Assembly (NCBI RefSeq): GCF_000970205.1
Contig: NZ_CP009512.1
Coordinates: forward strand, 3,348,001 to 3,412,000
From: Methanosarcina mazei S-6
GTDB lineage: Archaea > Halobacteriota > Methanosarcinia > Methanosarcinales > Methanosarcinaceae
Length of the DNA stretch: 64,000 nucleotides
Direction of reading: 5' to 3'
Shown here: positions 1 to 64,000 of the stretch, one piece after another
Layout of the letters: the number at the start of each line of letters is the position of its first letter
How positions within the stretch are numbered: position 1 is the first letter of the stretch
Program-made: the position numbers and the translations under genes
The notes under the pieces: generated by a model
The model's database searches: none
The model's input: only the letters and a program-made list of their open reading frames with translations
Told to the model about the DNA's origin: nothing

Positions 1-1251
1 ATGATGCCTGAAATCCTTGCAATGGACGAGCCCGTAAGCCAGATGGATCCTGCAGGGACACAGGAGATCCTGAATACGGTAAGAGAACTCAACAGGAAGC
101 AGAATATAACCATTCTGCTGGTTGAGCACAGGCTTCACGAAATTGCGCCTTTTGCGGACAGGGTCGTCATAATGGACAGCGGGAAAATTATCCTTGACCA
201 GCCCGCCTCAAAAGCTTTTGAAAATCTTGAGGTCTTCCACAGGCTTGGGCTTCGGGTTCCCGAACCTGTTGAACTCTGCCATACTCTGGGGATAAAGGCA
301 AGCCCCTTCAGTGCAGAGGAAACGTTTCCATTATTGAACACCGGAAATTTTAAAGAAAAAATCGGGGACTATCCAGCAAGCCCTGGCAGGAAAGAAAAAA
401 CCAGTTCTCCGGGCTGGTCCGCAGAGAATAACGAACCTCTGGTTTCAGTCCGGGACCTCTGGTCTGGATACGATAAAAGCCGGATGGTTCTTAAAGGCAT
501 AAATCTGGAAATCCATAGAGGTGAAAGGGTTGCAGTTATGGGCACAAATGGTTCGGGGAAATCAACCCTGCTTCTGAACCTTGCAGCCATGCTCAGGCCG
601 TATAAAGGAAATGTAAAGATCTTCGGGGAGGATACAAAAACAAAAAATCCGTATTCTTTTGCGGGCAGAATAGGCTTTGTATTCCAGAACCCTGACCTTA
701 TGCTCTTCTGCGATTCGACGGAAGAGGAGGCAAAGTTCGGGCCTGCCAGGTTAAAATTAGATAACATAGAAGAAAGGGCGAAAATTTCCCTTGAAGCCAT
801 GTCGATCCTGAACCTCAGAAAGGACCTCCCCCAGTCCCTGAGCAGAGGACAGAGATTGAGGACAGCTGTCGCCTCCATACTTTCTATAGATCCCATTCTT
901 GTCCTCCTTGATGAACCCACGACAGGGCAGGACAGGGTGAATATAGAGCAGATGATGGACTATTTCAAAACTAGAGGTTCCACGCTTGTGTTCTGTACCC
1001 ATGATATTGAGATTGCGATGCTCTATGCCACCAGAATTCTTGTGATGAATGAAGGGCAGATTATAGCAGATGGAAGGGGAAGAGATGTCATAAAGGATAT
1101 CGACATCCTGAGAAAAGCATCCCTTACCCAGCCTCCAGTTGTTGAAATTGCCAGCTATCTCGGAATTGACGCCTTTTCGATTACAGAACTTGTGGATGGT
1201 CTGATCCACAGAAATCCCGAAATCCGAATTGCTGAAGGGATAAAATGCTGA
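1..1251 (+). CDS. ECF-type ABC importer ATPase, two fused ATP-binding domains (5' end outside window)
   Basis: This is the energizing subunit of an energy-coupling-factor importer for a vitamin or metal ion, acting on the cytoplasmic face with the EcfT protein next door. The visible part starts inside the first ATPase domain: Walker B (LAMDEP, residues 6-11) and the switch His (LVEH, about 40) are present, but Walker A and the signature motif are missing, so the gene begins upstream of the window. A linker (about 95-145) leads to a complete second domain with Walker A GTNGSGKST (about 181), signature LSRGQ (about 279), Walker B LVLLDEPT (about 300) and CTHD (about 333). The signature has SRGQ instead of SGGQ. 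The substrate-binding S component is not visible, so the substrate is unknown. Confidence 0.9.
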   Translation: MMPEILAMDEPVSQMDPAGTQEILNTVRELNRKQNITILLVEHRLHEIAPFADRVVIMDSGKIILDQPASKAFENLEVFHRLGLRVPEPVELCHTLGIKASPFSAEETFPLLNTGNFKEKIGDYPASPGRKEKTSSPGWSAENNEPLVSVRDLWSGYDKSRMVLKGINLEIHRGERVAVMGTNGSGKSTLLLNLAAMLRPYKGNVKIFGEDTKTKNPYSFAGRIGFVFQNPDLMLFCDSTEEEAKFGPARLKLDNIEERAKISLEAMSILNLRKDLPQSLSRGQRLRTAVASILSIDPILVLLDEPTTGQDRVNIEQMMDYFKTRGSTLVFCTHDIEIAMLYATRILVMNEGQIIADGRGRDVIKDIDILRKASLTQPPVVEIASYLGIDAFSITELVDGLIHRNPEIRIAEGIKC

Positions 1252-1359
1252 ACTGGCAGAATTCTGAAATTAGAGTTTTGAAATTGAAATTCTGAAATGA
1301 AGAATATTTAACCCGCGAAAACTCCGAGTGCCAGTACAGCAGGTAGCGGAAGTGTTAAT

Positions 1360-2253
1360 ATGATAAGCGCAAGATCAATTGCAGAACCAGCAATAAAGGA
1401 CACGATCATTCACAGGATGGACCCCAGGACAAAGATCCTGGTCCTGATCTCCACAGTTTTTATAGCAGTAAGCCTGGACAATCCCGAGACCATGTTTTTG
1501 CTGTTCCTGGTCGTACTTTCCGGGTTCGCATTTGCAAAGATGCCTGCAATAAAGCTCAAAACCCTCGCCTTTTTGCTCATACTTTTGATCTGGGGGACCA
1601 TCTATTCTCAGGCACTGTTTTATTCCCAGCTTCCTAGAACTGTGATTTTCACCATAATCAGTCCTGGGTTTCCGGTTCTGGGCTGGCTGACAAATGGGGG
1701 GCTGTTCGTTTATGTGGAAGGGCTCCAGCACGGTGCAATTCAGGGCTTGAGGTCAGCTTCAATCCTGTCCCTGGGATTATTAATGTGCTGGACCACGGAT
1801 TCTAGAGATATGTTAAACGGACTTGTCGGGCTCAGGGTCCCTTACAGCGTGGCTTTCATGGTAGTAACGGCCGTCAGGTTCCTGCCAATAATTATTACCG
1901 AAGTAGCAACCGTAATAACAGTCCAGCGGCTCAGGGGTTTCAATCCTAAAAGGTTCGGGTCAGGGATCATAAAGACATCACTTAATATACTGACACCAAC
2001 CCTGTCAAACTGTGTGAGGAGGACCGGAATACTTGCGGTATCCATCCAGAGCAGGGCTTTCCGGGCAAATTCGGACAGGACATACCTCAAAAAACTGGAA
2101 TTTTCTGACTTTGATAAGGCAGTGGTTGCTATCTGTATTTTTGCTGCCATAAGTATTGTGATTATAAAGCTTCTTTACAGCATGTATACAGGTGGAATTT
2201 ATTACACTTCAGGTTTAAGACCTGTTTATGCAATCGCCAAGGGATACCTGTGA
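1360..2253 (+). CDS. ECF transporter transmembrane subunit EcfT (CbiQ family)
   Basis: This 297-residue membrane protein couples the ATPase to the substrate-binding component of the importer. It opens with a soluble stretch containing MDPRTKILV, typical of the CbiQ/EcfT family, followed by four to six hydrophobic helices. The Arg-containing coupling helices are visible as QRLRGFNP and SRAFRAN. It lies 108 bases downstream of the double ATPase on the same strand and overlaps the next gene by 4 bases, so the four genes at 1-3742 are probably one transcript. Length and motifs fit the family; substrate specificity cannot be read from this subunit. Confidence 0.85.
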   Translation: MISARSIAEPAIKDTIIHRMDPRTKILVLISTVFIAVSLDNPETMFLLFLVVLSGFAFAKMPAIKLKTLAFLLILLIWGTIYSQALFYSQLPRTVIFTIISPGFPVLGWLTNGGLFVYVEGLQHGAIQGLRSASILSLGLLMCWTTDSRDMLNGLVGLRVPYSVAFMVVTAVRFLPIIITEVATVITVQRLRGFNPKRFGSGIIKTSLNILTPTLSNCVRRTGILAVSIQSRAFRANSDRTYLKKLEFSDFDKAVVAICIFAAISIVIIKLLYSMYTGGIYYTSGLRPVYAIAKGYL

Positions 2254-3017
2254 TAGAAATAAGAAAATTATCCAGATCTTTCGGGAACCTGCGTGCTGTT
2301 GATGAACTCGACCTTGATGTGGAAAACGAGATATTCGGGCTTCTTGGACCAAACGGGGCAGGTAAAAGCACAACTGTGATGATGCTCACAACCTTGCTGA
2401 GACCGAGCAGCGGCACTGCAAAAGTCTGTGGCTATGATATTGTAAAGGACTCAAAGAAAGTGAGATCAAAGATAAGCTACGTCCCCCAGGACATGGCAGT
2501 GGACAGAAAGCTCACAGGCAGGGAAAATGTGATGCTTTATGCAAAACTCTATGGGATCCAGAACAGGAATTCAAAGGTAGACGAGGTGATTGAAATGATG
2601 GGGCTTTCGGACCGGGCAGGCGACCTTGTAGCAAAGTACTCGGGAGGAATGAGGCGGCGCCTTGAACTCTCCCAGGCGCTTGTGCATGAGCCCGAAGTGC
2701 TTTTCCTCGACGAGCCCACTCTCGGACTGGACGTGAGCGGCAGAAAAAAGATCTGGGAACATATCAGGATGCTTAAAGCCGAAGGAATGACTATTTTCAT
2801 GACCACACACTACCTTGAAGAGGCAGAAAAATACTGCAACCGTGTTGCCATTATCGATAAAGGCAGGATAGCAGCTGTCGGCTCACCTGAAAAACTTGTG
2901 AATTCAATTGGAAAAAATGCCTCGCTCAATGACGTTTTCCTTGAAAAAGTAAAAACCCCTGAAGAACAGGCAGGGTTTAACTCGGCCCAGTTCAGGAACC
3001 TTCTGAGGAGGAGATGA
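2250..3017 (+). CDS. ABC transporter ATP-binding protein, DrrA-like export type
   Basis: This 255-residue ATPase would power the ABC-2 membrane protein encoded next. Walker A GPNGAGKST (about 34), signature YSGGMRRRLELS (about 131), Walker B VLFLDEPTLGLD and the switch MTTHYLEEAE are all intact; the LGLD and YLEEAE features are usual for the daunorubicin-resistance (DrrA) group. The start is GTG, overlapping the TGA of the ecfT-like gene. The gene overlaps the following permease gene as ATGA, which indicates translational coupling. The exported compound is unknown; the coupling to ECF genes is positional only. Confidence 0.88.
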   Translation: MIEIRKLSRSFGNLRAVDELDLDVENEIFGLLGPNGAGKSTTVMMLTTLLRPSSGTAKVCGYDIVKDSKKVRSKISYVPQDMAVDRKLTGRENVMLYAKLYGIQNRNSKVDEVIEMMGLSDRAGDLVAKYSGGMRRRLELSQALVHEPEVLFLDEPTLGLDVSGRKKIWEHIRMLKAEGMTIFMTTHYLEEAEKYCNRVAIIDKGRIAAVGSPEKLVNSIGKNASLNDVFLEKVKTPEEQAGFNSAQFRNLLRRR

Positions 3018-3742
3018 TGAGAGCTGTATTCTATTATTTTGAAAGAGATCTTGTAAAATGGCTCAGGGGCAGAGTAACTGTCGTTTCTTCGCTTGTAATG
3101 CCCGCAGCCTGGCTGGTATTTGTCGGGCTTGCCCTGCCCACAAAATTCACTGATAATTACCTTGAATTTATCACCCCGGGAATCCTCGTTATGACAACCC
3201 TCTTTTCCTCCCTGCAGGGAGGGTCTCTCATGATTTTTGATAAAATACTGGGCTTTTTGAATAAATTCCTCGCAATGCCTTCCCCGCGAGAAAGCATGCT
3301 GTACGGAAAAATCCTCTTCATCAGCGTAAGAGGGCTGCTGCAGGCTACCGTGATTCTCGTTATAGCCACACTCCTGGGAGTAAGGGGACTGAACCCGATA
3401 AACATTGTTCTGATATATCTTACGCTGTTCCTGTTTTCGGTTTTTTTCTCTGCCCTCTCAACCATGATAGGGCTGCATCTTGGTGACCATGACAGCTATG
3501 CAGCCGTAAACAGCATGATAAGCATGCCTCTGTTTTTCACGAGTACTGCACTGATGCCCTATGACGTAATGCCAGAATGGTTGAGGGCAGTCGCAAGGCT
3601 CAATCCGGTTAGCTATGCGATAGACAGTACAAGGTTACTTTTCGAGGGATCCATCCCTGTCTATGGAATCCTTGGGCTCGCAGCAGGAGCCGGAATCATG
3701 CTTATCATCGGAACGTATCAGTTCCGAAAGGCAGTTGTGTGA
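3014..3742 (+). CDS. ABC-2 type permease, DrrB-like
   Basis: This 242-residue integral membrane protein is the partner of the preceding ATPase. It shows about six hydrophobic segments, a short cytoplasmic N-terminus and the ABC-2 pattern near the C-terminus: LPYDV-type loop (MPYDVMPEWLRAVARLNPVSYA) before the last helices. A GGAGG ribosome-binding site lies just before the ATG, inside the end of the upstream gene. It is the last gene of the transport cluster; the next 555 bases hold no convincing gene. Confidence 0.85.
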   Translation: MMRAVFYYFERDLVKWLRGRVTVVSSLVMPAAWLVFVGLALPTKFTDNYLEFITPGILVMTTLFSSLQGGSLMIFDKILGFLNKFLAMPSPRESMLYGKILFISVRGLLQATVILVIATLLGVRGLNPINIVLIYLTLFLFSVFFSALSTMIGLHLGDHDSYAAVNSMISMPLFFTSTALMPYDVMPEWLRAVARLNPVSYAIDSTRLLFEGSIPVYGILGLAAGAGIMLIIGTYQFRKAVV

Positions 3743-4297
3743 AAAAAAATTAATTGAAAGACATCCAGCTTGGCTGTCAGATATAATCAGGCAAGAAATT
3801 GAAACCGTTTTATCCGGGATGGAGAATCTCTCCTCCATCAGGCCGAAGCTATTGTGAAAGCAAAACATATTTTCGTGCAGACCTGTCTCACCCGTGCAGG
3901 AGTGGTTATAACTGCATTATCTTGATCGTCACAGCCGGCGAAGAAAAGAGGTCTTCCCTAAAATATGAAAGAGGGATTTGCTCGGAAAAAGCCAAAGTGC
4001 AAAGCTAAATAATTCAATTTTCCATACAATAAGAATAGTTTAATATTATAAATAAAAATTATGTAAAAATATATGCTTGAAAATTCAGAATAATTCTTTT
4101 TTGACTATAGATAGTAAAGATTATATTTACATACGTCTATTTTATAGACAGAAAAGACTGCTACGTAAATCTTCAATTTACCGGGCATATTCAGATTTTG
4201 AATTTCATTTTTAGGCAAGGGAATGTTAGACTCTTCCTGTATTTGCCCAATAGTTACAGGATAATACCCGGATATAAGATTTGAGGAGGATACAAAC
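3743..4297. other. Intergenic region, AT-rich, no gene seen
   Basis: The first 115 bases contain a short open frame in a different phase from the permease gene, ending at 3857, but it has no own start or ribosome-binding site. The rest is AT-rich. A GAGGAGG-type site precedes the lipoprotein gene at 4298. I see no RNA gene here. Confidence 0.5.
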
Positions 4298-5086
4298 ATG
4301 AAGAAGCTGCTGTCTTTGCTGCTACTTATTTCAGTAATTATTATATCTGGTTGTGCATCGACAATAAAGGCAAACTCACCGGTCAGTCCGGAAGAACTGG
4401 TTGTGAGCATCGAGCCCCTGGTAATGAAAGAGTTTAATGAACAGGATGTTTCCGTAAAGGTGTTAAATAATAACAGCACCCAGAAAATTGACTCGGTGTC
4501 TGTAAGTTCTTTTGATCCGTTTACTATTGTGGGTCCGAGTCCACAGATTAACATTCCTGCGGAAAGCAAGGCTGCTTTAAGTTTCAGGGTTATGGCTCCC
4601 TCTTTTGAGAAGAACACTTCGATGCTAACAGTGTCTTACGCTTCTGGTATTGATGAAAAAGAACAGCCCATAATCAGGACGAAAGTTGTTCCTGTCCAGA
4701 TGGTTGTCCTTCCTGATGCAAAACTTCAATTTGTCGGCTTTGCAGAAAGCATGGACAATCTGCGCAAATCTCCACCGGTTTCTGCCTGGGAAACAAAGAA
4801 AGGGGAGAATATAACGGTGAAGTTTTCTGTAAAGAACCATGGGCAATCAACCATAGCCGGAAATTCCATGTATGTGGTAGTAGACATAGAAAACAAGATG
4901 ATAGGGAACAGCTCGACTGTCAATATCACCGAAGCGATGGCAAAAGGTGGAACTTCCTATACAAGGGGTGTGGAACTTCCTGTCCAGAAAGATGCCCCCA
5001 ACGGGGAAACCAATGTGTACGTAAATCTGATGAAAGGGGATTACCTGCTTGACTCCCAGACCCTTGTACTTAAAGTAAAACTATAA
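4298..5086 (+). CDS. Predicted surface lipoprotein, Methanosarcina type
   Basis: This 262-residue protein starts with a lipoprotein signal (KK, a leucine/isoleucine-rich core, then lipobox ISGC at about residues 17-20), so it is probably anchored to the outer face of the membrane. The rest resembles beta-sandwich repeats: two segments discuss-like in pattern (residues about 30-130 and 150-255) with alternating hydrophobic residues and several N-x-S/T glycosylation sites. A strong GAGGAGG site lies 9 bases before the ATG. It is followed 16 bases later by a second envelope protein gene. I do not recognise a named family; a CARDB- or NEW3-like fold is a guess. Confidence 0.7.
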   Translation: MKKLLSLLLLISVIIISGCASTIKANSPVSPEELVVSIEPLVMKEFNEQDVSVKVLNNNSTQKIDSVSVSSFDPFTIVGPSPQINIPAESKAALSFRVMAPSFEKNTSMLTVSYASGIDEKEQPIIRTKVVPVQMVVLPDAKLQFVGFAESMDNLRKSPPVSAWETKKGENITVKFSVKNHGQSTIAGNSMYVVVDIENKMIGNSSTVNITEAMAKGGTSYTRGVELPVQKDAPNGETNVYVNLMKGDYLLDSQTLVLKVKL

Positions 5087-5102
5087 TCCGGATCTGGTCC
5101 TC

Positions 5103-6110
5103 ATGAGATTCAGGCAACGAATAAAACCCGGAAAATCCCCTCTTTTATTATCTGGCGGATTTTTAATCAGCATTTTGCTGATTATGATCCTCTCTTCCGG
5201 CTGTTTTGGGAGTTTAGAGCATAGAGATGTTTTCAGGGAATATGATGAGGTTTTTCTTCAGAATATAGATATAATGGCCACTCCGCAGGAAGAGAATGCC
5301 TTACTGACAGTTACCCCTTATATCCGCAATGACCAGGACACTGACAGTTCCATGCTCTCTGTCAAAGTCAAAATTATTGATGAGGAAACCCATCTGATAG
5401 CAGCAGAAAAAGATGCGGACATGGGTTACGTTAAAGCCCGATCTCTTGTTTATAATGCCGTGCCTCTAGGGACTGTAAACCCGGGGAATTATCAGGTGGA
5501 AGTCCAGCTTTTCAGGGAAGGGGAAATCCTTGATTCGGAAAGTGAGCACATCACCATCAGGGTAGATACCTCTGTTGATCAGCCGGCTGATATCCTGCTT
5601 ACAGATATGAACCTTGTAATTACCCAGTTCACTGACAGGGACGCAAAGGCTGTGGTGGATATTTCCCCCGGAGTTTATAACCAGGGTGGAGATTCCAGAC
5701 CTCTAACCATGCTGGTCACTGCAAAAAAGGATGAATACACTTCATACACCGAAAGCGACGAACTCGGGATTGTAAAAGGTTCAGGCCAGCTCAGAGGACA
5801 TGTGCGCTTCGTGCTTCCCAGAAGGGCAGAATATACATTCGCAGTTAGTGTGGAAGAGAATGGCAGGGAAATTATCACTTCCGAAACAACAGAGCCAGTA
5901 AAAATGGATAAGATAGAGCGGAATGCTGTCAAAAATTACCCTCTTGTTGAAGAAGGCACACCCATTGAACTCCCAGCAGAAGAAACTCCCGATTCCGAAG
6001 GTTCAACTCCGGGTTTTGAGAGCCTGTTCATGTTTATAGCCTTCCTTCTGGCTGCAGGCATCATAATTAACAGGGGACCTGATAACAAAAAGAATGAAAA
6101 AGAGGAGTAA
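5103..6110 (+). CDS. Predicted surface protein with N-terminal lipobox-like signal and PGF-like C-terminal anchor
   Basis: This 335-residue protein has an N-terminal hydrophobic segment ending in SSGC (about residue 35), consistent with a lipoprotein signal, then two extracytoplasmic beta-rich domains (about 40-155 and 160-275). Near the C-terminus a Pro/Glu-rich linker precedes STPGF, a hydrophobic helix and a charged tail, resembling the archaeal PGF-CTERM anchor, although the tail is longer than usual. It sits 16 bases after the lipoprotein gene and 1 base before the next start, so the three genes are probably co-transcribed. Function unknown. Confidence 0.68.
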   Translation: MRFRQRIKPGKSPLLLSGGFLISILLIMILSSGCFGSLEHRDVFREYDEVFLQNIDIMATPQEENALLTVTPYIRNDQDTDSSMLSVKVKIIDEETHLIAAEKDADMGYVKARSLVYNAVPLGTVNPGNYQVEVQLFREGEILDSESEHITIRVDTSVDQPADILLTDMNLVITQFTDRDAKAVVDISPGVYNQGGDSRPLTMLVTAKKDEYTSYTESDELGIVKGSGQLRGHVRFVLPRRAEYTFAVSVEENGREIITSETTEPVKMDKIERNAVKNYPLVEEGTPIELPAEETPDSEGSTPGFESLFMFIAFLLAAGIIINRGPDNKKNEKEE

Positions 6111-6111
6111 T

Positions 6112-6429
6112 ATGACTGAAAACGAACTCAACCCTCACAATGAAGAAAAAGGCACAGATAACCGTTCTGTGGGAATCCAGAAGCCTGAAAAAGACAATAG
6201 AACGGAAAATAATGACTCTTCGTTTAAAAAACTGGTAAATTCAGCCATACTGATCGTCCTTCTGGCCTTTGTCTTTATTGCACTGTTTTCTTTTTTCTTC
6301 AATATGCGGGAGGCAATAATTGCGCTTTTCAATCCAAAATACCAGGCTCTCGTGCAGGCCATCTTCAGTTTACTGGTTGTGATTATAGGGATTTACATTA
6401 TCCGGTTGCTCCTTCCAAACAAACATTAA
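6112..6429 (+). CDS. Small membrane protein of unknown function
   Basis: The first 40 residues are hydrophilic and rich in Asn, Glu and Lys; two hydrophobic helices follow (about 42-63 and 77-98). The ATG at 6112 is chosen over an in-frame ATG at 6094 because GAGGAG sits 4 bases before it and because it follows the stop of the preceding gene. The product is 105 residues. As the third gene of the envelope cluster it may assist the two surface proteins, but no family was recognised. Confidence 0.6.
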   Translation: MTENELNPHNEEKGTDNRSVGIQKPEKDNRTENNDSSFKKLVNSAILIVLLAFVFIALFSFFFNMREAIIALFNPKYQALVQAIFSLLVVIIGIYIIRLLLPNKH

Positions 6430-6513
6430 TCGCCCCTTTGAGGGAGCTAAATCCCTTTTTGAGACGAAGCAATAAAAGTATTTGAAAGAAAATCAGGTAA
6501 AAATAGGGAGTAA

Positions 6514-6579
6514 AAAATAGAGAGGAGAAAAATAGAGAGGAGAAAAATAGAGAGGAGAAAAATAGAGAGGAGAAAAATA
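6514..6579. repeat. 15-bp tandem repeat, left part (about 4 units)
   Basis: Units of AGAGAGGAGAAAAAT repeat without variation. The array is interrupted by an IS1-family element and continues at 7779. The last eight bases, GAAAAATA (6572-6579), are the left copy of the target duplication. Confidence 0.9.
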
Positions 6580-6618
6580 GGTCGTGTCCTCAAATCATTG
6601 ACTTAGTTTTATATAATC

Positions 6619-7065
6619 TTGAATCTATTATTATTTGGGGGCATCTTAATCACTTCTGAAATCGATTTTTCACAATTTTTTTGCTGGAACAAAGACTGCA
6701 CTGATTATGGAATTAAAAATCAAGGGAATATAGTCCTTAAAGAAAGATATGGTAAAAATAACCATGCTCTTTTTAAATGTAAAACTTGTAAAAAATGTTT
6801 TAGTGAAACCAAAGGTACAATATTTTTCGAATTAAACACTCCAGATGAAGAAGTTCTAAGGACAATAGCTATGCTTCCTGAAAAAGGCAGTATTCGTGGA
6901 GTTGCAAGAGCTACTGGACATAGTAAAGACACTATTTGTAGATGGCTTGAGATTGCAGGAACCCATGCAGAAGAAGTTACAACTTATTTCCTCAAAAATC
7001 TTAATCTTACGAGAGTAGAGGTTGATGAGATCTGGTCATATATAAAAAAAAGCAAAAAAATGTGA
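6619..7065 (+). CDS. IS1-family transposase, first reading frame (InsA-like, zinc ribbon and HTH)
   Basis: The frame encodes 148 residues. A zinc-ribbon-like pattern is visible: CWNKDC near residue 22 and CKTCKKC near residue 52, followed by a helix-turn-helix region (GVARATGHSKDTICRWL). The end carries the first catalytic Asp in EVDEIWSYI. The frame stops at 7063-7065, four bases into the second frame. The true functional protein is probably the fusion made by -1 slippage at the A7 run 7044-7050. The TTG-like start shown lies in a weak context; the real start could be slightly downstream. Confidence 0.85.
   Translation: MNLLLFGGILITSEIDFSQFFCWNKDCTDYGIKNQGNIVLKERYGKNNHALFKCKTCKKCFSETKGTIFFELNTPDEEVLRTIAMLPEKGSIRGVARATGHSKDTICRWLEIAGTHAEEVTTYFLKNLNLTRVEVDEIWSYIKKSKKM
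7044..7050 (+). promoter_or_regulatory. Putative -1 frameshift site of the IS1 transposase
   Basis: Seven A residues in the phase A-AAA-AAA lie 13 bases before the stop of the first frame. IS1 is known to use an A-rich slippery heptamer to make InsAB'. A second A7 run at 7054-7060 is less well phased. Confidence 0.7.
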
Positions 7066-7763
7066 CTGACGAGGATTCTGAAGAGTGTGGTGATGTGTAT
7101 TCACTTACAGCAATCAAAAGTGACACAAGATTGCTCCTTTCTCATCATGAAGGAAAACGTAGTGCTGAGGATGCTATAGAGTTATTTAAAGAAGTTGAGA
7201 AGATGCGTTCCACATCTTCTCCTATTCCTGTATTTACCTCAGATGATTGGGATGCCTTTGAAGAAGCACTTATAAACGTTTATGGTAAAATCGAGTTGCC
7301 ACAATACAAAGGTATCGGAAGAAAACCGCTACCTAAACTGGTTCCACCTGACGATTTAAAATATGTCAAAGTATTGAAGAAAAAGGTAAAAAATTATGTA
7401 GTTGAAACAGTTCAACGTATCATCTTTGGAGATCCTGATGAGATATTCGAAATGCTTGGAGCTGATGCGGATAGTTATATTGGAACTTCTTATGCAGAAA
7501 GGATTAACCTTACGATAAGGACATCTCTTGCAAGATTTATAAGAAAAGGAATGAATTTCAGTAAAACCAAAAGGATGCATCAGAAAGCTATTGATTTATT
7601 CCAGGCATGGTATAACTTTATAAAACCTCATAAGTCTCTAAGGCTAAAAATAGATTCTGGAAACAGAAAATGGTTTCAAAGGACTCCAGCTATGGCAGAA
7701 GGAATAACTGATCACATATGGAGTTTAAAGGAACTATTAACATTTAGAGTTCCTGTTCAATAA
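7062..7763 (+). CDS. IS1-family transposase, second reading frame (InsB-like, DDE domain)
   Basis: The 233-residue frame lies in -1 phase to the first. It holds the second catalytic Asp (FTSDDWDAFEEAL) and the C-terminal region YAERINLTIR...KGMNFSKTKRMHQKA...AWYNFIKPHKSLR expected in the DDE fold of IS1 transposases. The heptamer A AAA AAA at 7044-7050, read in the first frame as A-AAA-AAA, gives a good -1 slippery site; after slippage the protein reads SYIKKKQKNVTDEDS and continues without a stop. Independent initiation at the GTG of 7062 is unlikely to give an active protein. Confidence 0.85.
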   Translation: MTDEDSEECGDVYSLTAIKSDTRLLLSHHEGKRSAEDAIELFKEVEKMRSTSSPIPVFTSDDWDAFEEALINVYGKIELPQYKGIGRKPLPKLVPPDDLKYVKVLKKKVKNYVVETVQRIIFGDPDEIFEMLGADADSYIGTSYAERINLTIRTSLARFIRKGMNFSKTKRMHQKAIDLFQAWYNFIKPHKSLRLKIDSGNRKWFQRTPAMAEGITDHIWSLKELLTFRVPVQ

Positions 7764-7778
7764 TATGAGGACACGACC

Positions 7779-7956
7779 GAAAAATAGAGAGGAGAAAAAT
7801 AGAGAGGAGAAAAATAGAGAGGAGAAAAATAGAGAGGAGAAAAATAGAGAGGAGAAAAATAGAGAGGAGAAAAATAGAGAGGAGAAAAATAGAGAGGAGA
7901 AAAATAGAGAGGAGAAAAATAGAGAGGAGAAAAATAGAGAGGAGAAAAATAGAGAG
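7779..7956. repeat. 15-bp tandem repeat, right part (about 11.6 units)
   Basis: This continues the AGAGAGGAGAAAAAT array after the insertion. With the left part there were about 16 copies before the IS entered. Read as protein it gives a meaningless NREEK repeat, so it is not a gene. Confidence 0.9.
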
Positions 7957-8000
7957 TAAGAAAATATAAGGTAGAAAAAGAAATAAAAAAGACAGAGCAA

Positions 8001-8029
8001 AAAAAGGACAGAGCAGAACCTTTTGGTTC
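8001..8029 (-). terminator. Terminator of the PhoU-like gene
   Basis: On the minus strand, after the stop at 8054, GAACC-AAAA-GGTTC forms a short hairpin (8016-8029) followed by T-rich sequence at 8001-8007 and beyond. Archaeal terminators often need only the T tract. Confidence 0.55.
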
Positions 8030-8053
8030 GGATCTGTTTTTAGATCTGATTAC

Positions 8054-9058
8054 TCAGATCTGTTTTATATTCATATTAATTGCTACTTCTGCGATATCGG
8101 CACTGTATTCGGCTACCCTGCGCAGGCTTTCAAGAACCATGCTGAGCTCAATGCTGCCTTCACCTTCGTCGCCTCTGGACTCGAGGGAAACGCCAAACTG
8201 GGAAACTTTTTTGGCTTCAACAACTATTTTGTTTATAGCCTGAAGGTCCTCCTCCTGCATGGAATCTATGGAACTCTCAAACACTTTCCTTGAGAGGTCA
8301 GCCATCTTGAAAATAGGGTCATCACTGCTAATCCCGGACTCCATTTTAAGGACATTTCTGGCGATCCTTACAGCATGGTCTCCCACACGCTCAATGCTCT
8401 TGGTAATAAGCCTGTACCCGAGACATTCTCGCGGGTGCCTGATTCCGATCTTTTCCGAGAGCTCTATATCCTCAATCGAGGCTTTGAGTTGGCGGACGGC
8501 TAATAAGTAGAAGCGGTCCACATCGTCGTCTCTCTGGATTACGTCTTCGGCAATTTCCACATTATGGTCCCGAAGGGCGGTCATGGAATCCTCAAGCATT
8601 GAAAGGACGAGCCCGTACATGTTTTTGATTACACGGTTAAGAGGCAGGTCATTGTAGTTCAGGAGGCACTGGAAAACAAGTTCGTTCCTGGACTCTTCCA
8701 CAAGCTCGAGACCTATGAGTTTCTGGCGCACGGAGTCCTTTATAAACTTGCGGTCATAGGCACTGAAACCTTTTTTTGTGGTCAGCCTGATTACATCGTA
8801 ACCTACAAGGTAATGTGAAATAAGGATCCTTAAGTTGTTTTCTGCACTATCGGAATGAAGATAGTCTATAGTTGCCTTAAGGACGGAATGATCTTTAGAA
8901 ATTGCACTTGAGGAAACAAGCAGTGTTTTGTTAGGCATGGGAGTGAGAGTAAGGGTATCTCCGGCTTCAAGCCCTATATCCCGGACCCATTTTATGGGGA
9001 GAGACACAATATAAGTAGAATTTCCTGTAAACTGGACTTTTCTTTTATCCTTGGTAAT
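8054..9058 (-). CDS. PhoU-like regulator with N-terminal AbrB/SpoVT DNA-binding domain
   Basis: Residues about 8-50 match an AbrB/SpoVT swapped-hairpin domain (KVQFTGNSTYIVSLPIKWV, then GLEAGDTL), and about 130-330 form two PhoU-type helical repeats (ERVGDHAVRIARN; RVAEYSADIAEVAINM). Such proteins are thought to control phosphate uptake or related genes. The usual start codons give only a GTG at 9007, but that cuts off KVQFTGNSTYI, which belongs to the DNA-binding fold. The frame stays open up to a TAA at 9071-9073. The best fit is an ATT start at 9058 with GGGGG seven bases upstream; this gives 334 residues. A TATA box at 9117-9124 supports a transcript starting near 9093. Confidence 0.8.
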   Translation of the reverse strand: MTKDKRKVQFTGNSTYIVSLPIKWVRDIGLEAGDTLTLTPMPNKTLLVSSSAISKDHSVLKATIDYLHSDSAENNLRILISHYLVGYDVIRLTTKKGFSAYDRKFIKDSVRQKLIGLELVEESRNELVFQCLLNYNDLPLNRVIKNMYGLVLSMLEDSMTALRDHNVEIAEDVIQRDDDVDRFYLLAVRQLKASIEDIELSEKIGIRHPRECLGYRLITKSIERVGDHAVRIARNVLKMESGISSDDPIFKMADLSRKVFESSIDSMQEEDLQAINKIVVEAKKVSQFGVSLESRGDEGEGSIELSMVLESLRRVAEYSADIAEVAINMNIKQI

Positions 9059-9116
9059 AAATAGGCCCCCTTAGAGAGAGTAATGAATATTACAAAATCT
9101 ATATAGACGATATTGA

Positions 9117-9124
9117 TATATAAA
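9117..9124 (-). promoter_or_regulatory. TATA box of the PhoU-like gene
   Basis: On the minus strand ACC followed by TTTATATA gives an almost ideal archaeal BRE/TATA element. It predicts a transcript start around 9093, about 35 bases before the proposed ATT start codon. Confidence 0.65.
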
Positions 9125-9410
9125 GGTATCCTGAAAGTAGCTGATGAGAAAAGAAATAACCTATGATTTTACCATCTAAGTATAGTATATAGGGTTAAGG
9201 GCGAATTAAGAAAAAACATAGAATTAATTAAGATTTTACATACAATTTGTGTATAAAAATAGGTTTATAAAAAATAAATTTTTTCTCAGGCGATCAGCTG
9301 AAAGCTGAAAAAGTTTTCTAAAAATATGGAAAAAAGAGTAAAAACAAAGAAAGCAAATTAACGGAAAAAAGCAAATTAACGGAAAATCACACCCCTGGCA
9401 CAGATTATAT
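9125..9410. other. Intergenic region between the PhoU-like and hemerythrin-like genes
   Basis: AT-rich sequence without a reading frame that looks like a gene. Near 9358-9385 a short direct repeat (AAATTAACGGAAAA) occurs twice. The T-rich minus strand around 9335-9370 may terminate the upstream hemerythrin gene. Confidence 0.4.
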
Positions 9411-9878
9411 TCAACATTTCATTACGCCGGATGTCTCCTCCCCGACCTCTATTTTGTTCATATAGCTCCTTTTGAACTCAACATATTCTTCTGCTATCTT
9501 TTCTGCTTCCTGCTGGCTCAGGGTTTTTCGAGCTATATCAAACACCTTACTTTCCTCTTCTTCTATATGGTGATCTATACTCCGTTTAAGTTCACCGAGC
9601 TTAACAGCCCATTCTTCATCTCCCTCATCCATGTTCTCCATTTCACAAATCAGGGCTTTTGCCTCATTATGCTCCGCATATGCATGACTGATAAGCTCAC
9701 GTAATTCCTCTTTCTCTTCAAGCCGCGGATAGAAGAGTTGCTCTTCTCCCATCATATGAGGGTCAGCTTTAAGCTTTACTTTAAAAAAACTCACTTTTGA
9801 GCTATCATTCAATGCCTGCTGGAAAAGTTCTGTCATCTGGTTATGTTCTGCTATTAAGAGATCATAAATTGTTTCCAT
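9411..9878 (-). CDS. Hemerythrin-like (HHE) cation-binding protein, copy 1
   Basis: The 155-residue, all-helical cytoplasmic protein keeps the HHE-type ligand pattern for a di-iron site: AEHNQM (about residue 11), DPHMMGEE (about 40), HAYAEHNEAK (about 65) and DHHIEEEE (about 101). Such proteins bind iron and may sense or scavenge oxygen, nitric oxide or peroxide. A GGAGGGG site lies just before the ATG. A second copy follows upstream on the same strand, with 204 bases between, so they may be separate transcripts. Confidence 0.85.
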   Translation of the reverse strand: METIYDLLIAEHNQMTELFQQALNDSSKVSFFKVKLKADPHMMGEEQLFYPRLEEKEELRELISHAYAEHNEAKALICEMENMDEGDEEWAVKLGELKRSIDHHIEEEESKVFDIARKTLSQQEAEKIAEEYVEFKRSYMNKIEVGEETSGVMKC

Positions 9879-10082
9879 ATTTCCCCTCCAGATATAATAT
9901 ATGACGGGATATATTTAAAAGAGCGTGTAAATACCTTATTGGTAAGATGTAGTTTACAAAAATTAAAAATTACCGGATCCAGGAAAAAAGCAAAATGAAG
10001 GAAACCAGAAATAGAATAAAGAGAACCGGTTATGTAGAAATCAATCCTGGATACCGAGTCTCTTTTTCTATCATTTTCAGTT

Positions 10083-10529
10083 TTAATGCATACTGGCTGG
10101 TGTTTCTTGTTTAAAGCTCTTCTTAAATTCAAGGTACTGCTGAGCAATCTCTTCTGCCTTCTTCTGGCTAATTACTTTTTGAGCTTTCTCGAAAACCTCA
10201 CCTTCTTCTTCTTCTACGTGGTGATCTATACTTTCTTTCAGTTCCTTGATTTTGGAGGTCCAGTTTTTGTCCCCTTCTTTCATACTTTCCAGTTCGGACA
10301 TAATGGACCTTGCTTCATCATGCTCTTCCACGGCGTGACTGACAAGCTCACTTAATTCCTCTTTTTTCTCAAGCTCAGAATAAAAGAGTTTCTCTTCCCC
10401 TGCCATATGAGGATCCAGTGCTGCTTTTATTTTAAGCAGGGTTTCTCTTGAGTTGTCGCGCAGGACCTGCTGGAAGAGGTCAGAGACCATATTGTGTTCT
10501 TTTATCAGTATATCATAAATTGATTCCAT
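10083..10529 (-). CDS. Hemerythrin-like (HHE) cation-binding protein, copy 2
   Basis: This 148-residue paralogue of the protein at 9411-9878 has the same layout: KEHNMV, DPHMAGEEKLFY, HAVEEHDEAR and DHHVEEEEGEVF supply the expected His and Glu ligands. The two proteins are alike over the whole length, roughly half of the residues being identical by eye, so they arose by tandem duplication. A GGGGGG site lies 7 bases before the ATG. The role in oxidative or nitrosative stress is inferred from the family. Confidence 0.85.
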   Translation of the reverse strand: MESIYDILIKEHNMVSDLFQQVLRDNSRETLLKIKAALDPHMAGEEKLFYSELEKKEELSELVSHAVEEHDEARSIMSELESMKEGDKNWTSKIKELKESIDHHVEEEEGEVFEKAQKVISQKKAEEIAQQYLEFKKSFKQETPASMH

Positions 10530-11058
10530 AATTCCCCCCCTCTTATTTGAGGTATAACAAAGGTTATTCGGGGGAGTGTATAAATAAGTAACCGGTGCCT
10601 CGAAATAATAAAAACAGTAACGGCAGATGGCAGACTCTTAATTTCTTTTTATAGATATTAGTATGAAGATAAAAATGAATATAAAATAGTCATAAGTTTT
10701 CGGAAAGGATACATATGCCTCCTCTACAGTCTAAAAATGAACCGTTTTTTCCAGCCGTGTAATCTCACCTTTTTTATAGCATGAATAGTAACCTGAGCTC
10801 TCAACCTTTTCACCTGTTTTGTGAGGCTTTAATTCCTTTATCATGTCCTCGAAAATTAAAAAAAGCGCAGAAAACGGCAGATATCCAGAAATAACCAGCT
10901 GGAATACATGTTGACAGAATCAGACATAGATAAGAAGCCCGAATTTAAGGCAAAAAATATAGTGAAATTCAGGCCAAACAAGATTATTTACCAGATTATT
11001 TGATACTACCAGATTATTTGATACCTCTATGAACATGAGAAAACAGTTAAAAAAGGTC
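10530..11058. other. Intergenic region, no gene seen; short direct repeat at 10990-11025
   Basis: The region separates the hemerythrin-like gene from the PKD surface protein gene. Near its right end an 18-bp unit beginning ACCAGATTATTTGATAC is repeated head to tail (10990-11007 and 11008-11025). No RNA or protein gene is apparent. Confidence 0.5.
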
Positions 11059-11082
11059 CAGGAAGGAGTCTTGACCTTCCTG
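11048..11082 (-). terminator. Terminator of the PKD surface protein gene
   Basis: Perfect 8-bp stem CAGGAAGG/CCTTCCTG (11059-11066 and 11075-11082) followed on the minus strand by GACC and six T residues. It lies 12 bases after the stop codon. Confidence 0.8.
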
Positions 11083-11094
11083 CAAAGAGTCCAA

Positions 11095-14000
11095 TTACTC
11101 TTCCTCTTTTGTCTGCCTATATACCAGATAGGCTCCGACAATAAATAGAACGAGCAGGATAAAAAACAGAACTCCTGTACTACCTGATTTTTCTGATCCG
11201 TTATTTTCTTCTGAACCAGCAGCTTCGGAACCATTTCCTTCTTCAACAAAAATGGATTTTCCGGTATCAGTGCTTTGAGATACCAGAATATCCTCTGCTC
11301 CTTTTGAGAGGGTTGAATCGGCACCTTCGTTTTCAGCCCCGGAAATATTTTCATCTTCAACTTTAGTGGAAGAAATGATAGTAACTGAGCCAGTTCCACT
11401 ACCTCCTTTATGTGGGGTAGAGACAGATGGCGTGGAGATTTTCTCGGCGGTTACGGAAAAAGGCGAAAATCCCGGAGTTTCTGCACGGAAATAATGGTAT
11501 TCGGCATCTGAACTGGTTTCCCAGGTATTAAGGGGCTGCCACTCCCCATTTTGATACCTGTTCAGCCGGACAGTACCCTTAACAACTGTTTCCATCCAGG
11601 CTCTATTGACTTTGAAATCGATAAACTTTGAATCAGAACCTGTCTCATTCATGACCGTATGATTGCTGAAGTGAATGTTTATATGCTGGAAAACCTCCCC
11701 TTCAGGGTTTTTTGTAACTTCAGAAGCTCTATCTTTCAGCACTTCAACAAAGACAGAAACATTTCCTGTTGAAGAAGCGTTGAAAGAGATTGCCAGGATG
11801 CTGTTATCGTCCGTATTGTCCGGTTCCTCCGTGAAATTAAAGGATACCGATTCGTTTTCCTCAACTTTCCTGACAGGCAAAACTACAGTGTTATTGATGT
11901 TATTTTTACTTTCAGCGGACCTGGTGATAAGGAAATTCCATGTCTGGTTTATGGCAGTGCTTCTGTTTGAAACTCTACCGGTTACGGAATACTTACCCGC
12001 AAAGAGACTGCTGTTTTCGACGCTTGTGTAACTGTTTTTGAAATGATCGTTTCTCCATAGAGTTTCCGGAGAAAGGGTAAGAGATGCATAGGCACTGTTT
12101 TTCTTATCCCCTTCAGAAGACTCGTTTCCATTTACATACCATGTAAAGTTACAGAGCACATGAGTTGAGATATTGAACTCCTGATCAGGATCTCCCACAT
12201 GTAATAGTTTCAGGTTTTCAGGGCTATAATCAGCGATCGGGGTAATTGTTATCTCGGATTCGCCTTCAACCGGGATGGCTACCACATTTTCAGCCAAAAC
12301 GTCCCCTTCAAGCTTAAAGGTCCCAAAGTCCGAATCAAGCGGAGCTTTCAGAACATAAACCAGCTGCCTGCGATCACGTGCTGAATAGTTTTTCCATATC
12401 CATTTATTGGAGGTAGAGTTGAATTCCGCACCTGCGTTATCTATGGGAGTGAGGTTCCAGCCAGCAGGGATATCTTCCACTACAGTAAGGTTAGTGAGTT
12501 CCCAGGCACTTTCAATGTTAAGATTTACATTGAACTCTTCGCCTGGATAAACGCTCGTTTTAGACAGATTTCTTTCCGAAATGACCGGGTGAGTGAGGAC
12601 ATTGATGCAGCCTTTGACAACCTCAGTATCATTTCCATAAGCATTGGAAACGTATAGACTCACATTGTAGATACCTGCAGTTTCATAGGTATGGACCGGA
12701 TTTGCTTCGATGTAGTCTACCCACCCGTCTCCGTCAATATCCCATTCCCACGAAACGGAATTGTAAGACTCATCTAAGAAACTTACAGTCAACGGCGCAG
12801 GCTCTCTCGTAACATTTACAGAGAAATTTGCTTCAGGAGGGAAGGGCTGTATTGTAACGTTGATGAAATCCTGGACGGTTTTGTTTACTGTTGTCCCGTT
12901 CCCGCCTGCACCAAGAGTAACGGTATAAAGGCCGCGTTCCTTGTAAGTGTGTACAGGATTTTTTTCGTTTGAAACGCTCCCGTCTCCAAAGTCCCATACA
13001 ACGGATTCGGCATAGATGGAGTTATCCATAAATTGTACGGTCAGAGGGTAAGGACCGGTGGTCACATTTGCGCCAAAATCAGGAATCGGAGGAAGGATGA
13101 CATTGATGTAACTTTCAGCGGTTCTTGTTACTGAAGTCCTGTTTCCTGTTGCCGTGAGGGAAACGGTGTACAGACCAGCTTCTGAATAAGTATGAAGAGG
13201 GCTCAGGTCAGTTGAAGTGTTTCCGTCTCCAAAATCCCATTCTAAAGATTCAGCATAACTCGAATTATCCGTGAACTGAACTGATAAAGGATAAAGGCCT
13301 TCGGTGATGTTGGCGCTGAAATCCGGAACAGGGGGAACAGTAACATTAATAAAATCGTCAGCGATTTTTGTAACTGAGGTATTGTTTCCTGTTGCTGTAA
13401 GAGAAAAAGTATACAGACCAGAGGCTGTAAAAGTATGAACAGGGTTTCTTTGGAAAGAACTGTCCCCATCTCCGAAATCCCATATAACGGATTCGGCATA
13501 TCTGGAATTATCCGTAAACTGAACGGTTAATGGGAATGTGCCTTCAGTAACGTTCGTGATGAAATCTGGAACAGGAGGGGCAGTAACATTGATGAAATCA
13601 TCAACGGTTTTAGTTACTGAAGTCCCATTTCCAGTTGCAATTAAAGAAACACTGTACAGTCCGGCTTCTGAATAGATATGGACAGGGTTTCTTTCAGTTG
13701 AAGAATCACCGTCGCCAAAGTTCCACTCAACAGATTCAGTATAGCTAGAGTTGTCTGAAAACTGAACTGCCAGAGGGAAAGTGCCCTCAATAATATTGAC
13801 ACTGAAATTGGGGAGAGGAGGAATTGTTACGTTAATAAAGTCATTAACGGTTTTTACAACTGAAGTTCTGTTACCGATTGCTGTAAGGGAAACAGTATAA
13901 AGTCCAGATTCCGAATAGGTATGGGCCGGGTTTCTGTCAGTTGAAGAATCACCGTCACCGAAATCCCATTCAACGGATTCAGCGTATTGAGATTCATCAA

Positions 14001-15870
14001 TAAACTGGACTGACAGTGGAACTGTGCCTGCAGTAATATTGGAAGAGAAATCTGGAACTGGAGAAGTTGTAACATTGATATAATTATCGATGGTTTTTGT
14101 TACTGAAGTATTATTTCCTGTTGCAATTAGTGAAACACTGTATAGTCCGGCTTCCGAATAAGTATGAACGGGATTCAGTTCATTTGAGGTATTTCCGTCT
14201 CCAAAATCCCACTCAACGGATTCGGGGTATTGAGATTCATCAGTGAACTGAACTGTTAAAGGAAATGTGCCTTCAGTAACATTGGCAATAAAACCAGGAA
14301 CTGGCCGCATTTGGACAAATATGTAATCTTCACGGATAGTTGTATTGGAACTGCCTGCCAAGTTATTCACAGTTAGTGACACGGTGTAATATCCCGGGTC
14401 AAAGTATGTGCAGGTACAGTTTTGAAGTTCCGAACTATTTCCGTCTCCGAAATACCAGTTCCAGGATACCGCGTTTTCGGACAGGTCGTAGAACTCTACT
14501 GTCAGAGGCTGGACTCCAAGTGTAACATTTGAATTAAAATCTGCTGCAGGAGATGGGACATGAGGAACAATCCATTCGATGCTTGCGCGATTTGATACGA
14601 TGGTCTCGCCTGCGTTAGTTACAAAACTTGCTTCTATAATATCAGTGCCTGTAGAAGCTCCGGAACAGGTAAAATTAGCCCTTCCGGCTGCATCCGTTAT
14701 CGAAGTACCGCTCTGGCCTGCATTGGGACCTGAAACTACCGAGAAACTGACCGGTTTTCCTGCAAGAAGATTTCCGTTATCATCCTGTACAAGGGATGAA
14801 AGGGTATATTGAGATCCGACAGAAGCGTTTCCTGAAGCAGGAGACAGGAGAATACCCTCGCCTACCATTGCTGTGCTTGATTTCAGGAAAAAGTATGAAA
14901 AGAATATATTATCATCGTTAGAAGGATTCTGAGTAAATACTGTGATATTTGAATCCCCACTATTTACGAAGGGTAGAAGGTTGTAAAGTTCGTCATCAGT
15001 CCGTGGATTGCTCGGGCCTGCATATGGGTCCAGAGGATTTGCAGTACTATCGTCCAGGCCCCCTACGGTCAAAAGTGCCCCGTTTCCACTGAACCCGTCA
15101 TCTTCTCCTCCAGCCGAACTTGTAACTCTTACTCCGTTTACGTTAACATTACTGACCTGGCTACCCCCGCTATTCTGGTAACTGAAGGAAATACCAAGCC
15201 CCATATCAATAGCAAAGTTAGAATCGTTTTTATCAACAGGATCTGATAGCTTAATACTGAAAGTATCACCAGCAGGGTTCTGCCCTCCAAAAAGCAATAT
15301 AACGGTATTGTCTTCCTTCTGGTCAGGATCATCAAAAATAACTGCAAGAACTTCTCCATCAGAACTGTAAGGACTTGTTTCTGTGACTGTGAAGTTAACT
15401 CTTCCTGCCGGCGCGATATCAACTGCAGGTTTAACAATAGATGTAACATCTGCCCAGTAGTTATAGCAGGCAGTCGAAAAAACAGTATTATTCCAGTAAA
15501 CGGCACTTCCATTAATCAAAACGCTTCCTTCAGGAATCTGACTACCCCACTCTCCAGCAGCGATAAGATATGCACTTCTTACAGTCGCACCTTCAGGTTT
15601 TTCCACCTGAATAATACCACTGCTGTCAGTGCCTAGCCCGTCTACGGAAAGACTTATTTTTCCGGTCTCCGTAACCATCGGCTGTAAAGAAGTGCCTGAA
15701 TCTCCCCTGACAAGTGTGCGGGGAATAGTCATAGTTGAATTATTTTCCAGGACAGTGCCCGGGGTCATTTCATTTTCTGCACATACCAGTAAAGTAAATG
15801 AAGAAAGCAAAACAAAAGCTGCAAAGAAAATAGGAATTGCTTTTACAAAGACGTCAAATTTATGTTTCAT
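11095..15870 (-). CDS. Large cell-surface protein with eight PKD repeats and PGF-pre-PGF domain
   Basis: The 1591-residue protein has a signal peptide (KAIPIFFAAFVLLSSF), a DUF3344-like domain (about 45-325), an Ig-like Big_1-type domain (about 335-435), eight PKD domains (about 437-1090) with WDFGDG or close variants, a DUF11-like segment (about 1095-1215), a PGF-pre-PGF-type domain (about 1337-1477, ending AETPGFSPFSV), a Gly/Ser/Glu linker and a C-terminal membrane helix with a charged tail. It is therefore anchored in the membrane and displayed at the surface, probably for adhesion or cell-cell contact. Many N-x-S/T sites suggest glycosylation. The six central PKD repeats are very alike, pointing to recent internal duplication. 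Confidence 0.85.
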   Translation of the reverse strand: MKHKFDVFVKAIPIFFAAFVLLSSFTLLVCAENEMTPGTVLENNSTMTIPRTLVRGDSGTSLQPMVTETGKISLSVDGLGTDSSGIIQVEKPEGATVRSAYLIAAGEWGSQIPEGSVLINGSAVYWNNTVFSTACYNYWADVTSIVKPAVDIAPAGRVNFTVTETSPYSSDGEVLAVIFDDPDQKEDNTVILLFGGQNPAGDTFSIKLSDPVDKNDSNFAIDMGLGISFSYQNSGGSQVSNVNVNGVRVTSSAGGEDDGFSGNGALLTVGGLDDSTANPLDPYAGPSNPRTDDELYNLLPFVNSGDSNITVFTQNPSNDDNIFFSYFFLKSSTAMVGEGILLSPASGNASVGSQYTLSSLVQDDNGNLLAGKPVSFSVVSGPNAGQSGTSITDAAGRANFTCSGASTGTDIIEASFVTNAGETIVSNRASIEWIVPHVPSPAADFNSNVTLGVQPLTVEFYDLSENAVSWNWYFGDGNSSELQNCTCTYFDPGYYTVSLTVNNLAGSSNTTIREDYIFVQMRPVPGFIANVTEGTFPLTVQFTDESQYPESVEWDFGDGNTSNELNPVHTYSEAGLYSVSLIATGNNTSVTKTIDNYINVTTSPVPDFSSNITAGTVPLSVQFIDESQYAESVEWDFGDGDSSTDRNPAHTYSESGLYTVSLTAIGNRTSVVKTVNDFINVTIPPLPNFSVNIIEGTFPLAVQFSDNSSYTESVEWNFGDGDSSTERNPVHIYSEAGLYSVSLIATGNGTSVTKTVDDFINVTAPPVPDFITNVTEGTFPLTVQFTDNSRYAESVIWDFGDGDSSFQRNPVHTFTASGLYTFSLTATGNNTSVTKIADDFINVTVPPVPDFSANITEGLYPLSVQFTDNSSYAESLEWDFGDGNTSTDLSPLHTYSEAGLYTVSLTATGNRTSVTRTAESYINVILPPIPDFGANVTTGPYPLTVQFMDNSIYAESVVWDFGDGSVSNEKNPVHTYKERGLYTVTLGAGGNGTTVNKTVQDFINVTIQPFPPEANFSVNVTREPAPLTVSFLDESYNSVSWEWDIDGDGWVDYIEANPVHTYETAGIYNVSLYVSNAYGNDTEVVKGCINVLTHPVISERNLSKTSVYPGEEFNVNLNIESAWELTNLTVVEDIPAGWNLTPIDNAGAEFNSTSNKWIWKNYSARDRRQLVYVLKAPLDSDFGTFKLEGDVLAENVVAIPVEGESEITITPIADYSPENLKLLHVGDPDQEFNISTHVLCNFTWYVNGNESSEGDKKNSAYASLTLSPETLWRNDHFKNSYTSVENSSLFAGKYSVTGRVSNRSTAINQTWNFLITRSAESKNNINNTVVLPVRKVEENESVSFNFTEEPDNTDDNSILAISFNASSTGNVSVFVEVLKDRASEVTKNPEGEVFQHINIHFSNHTVMNETGSDSKFIDFKVNRAWMETVVKGTVRLNRYQNGEWQPLNTWETSSDAEYHYFRAETPGFSPFSVTAEKISTPSVSTPHKGGSGTGSVTIISSTKVEDENISGAENEGADSTLSKGAEDILVSQSTDTGKSIFVEEGNGSEAAGSEENNGSEKSGSTGVLFFILLVLFIVGAYLVYRQTKEEE

Positions 15871-16160
15871 TTTTCACACCTTAAACTGTTTTTAAGACAA
15901 CTTCACTGATTAAAGAGCAATATTTCCAATAGAGACCCCCACAGAAAGTTTGAAAGTTTAAAAATACTTAAATATAGATATAAATTTTTGAAATTATTTA
16001 GTATGTAGGGGGATAAAAATATAATAAAGTTACGATTAAAAAGAAAGCAATAAAAACAGAGAAATTTGAAAAAAGCAGATACCTTTGACGGAAACAAATC
16101 CTGAAATTTGACCCATTCAACGAATTTTAATGCTTTGTCCTGTACACATAATTTCAAAGA

Positions 16161-16190
16161 AAAAAAGTAGGGTGTTTAATGGAACACCCT
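16161..16190 (-). terminator. Terminator of the alkylsulfatase-like gene
   Basis: Stem AGGGTGTT/AACACCCT (16169-16176 and 16183-16190), then AC and seven T residues on the minus strand, directly after the stop codon. This is a textbook intrinsic-type structure. Confidence 0.85.
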
Positions 16191-16192
16191 CA

Positions 16193-17965
16193 CTACTCAT
16201 TAAATAAGGCCATAAATTCATAGAATGCCTTTGAATCTGCTCCGGAAATTTTCACCTTTCCGTCAGAAACGGCTTTCTGAGGATCGAGTTTTCCCAGAAC
16301 CAGATTCTTCCATACCATTGAACTGGTGGTAATGGTAAAATCAGCATCTTCCGGGACCTCGGGCTGAATCTCAACAATGCCCTTGCGGACGTACAGGGCA
16401 TAGTCAGAAGATTCAGTGTTTTTCATGTCTGTTAGCTGAAGCCCAACAGTAATTTCCTTGTCCAGGCTCCTGGAGGCATCAAGACTGACAGCCATTATCC
16501 TGAAGAGAGTATCCATTGGCATATAGGTAACGGCTTTATCCTCCATATTGGCAAAAGCAAGCTTCGGTTTCCCACTTGCCGGATATGCTGCCTGTCCCGT
16601 CTCCACGAGATACTCGGATAGGAGATAATTGCGTTCCTGAACGTTCTTAGTATTTTCTGCAAGGGCAATCATCGTTGAATTCTTTATCTCACGCGCCTCA
16701 GAATTATCCGGGTCAAGTAGAAGAACATCGTCAGCAAGTACCAGGGCCCATTCAAGATTGCCTTCGTCCAGGGCATTTCCGGCTTTAGCTGTTAGCTCGT
16801 CAACCCCGCCTGCCAGCTCAGCCGCCATTTCGGCTTCTTCTGTGGGAGACTGTGGATACATATCTCTGGATTTGCCTGTGTAGTATCCTCTATACCACCA
16901 GAAAATCTCGTATATATCTCTTTCAACACTTCCATAATATTCCTGCAAATAAGGATCGTTCGCCAGATGAGGCGGCAGCTTAACCACTTCTATGATTTCC
17001 CCCGGTGTCATACCTTTGTTCATGTTTTGCACTGTCTGGTCATGGATAAACTGGATAGCATCACGATAGCTGGTTAAGGTATGGCTTATATTATCTTTCC
17101 CGACCACAACGGGATTGGGACCATGGAGCGAGACCATATATTCAGCATCAAAGCTGCGGTAAAGGTCTATGCTATCGATATAATCCAGCGGATTCCTCAT
17201 GACTGCCCCTCTCATGGTGGTAATTGCCGGGAATGCCTCGTAACAGTTGGCGATCTGGACCAGGGTTTTCTTCTCCGGGAGCCAGATGACAAGCACATCA
17301 CGGGTCTCACCCGGAGCTGAAAAGATATTGAAATCCACTCCTGCAATATTTGTTTCCAGCGTATCATTGACAGTTATTGTAGGCGGCATATAACCTGAAG
17401 GTCCCCGGATCTGCTTATAGAAAAGTGCACCACCTGCATACCAGTCAGAATCATTACCATATAAGCCCCCCAGCATCATCATGCCACCTTCGGCTCTGCT
17501 GGGAAACAGCTGACCGTACCAATCATAGTACAGGGTATCGTCCAGCAGATCGTGAGCAATAATTTCAGTGTCGTTATCGGCAAAAACAGAAGCCCCGTGG
17601 ATGTGGCAGTCATGGTGGTGAGTATAGATGACTGCTTTTACAGGCTTCCTGTCAAAGATGTTATTCAATTGCTTATTATATGCTTCTTTGACAACCTCTG
17701 CGGCCTGTAAGCTTTCCCCAGGATCAACAATAATAAGCCCGTCTTTACCCTCTATAAGTACAGGATTATCCCTGTTGTAGCCACGTGCAACGTAAACCCC
17801 ATCAGTAACATTAAGGACCTGAGGTGGTAAGAATTGCGCTGTGAAGTTCTCCAGTTCAGGATTAACTTCTACCTTTTCAGGTTCAAATGCTGTCACTGAT
17901 GTTGATATGCATATCATACATACAAAGGCAGCAAATAATAGAACCATATATGTACTGAACTTCAT
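16193..17965 (-). CDS. Secreted alkylsulfatase-like metallo-beta-lactamase-fold protein with altered metal motif
   Basis: The 590-residue protein has a signal peptide, a metallo-beta-lactamase domain (about 35-350), a helical dimerization region with YYGSVERDIYEIF (about 385) and an SCP2-like C-terminal domain (about 480-590), the layout of SdsA1/BDS1 alkylsulfatases. The family motif HxHxDH reads HHHDCH here: the Asp that bridges both metals is Cys120 (TGC at 17606-17608). A later His region, SLHGPNPVVVG, also differs from the usual HHWP-type segment. Sulfatase activity is therefore doubtful. The ATG at 17965 is chosen because GGAGTG stands before it and the signal peptide then begins properly; an ATG at 18037 would add an unlikely leader. 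Confidence 0.8.
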   Translation of the reverse strand: MKFSTYMVLLFAAFVCMICISTSVTAFEPEKVEVNPELENFTAQFLPPQVLNVTDGVYVARGYNRDNPVLIEGKDGLIIVDPGESLQAAEVVKEAYNKQLNNIFDRKPVKAVIYTHHHDCHIHGASVFADNDTEIIAHDLLDDTLYYDWYGQLFPSRAEGGMMMLGGLYGNDSDWYAGGALFYKQIRGPSGYMPPTITVNDTLETNIAGVDFNIFSAPGETRDVLVIWLPEKKTLVQIANCYEAFPAITTMRGAVMRNPLDYIDSIDLYRSFDAEYMVSLHGPNPVVVGKDNISHTLTSYRDAIQFIHDQTVQNMNKGMTPGEIIEVVKLPPHLANDPYLQEYYGSVERDIYEIFWWYRGYYTGKSRDMYPQSPTEEAEMAAELAGGVDELTAKAGNALDEGNLEWALVLADDVLLLDPDNSEAREIKNSTMIALAENTKNVQERNYLLSEYLVETGQAAYPASGKPKLAFANMEDKAVTYMPMDTLFRIMAVSLDASRSLDKEITVGLQLTDMKNTESSDYALYVRKGIVEIQPEVPEDADFTITTSSMVWKNLVLGKLDPQKAVSDGKVKISGADSKAFYEFMALFNE

Positions 17966-18404
17966 ATTTTCCACTCCTTTATTTTGAAAAAAACCTATCC
18001 ATAGCAAGTGTTTCCACATGTCAAGGATATTAAACAAAATATAATTTAATAAGCATATTAATTAACCAGAATTATTAATTCTTAGCAGATTACTGCCCTC
18101 ATTATGCTTATGTTAAGATATTTATTCAATAATACAAGAAAAGTATAATTTTTTGAATATAACGTCAGAATTAAACATGGATAGTAAACCCGAAGAAAGA
18201 AATTTTTGAAAAAAGGCGTAATTCTGGATTTATGAAACCTGAATAATAAGTAGAGGAGAAGAACTTTCAGAAATCTAAAAAGTAAATCCGAAAAAGCAAA
18301 AAAAGAGTCGAATCCAAGGATAACCACACTCAGTAATTAAACGTTGGCAGGATCTTGAATATTTAGGAAAAAAGATAAAAATTCTCACTTAAGAAAAAAT
18401 CAGG
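17966..18404. other. Intergenic region between alkylsulfatase-like gene and tRNA-Met
   Basis: AT-rich. A reading frame on the minus strand at 18082-18327 is phenylalanine/leucine-rich because of base composition and has no ribosome-binding site; I do not accept it. No repeat stands out. Confidence 0.5.
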
Positions 18405-18514
18405 TGCCCGGAGCGTGACTCGAACACGCGACCTCCAGATATCTCAGGAGATTAAAGACGCCTCATATAAGGTCCCTATGAGTCTGGCGCCCCAACCGAC
18501 TAGGCTATCCGGGC
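18405..18514 (-). tRNA. tRNA-Met (CAT), elongator type, with intron
   Basis: Folding the minus strand gives a 7-bp acceptor stem GCCCGGA/TCCGGGC, D-stem GCCT/GGGC, anticodon stem CCAGA/TCTGG, a five-base variable region and T-arm GCGTG-TTCGAGT-CACGC, with discriminator A at 18405. The anticodon CAT is at 18480-18478. An intron of about 36 bases (18441-18476) interrupts the anticodon loop one base after the anticodon, the usual archaeal position. The 5' end is not of the initiator type (AGCGGG), so this is the elongator tRNA-Met; a tRNA-Ile2 (lysidine-like modification) is less likely. CCA is not encoded in full. Confidence 0.9.
18441..18476 (-). other. tRNA-Met intron
   Basis: Inserted after position 37 and before position 38 of the tRNA. 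Removing these 36 bases restores a normal seven-base anticodon loop and a 74-base tRNA. Exact ends may shift by a base; archaeal tRNA endonuclease recognises a bulge-helix-bulge around them. Confidence 0.75.
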
Positions 18515-18536
18515 TTGCAACACACAAATGTATTAA

Positions 18537-18545
18537 CATATATTA
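18537..18545 (-). promoter_or_regulatory. TATA box of the tRNA-Met gene
   Basis: TAATATATG on the minus strand is centred 27 bases upstream of the tRNA 5' end, the expected distance for an archaeal promoter. Confidence 0.65.
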
Positions 18546-19315
18546 AAGGGTAACGATCGGAAGTGGGGAAAAAGACCATTTTAACTTCATTTGTGCGGGA
18601 AGTGTATGACAGAATGGAAAAGGTGAGCCTGCCAGTGATCAGAATTCATGAAGAAAATCTCTGAACACGTTATGTTAGGCCTGACATAATATGGTGATAT
18701 ATAATAAAAGGAAATTAAAGAGATATAGTCTGTATAATAAATAAATATATAATTGAAAAGTGATATAATAAACCCTCAGATCGATTTTTAAAAACAGGGA
18801 AAGCAAAATATGCGCCCATCTGAGACATGATCATTTATATCAAAGATACAGGCTGACAAGAGATATAAATCTGAATAAATATATATAAACCCCATAATTA
18901 TAACGAATAACCGGAATAGATTCCAGTCAAAGGAAATTTCTGGAAAGCTACATTTTTTCCGCTGCAAACGTCTCCAGGACCCGGAACGTTAGCAGAAGAA
19001 CCATTTATAAGATACTTTAAAAGAGCCCCGCTTAAACAGATCAGTTCCAGCAGTGCGATATTCTAAACACCTGCTAAATAATTGCTTTCAAGATTTACCT
19101 TAAAATTAAAATCCCGGTTCCCCCGGCTGAGACCCGGAAACTGCAGTTTCTCAGGAAGACCCATGCCTCAGCTTGACTTTCAATTATGACCAGGATACGA
19201 ATCTCCGGGCCAGAAAGATGTAAGAAATCAAGAATTCGGGATTAATGCTTCAAAAAGTGATCCAACTAATTCGGTATTTTCATTACCTGGATTAAATCCC
19301 AGATGAGGAATTTCC
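18546..19315. other. Long region upstream of fwdDBAC, probable structured leader
   Basis: No gene is seen. Two possible TATA boxes face the operon: ATATATATAAA near 18877-18887 and TTTATAAG at 19004-19011. Either gives a leader of about 280-400 bases. Within it, around 19126-19156, CTGAG and CTCAG flank the palindrome GAAACTGCAGTTTC, so the transcript could fold into a stem-loop. A regulatory role is an inference. Confidence 0.45.
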
Positions 19316-19699
19316 ATGAAAATAAAAGCAAACCTTATATCCGGAAGGACCGCCGACCAGGGCGCACATCTGGAAGCTAAAACACATAAAGGCTATTTTG
19401 ATGCCTGTGCATACTGCGAACTGAACTCCGCAGACCTTGAGATGCTTGGAGCCTCCGAAGGGGACAGCCTGAAGGTTACCACTGATTTTGGGGAAGTAGT
19501 AGTGTTCGCAAAAGCAAATGAAGGAAACCCTGATGGTCTTGCCTTTATCCCTATGGGCCCCTGGGCAAATGCAGTTCTGGACCCTGATACCCACGGCTGC
19601 GGAATGCCAGGGTTCAAAGGCGTCCCTGCTGAGATAGAAGTCACGGATGAAAAGCCCCTGGAAATGAAAGCGCTCATGAGGAAATACCTGGAAGACTGA
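19316..19699 (+). CDS. fwdD: Formylmethanofuran dehydrogenase subunit D
   Basis: This 127-residue protein forms the molybdopterin-dinucleotide-binding domain that completes the catalytic unit with FwdB. The double-psi barrel pattern is visible: LNSADLEMLGASEGDSLKV and the conserved FIPMGPWANAV near residue 82. A GAGGAA site precedes the ATG. It is first in a D-B-A-C cluster for reversible reduction of CO2 and methanofuran to formylmethanofuran, the first step of CO2 methanogenesis and last oxidation step in methylotrophic growth. Tungsten (fwd) or molybdenum (fmd) type cannot be decided from this subunit. Confidence 0.9.
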   Translation: MKIKANLISGRTADQGAHLEAKTHKGYFDACAYCELNSADLEMLGASEGDSLKVTTDFGEVVVFAKANEGNPDGLAFIPMGPWANAVLDPDTHGCGMPGFKGVPAEIEVTDEKPLEMKALMRKYLED

Positions 19700-19774
19700 G
19701 TCCAGACCCCCTGAATCGAGTAACTCATGTGTTCATCAGGCCCGGAGAAACCTGAAAATTCGGAGGAAAAAAAT

Positions 19775-21079
19775 ATGCCAGTAATTAAAGACGCAGTATG
19801 CTCCCTCTGCGGATCCCTCTGCGACGATATCACAGTCACTGTAGAAGATAATAAGATTACAAAAATAGAAAATGCCTGCATTCTTGGGCACAGCAAGTTT
19901 GTCGGCATGTTCGAGCATGACAGGATAGAAACCCCGATGGTAAGAAAAGACGGGGAGCTTGTGCCTGTATCTTATGAAGAGGCAATCGAAGCTGCCGCAA
20001 AAATCCTGGTAAACTCCAGAAGGACACTTTCCTATGGATGGTGCTCCACCTCATGTGAAGCAGTCAGCGGGGCAATTCAGCTCGCAGAGGAGACTGGTTC
20101 TATAATAGACTCTACGGCAAACGTCTGCCACGGACCGACTGCCCTTGCTGCTCAGGAGAAAGGGTCCCCATCAGCCTCCCTGGGAGAAATAAAGAATAGG
20201 GCAGATGTAATAGTTTTCTGGGGCTGCAACCCTGTGCACGCCCATCCCAGGCACATGTCCCGTTATTCAAGCTTTTCAAAGGGATTCTTCACGGAAAAAG
20301 GGCGAAAAGGCAGGAAAATGGTAGTTATTGATGTCAGAAAGACCGATACTGCAAAAATTGCTGACAAATATGTGGAGATTGAACAGGGTTCAGACCTGCT
20401 CCTTGTGACCGCTCTCCGTTCAATTGTAAACGGGCATGAGGATGTTGTCCCGGAAACAGTTGCAGGTGTTCCAAAAGCCGAAGTTCTTGAACTTGCAGAG
20501 ACCCTGAAGAATGCAAAATTCACCTGTATTTTCTTCGGTATGGGAGTCACACAGTCCCGCTCAAAGTACAAGAACGGAGATGCAGTGTCTTCTCTGATAT
20601 CAGACCTTAACCAGCACACCAAAGCTGTAATGATCGGAATGCGCGGGCACTATAATGTTACCGGTTTCGGACAGGTGGCTACCTGGGAGACCGGCTTCCC
20701 CATGGCGATTGACTTCTCCAGAGGCTATCCATATTACAACCCCGGAGAAACCGGAGCAAATGACCTGCTTGTGCGCGAAGAGCCTGATGCTGCAATTATA
20801 GCTGCAGCTGATGCCGGAGCACACTTCCCTCAAAAAGCTGTCAGGCACCTGGCAAGAATTCCCGTAATCCAGATTGACCCCTATGCCAACCCTACAACCG
20901 AAATCGCAGATGTGGTGATCCCGGCAGCAGTTGTGGGAATCGAAGCTGAAGGTACGGCTTACCGCATGGATGCAATCTCCCTCCGCATGAAGAAACTGAT
21001 TGATACAGAGTTCAAGACCGACGAAGAGATCGTAAAAGACCTGACTGCAAAAGTAAGGGAAATGAAGAGAGGTGTATAA
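19775..21079 (+). CDS. fwdB: Formylmethanofuran dehydrogenase subunit B (catalytic)
   Basis: The 434-residue subunit carries the active-site metal (W or Mo), bis-pterin cofactor and one [4Fe-4S] cluster. The cluster motif C-x2-C-x3-C is seen at CSLCGSLC (residues 9-16) with a fourth Cys in NACILGH. The active-site Cys lies in NVCHGPTALAAQ (about residue 118) and is encoded by TGC, so this is a cysteine and not a selenocysteine enzyme. The ATG at 19775 is chosen for its GGAGG site eight bases upstream; a further upstream in-frame start at 19727 would add 16 unrelated residues. Confidence 0.92.
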   Translation: MPVIKDAVCSLCGSLCDDITVTVEDNKITKIENACILGHSKFVGMFEHDRIETPMVRKDGELVPVSYEEAIEAAAKILVNSRRTLSYGWCSTSCEAVSGAIQLAEETGSIIDSTANVCHGPTALAAQEKGSPSASLGEIKNRADVIVFWGCNPVHAHPRHMSRYSSFSKGFFTEKGRKGRKMVVIDVRKTDTAKIADKYVEIEQGSDLLLVTALRSIVNGHEDVVPETVAGVPKAEVLELAETLKNAKFTCIFFGMGVTQSRSKYKNGDAVSSLISDLNQHTKAVMIGMRGHYNVTGFGQVATWETGFPMAIDFSRGYPYYNPGETGANDLLVREEPDAAIIAAADAGAHFPQKAVRHLARIPVIQIDPYANPTTEIADVVIPAAVVGIEAEGTAYRMDAISLRMKKLIDTEFKTDEEIVKDLTAKVREMKRGV

Positions 21080-21080
21080 G

Positions 21081-22799
21081 ATGTCGGAAATCCTGATTAA
21101 AAACGCCAGCGTCTGTGACCCGGCACAGGGAATTAACTGCGAGACCATGGACATCTGCATAAGAGACGGAAAGATTGTGGAGAGCGTCTCCGGAAGTGCA
21201 GAGGTTATTGATGCAGAGGGCAGGCTCACCATGGCAGGAGGCTTTGACGGGCACACACACAGCGCGGGAAAGATCAACGTAGGACGTTTCATCAACCCAA
21301 ACGATGCAAGGAAAAACCCTGTACCCGGGCTTTCTGGCCAGGTCGCACGTACCGAAAAGACAAGAGCTCAGGTAGGGTATAATACCCCAAACACTTACGC
21401 AATCGGATACAGGTATGCAAAACTGGGGTATACAACCATCTGTGAAGCTGCAATCCCCCTGCTTGCTGCAAGGCATACCCATGAAGAATTCAAGGAAATC
21501 CCTATCCTTGACAAAATGGGGCTGTCACTCTTCGGGAGCAACTGGCAGGTCATGGAGTACATCCGTGACAAGGAGCCTGAAAAACTTGCAGCATACATTG
21601 CCTGGGGATTGAAAGCCTCAAGAGGATATGGAGTAAAGATTGTAAACCCTGGAGGAGGAGAAGCCTGGGGCTGGGGAAGAAACGTAAGCGGACTTTATGA
21701 CCCTGTACCCAACTTTGATGTAACTCCTGCAGAGATCCTTCTGGGGCTTGCAGAAGCTAATGAGCGCCTTCAGCTCCCTCACTCCATACACGTGCACTGC
21801 AACAACCTCGGAAAGCCAGGAAACTATGCTACCACCATAGAGACCATGAAGCTTCTGGAAAAGGTTAAGCCCAGCAGGGACAGGCAGGCTCTTCACGTAA
21901 CCCACGTTCAGTTTAATGCTTATGCAGGGACTTCCTGGAGGGACTTCGAGACAGGAGCCCCAATGGTTGCAGATTACATAAATGGAGCAAACCACCTAAC
22001 CTTCGACCTGGGACAGGTAATCTTCGGACCCGCAGTTACAATGACCGCAGACGGGCCTGTTGAGTATGCAAACTCAAGAATGCTGCACGAGAAGTGGAGC
22101 AACCAGGACATTGAACTGGAAGATGCTTCCGGAGTCGTACCCCTGTTCTACTCACCAAAAAGCTTTGTGAACGCGGTCCAGTGGGCAATAGGGCTTGAAC
22201 TCGCCCTGCTTGTAAAAGACCCCTGGAAAGTCATGTTTACAACTGACAGCCCCAACGGCGGGTCTTTTGTCAACTATCCTGAAGCCTTTACCTACCTTAT
22301 GAGTGCAAAGAGAAGAGAAGAAGTTATCTCGGGATTCTCTAAGATGGCACTCGACAGGATGGTACTGCCCGGAATCGACAGGGAACTTGACTTTTATGAG
22401 CTTGCTGTCATGACAAGGAGCACACAGTCAAAGATGTACAGCATGCCTGAGAAAGGAAACCTTAAAGTGGGCTCTGACGCTGACATTGCTATCTATGACA
22501 TCCTTCCGGGGCAGGTTGACCCCTCGACAGAGTATGCAAAGGTCAAGAAAGCTTTCTCTGCTGCATCATATACCCTGAAGAGCGGAGAGGTCGTTGTAAA
22601 AGACGGAGAGATCGAAGAGACCCCGAAAGGAAAGACTTACTGGGTTAACGCAAAGATTCCGGAGAGCATCGATACCGCAATGCAGAAAGATATAGACCGC
22701 AAATTCAGGAAGTATTACACTGTGAGCAAATCCAATTACATGGTTGAAGACTCGTATATCCAGAAGCCTGTCGAGATCGGCACAGAGGGGGTTTTCTAA
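21081..22799 (+). CDS. fwdA: Formylmethanofuran dehydrogenase subunit A (amidohydrolase)
   Basis: This 572-residue subunit is a dinuclear-metal amidohydrolase that joins formate, made at FwdB, to methanofuran. Visible features are the metal-binding HxH in GFDGHTHSAGK (about residue 57), GVKIVNPGG with the Lys expected to be carboxylated (about 190), His residues in HVHCNN and HVTHVQF, and the catalytic Asp in FTTDSPNGG (about 390). The ATG at 21081 follows GAGGTG and lies one base after the stop of fwdB. It is directly followed by fwdC. Confidence 0.92.
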   Translation: MSEILIKNASVCDPAQGINCETMDICIRDGKIVESVSGSAEVIDAEGRLTMAGGFDGHTHSAGKINVGRFINPNDARKNPVPGLSGQVARTEKTRAQVGYNTPNTYAIGYRYAKLGYTTICEAAIPLLAARHTHEEFKEIPILDKMGLSLFGSNWQVMEYIRDKEPEKLAAYIAWGLKASRGYGVKIVNPGGGEAWGWGRNVSGLYDPVPNFDVTPAEILLGLAEANERLQLPHSIHVHCNNLGKPGNYATTIETMKLLEKVKPSRDRQALHVTHVQFNAYAGTSWRDFETGAPMVADYINGANHLTFDLGQVIFGPAVTMTADGPVEYANSRMLHEKWSNQDIELEDASGVVPLFYSPKSFVNAVQWAIGLELALLVKDPWKVMFTTDSPNGGSFVNYPEAFTYLMSAKRREEVISGFSKMALDRMVLPGIDRELDFYELAVMTRSTQSKMYSMPEKGNLKVGSDADIAIYDILPGQVDPSTEYAKVKKAFSAASYTLKSGEVVVKDGEIEETPKGKTYWVNAKIPESIDTAMQKDIDRKFRKYYTVSKSNYMVEDSYIQKPVEIGTEGVF

Positions 22800-23558
22800 A
22801 TGCAGATTGTAAAACTCTCCCTCAAAAAAGCAAACAAAATTCCAATTGAAGCCGATAACATAAACCCTGACAACTTTGCCGGCAAAACTGCAGAAGAAAT
22901 TAAGGCTATTCCTGTCTGGTACGGAAATGGGCAGTGCCCTCTCGGGGATTTCTTCAATGTGGAAGTGGAAGGCAAAGACTCCGTAGAAAATACAAAGCTG
23001 GTCTTTGAAGGCGATGTTTCCAGAGTAAAGCGCATAGGGCAGAACATGAGTGCCGGAGAAATAGAGATCAATGGCAACGTGGATATGCACTGCGGCTTTG
23101 CGATGAAGGGCGGAAAGGTCGTAATCAATGGAAATGCTGACAGCTGGCTCGGCTGCGAAATGTCAGGCGGAGAGATAATTCTCAACGGGAATGCCGCCTA
23201 TTATGTAGGTGCGGGCTACCGCGGAGAGTCCTGCGGCATGCGCGGAGGAAAGATCACTGTTAACGGCAATGCAAAGGACTACCTTGGAGAACACATGTGC
23301 GGAGGGGAAATCCTCGTAAAAGGCGATGTGGGGCTCCTTCCTGCAATCTCTAACAACGGCGGAAGAATAGTTATTGAAGGCAACGCAACCATGCCGGCAA
23401 GCGAAATGAAGAACGGCACCGTAATCATCAAAGGTGAGGTCTTTGACCTGCTCCCCTCTTACAAAGAAGAAGGTACGGAAGAGGTTGATGGAGTTACATA
23501 CCGCAAGTTTACAGGTGACGTTAACGTCGGCGGAAAAGGCGTCCTGCTTATAAAATAA
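22800..23558 (+). CDS. fwdC: Formylmethanofuran dehydrogenase subunit C
   Basis: The 252-residue protein has the right-handed beta-helix made of repeated G-x-x-G-x-x-x-G turns (GNVDMHCGFAMKGGKVVING and following), the fold shared with the C-terminal part of glutamate synthase. It acts as a structural subunit that holds the A, B and D subunits together. The ATG follows the TAA of fwdA without a gap. It is the last gene of the operon; T-rich stretches at 23700-23750 may end the transcript. Confidence 0.92.
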   Translation: MQIVKLSLKKANKIPIEADNINPDNFAGKTAEEIKAIPVWYGNGQCPLGDFFNVEVEGKDSVENTKLVFEGDVSRVKRIGQNMSAGEIEINGNVDMHCGFAMKGGKVVINGNADSWLGCEMSGGEIILNGNAAYYVGAGYRGESCGMRGGKITVNGNAKDYLGEHMCGGEILVKGDVGLLPAISNNGGRIVIEGNATMPASEMKNGTVIIKGEVFDLLPSYKEEGTEEVDGVTYRKFTGDVNVGGKGVLLIK

Positions 23559-23861
23559 CGGCTGAAGAAGATTAAGCCCGTATAAGCAGGGACTTCTGAA
23601 TAACACCAGAATCTGGTTAAATTTATATTGCGGATAAGAAATTAAAAAACAGCCGCTTCAAAGCATCTTTCGGGTTAATGAAACGGTATAGTTCTTATCC
23701 GCTCACTGTTCTTTTTCAAATTGCTTACTTTTTTAAATCTGCCTGCTTTTTCAGTAAATTTTAATCTCTTTGCATGTGCAGTTTGTAATTTCAAAGAGAT
23801 AAAAGAAAAAAAGAAAAAAAGAAAAAAGAGAAAAAGGAAAAAGTACAGATCTACTGGATAA
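23559..23861. other. Convergent intergenic region after fwdC
   Basis: The plus strand has T runs near 23705-23755; the A-rich block 23800-23845 gives long T runs on the minus strand. Both can serve as archaeal terminators for the two converging genes. No gene is seen. Confidence 0.5.
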
Positions 23862-24440
23862 TCAGTATCCTGTTGCTTCTGCCAGCTGCCTTACAGGAGC
23901 CTCTTCAGCAGTATTTCCGAAAACCACTATCACATAATTTTCGTTGCTCCAGATATAGGAGTATCTGGGAACGGACTTTCCTCCGGATGTGATGTAGTCA
24001 GTAATTTTAACTCCGGAATGCCCGTTGAAAGAAACTTCCGTAAAACGGGATCCGTCACTTAATGGTGGGAAGGAAGACCTGTATGCATCGATGAGATTGT
24101 TTGCAGCCTCTTCATTCTCAAGCTCGATCGCATCTACATAATAGTCTGTATTATTGGAATCCCTGTAGATTCCTTCAGAGCCTGAAAGGATACCCGTAAC
24201 GTTTTCAGCTTCGTAAGTAACTTTTATCTCATCTGTGGAAAGCGGGATGGTATCGATATACTCAAAGCCTGCTGGGGGGTTTTCAATTGTGCTTACCCCA
24301 GCCGCATCATCATCAGAAATTGGGTTTGTTTCCGGGTTGTCCGAATCTGTCCCGTTAACTGCAGGAGAATTATCCACGCAGCCTGAAAACGCGATCATCA
24401 AAACCGCAAACACTGATATTAAAGCTATGCTTTTTTTCAT
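23862..24440 (-). CDS. Predicted lipoprotein of unknown function
   Basis: The 192-residue product begins MKKSIALISVFAV and has the lipobox FSGC (about residue 20), so it is probably lipid-anchored on the outside. After an Asp/Asn/Pro-rich linker, residues about 50-190 form one mixed alpha/beta domain with the phrase GFEYIDTIPLS near its start. The ATG at 24440 is preferred to a GTG at 24449 because AAGGTG then acts as the ribosome-binding site. It stands between fwdC and the S-layer gene. No named family was recognised. Confidence 0.7.
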   Translation of the reverse strand: MKKSIALISVFAVLMIAFSGCVDNSPAVNGTDSDNPETNPISDDDAAGVSTIENPPAGFEYIDTIPLSTDEIKVTYEAENVTGILSGSEGIYRDSNNTDYYVDAIELENEEAANNLIDAYRSSFPPLSDGSRFTEVSFNGHSGVKITDYITSGGKSVPRYSYIWSNENYVIVVFGNTAEEAPVRQLAEATGY

Positions 24441-24560
24441 AAAATTCACCTTGATCTTAAACCCTGAATAACCAGACGGTTTACAGAATCAGGATTTTAG
24501 ATTTAAAAGAACATCAGAACTAAGAAATCTGCAAATAAAAAGTTATCTGCAAGAAGAAAC

Positions 24561-24598
24561 CAAAAAAGAATTTAAAAGAGAGAAGGGTAGAACCCTTC
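24561..24598 (-). terminator. Terminator of the S-layer gene
   Basis: Perfect 7-bp stem GAAGGGT/ACCCTTC with a three-base loop (24582-24598), followed on the minus strand by TCTCTTTT and later six T residues. Confidence 0.8.
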
Positions 24599-24609
24599 AC
24601 TCAGAGAAT

Positions 24610-26619
24610 TTAGTTGTTCCTCCTGACGAGGTAGACGACTGCAAGGAGTCCGACAAGGCCAAGGACAACTCCGAATCCAGGAGTGGTGCCATCTGCTTCA
24701 GTGGGTTCCTCGGTTGGTTCCTCAGTTGTTGGTCCCTCGGTTGGTTCCTCGGTTGGTCCCTCGGTTGGTTCCTCGGTTGGTTCCTCAACTTCGGTGTCGT
24801 TGTCTACAGGCTCAGTCACATTGTCATCATCTTCATCATCATCAACTACTTCTCCGTCGATGGTCTTCTCGACGAATGGGTAGTATCTGAGGTCAGAAGC
24901 TGCGGTGTCAGCAACCTTGAAGAACATTCCCTGGCCGATTTCGACTTCGTCATCTCTGGTCAGAGTGAAGGTGTCTTCGTTGGTGATGGTAAGGGTGGCA
25001 CCGTTGATCTTGACATTGTCGAGGTCACCGAATTCATCATCAGACTCGATCTTCATTGCGTTTGCGTAGTCAATGAGCCAGATACCTTCGATCTGGGCAA
25101 TGCTGTCGACTGCACCCTGGAAGACCTGGTTGACGTGTACTCTGAGGACAACGACATCGTCTTCGTCCTGGATGTCATCAAGTTCAACTTCCCAGGTGTT
25201 GTCAGAGCCGCTAACGACTGAGATGATTTCGTCATCTACGAATTCTCCGTCCTTGGTGAACTCGAGCCAGACTTTCTCACCGTCAACATCGACCTGCTTG
25301 GCTTCGATTGCATAGCCTTCTCCGAGGTCGAGCTGTTCGCCGGTTCTGATGGTGTACTTGTCATCGCTGTCAAGGACGAGCTTGGCAAGTTTGTCAGCTT
25401 TGTCAGCGTTGATCGGGATGTATTCTTCTGCGAAGAATCCGAGAACAGGGAACTGGTCCCAGCCAACGGAAGGCTTGGAGTACTCGTAGTCAACCATCTG
25501 GATGGTTGTCTCGTAAACGAGGCCGCCCTCAGGAATTACATTTCCACCGTTAAGGCCGGTTACTGTAAGGGATTCTGTAGAGACATCGTCGTTGACATCA
25601 TAGAAGAATCCTGCAAAGTTGGTTGCATCCCAGCTGAAGTCACCCTCAGCGACCTCTCCTCTGATTTCATAGGTGCCAGGCTCTGTGATCTGCTTCATGG
25701 CGTAGAACCTGAGTGCTCTGGTGTCATCGGCGGTCTTGAAGAACAGACCCTCAGCGATTTCCTCTTCATCGTCCCTGGTCAGGGTGAAGGTGTCTTCGTT
25801 GGTGATGGTAAGGGTGTCACCGTTGATCTTGACATTGTCAAGGTTTCCGAATTCATCGTCAGACTCGATCTTCATTGCATTTGTGTAGTCAATGAGCCAG
25901 AGACCTTCGATCTGGGCAATGCTGTCGACTGCACCCTGGAAGACCTGGTTGACGTGTACTCTGAGGACAACGACATCGTCTTCGTCCTGGATGTCATCAA
26001 GTTCAACTTCCCAGGTGTTGTCAGAGCCGCTAACGACTGAGATGATTTCGTCATCTACGAATTCTCCGTCCTTGGTGAACTCGAGCCAGACTTTCTCACC
26101 GTCAACATCGACCTGCTTGGCTTCGATTGAATAGCCTTCTCCGAGGTCGAGCTGTTCGCCGGTTCTGATGGTGTACTTGTCATCGCTGTCAAGGACGAGC
26201 TTGGCAAGCTTGTCAGCTTTGTCAGGGTTGATCGGGATGTACTTCTCTGCGAAGAAACCAATCAAGCTGTAGTTGCTCCATCCGGCAGCTGGCCTGTAGA
26301 ATTCGTAGTCAACCTGCTGGATTGTTGTCTCATAGACAATTCCGCCTTCTCCAATGACGTTTCCTTCAGTGCCTGGAACCGCAAGAATGGAAAGGGTTTC
26401 GGTTGTTACATTGTCATCAATGTCATAGTAGAATGCTGCAAACTTTGTAGCATCGATTGTAAGGGCATTATTTTCACCATATGTGTCAATAATGTCGTTG
26501 ATATCAGAGCCGTTGTATACTGGACCGCGGATCTCAATTACGTCTGCTGCACTTGCGGCGGATGCAAATACAGTGAGAAGCATGAGAGCAGCCAGTGATA
26601 CTGCTGCAAATCTCTTCAT
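24610..26619 (-). CDS. Major S-layer protein, two DUF1608-type domains, PGF-CTERM anchor
   Basis: The 669-residue protein forms the Methanosarcina surface lattice. A signal peptide ends ASAAD (about residue 25). Two homologous S-layer domains follow (about 30-300 and 310-580), each with IRGxV, VYETTIQ, VDYE and GFFAE(K/E)YIPIN. A Thr/Glu/Pro-rich stalk (about 595-640) and TTPGF plus a hydrophobic helix and RRNN tail complete it; PGF-CTERM tails are processed by archaeosortase A and exchanged for a lipid. A GGAGG site lies ten bases before the ATG. The acidic composition and strong codon bias fit a very abundant protein. The two domains share a stretch of almost identical DNA. Confidence 0.93.
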   Translation of the reverse strand: MKRFAAVSLAALMLLTVFASAASAADVIEIRGPVYNGSDINDIIDTYGENNALTIDATKFAAFYYDIDDNVTTETLSILAVPGTEGNVIGEGGIVYETTIQQVDYEFYRPAAGWSNYSLIGFFAEKYIPINPDKADKLAKLVLDSDDKYTIRTGEQLDLGEGYSIEAKQVDVDGEKVWLEFTKDGEFVDDEIISVVSGSDNTWEVELDDIQDEDDVVVLRVHVNQVFQGAVDSIAQIEGLWLIDYTNAMKIESDDEFGNLDNVKINGDTLTITNEDTFTLTRDDEEEIAEGLFFKTADDTRALRFYAMKQITEPGTYEIRGEVAEGDFSWDATNFAGFFYDVNDDVSTESLTVTGLNGGNVIPEGGLVYETTIQMVDYEYSKPSVGWDQFPVLGFFAEEYIPINADKADKLAKLVLDSDDKYTIRTGEQLDLGEGYAIEAKQVDVDGEKVWLEFTKDGEFVDDEIISVVSGSDNTWEVELDDIQDEDDVVVLRVHVNQVFQGAVDSIAQIEGIWLIDYANAMKIESDDEFGDLDNVKINGATLTITNEDTFTLTRDDEVEIGQGMFFKVADTAASDLRYYPFVEKTIDGEVVDDDEDDDNVTEPVDNDTEVEEPTEEPTEGPTEEPTEGPTTEEPTEEPTEADGTTPGFGVVLGLVGLLAVVYLVRRNN
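25057..25420. repeat. Near-identical internal repeat of the S-layer gene, copy in second domain
   Basis: About 364 bases match the block at 25876-26239 (offset 819) with only a handful of differences, including at third codon positions, while the flanking parts of the two domains are clearly diverged. Confidence 0.85.
25876..26239. repeat. Near-identical internal repeat of the S-layer gene, copy in first domain
   Basis: Partner of 25057-25420. Differences seen include GATACC/GAGACC, TTGCAT/TTGAAT, AAGTTT/AAGCTT and AGCGTT/AGGGTT. Confidence 0.85.
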
Positions 26620-27628
26620 TTTATTGTTTCCTCCATGTTTGTTAAGATATATCGTATGTAAGAAGAAGTGTCGGGATCGAACACTTAAAGGGTTTCACCA
26701 TTCTTCACCAAATCAGACTTGTCCATTTCGTCTATTGCCGAAGAGGATTTCATTCCCTCCTTATCCCTCTAAATTGGATTACAAGTGTTCTATAAAATAA
26801 TTGCATTATTAAATCTTTTGTGGTCTATTTCCGAAGAATTGAAGAGGAAAAGCGCAAAACAACGATACAAATAACGGTAAATGTCGAAAGACCCGGGGTA
26901 GAATATTCGTCAGAGGTTAATATACGGGACTAAGTAGAAATGCTTATAATACACTATAGAAAAAGAATAATATGTTTAAAGGGGAGCAACTAAATAATTT
27001 AAAACAATACTAATTCCAAAAAAACATTATGTAAAAAATGCTCTAACCTGCCTCTTGCAGCCCATCAAAATTTTTTTAAACCACGAAAAAACTCCGAATT
27101 TCACATGGGAATCTTCTTTTTAATCGTGTATATTGCCGGAAACCGACATTCCTGCTATTTAAACACTTTTTTACAAGCTATTAAGCATTGTCAAAAAAGC
27201 TGTCTTATATCCGCACTACGATTTTTTAAGTTACTCAATGATTGAACAATTAGAGAGTTTGAAGCATCAATTCAAAAAATATAATTTATAAATCGATCTG
27301 TAAGAGCCGGAATAGGATCATGAGTAAAGCTGCAGAGAAACATACGAAATAAATATCATATTTTTTGCTCAGACTTTCATTAATTTTATAATAATAAAAG
27401 TTGAAGATTGTCTATTCTGCACGCCATATAATACAATGCACAGCATATTAGAAATTGACGATATAATAACAGAAATATAAAATAAGAAAAATATATAAAG
27501 GGCGGTGTGCAAATTACCTGAAAAAACCTGAAGATAGTGAGCCCTGATATTCATTAATGGGAGCTATATAAGACTTATTTATATCTGAACAGCTCAACAT
27601 AGGATAAAAATAACAAGGTGTATCAGTT
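26620..27628. other. 1-kb intergenic region upstream of the S-layer gene
   Basis: No gene is seen in this strongly AT-rich stretch. The S-layer promoter should lie in its left part; ATTTAATAAT and TTTTATAG on the minus strand near 26785-26815 are possible TATA elements, giving a leader of roughly 150 bases. Several T8/A8 runs near 27065 could be terminators. The right end carries AAGGTG before the TTG start at 27629. Confidence 0.4.
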
Positions 27629-28219
27629 TTGGAATGTCAAGATATTATTCAGGATGTCCTTTGCAGGATAAAAGCCATGAAAGGCGTGGAAGAAACATAC
27701 ATTTTAAATGAAGAAGATAAGGAAAAAATACTTGAGCTCGAGAAAAAAGCCGAAGGCGCGGTTTTGATGGGCATGGGAATAGGAGATAATCAGGGGATCA
27801 AGGAGGTTCTTAAACGCCAGTTAATCATAGCCTTTACGACCAACATGGACTACGTATGGCCTGAAGGACCCAATGTGATTCTAATGCAGTACGGGGAAAA
27901 AGTAGGCGAAGATGTTTATGACCCCGAAAAACTCGAGGAATGTAAAAAGTGCAGGGATATGGTTGTGATGGGGAATTTTGTAATTTACAGAAGTGCAGTA
28001 CCAAAGCCAAAAGATGCAAAGAAAGAACCTATCACTGTAGTGCTCCCCCCACAAAAATGTGAAGATTTAGAGTGTGTAGAGGGGTTAACCGGTATAGTAA
28101 TGGCATCTCCTTCTACCCCTACGGATGAGTACATCAGGTCTGTAATGGGGCTTAGACCAGCAACGGGGATGGGAACTTTTATCATAGGATTCGACCTCTG
28201 CGAAGCGAAATCAGATTAA
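27629..28219 (+). CDS. Conserved archaeal protein of unknown function with several cysteines
   Basis: The 196-residue protein has no signal peptide and is probably cytoplasmic. It holds cysteines at positions 3, 11, in CKKC (about 110), in KCEDLEC (about 147) and near the C-terminus (DLCEAK), which could bind a metal or Fe-S cluster. The middle has an alpha/beta pattern (GAVLMGMGIGDNQGIKE, then TTNMDYVWPEGPNVI). The start is TTG, with AAGGTG eight bases upstream; no ATG fits. It stands alone between long spacers. It may belong to a methanogen-restricted family, but I cannot name it. Confidence 0.6.
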   Translation: MECQDIIQDVLCRIKAMKGVEETYILNEEDKEKILELEKKAEGAVLMGMGIGDNQGIKEVLKRQLIIAFTTNMDYVWPEGPNVILMQYGEKVGEDVYDPEKLEECKKCRDMVVMGNFVIYRSAVPKPKDAKKEPITVVLPPQKCEDLECVEGLTGIVMASPSTPTDEYIRSVMGLRPATGMGTFIIGFDLCEAKSD

Positions 28220-28258
28220 AGGGAAATTCACCAATAAAGAGGTTTTACAAAAAGGAAT

Positions 28259-28304
28259 TATAATATAGTCAGTTGAGTACAGTTGATCAACTGACTATAT
28301 TATA
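28259..28304. repeat. Perfect 18-bp inverted repeat with 10-base loop
   Basis: Arms TATAATATAGTCAGTTGA and its complement lie at 28259-28276 and 28287-28304. The right arm core CTGACTATATTATAGTG (28291-28307) recurs at 28345-28361. The structure starts 40 bases after the stop of the preceding gene. It may be a terminator, an operator or the end of a small mobile sequence. Confidence 0.7.
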
Positions 28305-28307
28305 GTG

Positions 28308-28596
28308 CAGCTGGACCTTGATTATATAAAATATGACCTGTACTCTGACTATATTATAGTGTGATCGGATCTTGATCATATTGTCTGTGCTTTGTATATT
28401 ACACTGGAACCGGTACTTTATACTATGATTAATGCATTAATACCGGAGCCAGATACAGTTACCGGGAACTGGATAGTAGCTACAAAATAAAAAAGACTGG
28501 AATTATCTTTTTTAAGACCCGGTAGCAGGTTTATCAGAATTAAGCAGGCTCACCAGAAGTAGCTTATCAAAGCTTAAAAACAGGAATTTAAAATTT
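28308..28596. other. Spacer before elp3 with further short repeats
   Basis: After the second copy of CTGACTATATTATAGTG (28345-28361) a loose hairpin with arms CCGGTA/TACCGG surrounds ATTAATGCATTAAT near 28410-28447. No gene is seen. Confidence 0.4.
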
Positions 28597-30342
28597 ATGA
28601 ATCCCTCCCTGGAACCTGATTACAAGTTCAGGTTAAGGATTTCAGTTGCAGATGCCAATGAAAGAGCCTGGAATATGACCCTAAAGACGGAATTTGAGAT
28701 GAAAGAAGCTGATTACAACAGGGCCTGCAGGAACATCCTTGAAAAGGTGCTTGCCGGGGAAATAAAAGACGAAGACCAGTTAAACAAAGTGAAAAAAGAT
28801 GTGAGTAAGCTGTATCATCTTGCCAGCCTGCCTAGAAATGGGGATATTATTATGCAGGGCACACCTGAGGAGCAGGCTCTAATAAAAGAGTTCCTCAGGA
28901 GAAAACCCGTAAGGACGATTTCCGGAGTCGCGGTAATTGCTGTAATGACCTCTCCTGCCCCATGCCCTCACGGGGTTTGCCTGCCCTGTCCGGGAGGTCC
29001 GAATTCCTCATTTAAATCCCCTCAGAGCTACATGGGAAGGGAACCTGCAGCAATGAGAGCAATTCAGCATGAATTTGACCCTTACTCCCAGGTTCAGTCC
29101 AGGCTTTCCCAGCTAAAAGAGATAGGGCATGATGTTGAAAAAGTTGAGCTTATAGTGATGGGAGGCACTTTTTCAGCACGCAGCCTTGACTATCAGGAAT
29201 GGTTTACCAAACGCTGCCTTGAAGCAATGAACGATTTTACAGGCATGGAATGGAGGGATAAAGCCTGGACGATCGGAAAGTCCTTGCCTTATGTTCCGCT
29301 TGAAGAGGTTCAGAAAGCAAACGAAACAGCTGACATCCGAAACGTTGGCATAACCTTTGAGACAAGACCTGATTGGGCAAGAGAAGAACATGTAGACGAA
29401 TTCCTCAGGCTTGGAGGGACAAAGGTAGAGATTGGAGTCCAGAGCGTTTATGATTTTGTATTATCCCGGATGCAGAGAGGGCATGGAGTTGCAGAAATTG
29501 TCAGAGCTAACAGGGTATTAAGAGACAGTGCATTTAAAGTAGGCTTTCACATGATGCCTCACCTTCCTGGAGCGGACTCCGAACTTGACCTGAGGGGATT
29601 TAAAAAGCTCTTCGATGACCAGCGTTTCAGGCCGGATTACCTGAAAATATATCCTACCCTTGTAACCGAAGGCACCCCCCTGTACAGAATGTGGAAATCC
29701 GGAGAATATCAGGCTCTTTCAGACGAAGAAGCTGCAGAACTTGTCGCAGATATAAAGGCTGTCCTGCCTAAATGGGTAAGGCTTCAGCGCATCCAGAGGG
29801 ATATTCCTGCCCACCAGATCTTTGCAGGCGTGAGGAAAAGTAACCTAAGGCAGCTTGCAGAGGAGAAACTCCGGGAAAAGGGAGGGAAATGCCGCTGCAT
29901 ACGCTGCAGAGAGGTCGGACACAACAGCCTGAAAGGAAGAAGGATAAATGAAAAAGACATCGAGCTTACTGTGGAATCTTACGAAGCCTGTAACGGTAAA
30001 GAACACTTCATCGCTTTTGAAGACCTTTCGGCAGATGTCCTGATAGGTTTTACACGTTTGCGTTTCCCTGCCGAACCTCACAGAGAAGAACTGCAGGGCT
30101 CTGCACTTATAAGGGAACTGCATGTTTACGGCTCCATGGTGCCTGTAGGAAAAGGCGCAAAACAAAAAGAATGGCAACACAGGGGTTATGGAAAGGAACT
30201 TATTGAACATGCAGAAAAAACGGCATCCGAATCCGGCTACGGCAAGCTTTCTATAATTAGCGGAATAGGCGCAAGGGAATATTATAGGAAACTGGGATAC
30301 GATCTTGACGGAGTATACATGTCAAAACCCCTGAAGGATTAA
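28597..30342 (+). CDS. Elp3-family tRNA uridine(34) modification enzyme (radical SAM + GNAT)
   Basis: This 581-residue enzyme attaches a carboxymethyl group to wobble uridine of tRNAs. The radical SAM domain (about 90-400) has the Elp3 cysteine motif CPHGVCLPC (about 125) that binds a [4Fe-4S] cluster, and KxEIGVQSVYD (about 282). The C-terminal acetyltransferase domain (about 430-580) shows QHRGYGKELIEHAE and ISGIGAREYYRKLGY. The length matches archaeal Elp3. The first ATG is used; an ATG about 25 codons later (before TLKTEFEMKEADYNRA) is an alternative. No other Elongator genes lie nearby, as is normal in archaea. Confidence 0.92.
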   Translation: MNPSLEPDYKFRLRISVADANERAWNMTLKTEFEMKEADYNRACRNILEKVLAGEIKDEDQLNKVKKDVSKLYHLASLPRNGDIIMQGTPEEQALIKEFLRRKPVRTISGVAVIAVMTSPAPCPHGVCLPCPGGPNSSFKSPQSYMGREPAAMRAIQHEFDPYSQVQSRLSQLKEIGHDVEKVELIVMGGTFSARSLDYQEWFTKRCLEAMNDFTGMEWRDKAWTIGKSLPYVPLEEVQKANETADIRNVGITFETRPDWAREEHVDEFLRLGGTKVEIGVQSVYDFVLSRMQRGHGVAEIVRANRVLRDSAFKVGFHMMPHLPGADSELDLRGFKKLFDDQRFRPDYLKIYPTLVTEGTPLYRMWKSGEYQALSDEEAAELVADIKAVLPKWVRLQRIQRDIPAHQIFAGVRKSNLRQLAEEKLREKGGKCRCIRCREVGHNSLKGRRINEKDIELTVESYEACNGKEHFIAFEDLSADVLIGFTRLRFPAEPHREELQGSALIRELHVYGSMVPVGKGAKQKEWQHRGYGKELIEHAEKTASESGYGKLSIISGIGAREYYRKLGYDLDGVYMSKPLKD

Positions 30343-31813
30343 AAAATGGAGATATGAAATAACCGGAGACCGGATTTTCCAGCCAGGCAATATATTAACC
30401 ACCTTGGGCTCTGGAATTCATCCGGAGCCCCAGGTTATTGAGTATTAAAGATTATTAAAACGATCCTCAAGAGACTTTAACATATAGTCATTTTTAATAT
30501 TGTATTCATAATACTTATTCGATATTTTTAGAGATTCCGATCAGCATATTCACTTGAAACATAATTTGAATTCAAGCTCTTAGCTCTCAACTGTTTTAAA
30601 TATCAGCATAATTATCAACTTAGAACTATATTTTTATAACTATATATTAAGCATATTTTTATAACTGTATTTTTATAACTGTACTTTTGTAACCGTATTT
30701 TTATAACTGTACTTTTGTAACCGTATTCTTGTAACCGTATTTCTGTAACTGTACTTCTGCAATGTTTTCGACACAGACCTAAATGTTTTACTAAAAGATT
30801 TGAAATGCTGTAATTAAAAAAATGAGCAGTATTGCGCACATATTCCTCATAACCCTTTCTTTATACTAACTATGATTATTATATTATTTTAATATCTGGC
30901 AAATAAAAGTAATGTAAAAATATAAATAGTACTGTGTAAATAAAGTAAGTCAGGAGAAAATTTAGATTGAATCTAAGCCAAAATATCTACATCAATAAGT
31001 TGACTCAGCCTTAATAAAAGAACTTATAATGACAGAAATTCAGTCTGGATACGGATTTAAAAGAGTGGCGGGGATATACAGACTTGAAAATCATAGATAC
31101 TCAGAGTTTTAAGATAATGACGTTGAGAAAAGGGGACAAAAACATTAATTAATGATTACCAGCCAAAATCCCAATCCAGCGCATTCAAATTAATACATTC
31201 TATGAGAGGATTTACAGAAAAATGTTAAATAGTATAGTATAATATCGTATACCCCTTCAATAACAGTACAAACCGATAACGCTCGGTAAGAAAAAGATAA
31301 AATTCAATTGATTTTCGGAAAATAATCTTCAGAACTCAGAAAATAAAAATGAGTCACTTGAAGATGAATTTCAATGTATAAAAATTTGAATTTAATAAAA
31401 AATACACGATCAAAAAGACAGTTATTAAAAAATATGGCTTTAAGAATAAATTTTTGATAAAAATAAAAGTTTAAAAACATTCATAAAAAAATAAATATTA
31501 TGAGTCCTTAACATTAAAAAACGTGATATGCAGGTTCAAAATTGCCTGAAAGCAGAATTTTAGAGATAAACAAACTGTAATATTGGGCTTATGAACCGGA
31601 ATTAATCTGAATTAACACTGATAACCCTGAAAATCGAAATTAACTGAAAAATAAATAAACTCCAGGGGCATTAAAAGAAAATTTCGAAAATCAAAATTTC
31701 GAGAATCCGAATCAAACCCTGGGAATCCCTGAATCAAATTTAAAGAAACCCTAAAAAGAACCCTAAGAAACCCTGAACAAACTCTAAAAAACCTGGAAAG
31801 AACGGTGATAAAA
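30343..31813. other. 1.5-kb AT-rich intergenic region with a 14-bp tandem repeat
   Basis: The only clear structure is the tandem array at 30665-30762. Further right, 31600-31800 has a loose series of AAACCCTGAA-like words. Minus-strand frames through both repeats are by-products. A stretch that could be a promoter for the DUF1699 gene is not distinct. Confidence 0.5.
30665..30762. repeat. 14-bp tandem repeat, seven units
   Basis: Units of the form C(T/C)GTA(T/C)TT(T/C)T(A/G)TAA follow each other exactly every 14 bases. The unit length is not a multiple of three and there is no gene, so it is an intergenic microsatellite-like array. Confidence 0.8.
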
Positions 31814-32209
31814 ATGAAAATTAGAGTTGTAAGCTCAAAAGAAGAAATTGACACTTTAAAACTCAATGAGGAAATTGTCCATCTCGCTTTTAGACCATCC
31901 AACAAGGACATTTTCAAGCTCATTCTGAAGTGTCCGGAAGTAAAAGCGATCCACATCCCAAGCTCATACAAGAGAACAATTTCCAGTTCTGCACAGATGT
32001 ATCTTTCTATGCAGAACATTGCACTTCTTGAAGGTGATGTGTGGGGACACAGAAAAGACATTAATGAGTACTCAGAAGTTTCCGAGCATGTATTTGACCG
32101 TATAAAGGAATTAAAAGAAGAAGGCCTTTCCGATGAAGACACCATTGAGAAACTTGTAAGGGAAACAAGACTTAGCCCGGACTTTGTGACCTTTATCATA
32201 TCAAATTAA
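31814..32209 (+). CDS. DUF1699 family protein
   Basis: The 131-residue protein starts MKIRVVSSKEEI and ends SPDFVTFIISN, the pattern I associate with the Methanosarcina DUF1699 family, which occurs in several copies per genome and has no known function. It includes IHIPSSYKRTISSSAQ in the middle and a charged helical C-terminal third. No membrane segment or signal is visible. The ATG at 31814 is preferred; the GTG nine bases earlier forms part of the ribosome-binding site GGTGAT. A long open frame on the other strand across this gene is a shadow. Confidence 0.8.
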   Translation: MKIRVVSSKEEIDTLKLNEEIVHLAFRPSNKDIFKLILKCPEVKAIHIPSSYKRTISSSAQMYLSMQNIALLEGDVWGHRKDINEYSEVSEHVFDRIKELKEEGLSDEDTIEKLVRETRLSPDFVTFIISN

Positions 32210-32614
32210 ATTAAACCAGCTAAAGTAGAATTTTAGATTAGCCGGTCAAAATGTTGATCGGCACTGATTTTTCTATAAAATTTCCTGCCTTAACTTTTTT
32301 AGATCTGGATTTTTATCCTGAACTTCATCCCGACTTTTATTCTGAACTTTACCCAGATTTATATCCTGAATTTAACCCCTGTTATCGTCCTGCACTTTAT
32401 CCTTGTGTTTGTCCGAACTTCGCCCCGATTTTTATCCTGAACTTCATAACTGTTATATCTATTGAGAAATATTTATTAAAAAAGATAGTCCGGAAGCTGG
32501 TAAATTTCGATTTTCAGCACATCAAATATTAAAAGAAAAGTTATCCTGTAAAACAACCCGTATAAACTTTTATTATTAAGGTACAGATCTAGCAAATAAG
32601 ATTAAAGCAGGAGA
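32210..32614. repeat. Spacer with degenerate repeats of about 18 bp (32305-32440)
   Basis: Words close to TTTTATCCTGAACTT(C/T)A recur about seven times between 32305 and 32440. A plus-strand frame reading through them (FYPELHPDFYSELYPDLYP) reflects the repeat and is not accepted as a gene. The remainder is AT-rich. Confidence 0.55.
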
Positions 32615-33166
32615 ATGGATTTTGTGACCGAATTCGAACGTGTGCTTGTAAACTCATTTAACGCATACATTGAGGAAAAAGGCATAAGAGCCATCTCTTA
32701 CAGGCTTAAACAGCACAGGTTTACATCTCAGTTCCTTGACGTACTTGTAGATTCCCTTGACCCTGACCTTTATATGGGTATAGAATGCAAAAGTATCTCA
32801 GTAGATAAAGGAGCAACTGCGCTTTACTTTTCCCAGCATTTTACAGTGGACAAAAAAGGCATTCATCAGATAGACAGAATTTCAGACTACCTTAACAGGT
32901 CTGGAAGAAGGGGCTTTCTGGCAGTGGAACTCCGCCTCGGAGCGGGACATGGAAGGGAAGCGTATATGGTCCCCTGGGAAGATCTGGAGAAGAGCTACAA
33001 TTCGGAAAGTCCCAAGCTCACACTTCAGGAAATACGAAACTTTCCGGAAATAAGAAGGGATGGAAAAGATTACATAATAAACCCGAAAGAATGGGGGAGA
33101 AAGAGCCGCTGGGAGAAAGATATTAAACCGAAGCCAGCAGAGAATTCCGGAGAAACCGATGACTGA
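32615..33166 (+). CDS. Predicted PD-(D/E)XK-fold nuclease
   Basis: The 183-residue protein resembles a restriction-endonuclease-like nuclease: an N-terminal helix (FERVLVNSFNAYIEEKG), then FLDVLVDSLDPDLYMGIECKSI (about residues 38-60) that can supply the Asp and the E-x-K of the active site, and a following Lys-rich strand/helix. Its 3' end overlaps the RecJ-like gene by 8 bases, so the two are translated together, suggesting a joint role in DNA or RNA processing. It may be a relative of Holliday-junction resolvase-type nucleases, but the exact family is not recognised. Confidence 0.65.
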   Translation: MDFVTEFERVLVNSFNAYIEEKGIRAISYRLKQHRFTSQFLDVLVDSLDPDLYMGIECKSISVDKGATALYFSQHFTVDKKGIHQIDRISDYLNRSGRRGFLAVELRLGAGHGREAYMVPWEDLEKSYNSESPKLTLQEIRNFPEIRRDGKDYIINPKEWGRKSRWEKDIKPKPAENSGETDD

Positions 33167-34559
33167 AATCATAGAAATATTCAGAAAAGAAGCAGGCAGA
33201 TGTGCCGAAAAAATCAAAAAACATAGATCTGTACATGTAGTATCCCATATAGATGCAGACGGACTGACTTCTGCGGGGATTATCTGTACAGCTCTTGAAA
33301 GGGGAAATTTTGATTATACAACCCGTTTTGTAAAGCAGCTCGATGAAAAAGCCCTCAATACCATTGCAGATGAGAACCATGAACTTGTGGTTTTTACAGA
33401 CCTTGGAAGCGGAATGTGCGAGCATATAAAGTCCCGCGGGATCAATGCCGTAATCTCAGACCATCACCAGCCGCAGGGGACCCTTGAATTTCACTTAAAC
33501 CCTCACCTTTTTGGGGCAAACGGCTCTTACGAACTTAGCGGTTCGGGAAGCACTTACCTTCTTGCTTCAGCCCTGGGAAAAAACAGGGATCTTTCCTCAC
33601 TTGCCATAGTCGGCGCTATAGGAGATATGCAGCACCTGAAAATGGGGCAGCTTGTAGGGATTAACAGGATAATTCTGGAAGAAGGAGTAAAAGGAGGGGA
33701 TCTTGAGTTCAAAAAAGACTTGACCCTGTTCGGGAAGCAAACCCGCCCTATTTACAAGCTTTTGCAGTACTCATCCGATCCATATCTTCCCGGACTTACC
33801 GGAGATGAAGAAGCCTCCATTAATTTCCTTCATTCCCTGAATATCCGTTTCAGCCAGGACGAACGCTGGAGGCGCTGGATTGACCTGGAGATTACGGAAA
33901 AACAGAAAATAATTTCGGGACTTTTCCAGTACTGCCTGAAATCAGGGATACCTTCGTACAAAATTGAACGGCTGATAGGCGAGGTCTATGTCCTTCTTAA
34001 AGAACGTGAAGGAACGGAAATGAGAGACGCCTCCGAATTTTCTACACTTCTCAATGCTACTGCGAGATACGACCATGCAGAAATAGGACTTGCAGTCTGT
34101 ATGGGAGACAGGGAAACTGCTTACGAAGACGCCAGAAAGCTTCTAGCAGAACACAGGCAAAACCTTGTCAACGGGCTTATGTACGTAAAAGAGAATGGAG
34201 TCACCCAGCTGGAAAACATCCAGTATTTTGATGCAGGTTCTCAGATTAAGGAAACCATTGTGGGAATAATTGCAGGCATGAGTTCCACAATAGTTGAAAA
34301 CAGAAACCTTCCGATTATTGCTTTTGCAAAGGCAGAAGGAGGGATTAAGGTATCAGCAAGAGGCACGCAGGACCTTATCCGCAGAGGAGTAAACCTGTCT
34401 GAAGCAATGTCAACCGTTTCGGCAGAAGTCGGAGGTGCGGGCGGCGGGCATGATATTGCCGCAGGAGCAACCATTCCTGAGAATGCAAAAGAAGAGTTTG
34501 CCAGGAAACTTGACTTTTTCATAGGGGAACAACTTCGAAGAAAAGCAAATATAGGATAA
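33159..34559 (+). CDS. RecJ-like DHH-family exonuclease/phosphoesterase
   Basis: The 466-residue protein carries the DHH-family motifs: HIDADGLTSAG (about residue 28), VFTDLGSG (about 86), SDHHQP (about 104) and, in the C-terminal DHHA1 part, GGAGGGHDIAAGA (about 425). The two parts bind Mn and cleave nucleic acids from the 5' end in bacterial RecJ; archaeal relatives act in DNA replication or RNA degradation. The start ATG lies inside the end of the upstream nuclease gene. A weak hairpin at 34586-34603 may mark the end of the transcript, opposite the converging nrpR-like gene. Confidence 0.85.
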   Translation: MTEIIEIFRKEAGRCAEKIKKHRSVHVVSHIDADGLTSAGIICTALERGNFDYTTRFVKQLDEKALNTIADENHELVVFTDLGSGMCEHIKSRGINAVISDHHQPQGTLEFHLNPHLFGANGSYELSGSGSTYLLASALGKNRDLSSLAIVGAIGDMQHLKMGQLVGINRIILEEGVKGGDLEFKKDLTLFGKQTRPIYKLLQYSSDPYLPGLTGDEEASINFLHSLNIRFSQDERWRRWIDLEITEKQKIISGLFQYCLKSGIPSYKIERLIGEVYVLLKEREGTEMRDASEFSTLLNATARYDHAEIGLAVCMGDRETAYEDARKLLAEHRQNLVNGLMYVKENGVTQLENIQYFDAGSQIKETIVGIIAGMSSTIVENRNLPIIAFAKAEGGIKVSARGTQDLIRRGVNLSEAMSTVSAEVGGAGGGHDIAAGATIPENAKEEFARKLDFFIGEQLRRKANIG

Positions 34560-34696
34560 GAAGGGGCAGCCCTCCGGAAACTATCCGGAAAGCCTGGTTT
34601 CCGCAGAAAAGAAGTTCAAGGTCAATGAAGCAAAGACTTTCTGAAACAGGAATTTGCGGAACAGGAATTATATTCAGGTTCAAACAGACGCGAGTT

Positions 34697-35455
34697 TCAG
34701 ACCAGATCCTCGATCCGGCTCATCTCCTTAAAAGAAATTAACCTCGACATGGCACTTGTATCTATAGGAATCCCATACTCCTGCACAACAGCCATAGGAT
34801 TGGTCCCACCAATAACGACTATTCCCAGATGGTCCCTCTCAATAGGGACATCAAGCACTCTTGTATTGGGCTCTCCCACTTCCAGAATTCCGCTGAAACC
34901 CGCGTCCAGAAGATCAGACAGGTTGCTTTCAATCTCATCCCTTGCAACCATGGGAGCCTCCCTGAGGTTTGCAAGAACCTTGCCGGAACCTGTTCTGAGC
35001 ATTTCAGATACTGAAGTGATTCCCTGAGACATCAGGATTTCAAGGGGGTCAACGGTTGTACTTACATACGTGAGCACATCAGTGAAGCGTACAGGAATTC
35101 CATTTCGGATCTGAACAACCCCTCCAAGCTTGGGGTTTACGGGGATCCCCGCTTTCAGCAGCACGCCGTCAATAGTTATGCTGCATACTGTTCCGATTCC
35201 TACCTTTCCCTTCTCAATGGTCATGTCTCCTATGGACTCCCCTTCCGAAATAACTTTCACATAGGGAGTAACGGAAAGCCCGCTTGAGATTACCATCTTA
35301 AAGATGCCGAGAACATCGTCCAGGTCTTTTTTATCAATAAGGGAAAGATTAAGAATAATATCTCCATCCATTTTCTTAGGATCAAATGTGGTCCTGTACA
35401 TGAGATCTCTGATTCTGGATGATGTAAACTGAATACGGTATCCATTTTTTTGCAT
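34697..35455 (-). CDS. NrpR-domain transcriptional regulator without HTH (NrpRII-like)
   Basis: This 252-residue protein consists of one NrpR (DUF128) domain, recognisable from [17 protein letters not shown] and [20 protein letters not shown]. NrpR proteins repress nitrogen-fixation and ammonium genes and are released by 2-oxoglutarate. In Methanosarcina the DNA-binding part and a second NrpR part are on separate proteins; this one lacks a helix-turn-helix and fits the partner type. A GGAGGG site lies five bases before the ATG. Upstream is a palindrome, GGTATAAATACC, between TATA-like sequence and start, which could be its own control site. Confidence 0.75.
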
Positions 35456-35476
35456 TTCAACCCTCCAGTAATTGAA

Positions 35477-35488
35477 GGTATTTATACC
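35477..35488. promoter_or_regulatory. Palindrome upstream of the NrpR-like gene (possible operator)
   Basis: GGTATAAATACC is a perfect palindrome 22 bases before the start codon. Methanosarcina NrpR sites are described, from memory, as GGTA and TACC half-sites with a six-base spacer; here the spacer is four, so the assignment is tentative. It may instead be a TATA element. Confidence 0.35.
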
Positions 35489-35675
35489 TATTATAAGTTA
35501 TGTATTATCGGGTATTATCGAAAGGAAAGCACCCTTTCGATCTGTATTGGACTTCTGTTTGTAAACCTCTGCTTTCAAGAATTATAAAAAGGTAAAACTG
35601 AAGCTTCTAAAAGTAGCTTTTGGGATGAATACCGGATACAAAGTCCTTACCCATTATAAAATTCAGGAGCCTATT

Positions 35676-36416
35676 TCAGAGCACTCCTGCCAGAAATCCC
35701 ATAAACTCCTGAGGAGCTGTCAGGAACCTTAGCCTGTCAGCATCGTGTATAAGTTCATACATGCTTTCTCCGGGATCAAGCCCGAATTCTTCAGAGCTTA
35801 GAGGTGCAGTATAACGTATGGGCGGGATATTTCTATAAAGGGGGTTTTTGGCAAAACCGTCTTTAAGTAGGAAATAGGCGGCTCCGGAAAGCCTCTTTAT
35901 AGGCTCATAGAACGAAGAGAAGTCCCCGCAAACCCAGTTTGCCATCTCAAGAGTATTTTCAGAGGAATTTATTGTTACGTGCCCGTATCCTGGTGGAACA
36001 AGAACCAGATCCCCTTTTTCAGCCTTGATAACCGCAACGTCCAGAACAATTTCTTCTTCTCCGGGCTCCACCTTTTGCAGCAGGTAGGTAGCTGAGCCTT
36101 CAAGCACCTGGTAAATCTCAGGATAGGAGACGTCTGTTCCCGGAACTTGAGGATGGTAGTGGCCAACGGTTTTAATATACTCCGACCCGAGCATTCCGGG
36201 AGGGATTCTTGTAATGTCATACCTGAGGTGGCGGGATTTGATAATCTCAAGATCAGAATCACTTCTGGCAAGATCCCTGAACATATAATACATATCTCTG
36301 TTCATTTCATCGGTCTTTTCAAACCATTCTCTATCAAATACCACATCTTCCATATCATGGAGTTTTCTTACATCTGCCACAGTGACTTTATCCCCGAACT
36401 TCAGTGTTACTGCCAT
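35676..36416 (-). CDS. pgiA: Glucose-6-phosphate isomerase, cupin type
   Basis: The 246-residue protein is the archaeal cupin phosphoglucose isomerase, which interconverts glucose-6-phosphate and fructose-6-phosphate in gluconeogenesis or glycogen metabolism. The metal-binding cupin motifs are present: GHYHPQ (about residue 91) with YPEIYQVLEG, and GYGHVTINSS (about 157). The ATG at 36416 follows GGGG; an upstream in-frame ATG at 36476 would include the promoter region and is rejected. A TATA-like TTATATAC lies at 36438-36445. An IS element begins only 67 bases upstream but leaves this promoter intact. Confidence 0.88.
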   Translation of the reverse strand: MAVTLKFGDKVTVADVRKLHDMEDVVFDREWFEKTDEMNRDMYYMFRDLARSDSDLEIIKSRHLRYDITRIPPGMLGSEYIKTVGHYHPQVPGTDVSYPEIYQVLEGSATYLLQKVEPGEEEIVLDVAVIKAEKGDLVLVPPGYGHVTINSSENTLEMANWVCGDFSSFYEPIKRLSGAAYFLLKDGFAKNPLYRNIPPIRYTAPLSSEEFGLDPGESMYELIHDADRLRFLTAPQEFMGFLAGVL

Positions 36417-36482
36417 TGAATTCCCCTTTGTTTTAAAGTATATAATAACCTTCAATACTATAGAGAGCCTGTTCAACTACAT

Positions 36483-38201
36483 CCTACTCTCGGCAGGTAA
36501 ACATATAGATTAATATTATTAATTTTATATCTCTTTCCTGGTCTTCCCATGTCAGAGAAAAACAGTAGTAGAAGAGTTGAATCTTCCTTAAAACGTACAA
36601 GGTTCTTAGGTCACCTTGGTCTCATGGCTGGAGTTTTCAGAGAACTTGAAGTTGACAAACTGATCGATGAGAAACTTCCCAAGGAAAGGGATCACAATGT
36701 TCCTCACTCAGTTTGCATCCTTGCCATGGTACTCAATGGTCTTGGTTTCATAGGGCAACGTCTGTACCTTTTTCCTGATTTTTTCAAAAACATTTCTACT
36801 GAAAGGCTTTTCGGAGACAATGTAACAAGAGAAGACCTGAATCAATATGCTATCGGAGAGACTCTTGATAGAATCGTAAAATATGGCCCTACAAAACTGT
36901 TTACGGAAATTGCTCTTCACATTATGGCTCGTCTACCTATTCCTGTTCACTGTTTACACGCTGACACTACAAGTGTCAGCGTTTATGGGGATTATGAAGA
37001 CGAAGAAACTGAGTCTATTGATATTACTTTTGGAATTCCCAAAAACGGAAGATGGGACCTCAAACAATTTGTACTGAGCTTGATTGTTAATCAGCATGGC
37101 ATACCTCTTTTCATGAACACCCATTCAGGAAATGCTTCCGACAAAAACACAATTCTGGAAGCTATCAACTCTCTTAAATCAGTTCTAAGGCCTGAAAGCA
37201 AAGTGTACTATGTCGCTGATAGTTCCTTTTACACAGACAATAATATCAAGAACATAGGAACGTCATTCTGGATCAGTCGCGTTCCTGCAACAATTACCGA
37301 GGCAAAGGAACTGTTAGCTGCAAATCTGAACCTGAAAACGCTAAAAAGCGACGAAAGATACTCATTTTATCAAACCTTTGTGGAATATGGTGGAGTTAAA
37401 CAAAAGTGGGTTTTGCTGCTTTCTCACAAGATGAAAGAGAAAAAAGAGCAAACTCTCAGAACAAAGCTTGACAAAGAGTTTGAAAAAGCAGAGAAGTCTT
37501 TTAAAAAGCTGAAAGGAGAGGACTTCTTCTGTGAAGATGATGCATTAAAAGCCGCAGAGAAATGGATTCAAGATTTCCCCTCAATTGTGTTTGAAAATGT
37601 TGATTTGAAAGCCATTAAAAAACGTGAATCGGGTAAAAGAGGCAGACCTTCAAAAGATGAGAAATTAAAGACTTATTACAGGATTGATGGCAGTTTAAAG
37701 ACTAATGAAGCTTTTGTTTTGAAAGAAATGGAGAAAATGGGACTTTTCATTCTTGCAAGTAATGATATCAGTATTTCTCCTGAAGATATGCTGAAGTATT
37801 ACAAAGGACAGGACAATGTAGAAAAAGGATTCAGGTTCTTGAAAAGTGATACGTTTAGCATATCGAAAGTTTACCTCAAGAAAAAATCCCGAATTGAAGC
37901 ACTGACTATGATAATGGTTCTCTGCTTAATGATTTATTCAATTGCAGAATGGAAATTAAGAACAAAGTTAGAAGAAGAAAATGAAACGGTTCCAGATCAA
38001 AAAGGGAAGCCAACAAAAAGACCTACAATGAGATGGATATTTTTCAATTTCCAGGGAATTACAGAACTTAGGATTCAGAAACAAGGAGAAATAGAGTCCG
38101 AAATATTGAATATGGAGGATATTCACTGGAAGATACTGAGGCTCATGGGAGAAAAATATGAAAATATCTATCTCTAATTACGTCAACCTGCCGAATGTAG
38201 G
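36483..38201 (+). mobile_element. Intact IS1634-type (IS4 superfamily) insertion sequence (1719 bp)
   Basis: Imperfect terminal inverted repeats of about 20 bp, CCTACTCTCGGCAGGTAAAC on the left and CCTACATTCGGCAGGTTGAC read from the right end, enclose one transposase gene. The 6-bp direct repeat CTACAT stands on both sides (36477-36482 and 38202-38207). Transposase, ends and target duplication are intact. Confidence 0.9.
36549..38177 (+). CDS. IS1634-family transposase
   Basis: The 542-residue protein has the N-terminal segment of this family (LGHLGLMAGVFRELEVDKLID), the first catalytic Asp in HADTTSVSVYG (about residue 139), the second in VADSSFYTD (about 223) and the C-terminal YKGQDNVEKGFRFLKS (about 418) carrying the Glu, together with a final region, IEALTMIMVLCLMIYSIAEWKLR. 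The arrangement fits DDE transposases of the IS4 superfamily. No frame damage is seen. Confidence 0.9.
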   Translation: MSEKNSSRRVESSLKRTRFLGHLGLMAGVFRELEVDKLIDEKLPKERDHNVPHSVCILAMVLNGLGFIGQRLYLFPDFFKNISTERLFGDNVTREDLNQYAIGETLDRIVKYGPTKLFTEIALHIMARLPIPVHCLHADTTSVSVYGDYEDEETESIDITFGIPKNGRWDLKQFVLSLIVNQHGIPLFMNTHSGNASDKNTILEAINSLKSVLRPESKVYYVADSSFYTDNNIKNIGTSFWISRVPATITEAKELLAANLNLKTLKSDERYSFYQTFVEYGGVKQKWVLLLSHKMKEKKEQTLRTKLDKEFEKAEKSFKKLKGEDFFCEDDALKAAEKWIQDFPSIVFENVDLKAIKKRESGKRGRPSKDEKLKTYYRIDGSLKTNEAFVLKEMEKMGLFILASNDISISPEDMLKYYKGQDNVEKGFRFLKSDTFSISKVYLKKKSRIEALTMIMVLCLMIYSIAEWKLRTKLEEENETVPDQKGKPTKRPTMRWIFFNFQGITELRIQKQGEIESEILNMEDIHWKILRLMGEKYENIYL

Positions 38202-38371
38202 CTACATATACAATCCTGTTACGAAAACTAACAGGAATCAGTAAGGTAAAAATCCAGAACAGTAATATAAGCGCAGTTGTCAATCATAAATTCAGTTATT
38301 AACCGACAATATATTCCTGTTACTGACATTTCTACTTTTTGGCGAAACCCTCGAAAGAAAAAATATACTTT

Positions 38372-39121
38372 TCATATCTTCAGAGCATTTTCAACCATTT
38401 TAGGGTAAGTAAGTTCAATAATAGTTTTCAGGTTTACTATGTCCTCTCTGTTATATTTAACAAGCAGGTTGAGGGCTTCAAGATCTCCTTTTTCGTACTT
38501 TTTCCAGAGCCTAACGGCATCAAATCCGTCCATTCCATCCGTATCCTCGCTTCTGCAGATCCCGAGAAGCTTTTCAATTTTTTTTAAGCCCCCTCCATAC
38601 CCTATACGCCTGAGAGGATACATCAGGTCTATATGGAGCTGTTTGAACTCTATTTCGGGAAATTCGGATTTTATGAAAGGGATATCAAAACGGGCTCCGT
38701 TAAAAGACACAAGAAGCCTGTATCTGGAGAATTCCTCTACAAGATCCTCAAGGTTCGTTCCTCTTACATACGTTTTGACTTCATTTCCATTATAGATTCC
38801 AACAACGGTTATTTTATCCCTGCAGGGCGAAAGACCTGTGGTTTCGATATCAAAAAAAGCAACAGAGTCAGAAAATAGAGAGTACGCCCTCCAGTGCTCT
38901 GCAGAAGGGAGGCGCTGTGAGAAAAAGAAGCAGTCCTTTGCAGCGAGATGGCTGGAAGATACCTTTATTCCTTCACAGATTCTGGCTTTCTTGACAGAAG
39001 GAATTAAAACCCTGTCTTCCATTTCAAGGAATTCGTCCCATGTATGTATGCCTGAAGCCCAGATTTTCTGCTCAAGCGCTTTTCCTACACCAGGAATGTG
39101 AATATATGTGTTCTTCAGCAT
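38372..39121 (-). CDS. Predicted DEDD exonuclease with N-terminal HhH region (RNase H-like)
   Basis: The 249-residue protein has an N-terminal helix-hairpin-helix-like part (YIHIPGVGKALEQKIWASG), followed by a 3'-5' exonuclease fold with all three motifs: FDIETTGL (Exo I, about residue 91), SFNGARFDIPF (Exo II, about 139) and YNREDIVNL (Exo III, about 224). This matches the YprB-type ribonuclease H-like group. It would act on nucleic acids in the cytoplasm; substrate unknown. It is a single gene, convergent with the IS element. Confidence 0.82.
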   Translation of the reverse strand: MLKNTYIHIPGVGKALEQKIWASGIHTWDEFLEMEDRVLIPSVKKARICEGIKVSSSHLAAKDCFFFSQRLPSAEHWRAYSLFSDSVAFFDIETTGLSPCRDKITVVGIYNGNEVKTYVRGTNLEDLVEEFSRYRLLVSFNGARFDIPFIKSEFPEIEFKQLHIDLMYPLRRIGYGGGLKKIEKLLGICRSEDTDGMDGFDAVRLWKKYEKGDLEALNLLVKYNREDIVNLKTIIELTYPKMVENALKI

Positions 39122-39585
39122 TTTTCCCCTGAACCATTGGTAGTGATATTTAATAAAAATACTGCATGAGGGCTGAAAGTGTTACAGGACACAAATAACA
39201 GCTTTTAGCGACAGAAAATCCCGGGTTAAAAGTCTGAAACAGAGAAATCACAGCCAGAAATCTGCTAATCCTGACCGGTTTATCATGTGTATTCAGTTAT
39301 CAGGTTTGCTCTGTAAAACCGGCAAGTACCACACCAACAAGGTTAATATACTTAGTTAGTAATAATAGAAAGTACACTTTAATTCTGCGGGGGACAGAAT
39401 ATAGAGTGAGAGCCTATGAAGTTCAACCTGAGAATAGGGGTAAAAGGGACGTTAAGGACTTCTAGAAAGCCAAAAAAATAAATATCAAGATATAGTTACC
39501 TCCAGACTGATTGAGTAAAACCTATTTTTAGAGGCAGGAATCTGAAAATATCCTGCAAATAAATATTGATACAGGTGTACAGGTA
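39122..39585. other. Intergenic region upstream of mdh, no gene seen
   Basis: It contains the divergent promoters of the exonuclease-like gene and mdh. TTAATATACTTAGTTAG near 39342 may be a TATA region facing either way. No repeat or RNA was found. Confidence 0.4.
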
Positions 39586-40509
39586 ATGGTTAAAATTTCC
39601 GTAATTGGTGCAGGAAATGTAGGTTCGACAACAGTCCAGCGGCTGGCAGAACTGGAGCCTGGCGAAATTGTCATGACAGATATTGTGGAAGGGATGCCGC
39701 AGGGAAAAGCTCTTGACCTTATGCAGGCCGGGGCAATTAACGGTTATGACACTAGGATAACAGGTACTAACGATTATGCAGATATCGCAAATTCCGACCT
39801 GGTAATTATTACGGCAGGAATCGCCAGAAAGCCCGGAATGAGCAGGGAAGACCTGATTAAAACGAATTCAAAAATAATAGGGGATGTAGCAGGAAACATT
39901 GCGAAATACGCTCCGAACTCTATTGTTATAAACGTCACAAATCCGCTTGATATCATAACATATGTAGCTATGAAGGCAACGGGCTTTGATCCAGAAAAAG
40001 TCTTCGGGATGAGTGGAGTTCTTGATGCAGGACGTTTTGCAAGCTTTATAGCAGAGGAACTTAAGTGTTCAAAAAGGGACGTTGAGGCAATGGTCATAGG
40101 AGGGCATGGAGACCTTATGGTTCCGCTCCCGCAGTACACCACAGTATCGGGAATCCCGCTTCCGGAACTGCTTCCGGAAAAAACAATTGACAGGCTTGTG
40201 GAAAGGACAGTAAATGGAGGAGCAGAAATAGTAGAGCTTCTCAAACAGGGAAGTGCTTTTTATGCTCCCTCAGCAGCTATCGTACGCATGGCAGAAGCTG
40301 TAATTAAGGACTCCAGGCGCGTACTTCCGGCGTCTGCATATCTTGAAGGACAGTACGGGCAGAAAGGAATTTACTTTGGAGTGCCAGTAAAACTGGGAGC
40401 AAATGGCATAGAAGAAATTCTTGAACTCAAACTTGAAGACAGCCAGTGCGAGATACTCAAAAAATCCTCAGAGACTATCCGGAAAGGGATTTCAAAGCTG
40501 GAAATCTAA
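39586..40509 (+). CDS. mdh: Malate dehydrogenase (LDH-like type)
   Basis: The 307-residue cytoplasmic enzyme interconverts malate and oxaloacetate. The NAD(P)-binding start ISVIGAGNVGSTT, the acidic residue at the end of strand two (MTDIVEGMPQGKALDL), the substrate Arg loop ARKPGMSREDL (about residue 81), NVTNPLD (about 124) and the catalytic His in IGGHGDLMVPL (about 176) are all present. The Arg at position 81 region indicates malate instead of lactate. It appears to be a single-gene unit. Confidence 0.92.
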   Translation: MVKISVIGAGNVGSTTVQRLAELEPGEIVMTDIVEGMPQGKALDLMQAGAINGYDTRITGTNDYADIANSDLVIITAGIARKPGMSREDLIKTNSKIIGDVAGNIAKYAPNSIVINVTNPLDIITYVAMKATGFDPEKVFGMSGVLDAGRFASFIAEELKCSKRDVEAMVIGGHGDLMVPLPQYTTVSGIPLPELLPEKTIDRLVERTVNGGAEIVELLKQGSAFYAPSAAIVRMAEAVIKDSRRVLPASAYLEGQYGQKGIYFGVPVKLGANGIEEILELKLEDSQCEILKKSSETIRKGISKLEI

Positions 40510-41221
40510 AGAGCAAAAATTAAACAGATAAAAATTTGGAGATAAATATTAAAAAGACAGGTTTCTGTTAAGAGAATAGAATATTTTTCCGGATGGAAAG
40601 AATAAATCTCAGAAACCTGATCAATTCCCTGTTTTGTTATGATGTAACCCGCTTACGAAAAAGTAAAATTAAAGCATTTCTTTAATCAAAGTTATTTTAA
40701 TAAAATTAATTTTAATAAAATATCTTTCAATCGGAGATATTTAATCAAGTATCTTTTGATCAAGTGTCTTTTAATTAAATATCTCTTAATCAAATATCTT
40801 TTAATCAAATATCTTTTAGTCAGATATCTTTTAATCAAAATACAAAAAAAGGCAGGTTAATAAACTGAATTCCTGTTACTGAGTAAATATCCAGTACCCA
40901 GGAGAACTTTAGAAAAGAATTTAATTAATAAAAACGTTTTCATACTGGATAAAAACATCTTATCCCTATTATTTAAATACAGAGTGTTTATCACATGAAG
41001 TTGATTGAAAGGCCTTTCCCGGAAAAAGAAATAAACGATTAACTGGTTGTAAACATCAAGGTTAAATAAAATAAAAATCTGGAAAACATATTTTTAATAG
41101 ATGGGAGAGCCTTGTAAAACTGTAAGATATATAAGTATGTTTTTCATATAAGGTAGAGAAAGAAATTTAAATAAATTTAGAATGCATAGATAACTTAAAT
41201 TAATAATAGAGCAGGGATATA
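40510..41221. other. Intergenic region with a 15-bp tandem repeat
   Basis: AT-rich and without a gene. Besides the array at 40750-40839 it holds the promoter region of the PRC-barrel gene, where AGATATATAAG near 41126 is a good TATA candidate. Confidence 0.5.
40750..40839. repeat. 15-bp tandem repeat, six units
   Basis: Units close to TATCTTTTAATCAAA follow each other exactly every 15 bases, with looser copies before 40750. Confidence 0.85.
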
Positions 41222-41479
41222 ATGCGCGCAGAACTCACATCACTCTTTGGCCTAAACATATACACAAATAATGGTGTTTATGTAGGGAAGTTGCAGGACC
41301 TCGTAATTGATGTAGAGGAACAGAAAGTAACAGGGCTTGCTGTTTCTGACATCAACAGGGAGCTTTTTGATATTAGCAGCAGAGGTATCATTATTCCCTA
41401 CCGGTGGGTTATAACCGCAGCGGATATTATTATAGTTAGAGACGTTATCCAGAGATACAAAAAGAGAAAAGAAGACTGA
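41222..41479 (+). CDS. PRC-barrel domain protein
   Basis: The 85-residue protein is a single PRC-barrel domain: TSLFGLNIYTNNGVYVGKL, followed by DLVIDVEEQKVTGLAV and GIIIPYRWVITAADIIIV, the usual order of strands. In archaea such small proteins occur near RNA-processing and cell-division genes; their partner is generally unknown. It lies 20 bases before the thg1 gene and is probably co-transcribed with it and tyrS. Confidence 0.85.
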   Translation: MRAELTSLFGLNIYTNNGVYVGKLQDLVIDVEEQKVTGLAVSDINRELFDISSRGIIIPYRWVITAADIIIVRDVIQRYKKRKED

Positions 41480-41499
41480 ATTGTCTTTAGAAAAGGTAT

Positions 41500-42231
41500 A
41501 TGAAAAACCGGGAAATCTATGCTGAAATGCGCTGTATCCCGCCAGTGGTCTTGCGCGCTGACGGCAGGAATTTCAAAAATACACTTTCAGGCCTGGGCTT
41601 TGAAAAACCATATGATACAACCTTCGCCAGAGCAATGGCGGACACTGCTGAACTTTTCATTAAAAAAAGCGGTTTAAGCCCTTATTTTGCCTATACTTTT
41701 TCAGATGAAATCAGTTTTCTGTTTACAGACCTTCCTTTTGACGGCAGGGTTGAGAAAATAGACTCTGTTGTGGCAAGTTTTCTTGGCAGCGCTCTAACAA
41801 TAAAACTGCGGCTTGAAGCACCCATAGCTTTTGATTCCAGGCTGGTAGCTCTTCAAAAAGAGGAAGTTTCTGAATACTTTCACTGGAGGCAACTGGAAGC
41901 CTGGAGAAACTTTGTAGCGTCCTGGGGATATTATTCCCTCAGAAACGAAGGCATGGGAAAGGATGAAGCCGGAAAATTCCTGAAAGGAAAAAAAGAATGG
42001 GAAATCCATGAGATGCTTTTTGAGAGAGGAATAAATCTTGCAGCACTTCCTGCATGGCAGAGGAGAGGGATTATAATCTCTAAAGAAGAATGTGAAATTT
42101 CAGGCTTTAATCCTGTTTATGGTAAAGAAGTAAAATCTATGCGAAGAAGAATAACCCAGAATTGGGAAATTCCAAAATTCAAATCCGAAGAAGGAATTAC
42201 CTTTTTAGAGAAACTTATTAATAGAAACTAA
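41500..42231 (+). CDS. thg1: tRNA-His guanylyltransferase-like protein (Thg1)
   Basis: The 243-residue enzyme belongs to the Thg1 family, which adds nucleotides in the 3'-to-5' direction to tRNA ends. Metal-binding residues are seen in LRADGRNFKN (about residue 18) and YTFSDEISFLF (about 65), and HWRQLEAWRN (about 128) is the signature Thg1 segment. Residue 142 is Trp (TGG at 41923-41925). From memory, the M. acetivorans gene has a pyrrolysine amber codon at this position; here no in-frame TAG exists. AAGGT stands four bases before the ATG. The gene is followed by tyrS, a common tRNA context. Confidence 0.88.
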   Translation: MKNREIYAEMRCIPPVVLRADGRNFKNTLSGLGFEKPYDTTFARAMADTAELFIKKSGLSPYFAYTFSDEISFLFTDLPFDGRVEKIDSVVASFLGSALTIKLRLEAPIAFDSRLVALQKEEVSEYFHWRQLEAWRNFVASWGYYSLRNEGMGKDEAGKFLKGKKEWEIHEMLFERGINLAALPAWQRRGIIISKEECEISGFNPVYGKEVKSMRRRITQNWEIPKFKSEEGITFLEKLINRN

Positions 42232-42269
42232 GTTTTTCAGAGTAAGAAAAGAAAAGGAATGTAGATGCA

Positions 42270-43223
42270 ATGGACAGACTTGAGCTTATAAAAAGGAATG
42301 TTCAGGAAATTGTAACAGAAGAAGAACTTGAAGGACTGCTGAATAAAAAAGAAACTCCGCGCGCTTATGTAGGATACGAGCCAAGCGGAAAAATCCACAT
42401 GGGGCATGTCCTTACCGTAAACAAGTTAATAGATTTGCAAAAAGCAGGGTTCAAGATCACTGTCCTGCTTGCAGATGTACACGCTTATCTGAACAGAAAA
42501 GGCACTCTGGAAGAGGTCAGGAAGATTGCAGACTACAACAGGCGCTGCTTTATTGCTCTCGGGCTTGATGAAGAACAGACTGATTTCGTTTACGGGTCGG
42601 ATTTCCAGCTGGGAGCAGAATACATGTTAAATGTGCTCAAACTCTCAAGGGCAGTCACCCTTAACAGGGCAAAGAGGAGCATGGACGAAGTGGGGCGTGC
42701 AATGGACGACCCTACGGTTTCCCAGATGGTTTACCCTCTCATGCAGGCTATTGATATTGCCCTCCTTGAAGTGGATGTGGCAGTGGGCGGGATTGACCAG
42801 AGGAAAATCCACATGCTTGCCCGTGAAAACCTTAAAAGCCTCGGATTTGAGACTCCGATCTGTATTCACACACCTATCCTTCTCGGGCTTGACGGGACCA
42901 AAATGGCTTCCTCAAAGGACAATTTTATTTCGGTAGACGATACTGAAGAAGAGATTTACAGGAAGTTTAAGAAAGCTTTCTGCAAGATGGGAGATGTGGA
43001 AGAGAATCCTATTCTTGCCCTTTTCCGTTACCATATCTTCCCGAGATATGAGACCATAGTTATTGAAAGGCCGGAGAAATTCGGTGGCAACCTTGTATAC
43101 AACAGTTATTCAGAGATGGAAAGTGGCTTTGCAGAAGAAAAAGTCCACCCAATGGATCTTAAAAATTCGGCTGCAAAATACATAAACGAAATTCTGGACC
43201 CTGTCCGAAAAGTTCTTCTTTAA
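42270..43223 (+). CDS. tyrS: Tyrosyl-tRNA synthetase
   Basis: The 317-residue archaeal-type enzyme charges tRNA-Tyr. The class I signatures are present as PSGKIHMGH (about residue 38) and KMASSK (about 212); the tyrosine-binding YVGYEP and the segment QMVYPLMQAIDIALLEVDVAVGG are typical. Length matches archaeal TyrRS, which lacks the bacterial S4 domain. It lies 38 bases after thg1, probably in the same transcript. Confidence 0.95.
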   Translation: MDRLELIKRNVQEIVTEEELEGLLNKKETPRAYVGYEPSGKIHMGHVLTVNKLIDLQKAGFKITVLLADVHAYLNRKGTLEEVRKIADYNRRCFIALGLDEEQTDFVYGSDFQLGAEYMLNVLKLSRAVTLNRAKRSMDEVGRAMDDPTVSQMVYPLMQAIDIALLEVDVAVGGIDQRKIHMLARENLKSLGFETPICIHTPILLGLDGTKMASSKDNFISVDDTEEEIYRKFKKAFCKMGDVEENPILALFRYHIFPRYETIVIERPEKFGGNLVYNSYSEMESGFAEEKVHPMDLKNSAAKYINEILDPVRKVLL

Positions 43224-43396
43224 ATTCAGGAAGGGAAAAGTCCCTTCCAAAAACTTTAGGAAATTCGGGGGAAAAGAATTTTTCTGGGGAAAGGGGTGCA
43301 TTACTTAAGAATGCCTGAAGATCATGGATAAAATGTTATATAGCTATAAGGCATAGAATATTTGGAGAGTTAGTTCAGAATTCCAGGGTGCTTTTT

Positions 43397-44569
43397 ATGA
43401 AATATATTTACCAGGACTCTACGGAACTGCCTGTCCAGAGGGATTTTATTGAGGATCTGAAGGTATTCATAGATATAACTGCTAGAGTAATTCCTCTGGA
43501 GAATTCTATCATAGAACTAAAATGCAAACACAAAGAAGAACTCCATAAATTAGAAAGTAGAATTATGGGAATGAATCTTTTTGAGGAAAAACTCGGCATA
43601 CTGGTCAATAAACTTGCAAATGACATAGGTACTGAAGATTTAACGTCCTGTATTGATGCAGTCCTGGCTACCTGTAGCGAAAATCTCGGGAGAAAGCGTG
43701 AGATTCTCGACATTGAAGCCAGAAAAATTGAAAATGGAGCCTCTCAGGAATATCAAAAGACTGAGAGTAAAGTCCTTGAGGTGCTCACGCCATTTCTAAT
43801 CTCGGGGATATATGGAGCAGAAAAGAGGTTCGAGCTTTCCAGCAGTACAAACGAAGTGTCAGGTATAATGGAAGGTTCGATTTCAGGCCTTCAGTACTAC
43901 TATAAACTCTGGTTTACGGAAGAGCCCCTGACAGTAAACAGGCTTATCGGCAACTTTAACCTGCCTGGCTGGACAAAAACGGGAATTCTGCGAAAAGAAG
44001 AAAAAATAAAGATGCAGGACCTTTCCGAGTTTTTAGTAACTTCCCTTGAGTACGATAGCGAAAAAAATATTCGCCTTGTTTTTGAAAACAAAAAATCAAA
44101 CCGGAAGTTCAGAATAGAAGGTGGAGGGCTCAATTACTTCGTTTATGACGATAACAGGGAAATTACTGCAGATAAAGAGCTTGGAGATCATATCGATATG
44201 ATGTCTCTTGCACAGATTCCCGAAAAGGTCCAGGATTATCTGAGGGCGAATATCCGAAATTACGCTCTTTCAAAAATTCTGCTTGATGAAGAGGATGCAA
44301 TATCCACAAACCAGGTTTTCGATTGCCTCAAAGTGGTTGCAGAACAATACGGAGTGATCGTTCATGAGTGTCTTGCAAAAGGGCATAATAAGGAAGAGAT
44401 CACCATCAAAACAGAAGAAGCCGATGGAACAAGAACTGAGAAATACATCTCAAAATCGGAGATATATACACAGCTTTCCGAGATAGGCAGTGAAGGTATT
44501 GAGATTGCAGAAATACTCGGTGTGAACAGTAGATCTCAGATAAAGGAAAGCAAATACCTGATTGTCTAA
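43397..44569 (+). CDS. Conserved hypothetical protein, coiled-coil start
   Basis: The 390-residue protein has no signal peptide or membrane helix. Residues about 30-140 are helical and rich in Glu/Lys with a heptad-like pattern (IELKCKHKEELHKLESRI), followed by a mixed alpha/beta part with YYYKLWFTEEPLTVNRL and a C-terminal part with FDCLKVVAEQYGVIV. The ATG at 43397 is chosen since GGGTG precedes it; an in-frame GTG at 43388 is part of that site. It stands 173 bases after tyrS. No family was recognised; it may be restricted to Methanosarcinales. Confidence 0.6.
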   Translation: MKYIYQDSTELPVQRDFIEDLKVFIDITARVIPLENSIIELKCKHKEELHKLESRIMGMNLFEEKLGILVNKLANDIGTEDLTSCIDAVLATCSENLGRKREILDIEARKIENGASQEYQKTESKVLEVLTPFLISGIYGAEKRFELSSSTNEVSGIMEGSISGLQYYYKLWFTEEPLTVNRLIGNFNLPGWTKTGILRKEEKIKMQDLSEFLVTSLEYDSEKNIRLVFENKKSNRKFRIEGGGLNYFVYDDNREITADKELGDHIDMMSLAQIPEKVQDYLRANIRNYALSKILLDEEDAISTNQVFDCLKVVAEQYGVIVHECLAKGHNKEEITIKTEEADGTRTEKYISKSEIYTQLSEIGSEGIEIAEILGVNSRSQIKESKYLIV

Positions 44570-45032
44570 TTTTTTTAATTTTATACTACAATATTTTTTA
44601 AATTATACTTTTTATATTTATGTGATGTATTTCTTTACCATATTTCTTTACAAATCATTTTTTAATCTCTTTTTCTTTTTTTGCCTGTAAAATACGTCAA
44701 GGTAGAACAGGTATCATTGCGAGGTACAGGAGGCTTAATGAAAAGTCTCCACTTGTCAGAAGAAAACATTTGTAATAATATATTCTCGATAATCAAAATG
44801 CGCGGAAAAAGAATTGAGAGTGTAGAGCCTTAAATAGAAGGCGGGAGAAGTAATGTATCGTACAAAGTAATCTTGTAGCAGGCTACAGATCTTCTGGAAA
44901 TGGAACCTGGAAAATTTACTCGAGATAAAAATCAGGAACTTAATTTCAATGAACTATATGGCTACTGTTAATAAGCTGCTGGTATACCGGACATTCCGAT
45001 TAATAGACGTGTGGGGGCGGAGGCTGATGAAA
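44570..45032. other. Intergenic region upstream of the CARDB surface protein gene
   Basis: T-rich stretches at 44572-44680 probably end the upstream transcript. No gene is seen. The open frame of the surface protein extends upstream to 44949, but GGAGG at 45019-45023 and the signal peptide place the start at 45033. Confidence 0.5.
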
Positions 45033-47261
45033 ATGAAAATAAATTTTTTTCATTCTTTGGTCTATGTATTGATAATAACGATTATAATTCCTGGAATTGT
45101 GTCCGTTGCAATTGCTGCAGATGAGGATATACCTTTTGAGGATGACGGAAATTCAACGGTCTTACTGCCTGACCTGGTAATTGAGGATATTTACCTGAGC
45201 ACAAACTCTCCTGGTGCCGGGGAACAGATAACTGTTACAGCTACCGTCACAAATCAGGGGAATACAGCATCGGGATCAACAAACCTGATATATTATAGCA
45301 ACGGAAATGGGATCGGAGAAAGCCCAGTTCCTGAAATGGAAGCCGGAAAAAGTGAAGAAATATCGTTCTCATGGACCCCTGAAACCGAAAGTACAGCTGA
45401 GATAAGTGCGAAAGTAGACGAAGAAAATCTGGTGGAAGAAGGAAATGAGGATAATAACGTCAAAACTGCAGGCTTCATCACTTTCAAAAAGGAAAACCTC
45501 CCGGACCTGATAATAAATTCGATTAACCACCCTCAATATCCCTCTCCAGGAAAGCCCAAGACCATAGGAATAAGTGTGATAAACAATGGAGCTGCCAGTT
45601 CGGGAGAGACAAAACTTATGCTCTACATTGACGGAAGACCTGCTAGAGAATGGGACATACCCGGACTGTCAGGAGGGGAGAGTGATTATAAATCTTACAC
45701 CTGGATTCCGATATTAGAAGGATCTGCAGAAATAAAAGCCGTGGTTGACGAAAATAACCAGGTAACCGAGAGCGATGAAGAAAATAATGAAAAAACAGCC
45801 ACCATAACAGTAGCAATAGATTTTCTTCCGGACCTGATAATTGAAGATATTGTTCCTGAGACTGAGGGAGAACTGGGAAAGCCGCTTAACCTTATTCTTA
45901 AAGTAAAAAACCAGGGAACTTTTGCCTCTGAAGAAGCTGTAGCAGAATACTACATTAACGGAACTGCCCCAGATCAGGAGGGTATAAATATTCCAGCCTT
46001 ACCGGCAGGGACAGGGGCAGATGTCTCCTTCTCTCTGATTCCGGACAGAGAAGGGCAGATGGAAGTAAAAGCGTTTATCGATTCCGGGAAATCTGTTTAC
46101 GAAAGTAATGAAGACAATAACCAGTTTTCAAAAATCGTGAACGTAAAAACAAAACTCCCTGACCTGATAATTGAATCAGTCTCATTGACTCCGGAAGCTC
46201 CCAGAATAGGAGATAGCGTTACTTTCACGGTATCGGTAAAGAACAGAGGGCTCAGCGATTCTGGAAGCAGCGAACTTAGATATCAGATAAACGGAGCCAA
46301 TAAAACCTACAGCAGCACGTTATCAGTACCTCCGGTTGTCACAGGAGAAACCGTAAAAAGCACCTTTTCCTGGGTACCTGAAGAAGATGGGAATTTGAAT
46401 ATGGAACTTGTAGCTGACTCCGGAAGTGCTATACGTGAAAATGACGAGACAAACAATAAATTAACCAGGAATATCGCTGTCTCCAAACAGGCTACCTACA
46501 CAAATGGAAGGAGCTCAGGTTCCAGTTCAGGAAGTGGCAGCAGTAGCAAAAGCAACAGCATGGGTAGCGGTGTTTCTAAAGAGCCTGCAAGAAATGTAGA
46601 AGTTAAAGAGCTGGATACAAGAAACATCATGAGCGGCTACCATGTAAAATATGATTTTGCGAAAAATGCAACCTGTGTCACATATGTTGAATTTGAACCC
46701 AGGAAGACGTTTAAGAAAACAACAGCAACTGTAGAAGTCCTCAAAGAGAAATCCATTTTTGTCCAGAAGCAGCCGCCTGGAAGAATATATAAGCAGCTTA
46801 ACATCTGGTTGGGAAATAAAGGGGCAGGTCGTGAGGACTCTCTCAAAAATGCCTATACAGGGTTCAAAGTGGAAAAGGACTGGATAAAAAATAACAGTGT
46901 TGAAGAATCCAATATAGCCCTCCTATGGTACGACAGTAAATGGAAGCCTCTGAAAACTGAAAAAACAGGTGAAGATGATGACTACGTTTATTTCAGGGCA
47001 GAAACCATTGCTTACTCCTGCTTTGCAATAGGCGAATATAAAGGAGAAGAGGGAACTGTGAAGGAGACCACCGACGACGAAGGAATACAGGAAACCCTGA
47101 GAAGCTGGGAAGGCGGCGGGAAGGCGATCCTGAACAGCAGTGCAGAAAGAGAAGACGATATTCAGAAGAAGCCGATGGGTGTAGCAAAGATACTTCTTGC
47201 GATCTCTCTGCCTCTGTTTATGATTCTTGTGGAATATTTCGTTCTGAAGAAAAAGATCTAA
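45033..47261 (+). CDS. Cell-surface protein with four CARDB repeats and PGF-pre-PGF-like domain
   Basis: The 742-residue protein starts with a signal peptide (INFFHSLVYVLIITIIIPG). Four CARDB repeats follow, each opening with LPDL(V/I)I and ending with an E-(D/E)NN motif (starting about residues 45, 155, 264 and 375). A Ser/Gly-rich linker (about 490-515) leads to a PGF-pre-PGF-like domain (about 519-665) with YVYFRAETIAYSCFAIGEY, and the protein ends with a membrane helix and a Lys-rich tail. It is thus a membrane-anchored surface protein, built like the PKD protein at 11095-15870 in its last third. Function probably adhesion or envelope structure. Confidence 0.82.
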   Translation: MKINFFHSLVYVLIITIIIPGIVSVAIAADEDIPFEDDGNSTVLLPDLVIEDIYLSTNSPGAGEQITVTATVTNQGNTASGSTNLIYYSNGNGIGESPVPEMEAGKSEEISFSWTPETESTAEISAKVDEENLVEEGNEDNNVKTAGFITFKKENLPDLIINSINHPQYPSPGKPKTIGISVINNGAASSGETKLMLYIDGRPAREWDIPGLSGGESDYKSYTWIPILEGSAEIKAVVDENNQVTESDEENNEKTATITVAIDFLPDLIIEDIVPETEGELGKPLNLILKVKNQGTFASEEAVAEYYINGTAPDQEGINIPALPAGTGADVSFSLIPDREGQMEVKAFIDSGKSVYESNEDNNQFSKIVNVKTKLPDLIIESVSLTPEAPRIGDSVTFTVSVKNRGLSDSGSSELRYQINGANKTYSSTLSVPPVVTGETVKSTFSWVPEEDGNLNMELVADSGSAIRENDETNNKLTRNIAVSKQATYTNGRSSGSSSGSGSSSKSNSMGSGVSKEPARNVEVKELDTRNIMSGYHVKYDFAKNATCVTYVEFEPRKTFKKTTATVEVLKEKSIFVQKQPPGRIYKQLNIWLGNKGAGREDSLKNAYTGFKVEKDWIKNNSVEESNIALLWYDSKWKPLKTEKTGEDDDYVYFRAETIAYSCFAIGEYKGEEGTVKETTDDEGIQETLRSWEGGGKAILNSSAEREDDIQKKPMGVAKILLAISLPLFMILVEYFVLKKKI

Positions 47262-47378
47262 AAAGGCTTAAAAGAACGAAAAAAGATTTTTTTCTTCACC
47301 TTTATTTTTCATTTTTACACCGAAGCCTGAGTATTTAAATGAAGGTGTTTAAATTCTGACGGCAAACTATTTCGAAAC

Positions 47379-47726
47379 TTATCTTCCAGCTACAAGAGCT
47401 CCTGCTACAGAACCAATAATGCCTGTTATTGCAGTATGAATTATGACAACCAGTGCAACTATTAAAGTAGAGGCTGCTATAAATCCCCCCAGAACTGGAG
47501 AATTGCGCAGTACAGTCCCAAGAACCCCGCCAAGCAGGAAGACAGGGATTATCATGAAAACAGTCATCAATACTCCTGACTTAAGCCCTCCTTCAAACCC
47601 GCCGTCTGCATAATAACCAGCCAGAAAGCCTCCGAGAAGAGGAGCTACGGAATTTACCACCGGAATAAAATAAAAAACAAAAGTAAGAACCATACCTATT
47701 AATGCACCGCTGATAGTTCTGCCCAT
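47379..47726 (-). CDS. DUF5518-type small membrane protein
   Basis: The 115-residue protein is almost fully hydrophobic, with three to four helices separated by Gly-rich turns (LLGGFLAGYYADGGFEGGLKSG is typical of the DUF5518 family). It lacks charged catalytic residues and its function is unknown. It starts with ATG at 47726. Directly upstream lies an array of five 42-bp repeats that may include its promoter. It converges with the CARDB surface protein gene. Confidence 0.75.
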   Translation of the reverse strand: MGRTISGALIGMVLTFVFYFIPVVNSVAPLLGGFLAGYYADGGFEGGLKSGVLMTVFMIIPVFLLGGVLGTVLRNSPVLGGFIAASTLIVALVVIIHTAITGIIGSVAGALVAGR

Positions 47727-47758
47727 TACTGTACCCCCATGTTAAAACAGATTGAATA

Positions 47759-47968
47759 ACTGGAAATTAAATAAACTTTAATTATATAAACTGTAATTAT
47801 ACTGGAAATTGAACAAACTTTAATTATATAAACTGTAATTATACTGGAAATTAAACAAACTTTAATTATATAAACTGTAATTATACTGGAAATTAAATAA
47901 ACTTTAATTATATAAACTGTAATTATACTGGAAATTAAATAAACTTTAATTATATAAACTGTAATTAT
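47759..47968. repeat. Five 42-bp tandem repeats with TATA-like boxes
   Basis: Units start at 47759, 47801, 47843, 47885 and 47927 and differ only in one or two bases. Each holds TTATATAAAC, which on the minus strand reads GTTTATATAA, an archaeal TATA-like element, so five such boxes stand in a row upstream of the DUF5518 gene. Confidence 0.9.
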
Positions 47969-48001
47969 AATTGATTAGATATATAGTTGAGCCATCATAA
48001 G

Positions 48002-48313
48002 TTACTTCCTGAGAGAAGCATTTTTATTTTCAAATCCTCTTTCTTTTCGGTTAAAACTCAAAAACAAATCCACATAGTCATTTTTAATCTTGAGTCCGAG
48101 AAGAGAGGCAGCCAGTATAACGGAAATAGTGTTTGCAGCAATTATTGCGGTATCATTTACCTGAATCCCATGAATTAGCCAGAGAGCCATACCCGATGTT
48201 GAACAGAACAGCATCAGGAGTGATACATCTTTTGTTGACCCGGTTTTCAGGGCTTTAATGAGCTGAGGGGCAAAAGCTACCGTTGTCAGGGCACCTGCGA
48301 TATAGCCGATCAT
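48002..48313 (-). CDS. SemiSWEET-like PQ-loop membrane protein
   Basis: The 103-residue protein has three hydrophobic helices and the PQ-loop motif FAPQLIKALKTGSTKDVS (about residue 14) plus SGMALWLIHGI, the pattern of SemiSWEET/MtN3 half-transporters, which form dimers and move sugars or other small solutes. The last 25 residues are charged and have no counterpart in the core family. The substrate is not evident. Confidence 0.85.
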   Translation of the reverse strand: MIGYIAGALTTVAFAPQLIKALKTGSTKDVSLLMLFCSTSGMALWLIHGIQVNDTAIIAANTISVILAASLLGLKIKNDYVDLFLSFNRKERGFENKNASLRK

Positions 48314-48473
48314 ATAAATTCACTCTCAGAGTTTTTAATTCGGTGACAAAAAGAAGGTTTAGATTTAACTTTATAATACATTATGTAAAGTGAGCACCGG
48401 ATAGTAGTTAAAGTTTATCGGAGAAACAGAAACCTGATATAAGTGAGTATCATAAACCTTTATGGGGTACTCT

Positions 48474-48929
48474 ATGACAGAAAATTGCCTCTTTTGCAAG
48501 ATAATATCAGGTGAGATTCCTTCAAAGAAGGTATATGAAGATGATGCTGTATGTGCATTTCTTGACATCTACCCGGCAAGTGAAGGACACACTCTTATAG
48601 CTCCCAAAAAGCATTTTAATAGTTTTACAGATATGGGCGCAGAAGATACAGCCAGACTTTTTGAAGCTGCAAGAAAAATTACAGCTGCGGTTGAAAAAGC
48701 ATTTTCAGCGGAAGGGTCGAATATTGGTATAAACAACGGGGAAGTAGCAGGGCAGGAAGTCCCCCATGTGCATGTACATGTCATTCCCAGAAAAAAGGGA
48801 GATGGAGGAAGAGGAATAAAGTCAATAGTATGGACCGAACCTGACAGGACCAATCTGAACGAAGTTGCGGAAAAGATCAGGAAAAAACTGAGGGAAAACG
48901 AAAGTCTTCAGGTAGATGCACCTGTATAA
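48474..48929 (+). CDS. HIT family nucleotide hydrolase
   Basis: The 151-residue protein has the histidine triad HVHVHVIPR (about residue 99), an N-terminal CLFCKI zinc-binding-like pair and SEGHTLIAPKKH. HIT proteins cleave nucleotide conjugates such as dinucleoside polyphosphates or adenylylated compounds. The ATG at 48474 is taken, since GGGGT lies before it; the ATG at 48462 overlaps that site. It precedes the tusA-like gene by 145 bases and may be separate from the sulfur genes. Confidence 0.9.
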   Translation: MTENCLFCKIISGEIPSKKVYEDDAVCAFLDIYPASEGHTLIAPKKHFNSFTDMGAEDTARLFEAARKITAAVEKAFSAEGSNIGINNGEVAGQEVPHVHVHVIPRKKGDGGRGIKSIVWTEPDRTNLNEVAEKIRKKLRENESLQVDAPV

Positions 48930-49074
48930 AAAAGAGCAAAGATTCGGATTGAAAAACAGATCCGAATAATAATTTCCATACGAAACGATAATATATTTTT
49001 TGAAATATAGTGATCTGGGGGAAGACATTCATTTTTTAGGAGCCTTCCATTTCTCTTACTCCGGGGGGATAACA

Positions 49075-49302
49075 GTGGCAGAACTGGAAGTAGATGTTAG
49101 AGGGCAGACCTGCCCGGTACCTCTTGTAGAGTGCAGAAAAGCGTTTAAAAAAGCCTCTCCAGGAGACCTTGTAATTGTAAAGGGTACGCATCCGGCATCA
49201 AAAAAAGAAATTCCCATGGCATGTGAGGCTCTGGGGCTCACCGTGCTGGAGATTGAAGACAAAAAAGAAGGAAAAGAATGGGAAATAAAAATCCGGAGGT
49301 AA
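49075..49302 (+). CDS. TusA-like sulfur carrier protein
   Basis: The 75-residue protein has the TusA/SirA fold with the active Cys in GQTCPVPLVECRKA (about residue 13). TusA-like proteins accept a persulfide from a desulfurase and pass it to tRNA thiolation, molybdenum cofactor or sulfur metabolism. The start is GTG with GGGGGG six bases upstream; the open frame before it has no start. It is followed after 19 bases by a DsrE-like gene and 0.75 kb later by NifS-like and IscU-like genes, so a sulfur-transfer role is likely. Confidence 0.88.
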   Translation: MAELEVDVRGQTCPVPLVECRKAFKKASPGDLVIVKGTHPASKKEIPMACEALGLTVLEIEDKKEGKEWEIKIRR

Positions 49303-49321
49303 GGCCGGGAAAGGAGTGGAG

Positions 49322-49741
49322 ATGGGGGAAAAGGCGGTAATCGTCCTTCACAGCGGGGATATGGATAAGGTATACAGCGCACTTATAATTGCAAACGGAG
49401 CCCTTGCGATGGGTATGGAAGCTTCGATATACTTTACCTTCTGGGGGCTCATGAGGCTTAAAAAAGGGGAACTTGAAAAAGGTCCGCTTTCCAGAATGAA
49501 CATGATGGGTGCTGGAAAGCAGATGATCAAACAGAGAATGGATAAAGCCCATGTTGCATCGCTGGAAAAGCTGATGAATGACTTCAAGGAGCTTGGGGGA
49601 AAAATCATAGCCTGCGAAATGACTATGGAGATCATGGGCATAGAAAAGGAAGAAATTCAAACGGAATGGGTGGATGAATGGGGAGCTGTTGGTTCGTACA
49701 TCCATGAAGCAAGGGATGCAACCATAACTCTCTTTATCTGA
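49322..49741 (+). CDS. DsrE/DsrF-like sulfur-transfer protein
   Basis: The 139-residue protein has the DsrE2-like pattern: VIVLHSGDMDKVYSALIIANG at the start, FWGLMRLKKG in the middle and ACEMTMEIMGI (about residue 98) with the conserved Cys expected to carry sulfur, then GAVGSYIHEARDA. Such proteins work with TusA in sulfur oxidation or trafficking in other organisms. GGAGTGGAG precedes the ATG at 49322. Pairing with TusA supports a sulfur relay role. Confidence 0.85.
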   Translation: MGEKAVIVLHSGDMDKVYSALIIANGALAMGMEASIYFTFWGLMRLKKGELEKGPLSRMNMMGAGKQMIKQRMDKAHVASLEKLMNDFKELGGKIIACEMTMEIMGIEKEEIQTEWVDEWGAVGSYIHEARDATITLFI

Positions 49742-50046
49742 CTTTGAGAGTTGAAAATAAGTTTCAGCAACAGTAAGATTATTCAGGCTTTCATTTTTAC
49801 CCCGGGCCTTCATCGCAATTTATCGGGCCAGATCCACTTATCCGGCTGCAAATAGATCTTCCAGGCAGGAATTAAGCTGGAAGTGCTCAAAATCTGGCTG
49901 AAACCATTCTGAATTTTTATTAAAGTATTGATTTATGGGATATAACACAGCTTTACTGAGGAGATGAAGTATTAATTAAAAACAGAAACTGAGTCACGGG
50001 AATTAAATTTTATATGATCTGAGGAGGGGGAAAAATATTTGAAAAT
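49742..50046. other. Spacer between the DsrE-like and NifS-like genes
   Basis: No gene is seen. TTTTATATGATCTGAGGAGGGGG (50009 onward) combines a possible TATA element and a strong ribosome-binding site; a separate promoter for the nifS-like gene is possible. Confidence 0.4.
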
Positions 50047-51201
50047 ATGATTTATCTAGACAATTCTGCATGCACAAGGCTGGACGAGAGAGTGCTTGAA
50101 GCAATGAAGCCCTATTTTTTTGATACTTATGCAGTAGCGACATCCGAATTTGGCTATTCCATGGGAATTGACGCAAAAGAAGGGCTTGAAAACTCCAGGG
50201 AAATCATAGCCTCAAGGCTTGGTGCGGACTCCGAAGAAATAATATTCACGTCGGGAGATACGGAATCAAGCAACATGGCATTGAAAGGGACAGCCTGGGC
50301 ACTTAAGGAGAAAAAAGGCAGGCATATTATTGTTCTGCAGATAGAGGATTTTCCGGTGTTGAATACGGCAAAATCCCTCCAGAAACAGGGTTTTGATGTC
50401 ACATTTCTGAATGTTGACGGGGAAGGGTTTGCAGACCTTGAAGGGCTCAGAAAAGCAATTACAAAAGAAACTGTTCTTGTCTCAATCCAGTACGCCAACC
50501 AGGAGATAGGGACGGTCCAGGACCTGAAGGCAATCTCTGAGATCTGCAAAGAAAAAGATGTCCTTCTGCATACCGATGCCACACACAGTTTTACCCGGCT
50601 TCCCCTGAATGTAAAAGAACTGCCTGTTGACCTGGTTACATTGTCAGCCCACACGATTCACGGTCCCAGGGGAATAGGTGCTCTCTACATCAGAAAAGGC
50701 ACTCCAGTAAGCAAATTCATGGATGGCGGCTTTCAGGAGTTCAATTTGAGGGCAGGGGTTGAAAATATTCCCGGAGCCGCAGGTTTTGCAACAGCAGTAG
50801 AACTTGTAACCGAAGATGAGACCAGGCAGCTCGAAGCCATGAGGAACAGGGTAATTGAGAGAGCCCTCTCTGAAATTCCGGATGTCACTCTTAACGGGAG
50901 CCGGGAAAAACGCCTGCCTCAGAATGCAAACCTGACTTTCCATTATGTGGAAGGAGAATCCATAACCCTGCATATGGACATGAGAGGGTTTGCGGTGAGC
51001 ACAGGTTCAGCCTGTTTCAGCCGTTCCCTTGAAGCCAGCCATGTTATAAGGGGGATAGGAGGGGACCATGAAAGAGCTCATGGTTCGGTTCGCTTCACTT
51101 TCGGACGTTACAACCGCATGGAAGATGCGGACGCTGCAGTTGATGCCATGAGTGAGGTTGTGGCAAGGCTGAGGGAAATTAGCCCGCTTGCAAGAAAATA
51201 A
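50047..51201 (+). CDS. NifS/IscS-like protein lacking the PLP lysine
   Basis: The 384-residue protein has the fold and length of class V cysteine desulfurases (YLDNSACTRLDERVLEAM at the start). Key residues differ: the Lys that binds PLP in SAHK-x-x-GPKG is Thr203 (SAHTIHGPRG, ACG at 50653-50655); the substrate His of EHxAV is Asp101 (IEDFPVL); DAAQS reads DATHS. The loop Cys that carries sulfur is kept as Cys323 (GSACFSRS). It is thus unlikely to be a normal PLP-dependent desulfurase. From memory, an Archaeoglobus IscS also lacks this Lys and acts with IscU. It is followed by an iscU-like gene after 66 bases, supporting a scaffold or Fe-S role. Confidence 0.88.
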   Translation: MIYLDNSACTRLDERVLEAMKPYFFDTYAVATSEFGYSMGIDAKEGLENSREIIASRLGADSEEIIFTSGDTESSNMALKGTAWALKEKKGRHIIVLQIEDFPVLNTAKSLQKQGFDVTFLNVDGEGFADLEGLRKAITKETVLVSIQYANQEIGTVQDLKAISEICKEKDVLLHTDATHSFTRLPLNVKELPVDLVTLSAHTIHGPRGIGALYIRKGTPVSKFMDGGFQEFNLRAGVENIPGAAGFATAVELVTEDETRQLEAMRNRVIERALSEIPDVTLNGSREKRLPQNANLTFHYVEGESITLHMDMRGFAVSTGSACFSRSLEASHVIRGIGGDHERAHGSVRFTFGRYNRMEDADAAVDAMSEVVARLREISPLARK

Positions 51202-51267
51202 GCAGAAGGAAAAATGAAGAGAAGAGAAAAAGCAGCGGAAGAATAGAAAAATAAAGGGGAGAGCAGG

Positions 51268-51927
51268 ATGAAAATCGAAAAGAAAAGTGAGATGAAGTTT
51301 CCTTATAGTGAAAAAGTTCTTGAGCATTTCAGGAACCCGCATAATGTGGGGAAGATAGAGAACCCTGACGGAAAAGGCCTGGAAGGAAGCCCTGCATGCG
51401 GGGATATGGTTGCAGTATACATTAAGGTCGACCCCAGGACAAAGGTCATTGAGGATATAAAATTCGAATCTTACGGATGTGCATCCAACATTGCCACTGG
51501 GTCCGTAATCACAGACCTTGCACGTGGAAAGACCCTGGATGAAGCTAAAAAAATAACCTGGAAACAGGCTTCAGAAGAGCTTGATGGCCTTCCTCCGATA
51601 AAAGCCCACTGTTCCGTGCTTGCTGTTGAGGGCCTGCGTGCCGCAATCCGGGACTACGAAGAAAAACACGGGCTCGTCACAGAGAAAGAACCGACGACGG
51701 AAGAGGTTGTCCAGCAGAGGCTCAAACACGTTATGAACCCTCTGACAGGTCTTGATGTTGTTCGCACCAACCTTATACTTAAAACGAGTGTTGAAGCAGG
51801 AGTTATCAGGGTGGTTGTTGACCTGCCCGCAGACCACCAGTTTGCTCCGGCAATAAAAGAGGATATAATTGAAAAGCTCGGGGCTCTCTGGGATGTGGAA
51901 AGAGTAGATGTGGTGTTTACAGCCTGA
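51268..51927 (+). CDS. IscU-like Fe-S scaffold fused to a DUF59/MIP18 domain
   Basis: Residues about 10-135 match IscU: SEKVLEHFRNPHNVG, then the three cluster cysteines in SPACGD (about 44), YGCASNIA (about 71) and AHCSVLA (about 113). Residues about 150-219 match the DUF59/MIP18 domain of Fe-S assembly proteins (NPLTGLDVVRTNLI, then VVVDLPADHQFAP). The scaffold would hold new clusters and the added domain could pass them on. GGGGAGAG lies before the ATG. It belongs with the NifS-like gene just upstream. Fusion of the two modules in one chain is unusual. Confidence 0.87.
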   Translation: MKIEKKSEMKFPYSEKVLEHFRNPHNVGKIENPDGKGLEGSPACGDMVAVYIKVDPRTKVIEDIKFESYGCASNIATGSVITDLARGKTLDEAKKITWKQASEELDGLPPIKAHCSVLAVEGLRAAIRDYEEKHGLVTEKEPTTEEVVQQRLKHVMNPLTGLDVVRTNLILKTSVEAGVIRVVVDLPADHQFAPAIKEDIIEKLGALWDVERVDVVFTA

Positions 51928-51998
51928 ATCATGCCTTAAGCAGAGAGAACAGGGAGAAAATAATTAATGGAAGCGGTTTATGAAGCCGATACTGGAGT

Positions 51999-53174
51999 TC
52001 AGCCCGGATAAACATTCAAAATACGTTTCTGCTTTCCCTTCCTCTTCTCCGGACCTGCAGGTACGCAGTGGCAGCACTCTCCTGAAGCTGTAAGGGGATC
52101 TACATGGATGGTGGTCCCGGAAAGGTAAGAGAAATTTTCCAGGAGCTTTTCTCTTACAGCGTTGGCGATTTCATGCCCTTCTTCCACAGACAGTGAAGGG
52201 TCAACAGAAGCATTAATCTCTGCATGGAGCCTGTGCCCTATCCAGCGTACCCTGAGGTCTGTTACTTCACAGACGCCATCAACGCTTTCAGCAATATCCT
52301 TTACCTTATCAAGGACTTCAGGCTCAACGCCGTCAAGCAGGCGGGTAAATACGAGTTTGCTTGAGTCAAGGACTATTTTGAGAATGGCAATTGTTATCAG
52401 CATGCCTATAAGAGGGTCAAGGACCGGAAATCCTGACCACACACCGATTGCCCCTAACAGGACAGCAAGGCTGGTAAAGCCGTCCACCCTTGCATGGTAT
52501 CCATCAGCAATAAGGGCAGCACTCCCGATTTCTTTTCCTACCTTCATGCGGAACTCTGCAACAATTTCGTTTCCGATACAGCCTATGATTGCTGCAAGGG
52601 CTACAGCCTGCAAATGATCTACGGGCTGAGGGTTTAAGAAGCGTGTCAGGGATTCATAGCCCGCAACTGCTGCACTGAAAAGGATGAGGATAACAATGAT
52701 CACACCTGCAAGGTCTTCTGCTCTGCCATAACCATAAGAGAAGCGTTTGCTCGGCTTTTTTCTTGCCAGGGAAAAGGCGATTGCCAGGGGGATCGCTGTT
52801 GATGCGTCCCCGAAGTTATGGATGGTATCGGCAAGAAGGGCAACACTGCCCGAAATATACACAATGAAAATCTGCAGAACGGCTGTAATCATAAGTCCTA
52901 TGAAAGACCATTTGACAGCCCAGAGCCCCTTGCTCGTAGTGGTTATGGAAGGGTCGACTCTACCATGTGTATGGCTGTGCCCATGGGAATGCTCATGAAA
53001 ATGCGAATGCTCGTAAGAATGTATATGAGAATAAGTGTGGGAAAATATATGAGAGAGAAAATGAGAGGAGAAATGGGAATTAAAAAGCTCTTTATGCTTA
53101 TGATTTTGTTTACGGGACTCTTCAGGAGCGTTTTTTTCATTATGCAGATTACTTGTGGAATTCTTTCCGGGCAT
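51999..53174 (-). CDS. Cation diffusion facilitator transporter with His-rich N-terminus
   Basis: The 391-residue protein exports divalent cations (Zn, Co, Fe or similar) across the membrane. The first 75 residues contain about 20 His residues in S-H and H-x-H patterns, probably a metal-binding tail. The core has six helices with the metal-site pairs HNFGDA (helix II) and HARVDG (helix V), and a cytoplasmic C-terminal domain (about 285-375) with HAEINASVD. It lies convergent to the iscU-like gene with only 71 bases between. Metal preference cannot be decided. Confidence 0.9.
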   Translation of the reverse strand: MPGKNSTSNLHNEKNAPEESRKQNHKHKELFNSHFSSHFLSHIFSHTYSHIHSYEHSHFHEHSHGHSHTHGRVDPSITTTSKGLWAVKWSFIGLMITAVLQIFIVYISGSVALLADTIHNFGDASTAIPLAIAFSLARKKPSKRFSYGYGRAEDLAGVIIVILILFSAAVAGYESLTRFLNPQPVDHLQAVALAAIIGCIGNEIVAEFRMKVGKEIGSAALIADGYHARVDGFTSLAVLLGAIGVWSGFPVLDPLIGMLITIAILKIVLDSSKLVFTRLLDGVEPEVLDKVKDIAESVDGVCEVTDLRVRWIGHRLHAEINASVDPSLSVEEGHEIANAVREKLLENFSYLSGTTIHVDPLTASGECCHCVPAGPEKRKGKQKRILNVYPG

Positions 53175-53671
53175 TTGTCACCCTCATTTTGATTCAGTTC
53201 TCAATATTAAACTTGGCTATTGCTTTATATATAGATATTTATCTTTAAAAAAGAATTTATTATGCATCCGGTCACACATTTTTTTGGGGAAATAGCATAA
53301 AAAGGAGCTTTTTCATTTACGTCTTTTATTTTCCTACCGTTGTAAAATAACAAAAAATTGAATATTTATTACTTAAAATGGGGATCTATCGTGTATTTCA
53401 GATAAACAGACGATTCCAGGACTGATTATGCAAAGAACAGGACCTTTGAGAGGGTTCCGGCTTTTTACATCCATAAGACATGTTTGATTTTTTAATAATA
53501 TACTCATCCTTAATCTTACTGATTGACATGAATGAGAAAAGAAATAATAATGCTTCAAAAATTTCTATAAAAAGGACAAACGAAAAATTATAGATTCACA
53601 TTATCATATGAGCAAATATGAAAAAGAGAATCTGAAAAAGAAAAATAATCCGAAACATTAAAAATCAAACT
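53175..53671. other. AT-rich spacer before the hairpin elements
   Basis: This stretch contains the promoter of the CDF gene and nothing else recognised. A minus-strand frame at 53373-53558 has no ribosome-binding site and is not accepted. Confidence 0.4.
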
Positions 53672-53721
53672 GCGGGCGGCCACCCCACCCTAAAGGATGG
53701 GGTATGCTTCGGGCCGCCCGC
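53672..53721. repeat. Nested hairpin element 1
   Basis: A 10-bp outer stem GCGGGCGGCC/GGCCGCCCGC (53672-53681, 53712-53721) encloses an inner hairpin CCCCACCC-TAAA-GGATGGGG (53683-53702) and a GTATGC link. It resembles element 2 in layout and inner sequence but with a different outer stem. Inner hairpins of this kind are seen at ends of IS200/IS605-type elements; no transposase is present here. Confidence 0.7.
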
Positions 53722-53869
53722 CCGGTTACTCGGGGACAGATAATTAAGCATCCTCTAACAAGGTTTCATGAACATAAGTGATTGAAATTTGCCTCGGTTT
53801 CCGGTCCGATTTACGATTATTATACAAGGAAGCTATGATTTAGAGATTTAAAGAGAAAAACGAAGAGGC

Positions 53870-53918
53870 GAGGGTTCACTTCATCCCCTACCTAAAGGAA
53901 GGGGTATTCGTGACCCTC
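53870..53918. repeat. Nested hairpin element 2
   Basis: Outer stem GAGGGTTCAC/GTGACCCTC (one bulged base; 53870-53879, 53910-53918) around CCCCTACC-TAAA-GGAAGGGG (53885-53904) and a GTATTC link. The layout matches element 1 about 200 bases upstream. Confidence 0.7.
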
Positions 53919-54834
53919 TGCGCTCCCGTTGTAATAAAAAAACATCTCCCGAGTTCGTTACCTTTAGAACTAAGACCTGTTATCCAGATCCATATCCTTA
54001 CGTAGTTTTCGAGTTTTAATAAAAAAGGATAGAAATCAATCCACTATCTGCAAAGCGAACAGATATGCAGTCAGCTGGCGCTTATCCCCGGGTAACGTGC
54101 GTCCCGGGAGATGTCCAGCAGAATAGAAAAAGACAGATTCATGAAGACAAGAGGTGAAACAGGGAGGAAAAAGATGATTCAAACAAAAGCAATAGCCAGG
54201 GAACCTGAGATCGTGTGGGATCTCAATATCAGTAAGGATGGAAAGTCTTACCAGGAAAATTTTATTCTCTTATTTCCCAGGTACGTCAGTGCCATCGATG
54301 ATGAGTGAAAGTATTTACCCTTAAAGAACTCAAAAAAGTCAACCCATTTTCAAAATCCAATATAAAAACACCTCGGGAGAAAATTCTCCCGGGCAAACCT
54401 CCATTACCCATTTAATGGCAAAAAACAGGCTTATCATGGAAACCTGAGTAATTCAGCTTTTTTAAAGTAGAATTCGAGAATTATCAAATTCATTATAACT
54501 ATTCCTAAATACATCAGGTCTTTTTTCCAGTTCAGAAAAAATCAGGCCTTTTTTAAAGATATAGAGTAAATTCTCCAGAGTTAGCTTTCCGGTTTCAGAG
54601 AAGGGAAATTGAAAATAAATAAAAAGGTTGAAAGTAAGGTAAATGAGAAATTGAAAATAAATAGAAATGATGAAAATAGGGTAAAGAATGGAAGTAAAAT
54701 AAAAAGGTCAAAAATGAAATGATGAAAGTGAGTTAAAAGGAAGTAAAATAAAAAGATTAAAAATAGAATTAAAGAGGAAGAAAAAAGAGAGAAACGGTTA
54801 AAAAATAAAGCCGGAGAACTCTTCCTTAAAGAGT
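53919..54834. other. Spacer with palindrome and degenerate A-rich repeats
   Basis: CCCGGG occurs twice as a possible hairpin at 54087-54106. From 54600 to 54790 words such as GAAAATAAATA and GGAAGTAAAATAAAAAG recur loosely. Besides the small reading frame at 54174 no gene is seen. Confidence 0.4.
54174..54308 (+). CDS. Possible small protein (44 residues)
   Basis: GGGAGG stands six bases before an ATG that opens 44 codons (starting MIQTKAIAREPEIVWDL). The composition looks protein-like, with no low-complexity bias. There is no known relative and it lies alone in a long spacer, so it could be a real small gene or a leftover of a decayed one. Confidence 0.25.
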   Translation: MIQTKAIAREPEIVWDLNISKDGKSYQENFILLFPRYVSAIDDE

Positions 54835-54836
54835 TC
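54801..54836 (-). terminator. Terminator of the catalase gene
   Basis: Perfect 8-bp stem GAACTCTT/AAGAGTTC (54816-54823, 54829-54836) overlaps the stop codon and is followed on the minus strand by TTTATTTTTT. Confidence 0.75.
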
Positions 54837-56967
54837 AGGCAGGAACCTGTTCCTTTTTCTCCCTGTTCCAGTGGCGGTGCTGTGCAATTGCGATGGTAAA
54901 AGACTCATTAAAAGAGCTTCTGTCCCCTTCATTTCTGGCGGTCACCACCCCTTTATCGGAAACCACCTTATCAGCAGAACTCTTTCCTGCGAGTTTTATA
55001 TCCGGAAGATGGGCAGCTTTAAATAATTCGACTCCTTCGCCTGTTGCACCCAGAGGCTTGCAGTGCCTGAAAGCTTCATTGACGAAGTGGATAGCGTCCC
55101 CATGCTTTTTCAGGGTTTCCACATTTTCTTTTCCTCCGGGGATGTATACAGCATCATACAGAACCGATTCTGTAGTGCGGTAATTTTTGTCAACTTCAAT
55201 TTCCTGACCGTCCGAGCTCTTCAGCATGCCCTGGAATTTTGAGATAATGTCGGCTTTTGCTCCGCCGGCTTCCAGAGCCTGCATTGCCTGGCTCAGGTCT
55301 TTGTGGTCATATCCGTCCGCGACAAGGATGGCGATTTTCCTGGTTTTGATAGTATTTTTCACATTACGTTCACTGCGTTCCTGGCTCAAATTTGGCGATT
55401 CTTTAGCTACAGGAGAACCTCCTTTCTGTGCCGGAGCAGAGACACCGACCCCTTTTGCGATCTCTACTGCCAGGTCGCCATCGACGTTATTGAACATATC
55501 AACAACTGCCTGCCTGATTTTCTTGTCCTTGACCTTTCCTATTTCGAAATGGAAAGCCTCTATAATATGTTCTTTTTCAGGTTTCGACATGCTGTTCCAG
55601 AATAATTTTGCCTGGCTGAAAAAATCTTTGAACTTTTCGCTGCGGGAACGGATTATCTTGCCTTCCACTTTTTCCATATAATGGACATAACCGCCTTCTT
55701 CTGCAGAAGCTGGCCTTGGCTTGCCATCTCCTACAGTATTCGGGAAATAACTCGTTTTGCCCTTGTTTATTGTCATACGGTTATATCCTTCCCTCTGATT
55801 GTTAGCCACCGGTGCTAGCGCCCGATTAACTGGAATCTCCTGGAAGTTAGGACCTCCAAGGCGGATCAGTTGTGTATCAAGATACGAGAAAAGCCGTCCC
55901 TGCAGGAGAGGGTCATTGGAAAAGTCAATTCCCGGAACCACATTCGCAGGGCAAAACGCAACCTGCTCGGTCTCAGCAAAGAAATTATCAGGGTTGCGGT
56001 CCAGGGTCATTTTCCCTATCCATTTTATTGGTACATCCTCTTCCGGCCATAACTTTGTAGGGTCGAGAATATCAAAGTCAAATTTGAATTCATCCTCTTC
56101 CTCCAGGATCTGCACCCCTAACTCAAACTCAGGATAGGCTCCCATCTCAATGGCATCCCAGAGATCACGACGGTTAAAATCAGGGTCTTTTCCTGCTATT
56201 TTCTGAGTTTCGTCCCAGACAAGGGAATGAATTCCAAGCATGGGCTTCCAGTGGAATTTTATAAACCTGCCCTTACCTTCGGCATTGACAAAACGGAAGG
56301 TGTTAACCCCAAAACCCTCCATCATCCGGTAGCTTCTTGGAAGTGCACGGTCTGAAAGAACCCACATGATCATATGCGCATTTTCATGGTGGCATGACAC
56401 AAAGTCCCAGAAAGTATCATGCGCTGCAGAAGCCTGGGGAATCTGGTTATCCTGCTCAGGCTTGATCGCATGAACCAGGTCGGGAAACTTTATTGCATCC
56501 TGAATGAAAAAAACAGGCATGTTGTTGCCGACAAGGTCATAGTTTCCGTCCTCAGTGTAGAATTTAACAGCAAAACCCCGGACATCCCTGACAGTATCTG
56601 CCGAGCCCCTGAACCCTACAACGGTAGAAAAACGAACAAAAACCGGGGTTTTTTTATTAGGGTCCTGCAGGAATTTCGCACTTGTATATTCTGTTATGGG
56701 TTCATATACCTGGAAAAAACCATGCGCACCTGAGCCTCTGGCGTGAACGACTCTTTCAGGAATTCTTTCATGGTCAAAATGAGTTAATTTTTCTCTGAAG
56801 TGAAAGTCCTCAAGAAGGGTGGGTCCTCTTTCTCCTGCTTTGAGTGAGATGTCCGTATTATTTACCCTGACTCCCTGATTTGTAGTTAAAAACTCACGTT
56901 CCGGATCTTCATGGAACTTTTCCAACTGCTCCTCTTTGCTTTTTTCGTTAATCATCTTTTTATCCAT
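54835..56967 (-). CDS. katE: Large-subunit (HPII-type) catalase with DJ-1/PfpI C-terminal domain
   Basis: The 710-residue heme enzyme breaks down hydrogen peroxide. The catalytic His lies in [12 protein letters not shown] (about residue 75), the Asn in VGNNMPVFF (about 147) and the heme-ligand Tyr in [14 protein letters not shown] (about 367). Residues about 555-705 form a class I glutamine amidotransferase-like domain ([25 protein letters not shown]), present only in large-subunit catalases. A GGGAGGAT site precedes the ATG. The gene is monocistronic with a clear terminator. HPII-type catalases are more usual in bacteria, so the methanogen gene may have been acquired. Confidence 0.93.
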
Positions 56968-57538
56968 ATACAGTTATCCTCCCAGTTTATATAGTCCAGA
57001 TTATTCGGTGCTGGAGCCCATAGTTTATACAAGAATTCAATAAGCATGGACTATCTACGATTCAGGTTCTGATGGAAGCAAAGGCGAGTAGCAACATAGC
57101 TCAGTGTAAGCAGTACCTGTGTTTGAGAAATCCCATTTAAGAGATACAGGAAAAAGCAGGCTCAGACCAGATGTACACTCCGGATTCAAAAAGCCTGCCA
57201 GGACCAGAAACTCAGCTTAAAGCTTACATTTGAGTACATTTCTATATACCCAACTCCCCATTCCTAGAATGTCCTATTATTATATGAGTTTTTTTATAAA
57301 TACAACAATTTCTTTATAGAGAAAAAGGGTTCTGGTCCAGTTAGAAACGGGCAAGCAGGAGGAATAGAGAAATTAAAAAATGGGAAATTTCATTATTAAG
57401 AACTTATACTAAAAGCTGCAGAAATTCTCATAATTTGTCGCATCTCAAGGACAGCTGTGGAAAAACTCATTAAAAACAGAAGATGTTGACCAGTGCAAGT
57501 TAATATAAATTTAATTTAGAAAAAGAGGATCATAAGAC
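56968..57538. other. Divergent intergenic region between catalase and methyltransferase genes
   Basis: TATA-like sequences for the catalase stand on the minus strand near 56987-56994 (CTATATAA) and 57021-57027. A stretch at 57090-57150 faintly recalls a tRNA but cannot be folded into one. No gene is seen. Confidence 0.4.
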
Positions 57539-58339
57539 ATGACCGAGTATGTGCATGGTTATTCGGAAAGAGAGGCTCTCCGCCTTTCAGTACAGGCTGA
57601 AACACTTGAAAAACTTCTCCACCATGACACCGTATATCCACCCGGAGCAAAAGTGCTAGAAGCCGGCTGCGGAATAGGAGCCCAGACTGTAATCCTGGCA
57701 AAAAACAACCCTGATGCGGAAATTACTTCGATTGACATTTCCCCGGAATCCCTTGAAAAAGCCAGGGAAAATACTGAAAAAAATGGGATTAAAAATGTTA
57801 AATTCCTGCAGGCAAATATTTTTTCTCTTCCTTTTGAAGACAGCAGTTTTGACCACATTTTTGTCTGTTTCGTGCTTGAGCACCTGCAAAGCCCGGAAGA
57901 AGCCTTAAAAAGCCTGAAGAAAGTCCTCAAGCCCGGAGGTACGATTACAGTGATCGAAGGAGACCATGGGTCCTGCTACTTCCATCCTGAAGGAAAAAAA
58001 GCCATTGAAGCCTGGAACTGTCTCATCCGGGTTCAGGCTTACATGAAAGGAAACTCCCTGGTCGGCCGCCAGATTTACCCCCTTCTTCAGGAGTCCGGGT
58101 TTGAAAAAATAAGAGTGGAGCCAAGAATGGTTTATATAGATTCCAGCAAACCCGAACTTGTGAACGGCTTCATCCTGAAAACCATCATCCCTATGGTAGA
58201 AGGCGTAAAAGAACAGTCCCTGAAAATGCAGATAATTAAAGAAGAAGAATGGGAAAAAGGAATAGAAGAACTCCATAAGACTGCAGAACACGGAGGAACC
58301 TTCTGCTATACTTTCTTTAAAGGATGGGGGACAAAATGA
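57539..58339 (+). CDS. SAM-dependent methyltransferase (class I)
   Basis: The 266-residue protein has the Rossmann-type motifs: motif I VLEAGCGIGAQT (about residue 40), ITSIDISPESLEKAR (motif II, about 62), an acidic turn (FLQANIFSLPF, about 91) and FEDSSFDHIFVCFVLEHL. It belongs to the UbiE/Methyltransf_11 group. The N-terminus YVHGYSEREALRLSVQAETLEKLLH is seen in a set of small-molecule methyltransferases. The substrate is unknown. It is a single gene. Confidence 0.85.
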   Translation: MTEYVHGYSEREALRLSVQAETLEKLLHHDTVYPPGAKVLEAGCGIGAQTVILAKNNPDAEITSIDISPESLEKARENTEKNGIKNVKFLQANIFSLPFEDSSFDHIFVCFVLEHLQSPEEALKSLKKVLKPGGTITVIEGDHGSCYFHPEGKKAIEAWNCLIRVQAYMKGNSLVGRQIYPLLQESGFEKIRVEPRMVYIDSSKPELVNGFILKTIIPMVEGVKEQSLKMQIIKEEEWEKGIEELHKTAEHGGTFCYTFFKGWGTK

Positions 58340-58661
58340 GAACCTAACTTGAGATGGATATCTATCTTAAAAATTCAAAGAGAAAGATGGGCCTGTTTTC
58401 AGGACACATTCTTCCAGAATACTTGCAAAAACCGATTCTCTGAGAGAATTGTAATATCAATTCCTTTTTCTATGATCAATTCCTTTTTCGATGATCAATT
58501 CCTTTTTCGATGAATTCCGGGCATGCAGGATGGTAATGGATGAATGGCTGAGATAAATACCATAACAGCCCGGAGAAAAACCTGCAGTCCAATATAATAC
58601 TTACATACTGTGGTTCCGGTTTTTAAGGCGACTGCATGACCCATTTTTGATTTTGAGGGGA
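58340..58661. other. Convergent spacer with T-rich repeats
   Basis: It holds the triple repeat at 58456-58512 and no gene. The T runs could end the methyltransferase transcript. Confidence 0.45.
58456..58512. repeat. 19-bp tandem repeat, three units
   Basis: ATCAATTCCTTTTTCGATG occurs three times head to tail (first copy with T for G at position 16). Confidence 0.9.
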
Positions 58662-59806
58662 TCATTTCCCAAATAATTTAACAACCTCTTTTAGCATCTG
58701 ACTGACAGGAATTTTTTGAGGGCACTTTTCTTCACACTGTCCGCATTCCGTACAGTTTGAAGCCTGTCCTTCAAGGCCGCTGTACAGAGCTTTTTCTCCT
58801 TCTGCGTTATCAAACATTTCAGCATTATTGAGGTACTTGAAATTCTCAGGGATATTCACTCCTGAAGGGCAGGGCATACAATACCGGCATCCGGTACAGT
58901 TAACCCTGGTCTTTGACATGTAGATTTTTTTTACACGCGAAATGAGCTCTCTTTCCCTCTCAGTCAGGGAGTCCGGAAGACCTCCAGACGCGAATTTTAC
59001 GTTATCTTCAACATGTTTTATCTCAGACATCCCGCTAAGTACCACAGCTATTTCCGGATAGTCCCACAGATATCGAAGGCTCCATTCAACAGGGCTTCTC
59101 TGTATATCAGCAGAATCCCAGATTTCCTGAATTTCAGGTGGCATCCCTGAGACAAGGTAACCCCCTCGCATGGGCTCCATAATAACTATACCAAGGCCCT
59201 TTGACGCGGCATACATCAAACCGTCTTTTCCTGCCTGGAAATTTTCATCCATAAAGTTGTACTGTATCTGACATAGAGTCCACGGGTAGAATCGACTATT
59301 TCCTTAAACAATTCAGGGCTGTCATGGAAGGAGAATCCCGTATATTTTATTCTGCCATCCTCAAGGGCAGAGTCAAGGAAATCAAAAATTCCATGCTTTT
59401 TAACCAGATCCCAGAAGTCACTGTTTAAAGCGTGCGCCAGATAGAAATCAATGGAATCAGTTTTAAGCCTTTCAAGCTGTTCGTTCAAATACCTGTCCAT
59501 GTCTTTTCTGCTTGCAACCAGCCAGCTCGGGAGTTTGGTTGCGATATAGACTTTATCACGGTAGCCGTCTTCAAGAGCCTTCCCGAGAACGGATTCGCTC
59601 ATGCCACCATGGTAAGGATAGGCAGTATCAATGTAATTAACACCGGAATCGATGGCATAACGGATCATCTCTATGGATTTTTCCTCATCAACCCGGGTAT
59701 CATCTCCCCCTATAACAGGGAGACGCATGGTGCCAAAACCCAGTATGGAAACTTTTTCGTCCGTCCTGCCAAGTCTTCTGTATAACATATATTTTTGCCC
59801 CCTCAA
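58662..59806 (-). pseudogene. Aldo/keto reductase with C-terminal ferredoxin domain, frameshifted
   Basis: Two overlapping frames together make one protein of about 381 residues. The first (59806 to about 59290) has the aldo/keto reductase start RLGRTDEKVSILGFGTMRL, catalytic DTAYPYHGG and ATKLPSW; the second (to 58662) has QIQYNFMDENFQAG, the end of the barrel and cluster-binding cysteines CTGCRYCMPCPSG and CTECGQCEEKCP. The frames meet at GATTCTACCCG (about 59286-59296): one extra T there would restore VDFYPWTLCQIQYNF. A single-base deletion, or a sequencing error, is therefore likely. The intact relatives are reductases of unknown substrate. Confidence 0.8.
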
Positions 59807-60291
59807 GAAAAATACTTGAAACCCATATCGAAATGAATCCCTTACCCCCCTTTGTCATGATAGAAGATAACGCTTTGTGTAAGCTACAGGCTACACGGAA
59901 GAAAATGAAGTCCTGAAAAAAGGCTTCCAGCCCGAAGAAAGCTCCCCGGGAACTACAGCTTCCGGACCAGAAAAACATACAGAAAACTCAGCACATTAGA
60001 AAACATAATGATGGCAGATATTATATAAAAAGAGCCTAATTTAGAATGGGAAATGGATGGGAAAACAAAAGTCATTCTTTGCGAGCCATTTACCAGGGAG
60101 TAGGGAAAAATAATTCAGGGGTTTAAAACGTAAGGTAGTGATTTTTCAGTCTGGAAACTTGCCTGATAGACGACAGTCCGGACTGCAAATCTCATTGATT
60201 GATGAAAATAATCCAGAATGGGGGCAGTTCGACCATGGAAAAAGCCACGCTGACAATACTTCCGCGTTGAACCCTTTATGAAGGTGTATTG
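59807..60291. other. Divergent spacer, no gene seen
   Basis: The minus-strand frame at 59700-59978 runs across the reductase start and lacks coding features. AAGGTG at 60281-60286 is the ribosome-binding site for the next gene. Confidence 0.4.
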
Positions 60292-61251
60292 TTGGATCTG
60301 GAAGCCTTGAAGAAAGCCACTGCAGCCTTCCTGGTGCTTACAGCAATATTACTGGTCGTCAGTAACCGGGCAGAAATTGTGCCCTTGCTGGAAGAAAGCT
60401 GGAAGATCCTCAGTGATACACGGATTATGTATGTTTTTCTGGCATCCTCAGTTTATCTGCTGAGCGTGTACTTTTTTGCAGTCCGCTGGCAGCAGGTGCT
60501 CTCTTCCATTGGATATAACCTTAAAGCCGTAAATCTCCTCCCGATTATGTTTGGAGCAGCGTTCGTGAATAATATTACTCCTGCAAGCAGGACAGGAGGA
60601 GAGTCCCTGCGCATAATCTGGGCTAACAGGAGTTTTGGGATCACGTATACCCACGCTGTCATAACTATCCTTTTTGAAAGACTGGTTGAAGCAATTCCTG
60701 TTGCCCTGCTGTTTCTTTACATCCTGTATTTATCCCCTTCTTTTGAAAGCCTTCTCCATCTCCAGAGAAAAATTCTAACGTTTAATTCTTCCCTGCTATG
60801 GGTTTTAATCCTGATAGGGGGAGGAATAGGAGTGAGGATCCTCATAAGAAAATCTTCCATTTTCACGAGAAAGTTATATCAGGACTGGAAACAGCTGAAC
60901 AGGTCTTTTGTCCCTGTACTCCTCCTGTCCTGCCTGGTCTGGGGACTTGATGTGATACGCATCAAGCTGGTAGCTTCCGCCCTTTCCCTCCCTCTGTCCA
61001 TGGATATTATAATAGTGTTCTCAGTCCTTTACCTCGTACTCGGATGCCTGCCAATCACTCCCGGAGGGCTGGGAATCGTAGAGGGAGGCCTGGTTTCACT
61101 TCTCCTGTATTTTGGGATGTCCCCTGCTTCAGCAGGCAGTTTCGTATTTCTCGAGCGGTTTGTGTCCTACGGGCTAAGCAGCCTGATAGGTATCCTGTAT
61201 CTGTTTTATTATGGGGGGTTTAAGATCTGGAAAGATACAAAATCGCATTAA
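60292..61251 (+). CDS. Flippase-like membrane protein (UPF0104/LPG synthase TM family)
   Basis: The 319-residue integral membrane protein has about eight helices and the family motifs NNITPASRTGGESLR (about residue 88) and PITPGGLGIVEGG (about 260), plus FERLVEAIP. Members are thought to move or modify lipid-linked compounds. The start is a TTG: the pair TTG TTG at 60289 and 60292 follows AAGGTG, and the second gives the better spacing. The next gene, a glycosyltransferase, overlaps by about 25 bases, which suggests joint work on glycolipids or surface glycans. Confidence 0.82.
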   Translation: MDLEALKKATAAFLVLTAILLVVSNRAEIVPLLEESWKILSDTRIMYVFLASSVYLLSVYFFAVRWQQVLSSIGYNLKAVNLLPIMFGAAFVNNITPASRTGGESLRIIWANRSFGITYTHAVITILFERLVEAIPVALLFLYILYLSPSFESLLHLQRKILTFNSSLLWVLILIGGGIGVRILIRKSSIFTRKLYQDWKQLNRSFVPVLLLSCLVWGLDVIRIKLVASALSLPLSMDIIIVFSVLYLVLGCLPITPGGLGIVEGGLVSLLLYFGMSPASAGSFVFLERFVSYGLSSLIGILYLFYYGGFKIWKDTKSH

Positions 61252-62423
61252 TCAGTGACTGGTATTTCCCAAAAATAGGGGGAATCGAGTATTGTATGCA
61301 TTCTCTTGCAAAAACCCTGATCCAGGAAGGACATGAAGTCCATATTATTACAAGGAGCTATCCCGGCATCCCTCAGTACAGCATGAGGGACAGAATTAAG
61401 ATAATAAGGGTAGGAAGTGATCCCTTTCCGGGACAGAAGCGTTTCATGATGCCCGGGGCATATAAAGAACTCTACAACCTTCTGAGATCGGAAAATTATG
61501 ATATGATTCACTCTCACGGGCTTGACTCACCGCTAAGCATGGCTGCTCTGCTCATGTCCAGAAAAATCGGGCTTCCTTCCGTAGTTACAAACCATTCCCT
61601 TGTAGGACACACAGCTCTCAGCCCTGCTCTCTACCTTGCCGGCAAACTGCTTGTCAGGAATGCGGATGCCGTAATTGCAGTTAGTTCTGCAGTTGAGAAG
61701 GATTCAAAACTGATGACAAAAAAGCCAGTTTACAGGATATTTAATGGGATCGAATGTGAAGAAAACAGCTGTAAAGCTACCCTTCCCATCAACAGGGAAG
61801 AAAAAATCGTGATCGCCAGTGTAGCCCGAATGACAAGAAAAAAAGGAGTCCATCACCTTGTAAAGCTTGCCCCTGCCCTGCTTAAAAAACACGAAAACCT
61901 GATGTTTGTTATGATAGGAGACGGACCCCTTACAAAAAAGCTGGAAAAGAGAGTAAAAAAGTGCGGCTTATCCGATAATTTCTATTTTACAGGGGAAATA
62001 ACCCGGAATAAAGTGCTTGATTATCTTGAGCAGGCTGACATCTTTGCTCACCCATCCGGAGACGAAGGGTTCGGGATTTCAATACTGGAAGCAATTTTGA
62101 AAAAAGTCCCTGTTGTGGCAATGAACCACAGCGGTGTTTCGGATATTATTGAGCACGGTGTAGACGGTTTTCTTGCAGAAGACCTCACGGAATTTTCATC
62201 CTGCCTTGAAACCCTTATTGAGAACCCGGAACTGAGAACTGAATTTGCCCGGAAAGCAGCTGAAGGGCTTCCAAAATATGACTGGGACAGGATTTATGAG
62301 CAGACATGCCGGGTGTATACAGGCATTATTAATGGAAAACATCACAACAGGAGTCTTGAACAGGAGAGCCTATCAGAGAGCGACTACAAAAAGTTGCTTA
62401 AAAAGACAGACCAGAGAGAATAA
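61227..62423 (+). CDS. GT4-family glycosyltransferase, probable CTG start
   Basis: The 398-residue enzyme has the GT-B fold: the N-terminal KIALISDWYFPKIGGIEY with the Gly-Gly loop, and in the C-terminal half ARMTRKKGVHHLV (about 205), MIGDGP and the sugar-nucleotide motif HPSGDEGFGISILEA (about 275). Conventional starts give only ATG 61296, which would remove the essential GGIE loop. The frame continues upstream to a TAA at 61221. A CTG at 61227 has GGGGGG eight bases before it and gives a complete protein, so I use it. It overlaps the flippase-like gene and probably adds sugars to lipid or surface glycans. Confidence 0.8.
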   Translation: MERYKIALISDWYFPKIGGIEYCMHSLAKTLIQEGHEVHIITRSYPGIPQYSMRDRIKIIRVGSDPFPGQKRFMMPGAYKELYNLLRSENYDMIHSHGLDSPLSMAALLMSRKIGLPSVVTNHSLVGHTALSPALYLAGKLLVRNADAVIAVSSAVEKDSKLMTKKPVYRIFNGIECEENSCKATLPINREEKIVIASVARMTRKKGVHHLVKLAPALLKKHENLMFVMIGDGPLTKKLEKRVKKCGLSDNFYFTGEITRNKVLDYLEQADIFAHPSGDEGFGISILEAILKKVPVVAMNHSGVSDIIEHGVDGFLAEDLTEFSSCLETLIENPELRTEFARKAAEGLPKYDWDRIYEQTCRVYTGIINGKHHNRSLEQESLSESDYKKLLKKTDQRE

Positions 62424-62587
62424 CTGGATAAATAAACGGAAAAATGCTGGGAAATGATGAAGAAACCGGGAAGATGAATGGTTTCAAAAGTTTTTGAACC
62501 AATGTTTAAATATAAAAAATATCATAATACGCTTAGAGATTTCACGCTGTTAACATATAAAATACAGGTAAAAAAGGAGCCATAAAA

Positions 62588-62911
62588 ATGAGAATGCTGG
62601 AAGAATTTTTTCCTGAATTCACGGAAAAGCTGGACGAGATTGACAAGCTCTATGCCGAAAAAAGGATGATTGACGAAAAGACCTATCAGTTCATCTGCTT
62701 TGCCCTCTCGATTAAAGCCAGGTCCAAACCCTGTGTCCTGAAGCACTTCAAGGGAGCACTTGAAGCAGGAGCCACAGTCAAAGAGCTCTCATATATCTTT
62801 GCCCTGGTAATGAGGGAAGCCGCAGGCGCAGACGACTGCTGGACTCATGATGTAATAGGAGACTGGAAAGAGATCCTGAAAGGCAATATTTCATGCAGCT
62901 GCGAAAAATAA
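62588..62911 (+). CDS. AhpD-like (carboxymuconolactone decarboxylase family) protein
   Basis: The 107-residue helical protein matches the CMD/AhpD family around KARSKPCVLKHFKGALEAGAT (about residue 47). The usual C-x2-C redox pair reads S-x2-C here, so the first Cys is missing, though CWTHD and a CSC near the C-terminus provide others. Family members reduce peroxiredoxins or act in peroxide defence. A GGAG site lies eight bases before the ATG. It is a separate small unit after the glycosyltransferase gene. Confidence 0.8.
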   Translation: MRMLEEFFPEFTEKLDEIDKLYAEKRMIDEKTYQFICFALSIKARSKPCVLKHFKGALEAGATVKELSYIFALVMREAAGADDCWTHDVIGDWKEILKGNISCSCEK

Positions 62912-62999
62912 AGACATGGAATATTTCAGAAAATAGTTTTCGGATTACCTCAAAACAAACTTTCTTTTTTTCAGACTCCAGTGAAGAATTAAATCATTC

Positions 63000-63980
63000 T
63001 TAAAAATCCGTCAGCTTGAGCTGTTTTGGGCGAGAGAGTTTTATTTCCAGAGGTTTCATGTAATCGGCTGAGAGATGATATTTTTCCATAAGACTCCTGA
63101 TTATCCCGTAAAGTTCAGCTTTATAAGCTCTGTCAGCCCCGCCTTTTGCGTACAATTTACGGTAGGGGTCCAGAAGTCCGGGAAAACTGCACGCAAGAAA
63201 ATTGAAAAAATTCTTTCTGGTTTCTCCCCTCAGATAAAGCAGTCCCGGAAGAGCATAATCCACCTCACATTCTGCTGCATGGGAAAGAACCTGTTCGAGG
63301 TTCTGAGGGCTGTCTGTAAGGAAAGGAAGAACTGGCATCATATGGAGCCCGGTGGTGGCTTTTGTGTCTTTAAAAGCCCGGAGGACTGAAAAACGTTTTT
63401 CAGGAGAAGAAGCCAGGGGTTCCAGTATAGAGCTCAGCTCTTCATCTACGGTTGTAACCGTGACCGCAATATTTACCTGCGTAAGTTCGGCAAGTTCTTC
63501 AAGAAGGTCGTAATCTCTGAGTATGAGATCGGATTTTGTGGATATGGTAACCGGGTTTTTGTATTCGATCATTACAGCCAGAACTTTACGCATCAAACCG
63601 TATTTTTCCTCAGCAGGCTGGTAGCTGTCACATACCCCGCCTATATTGATTACCTCTTTTTTCCAGGAACGAGATCCGAGCTGTTTTTCAAGGGCTTCTG
63701 CAATGTTTGTCTTTACATAGATTTTCCGAAAAAAATCTGAGTCTTCCTCCTCTGAAGATGAGGCTTTTTCCTCTTTCTCCAGATAGCTGTGAGAATACAG
63801 TGCATAACAGTATTTACAGCCGTGCTCGCATCCCCTATAAACGTTCAGATCCCACTGGAACGGCAGTGAGAGCCTGCTTGTTTCCTTGATTTTATTGAGG
63901 GTTTTTTTAACCTGGATTTCTTCAAACATCCCGGGATAAGATAAGGTTGAAAGCCATAAGAAACTTGGCGGGGCAGCCAT
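63000..63980 (-). CDS. Radical SAM protein, SPL-like family
   Basis: The 326-residue protein has the cluster motif [19 protein letters not shown] (about residue 50; C-x3-C-x2-C) and [19 protein letters not shown] (about 112), which place it near spore photoproduct lyase-like (SplB) radical SAM proteins; its reaction is unknown. The C-terminal [15 protein letters not shown] is typical of this group. The first ATG is at 63980, but the ATG at 63929 ([13 protein letters not shown]) may be the true start, as neither has a strong ribosome-binding site. The upstream region is outside the window. Confidence 0.85.
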
Positions 63981-64000
63981 TTTGTACCAAACCTGTTTTC

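Follow-up and report, generated by a model that had tools for sequence, protein, structure and literature searches.

What does an IscS homologue do once it has lost the lysine for pyridoxal phosphate (PLP) and kept its loop cysteine? The question is raised by a gene, herein iscS*, of Methanosarcina mazei S-6, located in a window (i.e., the whole stretch of DNA analysed) of 64,000 nucleotides within a 4.14-Mb genome assembled as a single contig. The core observation, a lysine-less IscS, is already in print and is not new: judged by sequence, iscS* is orthologous to the gene for Methanosarcina acetivorans IscS1 (MA0808), which was published in 2020 as lacking the PLP-binding residues, including the essential lysine (PMC7585200). 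There, IscS1 was likened to Archaeoglobus fulgidus IscS, four clustered genes were given as of unknown function, and the protein formed inclusion bodies and went unassayed. Our analysis concerns what surrounds this observation, namely the remainder of the pocket, the spread of the subfamily, and the genes inherited with it (Table 1).

Table 1. Coordinates of the iscS* locus within the window
Feature	Coordinates	Strand	Description
HIT-type protein gene (presumed)	48462..48929	+	upstream of tusA
tusA	49075..49302	+	TusA-family sulfur carrier, PF01206 (1.1e-19); probable GTG start
dsrE2	49316..49741	+	DsrE/DsrF-like (DrsE_2) sulfur carrier, PF13686 (3.1e-36); ATG at 49322 as alternative start
iscS* (IscS1 orthologue)	50047..51201	+	IscS/NifS fold, lysine-less; D101, Q152, H180, T203; loop Cys323 kept
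codon 203 (ACG, Thr)	50653..50655	+	PLP-lysine position, from alignment with E. coli IscS
codon 323 (TGT, Cys)	51013..51015	+	mobile loop STGSACFS, from alignment with E. coli IscS
iscU1	51268..51927	+	IscU/NifU_N scaffold with C-terminal DUF59 (FeS_assembly_P); PF01592, PF01883

Altered pocket residues in an IscS fold

The iscS* reading frame encodes 384 amino acids from an ATG start with no internal stops, and its product matches the aminotransferase class-V fold (PF00266) at E=2.8e-69. Alignment to E. coli IscS, read together with the codons, bears out the residue changes proposed in an earlier note on this DNA: Thr203 stands at the PLP lysine K206, Asp101 (GAT) at the acid-base histidine H104, and His180 (CAC) at Q183, giving DATHS where E. 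coli has DATQS, while the loop cysteine C328 is retained as C323. That first reading overlooked the exchange of N155 for Q152 (CAG) and the loss of the GNP motif (N35 to V30, P36 to A31). Retained from E. coli are D180 (= D177), S203, H205, and T76; Thr72, Asp177, Ser200, and His202 of IscS* align with PLP-contacting residues and are mostly kept. The earlier note had named another active-site lysine as what would speak against its reading; the alignment revealed no shifted lysine in the homologous column, and an invariant lysine lies elsewhere, i.e., Lys223, fixed in the IscS* subfamily, not found in other IscS proteins, and equivalent to A228 of E. coli. Lys223 might leave some room for PLP chemistry. 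Lack of the PLP lysine does not mean lack of PLP, which may still bind; a published depiction of A. fulgidus structure 4EB5 includes the cofactor (PMC9769115).

The AlphaFold model of IscS* (pLDDT 93, pTM 0.92) has the cysteine loop, residues 322-328, as its only part with pLDDT below 50, and matches structures of human Nfs1 and of the IscS proteins of E. coli and A. fulgidus at Z-scores of 52-55, with an rmsd of 1.2 for the canonical enzymes. Among the structures matched is 3lvj, a solved structure in which E. coli IscS binds TusA. IscS* falls under all NCBIfam equivalog cut-offs listed, including those of TIGR03402 (430.8 vs 530.75) and TIGR02006 (374 vs 643.2).

A cross-domain subfamily under purifying selection

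Relatives of IscS* at 62-93% identity occur in Methanosarcinaceae, in one Methanothrix, and in bacterial metagenome-assembled genomes (MAGs) of Chloroflexota, Myxococcota/Deltaproteobacteria, Nitrospirota, WOR-3, Clostridia/Bacillota, Spirochaetota, and Actinomycetota. The subfamily, defined by a D-Q-H-T signature, forms one clade (support 100) comprising Methanosarcinaceae and at least 7 bacterial phyla. Across 40 non-redundant relatives, D101, Q152, and H180 never vary and T203 hardly does. Nearly all relatives carry the four residues, though position 203 is Leu or Met in a few Chloroflexota and Ser in one Eubacteriaceae; loop Cys323 is present in 111/111 sequences covering the loop. The window gene and its Methanosarcina orthologues diverge with dN/dS values of 0.04-0.06, indicative of strong purifying selection, and IscU1, TusA, and DsrE2 are likewise constrained. 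The earlier note's view that a sequencing error is unlikely is thereby upheld; conservation and dN/dS rule out both an error and a pseudogene. A decaying or misread gene, in whose favour one frameshifted Methanosarcina MAG copy (L037/L093) could be cited, is scarcely credible against a dN/dS of ~0.05, nearly all frames intact, and the same residues in two domains of life. In that MAG, Methanosarcina sp. ERenArc_MAG2, frame breaks interrupt both iscS* and IscU1, and DsrE2 is shortened; because several genes are affected, the breaks may reflect assembly error.

Positions fixed in the IscS* clade and different elsewhere include R11, V30, A31, F102, Q148, C167, H205, K223, H309, and R343, among others, a pattern in the alignments that suggests a retooled pocket as opposed to decay. 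The same pattern might favour an active enzyme with changed chemistry, in which PLP or another phosphate compound would be bound without a Schiff base or via Lys223, with D101, Q152, and H180 as catalytic residues: the pocket replacements are fixed and not the product of random drift, equivalents of the PLP phosphate cup (T72, S200, H202) are mostly kept, and K223, R11, F102, H205, and H309 are invariant in 40/40 non-redundant members. We nevertheless consider such an enzyme improbable: these residues may just as well have a structural role in the pocket, the IscS of A. fulgidus shows no activity, and we know of no PLP enzyme of the IscS fold that works with Thr at the lysine site.

In the tree, the A. 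fulgidus type and the D-Q-H-T type are each one supported clade. Joining both lysine-less types as one clade was not rejected (p-AU 0.576); separate losses of the lysine in each type are not supported. Within the A. fulgidus type, one branch (L185, L186, L191, L195) carries Asp at Asn155 and Asn at Asp180 (HDNAND/HDNANE), a swap in the site for the PLP pyridine nitrogen. Elsewhere, the IscS of Candidatus Endomicrobium macrotermitis (L106, 6001-7149), an organism named after a termite, has P, S, S, and V at N155, Q183, H205, and K206, and its gene adjoins iscU without TusA or DsrE.

Sulfur carriers beside lysine-less IscS

In the products of the genes flanking iscS*, cysteines and cluster ligands are conserved: the IscU1 ligands C44, D46, C71, H114, and C115 are conserved in 106 sequences, C14 and P17 of the TusA CPxP motif are invariant, and DsrE2 has one invariant cysteine, Cys100. 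The dsrE2 product scores 63.7 against a cut-off of 210 for the NCBIfam SulfCarrDsrE2 equivalog. Bacterial loci retain all four genes, mostly in the order iscS*-iscU-tusA-dsrE2 in Chloroflexota; the only further recurrent partner detected there was an ABC ATPase, SufC-like by eye, in 6/28 loci and at differing positions. The gene upstream of tusA, which by its sequence we take to encode a HIT-type protein, is a Methanosarcina neighbour that was not detected beside the cassette elsewhere among the loci compared, and it probably lies outside the system. Between dsrE2 and iscS* the window has a gap of ~305 bp (49741-50047), much shorter in most other lineages; because of this gap, the two genes may belong to separate transcripts in Methanosarcina, with a second promoter or regulatory region.

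Linkage was counted over loci made non-redundant at 90% and having 1.3 kb or more of flanking sequence on both sides. Loci of the D-Q-H type (DQHx, n=33) had TusA in 30, DsrE in 27, and IscU in 33 instances, and those of the A. fulgidus type (n=30) in 28, 18, and 30, respectively; for the lysine type (n=27) the counts were 0, 0, and 20. These associations represent one or two evolutionary origins, retained over long periods, and an independent-pairs test had only 1-2 pairs, so the linkage is not statistically independent evidence and Fisher values computed on it overstate its weight.

A further IscS-type protein (at least one) is present in 18/21 IscS*-bearing genomes; all 20 such copies read have the lysine, and neither TusA nor DsrE was found near any of these 20. 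Together with the two lysine-type IscS proteins that M. acetivorans holds besides IscS1 (PMC7585200), such copies would suit a regulator or decoy, whereby IscS* would bind IscU or TusA in competition with the cell's own true desulfurases IscS2/IscS3. A dedicated IscU with all its ligands and an invariant loop cysteine would be superfluous for a decoy, a role to which we accord very little probability.

Co-inheritance was assessed within Halobacteriota, where IscS* is found in 37/295 genomes and IscU-DUF59 and DsrE2 each in 36/290 (one genome, G029, belongs to the 295-genome IscS* sample only and not to the 290). Across the 290, the three genome sets are the same except for G222, which has IscS* without DsrE2, and G176, which has DsrE2 and the A. 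fulgidus type in place of IscS*. All three genes are missing from one Methanosarcina (G024) and from two further genera (g2, g4). In genus g5, Methanococcoides-like by its neighbouring loci, DsrE2 has moved off the locus in six genomes, and tusA-dsrE2 are still paired elsewhere in 3/3 genomes read. G176 also holds several DsrE-family frames together with TusA (L248, 3874-5637, minus strand), apart from its lysine-less IscS locus.

At its IscS1 locus (L184), the A. fulgidus genome itself carries tusA, dsrE, iscS, and iscU as consecutive genes, as assigned by a Pfam run on relatives. Its other iscS copy encodes a product 100% identical to the 4eb5 sequence and is preceded by a DsrE-like reading frame without a full-length start (L205, 3176-3526, plus strand), this isc2 locus lying downstream of FeoB-looking frames. 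A second DsrE2-like gene occurs near the isc1 locus (L184, 2187-2585, minus strand). By the look of it, the isc and DsrE-like genes of L184 and L205 stem from a duplication.

As far as the literature shows, the D-Q-H-T signature defining a cross-domain subfamily under purifying selection is new, as are the cassette in which TusA and DsrE2 accompany an IscU-DUF59 fusion whose ligands are intact, the linkage of TusA to lysine-less loci, and the co-inheritance of IscS*, IscU-DUF59, and DsrE2. No paper tying lysine-less IscS to TusA or DsrE was found among CC-licensed PMC papers, a scope that makes for weak evidence of novelty.

A putative sulfur relay and its relation to known systems

We put at about an even chance the proposal that tusA-dsrE2-iscS*-iscU(DUF59) constitutes an Fe-S assembly module whose sulfur does not come from cysteine via PLP chemistry. 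The module would draw sulfane sulfur from pools of polysulfide, thiosulfate, or persulfide, or receive it from another desulfurase; this sulfur would be carried on DsrE2 Cys100 and/or TusA Cys14, handed to loop Cys323 of IscS*, and passed on to the IscU cluster site (Cys44, Asp46, Cys71, His114, Cys115). IscS* would be a dimer that offers a docking platform and relays persulfide, and possibly also provides an extra cluster ligand, like its Archaeoglobus relative. We infer the persulfidation of Cys323, the lack of desulfurase activity in IscS*, and the direction of sulfur flow, the last because the cysteine chemistry is lost and carriers are present.

Several considerations favour this relay: (i) the equivalents of Lys, His104, and Gln183 are replaced by fixed residues and the loop Cys is invariant; (ii) the IscU ligands, the TusA CPxP cysteine, and DsrE2 Cys100 are invariant; (iii) TusA lies beside most loci of the lysine-less types and beside none of the lysine type (0/27; 0/20); (iv) the A. 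fulgidus IscS1 locus is itself tusA-dsrE-iscS-iscU; and (v) the distributions of IscS*, IscU-DUF59, and DsrE2 over the 290 genomes nearly coincide, with Methanococcoides keeping its tusA-dsrE2 pair elsewhere. Counting against it are the flow in E. coli, where sulfur passes from IscS to TusA, i.e., in reverse, as well as the one or two origins of the linkage, the ~305 bp gap, the absence of DsrE2 from G222, and Lys223. Also in its favour (vi), E. coli IscS binds TusA, DsrE3A of Metallosphaera hands a thiosulfate group to TusA (PMC4175335), and A. fulgidus IscS, according to work cited in PMC7585200, has no desulfurase activity yet contributes a cysteine that ligates the [2Fe-2S] cluster of IscU.

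This last property equally underlies the main rival of the relay, in which IscS* would be a dead assembly partner like A. fulgidus IscS, with Cys323 as a temporary cluster ligand and free sulfide as the source, and with TusA and DsrE2 serving another step or delivering directly to IscU. Published structure and assays of the A. fulgidus protein speak for it (as cited in PMC9769115 and PMC7585200), as do the 42-43% identity and Z of ~52 between IscS* and 4eb5/4hvk, and the fact that M. maripaludis uses sulfide and M. acetivorans is able to (PMC10500019). It would not explain why TusA and DsrE are almost always co-inherited, and the fixed D-Q-H-T pocket is unlike the A. fulgidus residues; we hold it to be rather unlikely. 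Both readings predict no desulfurase activity and differ on the need for TusA and DsrE2.

The earlier note's suggestion, in which the protein serves its IscU-like partner as a scaffold, as donor of a cluster ligand, or as a carrier of persulfide, was of the right class, fitting A. fulgidus IscS and what PMC7585200 suggests for M. acetivorans IscS1; it missed that prior publication, the TusA/DsrE2 link, and the breadth of the subfamily. If the relay is true, an IscS fold passes sulfur on without catalysis by PLP. A generalisation we advance with slightly less than even confidence is that Fe-S assembly without cysteine desulfuration spans both domains, with TusA/DsrE loading a non-catalytic IscS that relays to IscU-DUF59, and that the same logic explains the inactive A. 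fulgidus IscS. A possible reason for that inactivity lies in the TusA-DsrE carriers that A. fulgidus seems to encode within the same gene cluster. In M. acetivorans, separate deletions have shown SufBC and IscS2-IscU2 each to be dispensable for Fe-S cluster formation (PMC10500019, PMC7585200); a direct candidate for the main cluster-building route there is the third IscSU module, which comes with sulfur carriers of its own.

Compared with known systems, IscS* has the fold, loop Cys, and IscU partner of canonical group I IscS/NifS proteins and lacks their catalytic Lys, His, and Gln. Closest is M. acetivorans IscS1-IscU1 (MA0808-MA0807), with the same STGSACFS loop, a 24 kDa IscU1, and matching ligand spacing; its cluster has four further genes, in keeping with the Methanosarcina-wide cluster of the window gene, and the main text of PMC7585200 makes no mention of TusA, DsrE, or the D-Q-H-T signature. 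The A. fulgidus IscS-IscU pair (PDB 4eb5, 4eb7, 4hvk; D199K mutant 4r5f) is likewise lysine-less, with a Cys loop and an adjacent IscU. There, however, the catalytic His is kept, the positions of Gln183 and Lys206 hold Ala and Asp, respectively (HNDANDC vs DQDHHTC for IscS*), and IscU is without the DUF59 domain that the IscS* partner has. Lastly, the DsrE3A-DsrE2B-TusA systems of sulfur oxidisers also place TusA and DsrE-family carriers side by side; in those organisms they are tied to Hdr-like complexes and sulfur oxidation, whereas here they are tied to IscS*-IscU in mostly anaerobic lineages.
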